Part shown: in pieces, positions 1 through 19,842 of the stretch | Layout: each line of letters begins with the position of its first letter | Position numbering within the stretch: the stretch's first letter is position 1 | Assembly (NCBI GenBank): GCA_004802725.1 | Contig: SGPM01000432.1 | Span: 1 to 19,842, forward strand | Direction: 5' to 3' | Length of the DNA stretch: 19,842 nucleotides | Source of the DNA: Antrodiella citrinella | Lineage: Eukaryota > Basidiomycota > Agaricomycetes > Polyporales > Steccherinaceae | Made by a program: the position numbers and the translations under genes | Notes under the pieces: model-generated | Database searches by the model: none | Seen by the model: the letters and a program-made list of their open reading frames with translations, nothing else | Told to the model about the DNA's origin: nothing

Positions 1-1362
1 TCAGCGCTTAAAGACTGTCATTTTCGCGCATTTAGCTTTCCGTGAACGAACAAGTACGCTACTCGCTACTCCGAGTCGTTCAGATATATACAGCGCCGAG
101 CAGCCGTTTGCAGATATTTCGAGCTCAGACCTGGCTGCCGTAGGAATGCCGGTGACCGGCAACTTCCTCGGCGTTGTTACGCGACTCAGATCCATGGTCC
201 ATATTTCGGCGATCCGCTACCTCTTGACACTAAGGTAGGCGCAGGTCAGATCCAACCACTATGTGATGTTACGCTGATCGGATCAGAAAACGCACGTGAT
301 GCAGAATATACTGTGTTTGGCAGGAAGGAAACCGGCGACACAAGAAGGCTAACGACGTGTGCGTAATACGTGAAAATGTTAACATACTGTAGCATGTTTA
401 TTATAGGTGAGTGCAATATTAATGCATGATCTGAATCACAATACAACGGGCAGCAACTCTATGTAAGAGGACGCGAGGCATACACTCCCAGCAACGTAAA
501 CAGTAAAACATAATTTGCATTCAAGTTGTAGCTGGCACGTTCAGTATGAGTCATGACAGGCTGAGTATTGAACATTAAACAACTACCAACTTGACCACCA
601 ACGATGAATGTCAGCGTCTTGTTTGGAACAAAACATGGAAGGCCCGGGGAGGTTGGACGATTACTCGCACGCGCACATCATGGTAATGGCATAAGTACTT
701 CAAGTTTCAAGTTCGGGTGCTCAAAATTGTGGGTACAGTACTCGGTAGTACTTGGTGCTAGTAGTGAGTATGTAGTAATGTCCCCCTCTTTCCACCATGC
801 CATACAATACATTCTGGGCTTCAGCCACACTCACGGAGACTTCTGTACTGAACCGAGTCTTGCATGGCCCTGCGCCGCCGCGCGCGCCGGACAGATTGTT
901 CAAAGTCCAGTTCGGACAATACAGTCGTGATTTCCATACGCACACAGGTAATTGGAGCCACCAAAGGACAATTGCGAGCAGTTACAAGTTACAAGTACTA
1001 GTACTGTTGTTCACCCTAGAGTCACCGGCCGACATCACACCTCCCAAAGACGGGATGTTTTGTGCCCCACGTGATTTTATGATGCCATCAGGTTACATCA
1101 CGGTCTCCTTGGATCTGAGAGCTGCGCCTACCTTACTTAAATCGATAACAAAATCTGCGTAGACTAGGATAAGCTTGATTTCTTATGTCATTACAAACAG
1201 GTACTATCAAATTTGTATCAAAACATGTCCCTAGTAAAGGCCCTACTTTGCGACAAGCCCCTCTCACGTTTCGTGTGAGGGGCTTGATCTGAGCCTAGCA
1301 CTTTCTCACCGAGACCTAACGGAAAGCTAAATGCGCGAAAATGACAAGTCTTTAAGCGCTGA
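1..1362. mobile_element. Non-autonomous DNA transposon with 43-bp terminal inverted repeats (hAT-like ends)
   Basis: Bases 1-43 are the reverse complement of 1319-1362 except for one extra base (GACTGTC at the left against GACTTGT at the right once reversed). The ends begin CAGCGCTTAAAG, which fits the YARNG start of hAT-superfamily termini. A subterminal hairpin lies near the right end. No transposase-like reading frame is visible inside, and the longest open frames (about 100-120 codons on either strand) look random. I infer a non-autonomous element moved in trans. The left flank is outside the window, so the target-site duplication cannot be confirmed; if it is 8 bp, the right copy is ATTCCTTT at 1362-1369, whose last base agrees with the T at position 1. 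Confidence 0.6.
1254..1286. repeat. Subterminal hairpin (14-bp stem, 5-base loop)
   Basis: CAAGCCCCTCTCAC at 1254-1267 pairs with GTGTGAGGGGCTTG at 1273-1286, with a single mismatch and the loop GTTTC. It lies about 33 bp inside the right inverted end of the transposon. This could be a subterminal structure of the element. Confidence 0.6.
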
Positions 1363-2021
1363 TTCCTTTCTGGGACGCTCACCAAGTAGTAGGGAAGTCC
1401 AATTTGCCCAGCCCGCTCGCAAGCTCGCGTCTTTTTTTCCTTTTTCAGTGAGGTTCGGCGAGTCAAGTGGGTTGGTTTTCGAGCCTTCCCTGAATGTATT
1501 GCAATACACGTCAGGCCGGGGTCCGACATATTTTGCAATACACGTCCTGCCGGTGGCCATCGCCTGACGTTTTGGCAATACTTGTACCACCATTGGTGTG
1601 TCGTGCTAGGTTTGGCGGTCGTGGTGTGGGGGACAAATGTACTGACNGTATATTATATTACACCCTCAGTGAAGACAGTCGGATGCGATGGGGAATACAG
1701 TAAGTAGTTCGTGCAAGACACCGACAGTCCGCGTTGAATCCGCGGGGAGTGGTGTTGTATGGAGACAGTTATTCGTACCAGACACTCAGTACTAAGTCCA
1801 GGAGCCAAGATAATGAATATTGGGATGATGACAAGGCACACAATATTTTTGCTATATACGATGATGATGACCACCGTCAAACAAGCACGAATGGCCCGCC
1901 GCGTGGACACAGTGCAGTCAGACCGCTGAGGACTCGATGGTGCGCCTCACCAGTAGGTGTGAGGAGCTGTCAGAACATAGTAAGTAATCAAAACTGCGTC
2001 CTGGGCGTGATTCGCTTACCT
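1363..2021. other. Intergenic stretch, no supported gene
   Basis: Apart from the iterated repeats at 1499-1585, I see no gene. Open frames exist on both strands, including 1734-2183 on plus and 1653-1910 on minus, but they overlap one another and show no family motif or intron structure. The sequence has one ambiguous base at 1647. The part next to 2021 probably includes the 3' untranslated region of the minus-strand gene at 2022-2534. Confidence 0.4.
1499..1585. repeat. Three short direct repeats (TTGCAATACACGTC) with a 9-bp inverted pair
   Basis: TTGCAATACACGTC occurs at 1499-1512 and exactly again at 1533-1546; a degenerate third copy, TTGGCAATACTTGT, is at 1572-1585. Within the same block ACGTCAGGC (1508-1516) is an exact inverted partner of GCCTGACGT (1562-1570). 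Role unknown. It may be a transposon terminus or a protein-binding array. Confidence 0.6.
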
Positions 2022-2534
2022 TCAAAGGGTGGTCCACCAATGGTTTCCGTCGTCGTGATAGTACCCGCCTTCAGGACGCATTCGTCCCTTCAGGTCGCTC
2101 ATGTCGATGGCAAAAAGATCGCCGACATGATATGTAGCAATGTCATTGACAATGCTGTACCTGATGCACGACTTGACGACTAAGATCGGCTCTGGGATGT
2201 TCAAGAAAATAGCCCCCTTGCAGAGCACAGCGATCTGGCCGATGGTGAATTCCGCATCTCTCTGAAGACAGCTTATAGTGAGTCTTGAAAAAGAACAAAG
2301 CTGTTAACTACTCACGATCTCTGTCAAGATTCCACGGCAGAATTTGTGCGCACTGAACGGCGTGATATCATCCAAGTCGTCGACGGCGTCGAACGCAGAC
2401 TGAACCCGCCATGCCAATTGGGCAAGATGTTGTTTGAGCTCCCCCACTTTGTGGAGGGTAGTGAGTGTTTGGAAGTCGTTGAGGGAGGTCATCTTGAAGA
2501 ACGGGTTCGGAGATCGGATGGATTGTCTGGACAT
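2022..2534 (-). CDS. Hypothetical protein, 152 aa, two exons
   Basis: Not recognised. The model joins 2534-2316 and 2261-2022; the 54-bp intron (2262-2315) has GTGAGT and CTTCAG ends and is phase 0, giving ILTEI followed by RDAEFT. The predicted protein is soluble, with an N-terminal half that looks helical (FQTLTTLHKVGELKQHLAQL) and a C-terminal half with alternating hydrophobic stretches (IPEPILVVKSCIRYSIVND). An in-frame Met at residue 15 is an alternative start. There is no signal peptide or membrane helix. Oddly, a second perfect intron-like segment of 53 bp (1967-2019, GTAAGC to GACAG) begins two bases after the TGA stop, so either the mRNA has a 3' UTR intron or the reading frame near the end is damaged. 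The clean splice signals and typical intron size support a real gene; its function is unknown. Confidence 0.5.
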
Positions 2535-3202
2535 GAAAGTGTGTGATTATAATAAATAGGATCGGACGAAAAAGCATCAGCGCTCTGTAATGTGAAGCAT
2601 CTCGGAATAGCGAATAGAGTATTGAGGTGCTCCAATACGTCCCTACCGCTCAAATAGTCAAATGGGATCCGCTGTAATTGAGACTGAGTTCATGGCAAGG
2701 TGCAAATAAGGTAAGCTTCCTGGTTTGAGGCTCCGTGTAGCACGTCACCTCAAGTCAGCTAGTCACGACATACGACTCCGCCGTGCTACATGGAAACTTC
2801 AAATGCCTCCAATTCCGGAGTCGGCATGAACCTTGTGCCTTTGTCATGACATGACATGGGACTGAGACGGAGATGAGGTCGTTCGGGAACTCCGGATCAG
2901 GGTCTTACCGTCTGTTGGCCCGATCGAACCCTCCTACTTAGTTATAGACACGAGTGCATTCCCACGCCGATTGGCACAGGCCGACAGCGTGTCGTCGGGA
3001 GAGATTGGGAATGTCGCGGGAGGGGTCGAGAGAGATGGTAGTGTCGCCCCTGGGGCTCAGGTTGATTGCGGGAACGCAAGACGGAGAACGAAGTGCGAGA
3101 GTCTCGCCTGCAAGCATACCAACTGCCAGATGTCACGGGAAACGTCACAAACCATGAAATTGGGCTTTCGACCGTGAGATCCCATGAGCGTCTATCATTC
3201 TA
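2535..3202. other. Intergenic stretch upstream of the small minus-strand gene
   Basis: No supported gene. Small overlapping open frames around 2942-3287 on both strands have no recognisable content. The part nearest 2535 should hold the promoter of the minus-strand gene; no convincing TATA box or initiator was found. A short inverted repeat lies at 2736-2790. Confidence 0.4.
2736..2790. repeat. 9-bp perfect inverted repeat
   Basis: TGTAGCACG at 2736-2744 and CGTGCTACA at 2782-2790 are exact inverted partners separated by 37 bases, about 200-250 bp upstream of the start of the minus-strand hypothetical gene. Possible operator-like or structural element; no function can be assigned. Confidence 0.35.
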
Positions 3203-3738
3203 CTTCCGCCCGCCGTCCGAAGGCAAGTTCTCCCGCTCTTGCTATATCTGCACTGTAACGCGCCCTTTTACCGTTGGCCGAATTTGATAATGTTTGCCAG
3301 GGTACTGACTCGAGATCCCTTGCGAAGCCACTCGTAATTACCGCTCGAACACCGTTGTTCGCCGCCGCGCGACATCCGCCTGATTTCACTTGAATGTCTC
3401 ACCTACATATTTCAGATCTGTAAATACAAAGCAATGCAACATGCATAAGTCTTCCTAACGTATGAGCCTCTTTTTCTGTCAAGATACACTACTAGCCAGT
3501 ACAATTGTACACCATTAAGTATTTTTAACCATTCCAAACGAATTTCATTATTACTTCTGCTATCAAAGGTGGCATTCATAAGTACACAGTCCTCAATAGA
3601 TAACAGTTCCGCGTGAATAAGGGAGATATACCTTGTGTCAGTAACAAGATTGAGCAGATTACGTCCCGATCGATCATCGCACTAGTTGCGCTCGTTGTGG
3701 CCGACGACGAGGACTTGCCTTCGGACGGCGGGCGGAAG
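3203..3738. repeat. 26-bp perfect inverted repeat bounding 536 bp
   Basis: Bases 3203-3228 (beginning CTTCCGCCCGCC) are the exact reverse complement of 3713-3738 (beginning ACTTGCCTTCGG). The 484 bp between hold no supported gene. Similarity decays at once outside the 26 bp and I see no clear target-site duplication, so these may be two inverted copies of a dispersed repeat, or the ends of a small non-autonomous transposon. Confidence 0.6.
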
Positions 3739-3745
3739 GGCGGGC

Positions 3746-4750
3746 ATGCATTGAGTGAACCAATGTACATAACAGAACGATGGGCGACAGCCCGCGGGAG
3801 CGGGCCATCAGCACCCGAGCGAACGGACTCCAGAAAAATCGGGAAGACAGAACGAGCGAGGGTGGGATGGGCATAAACTGGAGGGATGGGAGGGACGAAA
3901 ACGTAGAAGTGGAGAACTTCTGCACGTACTTGTCGACTCCTGCTAGTACTATGTATGCTTGCTCCCGTGCTCTAGCTGGTGGGTTGAAAAGGTCTTGGAA
4001 GTTTTTCAGAATCTTCCACTAGGTGCTGAGGTTATGTACTTTGGCTTGATGAATGGGAGGATGGATAGGGAGGAGGATGGCGCAAAGAAGACGGTTCTAC
4101 CGCGGAACGTCGAAGAGGAGAAAGAAGGAGCGCGGCGGCTATTGACGCCCACTGCTCCGTTACATAGACTTAATTCTACGGGACGCTCGTGCCTCGCTCT
4201 CCTTAGACTCGCAATCTATGTACGGAGTGTGCATCAGTAACGCCGCAGAGGTGAACGAAGAACACAATGCATTGAGTGGACCGTAGTACATAACAGAACG
4301 ATGGGCGACAGCCCGCGGGAGCGGGCCATCAGCACCCGAGCGAATGGACTCCAGAAAAACCGGGAAGACAGAACGAGCGAGGGTGGGATGGGCATAAACT
4401 GGAGGGATGGGGGGGACGAAAACGTAGAAGTGGAGAACTTCTGCACGTACTTGTCGACTCCTGCTAGTAGGTATGCTTTCTCCCGGGCTCTAGCTGCTGG
4501 GCCCAAATTTGAAAAGGTCTTCGAAGTTTTTCGGAATCTTCCACTAGGTGCTGAGATTATGTACTTTGGCTTGATGAATGGGAGGATGGATACGGAGGAG
4601 GATGGCGCAAAGAATATGGTTCTACCGCGGATTGCTGGTAGAACGTCGAAGAGGAGAGAGAAGGAGCGCGGCGGCTATTGACGCCCACTGCTCCGTTACA
4701 TAGACTTAATTCTACGGGACGCTCGTGCCTCGCTCTCCTTAGACTCACAA
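3746..4750. repeat. Recent tandem duplication of a roughly 0.5 kb unit (two copies)
   Basis: Copy 1 is 3746-4214 and copy 2 is 4267-4750, a period of about 521 bp. By eye they differ at about 18 substitutions and a few indels: roughly 95% identity, including an 11-bp insertion in copy 2 near 4634 and a 7-8 bp difference near 4503. A 52-bp spacer separates them. Both copies carry open frames on both strands (plus 4301-4681 is 126 codons in copy 2), but indels break the corresponding plus frame in copy 1 and no protein family is recognisable. I therefore treat it as duplicated non-coding or relic DNA, not as two genes. Confidence 0.8.
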
Positions 4751-5034
4751 GCTAACACTCCGATAGTGTTACCTCAGTCTGGAGTATAGAGTACTTTCTT
4801 CATTCAAGAATCCTTCCTCCCGATCACAGGAACATATTAATTAGAGTGTCTGGACTTTCATTACACAAAATACACAGGCCCACAATATACACTGAAGAAG
4901 GCAACATCATGATAAACATATTCAACAGTTCGAGACTCGAGAGGCGGAGAGAAATCGTCTTGAATCAAAATGAGTATGAAACCGTGTCAAACGAGCAGGA
5001 TAGCAGAGGTTCTTAGCGTACATTGGGCAGCTGA
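4751..5034. other. Intergenic, downstream of the P450 gene
   Basis: This is the 3' side of the minus-strand P450. I see no gene, repeat or RNA in it. It presumably contains the P450 transcript end. Confidence 0.4.
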
Positions 5035-7501
5035 CTACTGTGCGGAGAACGTCGTGTCGTTCGTGTCTTGGAGCAAAATCAAGTCTCGAGCTTGTTGAGT
5101 ACGGGGTTTGAGGACGCAGTCGAGTCTCGCTGGCCGACTGCGAAAGGCGATAGTCAGCGTGAATTCATTCTTGATCCATATATGCACGGACCTGGCTAAA
5201 CCATCCGTAAAAATGGCCTGAGGAGTAATCTCGTTGCCGCGTTCGTCCTTTGCTCTGAGAATATCCATTGTGGCAACAATGTTGGATAGCACCATGAAAA
5301 TGCATGTGTCTGCGAACTCCCTTCCAGGGCAGAGCCTGCCGAGTTCATTGTATCAGACCGTCATGTCCATGGCGAGATAGAATGTTTACACACCGTCGAC
5401 CGAAACCGAATACAAAACTCTTAGGATCCAGTGCTTCTTCCTTGTTCATGAATCGTTCGGGCAGAAATGCCTCTGAATCGGAATAAATTCCTTCATCCCG
5501 CGACATACCCCTTGAGGCGAATATCAGACCACTTGAGAGGATGACAATACTAAAGCGTACTGACCAGAAGTTGCCTATGACCATTGTATTGTTTGGAATC
5601 AAATACCCGTTATACTCGTCGCCTTGACACGTATTATGCGGTATACCTACACTTCTGTAGTTGGAGAATATCCTGGTGCCGGAATGAGTGCCTTGGACTT
5701 ACCAAGAGGAACAGCAGGGTGCCACCTTCACAACTAGGTAAACGACCGTGATTAACTAGAATCGTATGTGTGTCGCGTACCTATAGGTCTCCTTGATGAT
5801 AGCGTTCAAGTACGGAAGATTTTCGCGATCGTACAGTTCTGGTAAGCGTCCTGAACCAATGACGTGATCCATTTCTTCCTGAGCCTTAACGAGTACGTCC
5901 GGATAAATTAACATGGCGAGAATGAACACCTGCATGGTAGTGGCCACCTGAGTAAGCGAATATCAGCCATACATGCATAGAACGCAATTTGCAGTGCATG
6001 GAGCGCACCGTCTCGGTCCCAGCTAGGAATTAGTCGTAAATTTTTGAGCAATTATGACAGGTGCCAGTGATCCTCACCGGCATAAAGAGAAGTTGCAACG
6101 CCTCGGATGTCCTTCTCGTTCTCAGCATAACGGTCCGTCATTTCATTACCGGTGAGACAACGTTCAATCAGCGCTCCTACAATGGAAGGTCTGGCAGAGC
6201 CGGATCTCTGTTCTGGATCAGTCACAGGATACTTAAGCAAAGCGCGAGGTGGAGACACACAAGGCTCGATTTCACCGTGTTGTATGGAACTGTTTGCATC
6301 TTCTCAACCATCACCGCTGTGTACTCAATATGTTTCTTCCATGCCGACCCAGGAAGCCACGTAGGATAGTGTTTCACTAGGTGATTGTCAGCACAATATT
6401 CAATCTGCGAAGATGCCACGATAACTCACAAAACGGAAGGAAGTCGACCAACATACACTGGGGGCACGGAGTCATATAAATGGGGTTTATATGTAGAGTA
6501 CACGCAGAAGATTGTAACAATATAATCGACAGACAAAGGGCTCCTTTGTTATCTGATTATATTGCTACAATGTTCCAAATAAGATCTACGTATAATCGTT
6601 GTTTACATGAATTGATGTCCCCAGTGATACTTCCTGCGCTGTTGCGACGTCATAATGTTAGTCGCGGCTGAATAAACCCGTATATCCGACATACCTTCCA
6701 GCAAGAGCGATATTATGGGTGGTAGCTTCGCCGAGATCGACGAGAGCGTCGTCGTCTGTGTTGACCTGGTACCCGTAAGCAATATCCAAAATTAATGTTG
6801 CAATGAACCTAGTGTTGTGAAACGTCGTGAAAAATTCGCACATATGAATAAGATAGAGGATTAACCTTGAAAAATGAGCAGGCATTGCGGAAGGGCGAGC
6901 CAAGATGGCCTTCAGGAGAACGTTTGTCTCGCGGCGCTGGCGAAAACGGTGCGAAGCATTGGTGGACGAGAACTCGTCACGAATCCATTTCCTGCTCTGG
7001 CGAAGCCGGTCGCCGTACTGCATCAAGGTCGCAGTATTATCCAGACCCAACCTGGAAAGATTATATCAGTGACTCGGTGGTCTACGTCTTGACAAACATA
7101 GGACGATGTTTACATCTCACTAAGAATCACGAAACGAGGCCTGTGAGAGTAAATCGCCCCCCTTTTGTCCATGAGCTCGCGAGCAATGTCTGCGCTGTTG
7201 ATGACGATGGCATGTCTGTTGAAAAACCTCGCGTAGACAAGTTTACCTGGGACAAGTGTGAGCAAGACCAAGGACGCCAATCATAATACAGTAGCATACC
7301 ATAGCTCTGTCCCCAAGAATACAGAGTACGAGCCTGGTCTCCGCCACTCAGCTGATGCACATTCCCAATGAGAGGTAGACGAGGTGGACCTGGCAGAAGC
7401 GGAAAGGAGGAAGGCTTCAAAATCTTATAGAGCGTGCGTATAACAACGACGAGGAGTATGGAGAGGCCAAGTAGCACTCGTGGAGATATGCCACTGAACA
7501 T
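5035..7501 (-). CDS. Cytochrome P450 monooxygenase, 13 exons, interrupted by a small transposon in exon 5
   Basis: Haem-thiolate monooxygenase of the ER membrane, needing a cytochrome P450 reductase; substrate unknown. Exons: 7501-7300, 7246-7114, 7051-6866, 6808-6695, 6638-6430, 6376-6261, 6207-6078, 6022-6009, 5947-5781, 5725-5703, 5646-5565, 5510-5394, 5335-5035. Without the insertion the reading frame is exactly 539 codons. Landmarks: N-terminal membrane anchor (LLGLSILLVVVI), proline-rich hinge LLPGPPRLPLIGN, I-helix AGTET (306-310), K-helix ETYR (363-366), PERF (418-421) and haem motif FGFGRRLCPG with Cys442. All introns are 53-62 bp. Two exons are tiny (14 and 23 nt). Residues 215/216 (AGS/MLVDFLPF) are split by a 171-bp element that brings an in-frame TAA at 6557-6559, so the unspliced allele is truncated. 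The preserved frame elsewhere says the break is recent. The exact CYP family is not assigned; it resembles expanded Agaricomycete secondary-metabolism or xenobiotic P450s. Confidence 0.9.
6456..6626. mobile_element. 171-bp MITE with CACTGGGG ends inserted in the P450 exon
   Basis: On the plus strand the segment starts CACTGGGGGCAC and ends CCCCAGTG, giving inverted ends CACTGGGG(G/A)CA. It is flanked on both sides by ATA (6453-6455 and 6627-6629), a 3-bp target-site duplication. Removing the element plus one ATA restores an uninterrupted P450 frame (AGS-MLVDFLPF). Its centre is a near-perfect 61-bp palindrome. CACTG ends with a 3-bp duplication fit the CACTA/EnSpm type; no protein is encoded. 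Confidence 0.85.
6511..6571. repeat. Long internal palindrome of the MITE
   Basis: Arms 6511-6539 and 6543-6571 are inverted partners at 23 of 29 positions, the outer 17 bases with only one mismatch (ATTGTAACAATATAATC against GATTATATTGCTACAAT), around a 3-base loop. The transcript or single strand would fold into a hairpin. Confidence 0.75.
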
Positions 7502-8748
7502 GGTTGGAAGTTGCGAAACTCAGCAGAATAGAATATGCCTTATAAATACCTCTCCTGTATACTGTACAAGCGTTAGATTGGAGTCTTGAACCTCCAGTTT
7601 GACAGCTACATGGATTAAACCCCAGCACGGCCTAGTTCTCTACGACACCGTGGATCAGTATCCAATAACCTGATATCTGTTGCCTGCTGGCTTCATGACC
7701 ACAGGGAATCGTACGAGGAGAAACAACTGGTTGGTTCTGATACGAGATCAGTATCAAGACTCATCATGGTGTTCTGGCGTATCATGGCATATCCTGACAG
7801 TTTTGCGAATCAAGACGTATCACACAACGGAATTCAGTAAGTGAACATACCCAGTAATGGAATCTCGAGATGGCTTCTCCGCACACGGAGCACCCATGTC
7901 ACGAGGTGCGGCGCTGCGCGGTTGCTGCTATTGTTACGAATGGATAATGGATATTGAGTGGTGCAACTACGTGACAGAAAGAGAGATGAAGACCGATAAG
8001 CGTAGCGTGTGTTCTCAGGGCTCTACTGGTCAATGAATCGCCGAAGGATGACGTTTGCTTGAAGAATCGCGAACCTCCCAAGATTTCCTCATGGGTTGAT
8101 TCAGCGTGAACGTGAACAAGAAGATACGAAGTCGAAGAGCTACAACGACCGTACATGACCCGGGCCAGCCCACCGAGTTCGTATTGTTCACTGAGACACA
8201 CGTTGATATCGGACAATATGCGCCAGAGACGTCATGTACGTGTCATTGCATAACATAACTTGTGGACAGCCTGTCCATGCATCTGAGGAGGCAGAATAAT
8301 CGGTGAGCATGTCATATTTGTAGGAAACCTGAGATTCCTCACTCACGTCGTGAACCTAGAAACCAGCTCCGTCATGCTCATCATAGTCAAAAGACCACAA
8401 TCATAATTAGTAGCACTCGTCACGACAAGATTTAAAGATACCAGAGCCAAGTCGCACCTTTCTGTGCCAAAAACGCTAGCGTGTATGACAAGATTAAAGA
8501 ACCTCGCCAAGCTTCTTGAGAAAGAGGAACGTTTGACTTCAGAGTCTCAGTTCAGCGATAGAATTTCTGACTCAGTGGCCGCCGAACTCTGAGCGGCGCC
8601 TCTGAATTGCGCGGGGTCGGAATATACGGTCAGCATGCCATCGTAAGCAGGTTAAAACCTCAAGCTGTTCTTGTACTGCGAGATCGCAAAGACTCGTACG
8701 CACATCCTGCTAATAACATCGAAACGGAGGTCACATCTACTTGATCTC
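7502..8748. other. 1.2 kb divergent intergenic region between P450 and DML1
   Basis: No supported gene. An intronless 105-codon minus-strand frame at 7899-8216 has no family motif, membrane segment or splice context; I count it as chance. The region should contain the promoters of the P450 (minus) and DML1 (plus). The last 100-200 bp before DML1 include a GC-rich patch near 8579-8622. No RNA gene or repeat was recognised. Confidence 0.4.
7534..7550 (-). promoter_or_regulatory. Possible TATA-like element of the P450 gene
   Basis: Reading the minus strand, TATTTATAAGG lies about 40 bases before the ATG at 7501. This would leave a very short 5' UTR, so the assignment is weak. Confidence 0.25.
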
Positions 8749-10834
8749 ATGAAGGAGATCATATACATCCAAGCTGGCAATCTCTCCAACTACGTCGGAA
8801 CCCACTTCTGGAACACGCAAGAGAGCTACTTCACATACGAGGAATCAGAAGAGTCTTACGTCGACCATGACGTCTCCTTCCGGGAGGGAAAAACTCTGAA
8901 GGTACGTTCCCAACTTCCTACACGATGTGTAATCCAGGGTTGAGTTGTCTGAGGTTGCCTCGTTCTAAGGGCGAAGCGACCTTCAGCCCCAGGCTCCTAC
9001 TTTTCGACCGGAAATGTGAGCCACAATTTCACTAGCCCAGCGGCACGAAATGACGGGATGCATGTGGTCAGCGAACTTTGGTGCGCTGACGGACGGGTTG
9101 TACGAACAAGAAGTGGGGCAGCAGGACTCAGGAACCTCTCAATGGTATGTGGTGCTAGGATCGCGCTCAAACAGCCACTGATACGAATGCCTAATTAGGA
9201 ACGGAATCGTAGATGAATTTCGTCAGCCCGTCGTCACAAAAAGCAAGTATCAATCCAGACTAGAACTGGAGGCGGAAACGAAAGATCTGGACGATGAGGA
9301 TGAGGATGAGGCTACTGGCGTCTCAGAAATCCGCTTCTGGTCGGATTACAGTCGCGTGTTCTACCATCCCCGAACGTCACAAAGGCTCCCCGACGTCGCC
9401 GACTACGAACATGCGGACGGAGATTGGGTGTCTGGTCGAGATGCTTTCACAAAGTACAACGAGGTACGCTGGATCCTACATTTCTCATGGGATGCAAGCG
9501 CTGATTACGTGCGTCAGGAAACAGAGCTTATGGAAGACTCGTTCCGATTTTTCGTGGAAGAGTGCGATAACCCGCAGGTATGATGGAATCCCAGTTCGGA
9601 CTGAACACTGAGTGCTTCAACGTCGACGCAGGGTCTTCAAGTCATCAACGACACTGCGAGCTTTGGGTCGTTTACGCATTCATTTCTATCCGCGTTTCGT
9701 GACGATTTTACAAAGCTTCCCTGCTGGACGTTCTCTCTTCTCTCGGACAGTGTTCCGGGCTCCTTGAATGTTGACGAAGTACGTTGCTTTCCCAAAATAA
9801 CTCGGCGAGCTGCCTGACTGATGCTTGATTAGCCGAGGGGTATTGCCAAGGCCGTCAACGATGCTCTATGCCTCCAAAGCTTGAATGAGCTGTCCACTTT
9901 GAACGTTCCTATACAATCGCCCCTTGCATGGGAATCCGGTCCTTGGTTGGAGGACATCACGTTGAAGGTACTCCTCCGCATCGAATCAACCCTGTACTTG
10001 TCACTGACCTTTTGACTCAGAGAGATGCACCGTATCATACTTCAAGTGTGCTTGCGACGCACATAGAGAGTATCACGCTACCTTTTCGGTTGGTCGTTTT
10101 ACCGTTCTTCTGTTGCCCACCATCTGAACATACGTCCGCACAGGCTGAAGCATTCGCAGGACACCTTGTTCAACATGTCATCCTTGCTCAGTATGAGAGG
10201 AAATCAGCGTTTCGCTCATCTCTCCGGCGCATTCCCTCTGGGTCTGGGAGACCAGAGCATCGAAAAACGGCTATATGATCTGTCGTTGAATACTTACAAG
10301 ACAAGTACACCGGTACATGGCGTAGTTTGATCATCTTAAGCCAAACGTATTGAACCATAACGCAGGTACAGATTAGTGGGTGTATAGACGTTTCTAGAGG
10401 TCTCTCACCAGCTTCAAAATTGGCATATTCAGAATGGAGGGGCCAATGGAGACCAGAACCGCATTAGTAAGATTCTAACTCTGTCGATGTCTTATGTCGC
10501 TAATCGCACCGTACTCTGTAGTGTTGGCGCTCCTGCTATCCCTGTGCCTACATCCTTTCCGAGGTACTTCACCTCCGGACCTACTCCGTCTACACTTTCG
10601 TCCTTCGCCACGCTCTCAACAACGACTCGTACCGCCATCCTGTTCACTCAGTACGCGAAGTTCATGGACGAGTGTACAAAGCAGTACGCTCATGTAGTGC
10701 AGCAGATGGGATTGGAGATGGACGATGTGAAGGACTTGAGAGATACGCTTCGCGCGTTGGAAGATGAGTACAGAGGTGATGATCATACATTTGACAGTGA
10801 CGATAATGACGAAGGGCTGGGGGAAGACGAGTAA
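8749..10834 (+). CDS. DML1: DML1/Misato tubulin-like protein (mitochondrial inheritance), 11 exons, 509 aa
   Basis: DML1/Misato proteins are tubulin/FtsZ-related cytosolic proteins tied to mitochondrial distribution and mtDNA inheritance in yeast. Exons: 8749-8901, 8970-9015, 9072-9144, 9199-9463, 9518-9577, 9632-9778, 9833-9967, 10021-10088, 10144-10312, 10366-10466, 10522-10834. The frame stays open through all ten introns (53-68 bp). The N-terminus [20 protein letters not shown] then [10 protein letters not shown] is the Misato signature, followed by [27 protein letters not shown] (exons 2-3) and [11 protein letters not shown]. The middle has [10 protein letters not shown] and [14 protein letters not shown], the Misato tubulin-like domain. 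The C-terminus has [11 protein letters not shown], a helical segment, then an acidic tail ([13 protein letters not shown]). The ATG was chosen because it starts exactly at the conserved MKEI; an upstream TTG-initiated extension is not credible. The length matches fungal orthologues. It appears intact. Confidence 0.92.
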
Positions 10835-10838
10835 TAAA
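10833..10838 (+). terminator. AATAAA polyadenylation-type signal overlapping the DML1 stop codon
   Basis: The DML1 stop TAA (10832-10834) overlaps AATAAA at 10833-10838. Fungal polyadenylation signals are loose, so this is suggestive only; used alone it would give a very short 3' UTR. Confidence 0.35.
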
Positions 10839-11428
10839 CAACGTTCGACTGTCACAGAGAGAGTTAGAGCTTTTCAAAGACCACGGAAGATTTTACGGTG
10901 AGACCATTCGTAAGCTGAAGTTTGGATCGACCCCAATAGTAGACTCCCTAATTGTCGTGATCATCCTTTGCACTGGCCTATATACACCGACACATACACG
11001 ATTTACATCTACTGATTCTTGCAACGAACAAACTTCGGTGATACCGTGACACTCCTGCTTCAGACGACCTTCTTGCGCGTGATACGATCCCACCGCACTA
11101 GTTTCGACCCACGTTCGGTGCATCAGCGGAGAGATATCGGCGTATAGTGACGCCATATACTTACTTGGCAGATCCTCGTATCGCAATGTCCGCTCAAGAA
11201 AGACTCATCCTCTTCTTCGACCTCGTCTCGCCCATCGTAGCTCATCACCAAACACGGCGGAGCCATCCTACATCACCAAATCGGGCCTACCTTCGTCATT
11301 GATCGCGAGCGCTTAGATTGAGCTGCTAATATTTGACTGAAAAGCATCATCGTCTCTTTCATCCTCGACCTCCCCCGCATCGTCTCCACGACCTCCTCGT
11401 ATCGCCCTCGAGATCATCGTTGGCAACG
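10835..11428. other. Intergenic region between DML1 and the Tps3/Tsl1-like gene
   Basis: Holds the DML1 3' end and the promoter and 5' UTR of the next gene. From about 11200 the plus strand becomes pyrimidine-rich with repeated CCTCG/CGTCTC motifs running up to the ATG at 11429, as is common in basidiomycete core promoters. I found no clear stress element (CCCCT/AGGGG) or TATA box, and no gene. Confidence 0.4.
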
Positions 11429-14400
11429 ATGAGCTCTCTCAGAAATCAGCGAGCGATCATCGCGACCCTCTTCCTCCCTAATACCGCTGTCCTCGGAGAC
11501 TCCGCACCTAGCACCCCTGGAGACCATGTTAGCTCGAATGTACCGTTCAAGGGATCTCATACGCCTACACAGCGTCCGAGCCTTTTGAACAAGCCGGGTC
11601 CGCTGAAAAGTATTGTCGAAGATCTCAAGGACAAGGTGAGTTGCTCATCGTGGATTATGGGAGGAGAAGTGCCGAGGTGCTGCGACTATATCTCCCGACC
11701 CATTCGCCCATACCATATTTATCTGTGACAAAATTTGCTGAACACTTTCGTCCAGTCTCGTGCTGTTAGTCCGGCGATCACTCCACGCCAGGAAAGCAGC
11801 AATCCCTTTAGTTTCCCCGGCCTCACCACCAACACCGTCGTTGGTGGAGCATCCGCCGCTGCCCAATCCCTATTGGACTCTGTCTCGACGGTCATCGGTA
11901 CTAGTGAAGATGGTCAACGGAAGCACCAAACTACTCATAACAACGCCGCTCATGCCCGTGTCCAACGACGAGCTTCGCGGTCTTCCGGTGCTCGGAACGC
12001 ATCCCGGTCGCTTTCTGCAACCCGGCAAGACTCGTACACTCACTCCCAGCCATGGCATGTGGAGAGCAACCCTCACTGCAATGGTGGTCTCAAGAATGCC
12101 TTGGAAAGTGTTCAGGGACGGTTGCGAACTAAGCTTTGGGTAGGAACACTCGGTACGAACACCGATAAGTTCAAGGAGAGCCTGAAGAGGAATATGGAGT
12201 GGAGGATGAGAGAAGAACATGAGAGTTTGCCTGTGTGGATTCCGGACTCTGATTTTGCTGGCTGCTACGACGAGTTCTGCCATCAAGTTGGTCGCTTGTA
12301 CATCTTTCTCAGAGTGCATGATACTCATTTTCGCTCGTTCTACAGGTTCTTTGGCCGTGTCTTCATTATGCCATTCCGGACGCGCCGAAGACCAAATCGT
12401 TCTACGAGTCCGGTTCCTTCAAGCAATACGTAGCTGTCAACCAACGTTTTGCGGACGCCATTGTCTCAACCTACCGCGATGGTGACATCATCTGGGTTAA
12501 CGACTACCACCTGATGCTTCTTCCCTCGATGATTCGCTCCAAACTTCCCAATGCGACCATCGGGTTCTTCATGCACGTCGCATTCCCTTCCTCAGAGATC
12601 TTCCGCTGCCTCTCCGTGCGCAACGAGCTGTTGCACGGTGTGCTTGGTGCGGATTTGATTGGTTTCCAGACGGCGAACTTCGCGCGTCATTTCAGGCAGA
12701 CCGTCAGTCGTATCCTGAGTACCGAGGCGCTGCCTAAGGGTATCCAGATGGAAGACCGCTTTGTGGATGTCGGCGTGTTCCCTATTGGTATTGATGTCAA
12801 GGCATTGACTGAGAAGAGGTCGGTCTTTCGTTCTCTTTGAATCCCCGTCCTGACTGACGACACTACATGTAGGCGTGACCCAGAAGTTACCGAATGGGTA
12901 AAAGTCCTCAGGCAGCGATACGCCGGTATGAAACTCATCGTCGGACGTGACAAGCTTGACGAGATTCAGGTTTGTTTTGATCGAAACATTGTCCTCGTGC
13001 GATACTAACCCTCTTCACTCACAGGGAGTGCGTCACAAACTCCAAGCCTTTGCAAGCTTCCTCGAGAAGCACCCAGAGTACCAGGGCAAGGCGGTACTGA
13101 TCCAGGTAGCCCTTCAGACCACTGAGGAGAATGAGCTACAAGGTGGTGTCTCCGACATCGTCTCGCACATCAACTCTCGCTTCTCTACCCTCACGTACCA
13201 ACCCGTGGTGTTCTTGCATACGCAAGATCTGACGTTCAACCAATACTTGGCGCTGCTGACCGTCGCGGATGCGTTCATGGTGACCAGTTTGAGGGAGGGC
13301 ATGGCATTGAGGACACACGAGTTTGTCGAGTGTCAAGAGGGCCGACACAGGCCATTGATTCTCAGTGAAGTAAGTGTCATTTTTTCCTGGTAACGATATC
13401 GCGGAACTGACCATGGTCTTTGCAGTTCACTGGATCTTACAGCTACAGCGGTTTCCGCTCTTGCATCGCCATTAACCCTTGGGATAAGCGTACCACCGCC
13501 AACGCGATCTACCAAGCTCTCACCATGCCCGATGATGAAGCTCTCTCCCGCTGGGAAGACTTGCATAACCACGTCGTCACACAGTCTGCACAGGCCTTCG
13601 TCACGACTTTCCTGCTCCGCTGCCTTCGCGCCAACCTCTCTCACCAGCCCGACTCGCTCGCCGTTGCGCCTCTTGACGTCAACCTCGTCCTCCCGCGCTA
13701 CAAGCACAGTGATAAGAGGATGATCCTTGTCGACTTTGAGGGAACGCTTTGGAAGCGGGACTTCAATGCCATGCGGGTGATGGCGAAGCCGAACGCGCTT
13801 GACGTATCAAGTGAAGAAGGAATGGGCCTCGGCGGGTTCAATGGTTGGGGTTTCGAAGAGGATATCCTCAAAGTCCTCAAGAAGCTGTCTGAAGACTCCC
13901 GGAACGAGGTCTGGTTGTTGAGCGGTTTGCCCGTCAAGGGTGCGTTGGAGGTGATCGCGAAGGAGGCGCCGAAGGTTGGCATCGTCGCTGAGAATGGATG
14001 CTTCGTCAAGACAAGAGCCACCAGGAGCGGAGAGTCTGCCTGGATGAACATGGTAGCCAACTTCAACTTGACGTGGAAAGTGCCATGTCTGGAAATTCTG
14101 TACTACGTGCGTTCGCATTATTGTCTTGTCTGTCGTTTGGAGACTCACCGGTTGACATTAGTTCACCGAGCGTACACCCAACTCGTTCATCGAAGAGCGC
14201 GAAGCGTCTATCGTCTGGAGGTTCTGGACAGGCGCAATGGACAACTCGTCCTCGGACCGACAATGGGCACGTCGTCAAGCAGCTGAAGCCCAGAACCACA
14301 TCTTCGATAGGTAAGTCTGTTTCTGCAGAGTGTGACGTTAATGTCAGCTAACTTGGTCGTGTACAGTCTTGGTGAACGCTACGGCCTCCGTATCATCCCA

Positions 14401-14862
14401 GGCTCGAATTCTTTCCTCGTGCTGCCTAACAACATCTCAAGATCCACCGCCGTTGGCGCAATTTTGCACCCCGGAGGACCCGCTCACGTCCCCATCGTCC
14501 GAGGCACTACCGGCCCCACCTCACCCATTCGCGCATCCGGAGGCCCCGGGATCTCTTCATCCTGGCTCTCCTCCGAGACTGCTGACGCGACATACGAGCC
14601 GTCCATCACCGCTGACTTCGTCCTTGCCATCGGAAAGGACGAGAAGCTACTACGCAGGTTGAATGAGCTAGATAACGCCGAGACGGTGTTCACGGGCGGC
14701 GCCGTGCGCGTGAACGGCGTGCAGGTGGGACATCCTGTGGGAGACAGTGAGGGCGTGGCGGGTGGAGGGTCTGGGAATGGTACTGATGCAAAGTGGAGAG
14801 TCAAGCCGGAGGAGGTCGTCAAGGTTCTCCAGAGGTTCGCGGATGTTGAGACGAGGAAGTAA
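11429..14862 (+). CDS. TPS3: Trehalose-6-phosphate synthase complex regulatory subunit (Tps3/Tsl1-like), 992 aa, 8 exons
   Basis: A GT20 (trehalose-6-P synthase) domain followed by a trehalose-6-P phosphatase (HAD) domain. Exons: 11429-11635, 11756-12286, 12346-12818, 12873-12969, 13025-13369, 13426-14106, 14162-14310, 14367-14862. Residues 1-25 (RAIIATLFLPNT) are followed by a Ser/Pro-rich linker, then CNGGLKNALESV (177 on), WVNDYHLMLLP, IGFFMHVAFPSSEIFR, LLHGVLGADLIGFQT and GVFPIGID, all classic GT20. Catalytic positions are altered: the UDP-glucose motif GVDRLDYTKG reads VGRDKLDEIQG (Arg to Lys, Lys to Gln), and DGMNLV reads EGMALR (527). The HAD motif DxDGT reads DFEGT (654-658), SGRD reads SGLP (717 on) and GDDxTDE reads IGKDEK (916-921). 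This pattern points to a non-catalytic scaffold like yeast Tps3/Tsl1 rather than Tps1 or Tps2. Intron 1 is long (120 bp), the others 54-59 bp. The frame is intact. Confidence 0.88.
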
Positions 14863-15035
14863 TGTTTAAAGGAAGGAAGGCAAACAAAGCACGATGGTAT
14901 GGGAGCCAGAATGAATGAATAGAAGATAGAGCGCGGCATGCTCGTTGTATTGTTCATGCTACATGTCGAATTAGCACGGCTGTCCATTTGTATTTCATAT
15001 GTATTCTTCCGGTACAGTACGCCGGAATGAGGATG

Positions 15036-16648
15036 CTACACATCATTTTGCGGCGACGGGGAGGGGGTCACTTGATGCTGCAAAGGCACCTGTCGGCTTA
15101 GTTTCGAAGCCTCGTAATCCTTCTGGTATGCTGCCACATACGGCTACGAACAACAGACACGCAGAAATGAGTAAAAGCCGAGCCGAATTGCTAGTCACAA
15201 GAGTACGAACCGCTTTCTCTTCGTCACTCATCGACCGCCACTTCTGCGCAGCGACACAATGACTCCGTGTGCCTCTTTGTTTAACCCATGTCTTCATGAA
15301 ATCTTTGTAAAACCTGCAGATTTCTTCCTCTCATTAACTTCATAATTTCAAGTATGACTGCGTGAAATCGTTACTCACCTGATATAGGACACTGTTGCTC
15401 TGGGAGGGCATGTTTTCACCTTCCGTCTCAGAAAGGTACCGTTCAATCCACGAACCACGCCGTTGTGCACCATACGCTTATACACTTCGCATTCCTCCCG
15501 GTACTTTGACATAGCAGCCTTATAAACCTCTCGATAAGGCTGTGTGAGGGGAAAAGCTAATAAGCTTCGCCGCCGCAGGAGCACTTCCGGCGAATATGAA
15601 ACTGACCACTTTCTGCTCCTCAGTCAACTCGTTCCATACATCAGCCGCCTTGGCTGTGCCAAACGACTTTGCTCTTGCTTGTTTAAAGATCACGAATACG
15701 GTTGGCGGTCTGCACGGAACGGTGATATTAGAATGATCTTTGATATCTGTATATGAATCTGTCACGCGCCATCCAACACAATATATACGAAAGAACTTAC
15801 ACGTACCTTCAACGATTTTGGTCGCCCTTAAACGCTGTCTTGAACTTTTCAGGTCCATCTTCAACACGCCGGACAGTGTGCCGCTCTGCATCTGGGCAGC
15901 AAACTCTAGTTTCGACGTTTGATATCTCTCCATCTCTGCTTTGAAGGCATCAATGTAGGACTTTACCCCATTGAAGACCGCGCTCATAAGGACCACGGAT
16001 GAAGCAGTGACACGAATAGATAATGTACCTGTTGTTCTTCCTTAGAGAGTGTACTCCATACTTGAGCTGCGCCGGCCACGTTTAGACCTTTTGCTGTAGC
16101 CACTCGCAACAAAGGTCGTCTTGGTTGGCGTGGCAAGGTGAGGCCATACGCTTGGCAATACTCATCTACCAGACGTATATATTCCTTACGCGCAGCCACC
16201 GCTGTGTCAATATATGGCTGTACTCGAGTGCATACTGTGTTAGCGGAGAGTTTGCGTTAGGGTCCAATATACGGAGACCTACCTTCTTCTCCGCTGCGCT
16301 CATCCTTCTCCAGATGACGCCCGCTTCCGAAAATTTTGCCGTGCCCTTCACTCCGTGGCGATCCTGCACAAATAAAAGCCAACCTGATCGCGGTCTCTGG
16401 GGTGGTAGCAATGTCGAACTTGAAGAATTGACGGGTTTCGAATTCAGAGTTGAACTCGCTGTTGATGGCATCTCTGAGATGACCGACTGATTCATATCTC
16501 GTCAAATACTTGCGTGAAGACGGAATGGGAATGGGAAACATACTGTATTGAGCCCTGTTTCGTGACTCGGGGCACTGTGAACGCGTCGATGCGACGCAAA
16601 GCACGCGTTGGCATACCGCGGTCGCGACCCGATCGCAATCCTTAGCAT
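15036..16648 (-). CDS. Mitochondrial HMG-box protein with four HMG boxes, 370 aa, 8 exons
   Basis: Exons: 16648-16544, 16471-16283, 16217-16029, 15960-15803, 15709-15610, 15539-15379, 15313-15211, 15143-15036. The N-terminus MLRIAIGSRPRYANACFASH then RRVHSAP is Arg/Ala/Ser-rich without acids, a typical mitochondrial presequence. Four HMG-box-like units follow: box 1 about 58-120 (PRSGWLLFVQ, IWRRMSAAEKKPYID), box 2 about 128-187 (VWSTLSKEEQQSYIDAFKAE), box 3 about 211-271 (PPTVFVIFKQ, VWNELTEEQKPYREVY), box 4 about 290-352 (KWRSMSDEEKAPYVAAYQ). Each keeps the W...L/M-S-x-E-E-[KQ]-x-[PS]-Y core. By family (Abf2, TFAM) such proteins bind and bend mtDNA; two boxes are usual, four are not. Every box has a phase-0 intron at the same place, just before the P/S-Y. 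An upstream in-frame Met (16684) would lengthen the presequence by 12 residues; I prefer 16648. The exon 2 acceptor (CAGAG at 16476-16472) is chosen by frame. Confidence 0.82.
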
Positions 16649-16842
16649 TCTTGATTTATTCTGGAGTCGTCCCAAATATATCATGTCGACGACGCTACAA
16701 TTCTAGGCCTGTGCCAGCAAGATATGTTCCAGTTTGGTTCCAGAATTCAGTACAGGCTCAAGCGCTCAAGTAAGCGCCATATTCACTGCCACTGTGCCAA
16801 AGGTCAATCACTCCGCGCGGAGCAAAATCTTATGCGAGAGAA

Positions 16843-17221
16843 ATGCATTTAGATACTACCATTATTGTTGAAACAATTTTTGACGTATTGCCCTTGGATA
16901 TACCTCCAGTATCGATCAGGTGAGATTGGAAACGATTTGTCCAATTTTTCGGACCAAATCCACCCCATATCGGGCATGAGATGCGTGTCGTATCATACAG
17001 ATGAAACTTTGCGTATCGTTTGATCAAAGGAGAACAAAGAATTAGTATTCTCTGAGGGATACCAGGCATCTTTTGATGCGTATTGTCCACCATATGTGGC
17101 CACTATCTGGCACAAGAAAGCAAACAAATGCTCTTTCGTATCGTGAGGTTGATTTGGACCGTAGTGTCGGTAAGATACCTTAACCAATTCTTTGAATATC
17201 CACTTTAGTATCTAAATGCAT
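16843..17221. mobile_element. 379-bp AT-rich element with 16-bp inverted ends
   Basis: ATGCATTTAGATACTA at 16843-16858 is the exact inverted partner of TAGTATCTAAATGCAT at 17206-17221. The interior is more AT-rich than the neighbouring genes and has only overlapping minus-strand frames (16830-17093, 16993-17187) with no recognised family. This is consistent with a small transposon relic. Target-site duplication not clear. Confidence 0.5.
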
Positions 17222-17397
17222 ATCTTGTACCGCAGATTTTGTCTTGCACGCAGTGAATCTAGATTAGATCGGAAGGGGGTTAAGATTATCGCTTGCAGAT
17301 CCTGCGTCTAGAACCATGTACAAGATCGAGGGATCTGACTCATCTGAGACCTCTTGCGGTGAAGGGCAAAGGGAAGCTGAAACCACCACCACTTTAA

Positions 17398-17883
17398 CCA
17401 ACCGGACTAAACTTGCTTCTGAAGCAAGGAAAGGCCCATGACGACGAGGTGGTTGAGGCGATTTCCCCGGGCGGACATGTGACAAAGCGACGTGCCCGCT
17501 CACGCCCAGTGTCCGCTGAGCTGCGCAGCACGCAATCTGTCCAGACTCCAGAGCATACCCTTACTGGACAGAATGGTGAGTACAATAAATCATGCTACAA
17601 CACTTTGACAACCTATATTCAGATAACTGACTCGCGTGATTGTTGTTGTTGTAATTTAGGGATTCCGTTCTCTGTCCAGACCCGATCATTGGTGATCGTC
17701 TATTCTTCGTATGGTATTCCTTCATCTTCGCCTACATTTTATCATTACTTTTGTGTCTTTTCCGCCACTCTTGGAACCCCTTTTGTTTGTCAGATCTCTC
17801 TTTTCACATGTCTATATGTACTGTATTTAGTAGTTGTCGTAGCTACTCATAATTCACCTTTTCGTGTTTTCATCCCCCATTGA
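17398..17883 (+). other. Orphan open frame with an intron; possible 3' end of a displaced gene
   Basis: The frame is open from 17398. Its first part (to 17575) looks protein-like: HDDEVVEAISPGG, then the basic stretch TKRRARSRPVSAEL. It is followed by an 84-bp intron candidate (17576-17659; GTGAGT donor, AACTGAC branch-like site, TTTAG acceptor). What follows to about 17880 is T-rich and looks like 3' UTR rather than coding sequence. Upstream, a different frame (about 17278-17440) is also open and Ser/Thr/Glu-rich (IEGSDSSETSCGEG). No start codon or family is evident, so it may be the broken tail of a gene brought here with the neighbouring fragments. Confidence 0.3.
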
Positions 17884-17947
17884 GCGCGGCGTGCCAGATT
17901 TACAACAGTTGTATTCGTCTAGGGCAAAGCACATGCATCTCCTGCTG

Positions 17948-17988
17948 TAAGTAGCGCAAACACGCAGCTCCCACTTTAAGTAGCGCAA
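17948..17988. repeat. Short direct repeat TAAGTAGCGCAA, two copies
   Basis: TAAGTAGCGCAA occurs at 17948-17959 and exactly again at 17977-17988, 29 bp apart, between the orphan frame and the glycogen synthase remnant. Role unknown. Confidence 0.5.
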
Positions 17989-18099
17989 GCCCATCGACGG
18001 TTCAATTCCTGACTCTCAACTTGATGCGACTTCGACGGACATCCAAATCATCTACGACCGTCGACATATTCTGAAGGTTCTCCTCGCTCCCGCCAACAC

Positions 18100-18576
18100 A
18101 TGTCGGATACCATGTCGGTCACCAATCTTCCCCGCATCCGCACCGAATCCGGTAGCAACGACACCCAACCCCGTGCACTGAGCTGCTTCCCCAGCGCCAG
18201 TTCCGCCACATTCTTCTTCGGTCCTTCGATACCTCAACCCGGCAAAGAAGGCGACACTTTGGCCAGCAGTACTTCCGGCAATGCCCATCTCGGCGTTCTC
18301 AGCTATGAGCGGCCCGCCACGACCAGTCGACATTCCTGCGGGGGCAGCCCTTCCTTGTTACCTGGGACCAGTAGCCACGACTCCGAAGATGAGTTCTTAA
18401 TGAGCAACGGTCCCCCGGACACTTCCTTCACGTTCAGTGTCGCTGGCAGCACTCCCAGTCCGCAGAAGCCTCATAGGGAAGAGGTCTCGCCCCTACCCAA
18501 TGAGTTCACGCGGGACTCTGGGATCGCGTTGGAGTCAGGCTCGAGCGTCGATTGTTGTCAGTACTGTTACTGTCAG
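18100..18576 (+). pseudogene. Ser/Pro-rich N-terminal reading frame fused in frame to a glycogen synthase fragment
   Basis: An ATG at 18100 opens a 192-codon frame ending at 18678. Residues 1 to about 159 are low-complexity, Ser/Thr/Pro-rich and predicted disordered (MSDTMSVTNLPRIRTESGSN, later SSATFFFGPSIPQPG and SHDSEDEFLMSN). They do not resemble the glycogen synthase N-terminus, which should carry the UDP-glucose/G6P regulatory GT3 half. From residue 160 the frame runs into glycogen synthase sequence and then through that gene's intron to a stop. I do not recognise the source of the Ser/Pro-rich part; it resembles the disordered N-terminus of a fungal regulatory protein. Most likely a chimeric relic. 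A real short gene whose 3' exons lie elsewhere cannot be excluded. Confidence 0.4.
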
Positions 18577-19842
18577 ATGTTCATCGCTGGGCATTACGAG
18601 TACCGGAACAAGGGTGTTGATATGTTCATCGAGTCCCTTGCGTGTGCGTACCCATTGCTTGTGATCGTGGATGACTGAAGTCATATTGCAATTGAGGTCT
18701 CAACTTCCACCTGAAGAAGGCCAAACATGGCTGACGATAGCATCGAGATCCTGAACCGGATCCGCCGCCGCGTGCAGCTCTTCAACCACTCGTCGGACCG
18801 CGTCAAGATTGTCTTCCACCCTGATTTCTTGAACTCCAATAACCACATCCTTGGACTGGACTACGAGGAGTTTGTGCGTGGATGTCATTTGGGTGTCTTC
18901 CCCAACTACTACGAGCCATGGGGTTACACTCCCGCGGAATGTACAGTGGTACGTCTAGTTTGAGCACGTTCATCGTCGTTCTCAATTTCGGGTCTCTGAC
19001 GTCATCACTCTACTTTTTTTTGGTAGATGGGTATCCTTTAGTGACAACTAACCTCTCCGGCTTCGGGTGCTTCATGCAAGACCTGATTGAACGCCCCGAA
19101 GAAGAGGGGCTGCTACATCATCGACCGACGCTCGCAGTCTGTCGAAGACTCCGTCACCCACCTCACGGAGAACATGTTCACGTTCTGCGCCAAGACGCGC
19201 CGGTAGCGCATCAACTAGCACAACCGCGTCGAGCAGTTGTCGCCCTTGCTCGACTGGAAGAACCTGGAGATCGAGTCGTCGCAAGCGAGGCAGCTGGCGC
19301 TGAGACGGGCGTACCCCGACGCGTTCTGTGGCGCAAATGGGGAAGAGGAGGAAGAGTTTCAGTTCCAGGCTATGGAGAAAAAGAGCCCGAATTTGGTCCC
19401 CCCCCCAAGCCCGAGGTTCAGGATGACGGGTACCGCGACTCCAGGCGATATGGGCACTCTGACGGAAGAGGTACGTTCTCTGACAGTTTCGTTTGATTGT
19501 GATTGAATGCTGACTTTTTACCTTGTTGTCGCAGATGCAAGCACTCAATACTAGCGATTACCGTGGTACGCACTGGGGCGGTGTGACAGAAGAGGACGAG
19601 GAGGAAGGGTACCCATTGTACGTCCCATCATCTACTCTTCTCTCAACCCTCGTCAGGATATTCTGACATGTTCTTTTTTCGTAGCCCGCTGGTGATGAAG
19701 GTCCGCTCACGCGCAAGCTCGATACTGTCTGGTGCGAGCACGCCCGGTGGCGGACGCTCCAAGAGCCTGAGCGAGCACGACCTCCGCAAAGCCGACGCTG
19801 CGCTCAGCCACGTATATCAAGAGGACGGCGTCCCCGTTACGA
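18577..19842 (+). pseudogene. GSY1: Glycogen (starch) synthase pseudogene, C-terminal part only, continues past window end
   Basis: Glycogen synthase (GT3) extends alpha-1,4-glucan chains from UDP-glucose. Segments: 18577-18643 (FIAGHYEYRNKGVD), 18697-18948, 19027-19470, 19535-19617 and 19685-19842, separated by introns of 53, 78, 64 and 67 bp, so this is a genomic, not a retro, copy. Recognisable blocks include [77 protein letters not shown] and SKSLSEHDLRKADAALSHVY. Lesions: the N-terminal half is absent; a deletion near 18720-18728 joins NFHLKKA to MADDSIEIL and shifts the frame; one base is lost near 19036 and one G gained at 19106-19109; TAG stops stand at 19204-19206 and 19216-19218 where CAG (Gln) is expected. 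The last two exons look undamaged. It cannot make an active enzyme. Confidence 0.85.

Follow-up and report, generated by a model that had tools for sequence, protein, structure and literature searches.

The stretch of DNA analysed here, which I will call the window (19,842 nucleotides, contig SGPM01000432.1 of the wood-rotting fungus Antrodiella citrinella, Polyporales, Steccherinaceae), carries on its minus strand a gene at 15036..16648 that encodes four HMG boxes in one spliced frame, and the product is probably a TFAM/Abf2-type protein with an accessory part in shaping mitochondrial DNA and with its boxes in an A-A-A-B layout. It belongs to a fast-turning family found beside a stable two-box gene in the same genome.

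An earlier note made from the letters alone had claimed a single gene with four boxes, and this is borne out by a continuous minus-strand frame that is open only once spliced and runs through eight exons (16648-16544, 16486-16283, 16217-16029, 15960-15807, 15746-15607, 15539-15379, 15313-15211 and 15143-15036) and seven introns of 57-68 nt each. The eight exons of that model stood, while two of its boundaries did not: a donor at 15606 (GTCAGT) suits the intron within box 3 better than one at 15609, with which the intron site would move by one codon, and intron 1 ends at 16487 (AATCAG), adding five residues that align with those of the copies on contigs C72 and C201 and giving a protein of 387 rather than 382 amino acids. 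The 382-residue version was the one used for the Pfam, solved-structure, protein-set and first own-genome searches, as well as for the pairwise identity figures. The HMM search that the note had proposed gives four stretches of Pfam HMG_box (PF00505) on the protein, rather than one or two, at E 3.7e-21. When each box was cut out and scored singly against the Pfam cut-off of 25.4 bits, box 1 (16149..16405, split by phase-0 intron 16282-16218; 37.0 bits), box 3 (15477..15717, shortened and in the box-A position, split by phase-0 intron 15606-15540; 28.6 bits) and box 4 (15087..15407, in the box-B position, split by phase-2 intron 15378-15314 and phase-0 intron 15210-15144; 28.0 bits) passed, and the shortened box 2 (15901..16133, split by phase-0 intron 16028-15961; 20.1 bits) did not. 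For boxes 2 and 3 the match is confined to the second half of the profile. Counted from the first proline to the tryptophan, boxes 1 to 4 span 31, 26, 28 and 35 residues, the boxes of the two-box gene on contig C582 span 37 and 35, and a consensus HMG box spans 39; boxes 2 and 3 may fall short of a full HMG fold. The proteins of the family are basic, with pI values of 9.6-10.0.

Once the exons are joined, all four boxes are seen to be interrupted at an identical site, phase 0 and at the same codon, with M-S-A-A-E-K-K, L-S-K-E-E-Q-Q, L-T-E-E-Q-K-V and M-S-D-E-E-K-A before the introns of boxes 1 to 4 and P-Y, S-Y, P-Y and P-Y after them. The site, which the earlier note had seen in this gene, recurs across the family copies described below: over 13 places, a hand tally finds it in 38 of the 39 boxes for which the junction could be modelled, a frequency that rules out chance, and the sole exception is box 1 of the C109 copy, whose junction was modelled as phase 2. 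The further step of taking the shared intron as evidence that one box had been copied repeatedly did not hold, since in this genome five of the five HMGB-type boxes found outside the family (two in C582, two in a second two-box gene on C427 and the lone box at C201:112018) also carry this phase-0 intron, and these three other genes remove the intron as grounds for internal duplication. By contrast, the site is used in none of the 11 SOX/MATA-type boxes of the genome, seven of which are intronless within the box and four of which carry an intron elsewhere, the nearest miss being C302 with a phase-0 intron that lies four codons upstream in the model. These class labels are the analyst's own and were assigned by motif, which for SOX/MATA boxes is of the RPxNAF...YPxY type and which, judging the alignment by eye, is absent from the four boxes; the set of HMGB-type boxes may also be incomplete, as six-frame searches can overlook boxes cut by introns. 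It follows from this distribution that the intron site is older than the four-box gene and has long marked HMGB-type boxes; such a codon-exact phase-0 intron, marking the HMGB-type boxes found here, may help to sort HMG genes.

Where, then, does the gene belong? The best solved relatives of the four-box protein are TFAM chains (E 1.6e-6), and the two-box gene at C582:2715-1624, a single-copy gene whose public protein (P0001, EUX98_g3715) is 99% identical, has Abf2 as its best PDB match (2.3e-8) with TFAM also among its best solved relatives. The splice sites of C582 are fixed by that public protein and give introns of phases 1, 0, 2 and 0, and introns 4 to 7 of the four-box gene repeat this series of phases. 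The first of this set lies a few residues upstream of a box in both genes and is represented in the four-box gene by intron 4 (15747..15806, phase 1), which separates box 2 from box 3; introns 5, 6 and 7 fall at codons matching those of C582 introns 2, 3 and 4, with C582 introns 2 and 4 and their counterparts at homologous box codons and the third intron of the set interrupting, in each gene, the codon that immediately precedes F-Y-K. Similarly, the box A-linker-box B arrangement of a two-box relative, P0002, is collinear with residues 228-357 of the four-box protein, that is, with boxes 3 and 4 (E 3e-11, as reckoned for this single comparison). The claimed kinship to TFAM and Abf2 is thus upheld by the solved relatives, the intron phases and the collinear match, with weak support from the box trees. 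Overall similarity is faint: C582 as query against its own genome returned no four-box family copy at E <= 1, and the protein of the C366 copy as query reached C582 only at E 0.088. Compared with the two-box TFAM/Abf2 type as represented by C582, the four-box protein shares a presequence-like start, HMGB-type boxes, the box A-linker-box B order in boxes 3 and 4 and the intron phases, and differs in having four boxes instead of two, in being multi-copy and in that faint similarity; the long K/A-rich linker of two-box proteins is also absent from the four-box genes.

The history of the boxes can be followed a little further. The box classes are 21-27% identical to one another and 14-28% identical to the five HMGB-type boxes outside the family, and identity within a class across copies is 35-54%, which places the origin of the box layout before the spread of the family. 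In a tree of 23 rows, box 1 forms one group over the copies (93/96), box 2 forms another (94/98) and box 4 groups with box B of C582 (84/87); in a tree of 37 rows, which adds the boxes of eight C582 relatives (P0001-P0007 and P0014), box 4 of C371 (the gene under study), C201 and C9 joins five of the eight B boxes (95/91), box 4 of C366 stands separately, box B of P0005 falls inside the box-4 group, and boxes 1 to 3 form one group (80/77, weak). Most support values in these trees are low, and constraining box 3 with the A boxes gave p-AU values of 0.24 and 0.16 in the 23-row and 37-row trees, respectively. The phase-2 intron of box B is found, among the four boxes, in box 4 only. The layout favoured by these data, weakly supported as it is, would be A-A-A-B, made of a two-box gene (boxes 3 and 4) with two added A-type boxes. 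A clean duplication of boxes 3 and 4 to give boxes 1 and 2 is disfavoured, as box 2 lacks the phase-2 intron and groups, weakly, with boxes 1 and 3; in its favour, and contrary to the B assignment of box 4, the box-4 profile scores box A of C582 (34.4 bits) above box B (25.7 bits). Extension of a two-box gene by two boxes, perhaps of A type, is better supported than the duplication read from the introns, and an A-A-A-B history would itself still imply an old internal duplication among boxes 1 to 3.

The mitochondrial address is suggested by exon 1 (16544..16648, minus strand), a putative presequence that begins MLRIAIGSRPRYANACFASHRRVHSAPS... and holds five basic and no acidic residues in its first 29, the first acidic residue being at position 30. 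It starts with MLR and includes R-R-V-H-S-A, of which the R-R-V-H-S stretch may resemble fungal presequence cleavage sites. Several copies likewise open with MLR and have an R-R-[VI]-H-like motif, and the N-termini of C201, C72 and C366 are similar to that of the four-box protein, with C72 and C9 carrying an acidic residue at position 10. As a background rate, among 1186 internal 28-residue windows taken from four family proteins, 31 reach five or more basic residues and are free of acidic ones. The presequence claimed in the earlier note is thus plausible, and import of the protein into mitochondria is likely on these features, in a region that together with the linker is unconstrained (pN/pS 0.83-1.02, z -0.1 to 0.8). 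That same lack of conservation speaks for the alternative of a multi-box HMG protein that acts on chromatin and is addressed to the nucleus, or to nucleus and mitochondria both, with the basic N-terminus either incidental or one of two addresses. Multi-box HMG proteins of nuclear type include UBF and the plant three-box proteins, and A. citrinella has its own two-box HMGB-type gene at C427:3715-5112, possibly an Exp1-like protein, which has HMGB-type boxes and the same phase-0 intron in both of them. The C427 model has no presequence-like start and no basic residue in its first 30 (its N-terminal part includes an ambiguous stretch with a stop), so it is without the basic, acid-free start of the four-box protein, whose boxes 3 and 4 match the TFAM type instead. 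Nuclear roles have also been reported or suggested for two other fungal HMG proteins, the dual HmbB of Aspergillus nidulans and mtHMG1 of Podospora anserina (PMC6483251, PMC3730723). Set against the MLR start, the acid-free basic first 29 residues, the R-R-V-H-S stretch and the TFAM-type closest relatives by sequence, chromatin seems to me an unlikely place of work for this protein.

The gene is not alone, a point that the first reading had overlooked in treating it as a lone gene. An own-genome search with three family proteins, followed by spliced alignments, placed the four-box family at 13 places on 12 contigs, within a searched set of 602 contigs and 30.0 Mb from which small contigs and further copies may be missing; the published description of the assembly gives 1228 contigs and 33 Mb for GCA_004802725.1 (PMC12878558). 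The count leaves out small matches at C269, C433 and C365:17275, and C144 was discarded once spliced alignment pointed to a chance match. Three members are intact and full length (C371, C201 and C366), C9 has four boxes with a presequence interrupted by extra sequence and is of doubtful status, seven of the 13 are broken or shortened (C72, which has two boxes before it breaks, and C214, C365, C253, C600, C149 and C109, which are frameshifted, stopped or shortened), and two, C492 and a second copy on C366, run off the ends of their contigs. All seven introns of C201 match those of the four-box gene in place and phase, as do those of C366 save intron 4, which was modelled as phase 0; identity to the four-box protein is 46% for C201, 45% for C9 and 31% for C366. 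The pairs C214/C366 (97% identical) and C365/C253 (98%) could be allelic, given that the culture sequenced was grown from fruit-body pieces (PMC12878558). The 97% match between C214 and C366 begins only about 16 bases before the ATG, so the promoters differ. Carriage of the family by a mobile element was considered and set aside: of 20 flank ORFs scanned at ten copy loci, eight gave a family and 12 none, and the families were malate/lactate dehydrogenase, Nup192, Mis12, Noc2, Chs7, a PH-like domain, a weak ABC match and one hAT piece. The latter is a C-terminal piece of a hAT transposase at L049:1127-1873 (C492), adjoining the family fragment at the contig end. A dispersed repeat of about 106-158 bp, 97-99% identical, also occurs at C149:6066-6223, C600:28980-29137 and C582:4501-4606, and its C149 copy is an insertion inside the broken family member.

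Amino-acid changes are fewer than silent ones between copies. Whole-gene pN/pS is 0.64 for C371-C201 (z 5.3), 0.64 for C371-C9 (z 5.6), 0.72 for C201-C9 (z 3.3) and 0.69 for C371-C366 (z 6.4), and it lies below 1 for every box in all four comparisons, with box-level z values of 0.6 to 5.2, several of them below 2. These ratios, clearly below 1 for the whole gene, and the three unbroken full-length members make it quite doubtful that the family is decaying and without present function, the four-box gene being an unexpressed member among the last to remain unbroken, as could be argued from the seven broken or shortened places, the two cut by contig ends, the doubtful C9 and the return of no public protein for the four-box gene when the two-box protein of the species is public. 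Furthermore, Ion Torrent sequencing is prone to homopolymer indels, and since this is an Ion Torrent assembly (PMC12878558) some of the breaks may be sequencing errors. In a set of 5.8 billion proteins, searched by a method that needs shared 5-letter words, the four-box protein in its 382-residue version found no homologue at E <= 10 and a piece from exon 3 gave no match, while C582 as control query gave 22 matches, the first being its own public protein and several coming from other mushrooms; given the need for shared words, the empty result is weak evidence that homologues are absent. The family was possibly missed or mis-modelled in the AUGUSTUS annotation.

That the family is multi-copy while the two-box gene next to it in the genome is stable points to an accessory role, possibly linked to particular conditions or to conflict, the last step being conjecture. 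One could go on to imagine a lineage-restricted, fast-turnover nuclear family of four-box mtDNA-bridging proteins engaged in nuclear-mitochondrial or mitochondrion-plasmid conflict, for instance in sorting or silencing foreign or selfish mtDNA that arrives via hyphal fusion or mycoparasitism, with the two-box protein keeping the housekeeping duties; I hold this to be improbable. A. citrinella is considered a mycoparasite associated with Fomitopsis pinicola (PMC12878558). That the gene is an artefact in which two adjacent two-box genes were merged is highly improbable, for even though intron 4 stands where the first intron of C582 parts the presequence exon from box A, the exons of boxes 2 and 3 are only a 60-nt intron apart with no presequence exon between them, and the joined plan is also seen in C201, C9, C366 and C214.

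How might an accessory mitochondrial protein with this A-A-A-B layout work? In TFAM, DNA is bent wherever a full box inserts as a wedge into the minor groove, and the A-linker-B pair produces a sharp turn. The four-box protein would be imported and its presequence removed; boxes 3 and 4 would represent a two-box TFAM-like module homologous to C582, with two probably A-type boxes in front. Boxes 1 and 4 would bend the DNA by such wedging, boxes 2 and 3, being shortened, would serve as weaker or auxiliary boxes, and, by analogy with TFAM, the two extra boxes could accommodate another turn or another duplex, such that one molecule might produce several bends or join two duplexes in the nucleoid. 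A multi-copy, four-box version beside a two-box gene would make it possible to test whether the number of boxes sets the bending, bridging and compaction of mtDNA, and, if the reading is true, why a nucleoid protein shows birth and death like a conflict gene is a question open to study.

One article describes the packaging proteins of all nucleoids examined as fast-changing and as having one or two HMG boxes, a description that the four-box protein does not fit, and also gives A. nidulans HmgB two shadow boxes and one canonical box (PMC7463775). In two others, the third HMG box of HmbB and mtHMG1 is a Shadow-HMG-box found across Pezizomycotina (PMC6483251), and mtHMG1, one of 12 HMG genes of P. 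anserina, has a mitochondrial signal (PMC3730723). Compared by description, HmbB and mtHMG1 resemble the four-box protein in having more than two HMG-like domains, some of them degenerate (in the four-box protein the candidates are the shortened, half-matched boxes 2 and 3), and a mitochondrial address, which for the four-box protein is likely, and differ in being ascomycete proteins whose boxes stop at a third. Among the titles and abstract openings of the literature searched, from which subscription papers mostly fell outside, no four-box mitochondrial HMG protein was found; the words 'four HMG-box' occur in a paper on Oxytricha (PMC5312943) and in one on Sox17 (PMC7498262).

In the rest of the window, where the coordinates given for neighbouring genes are the extent of the ORFs with family matches, a trehalose-6-phosphate synthase/phosphatase-type gene (11735..14286, plus strand; PF00982 and PF02358) converges on the four-box gene, and a glycogen-synthase-like gene (18100..19496, plus strand) diverges from it, the latter consisting of two ORFs with PF05693 scores of 26.8 and 26.5 bits that narrowly miss the cut-off of 27. 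A 28-nt perfect inverted repeat at 16-43 and 1319-1346, about 1.3 kb apart, perhaps represents the ends of a small DNA element, and positions 1212-1297 have a 94% match on contig C253. Also present are a 30-nt inverted repeat at 3203-3232 and 3709-3738 (97%, 476 nt apart) and an adjacent direct repeat of about 0.5 kb at 3746-4218 and 4267-4754, the two units of which are 91.7% identical.
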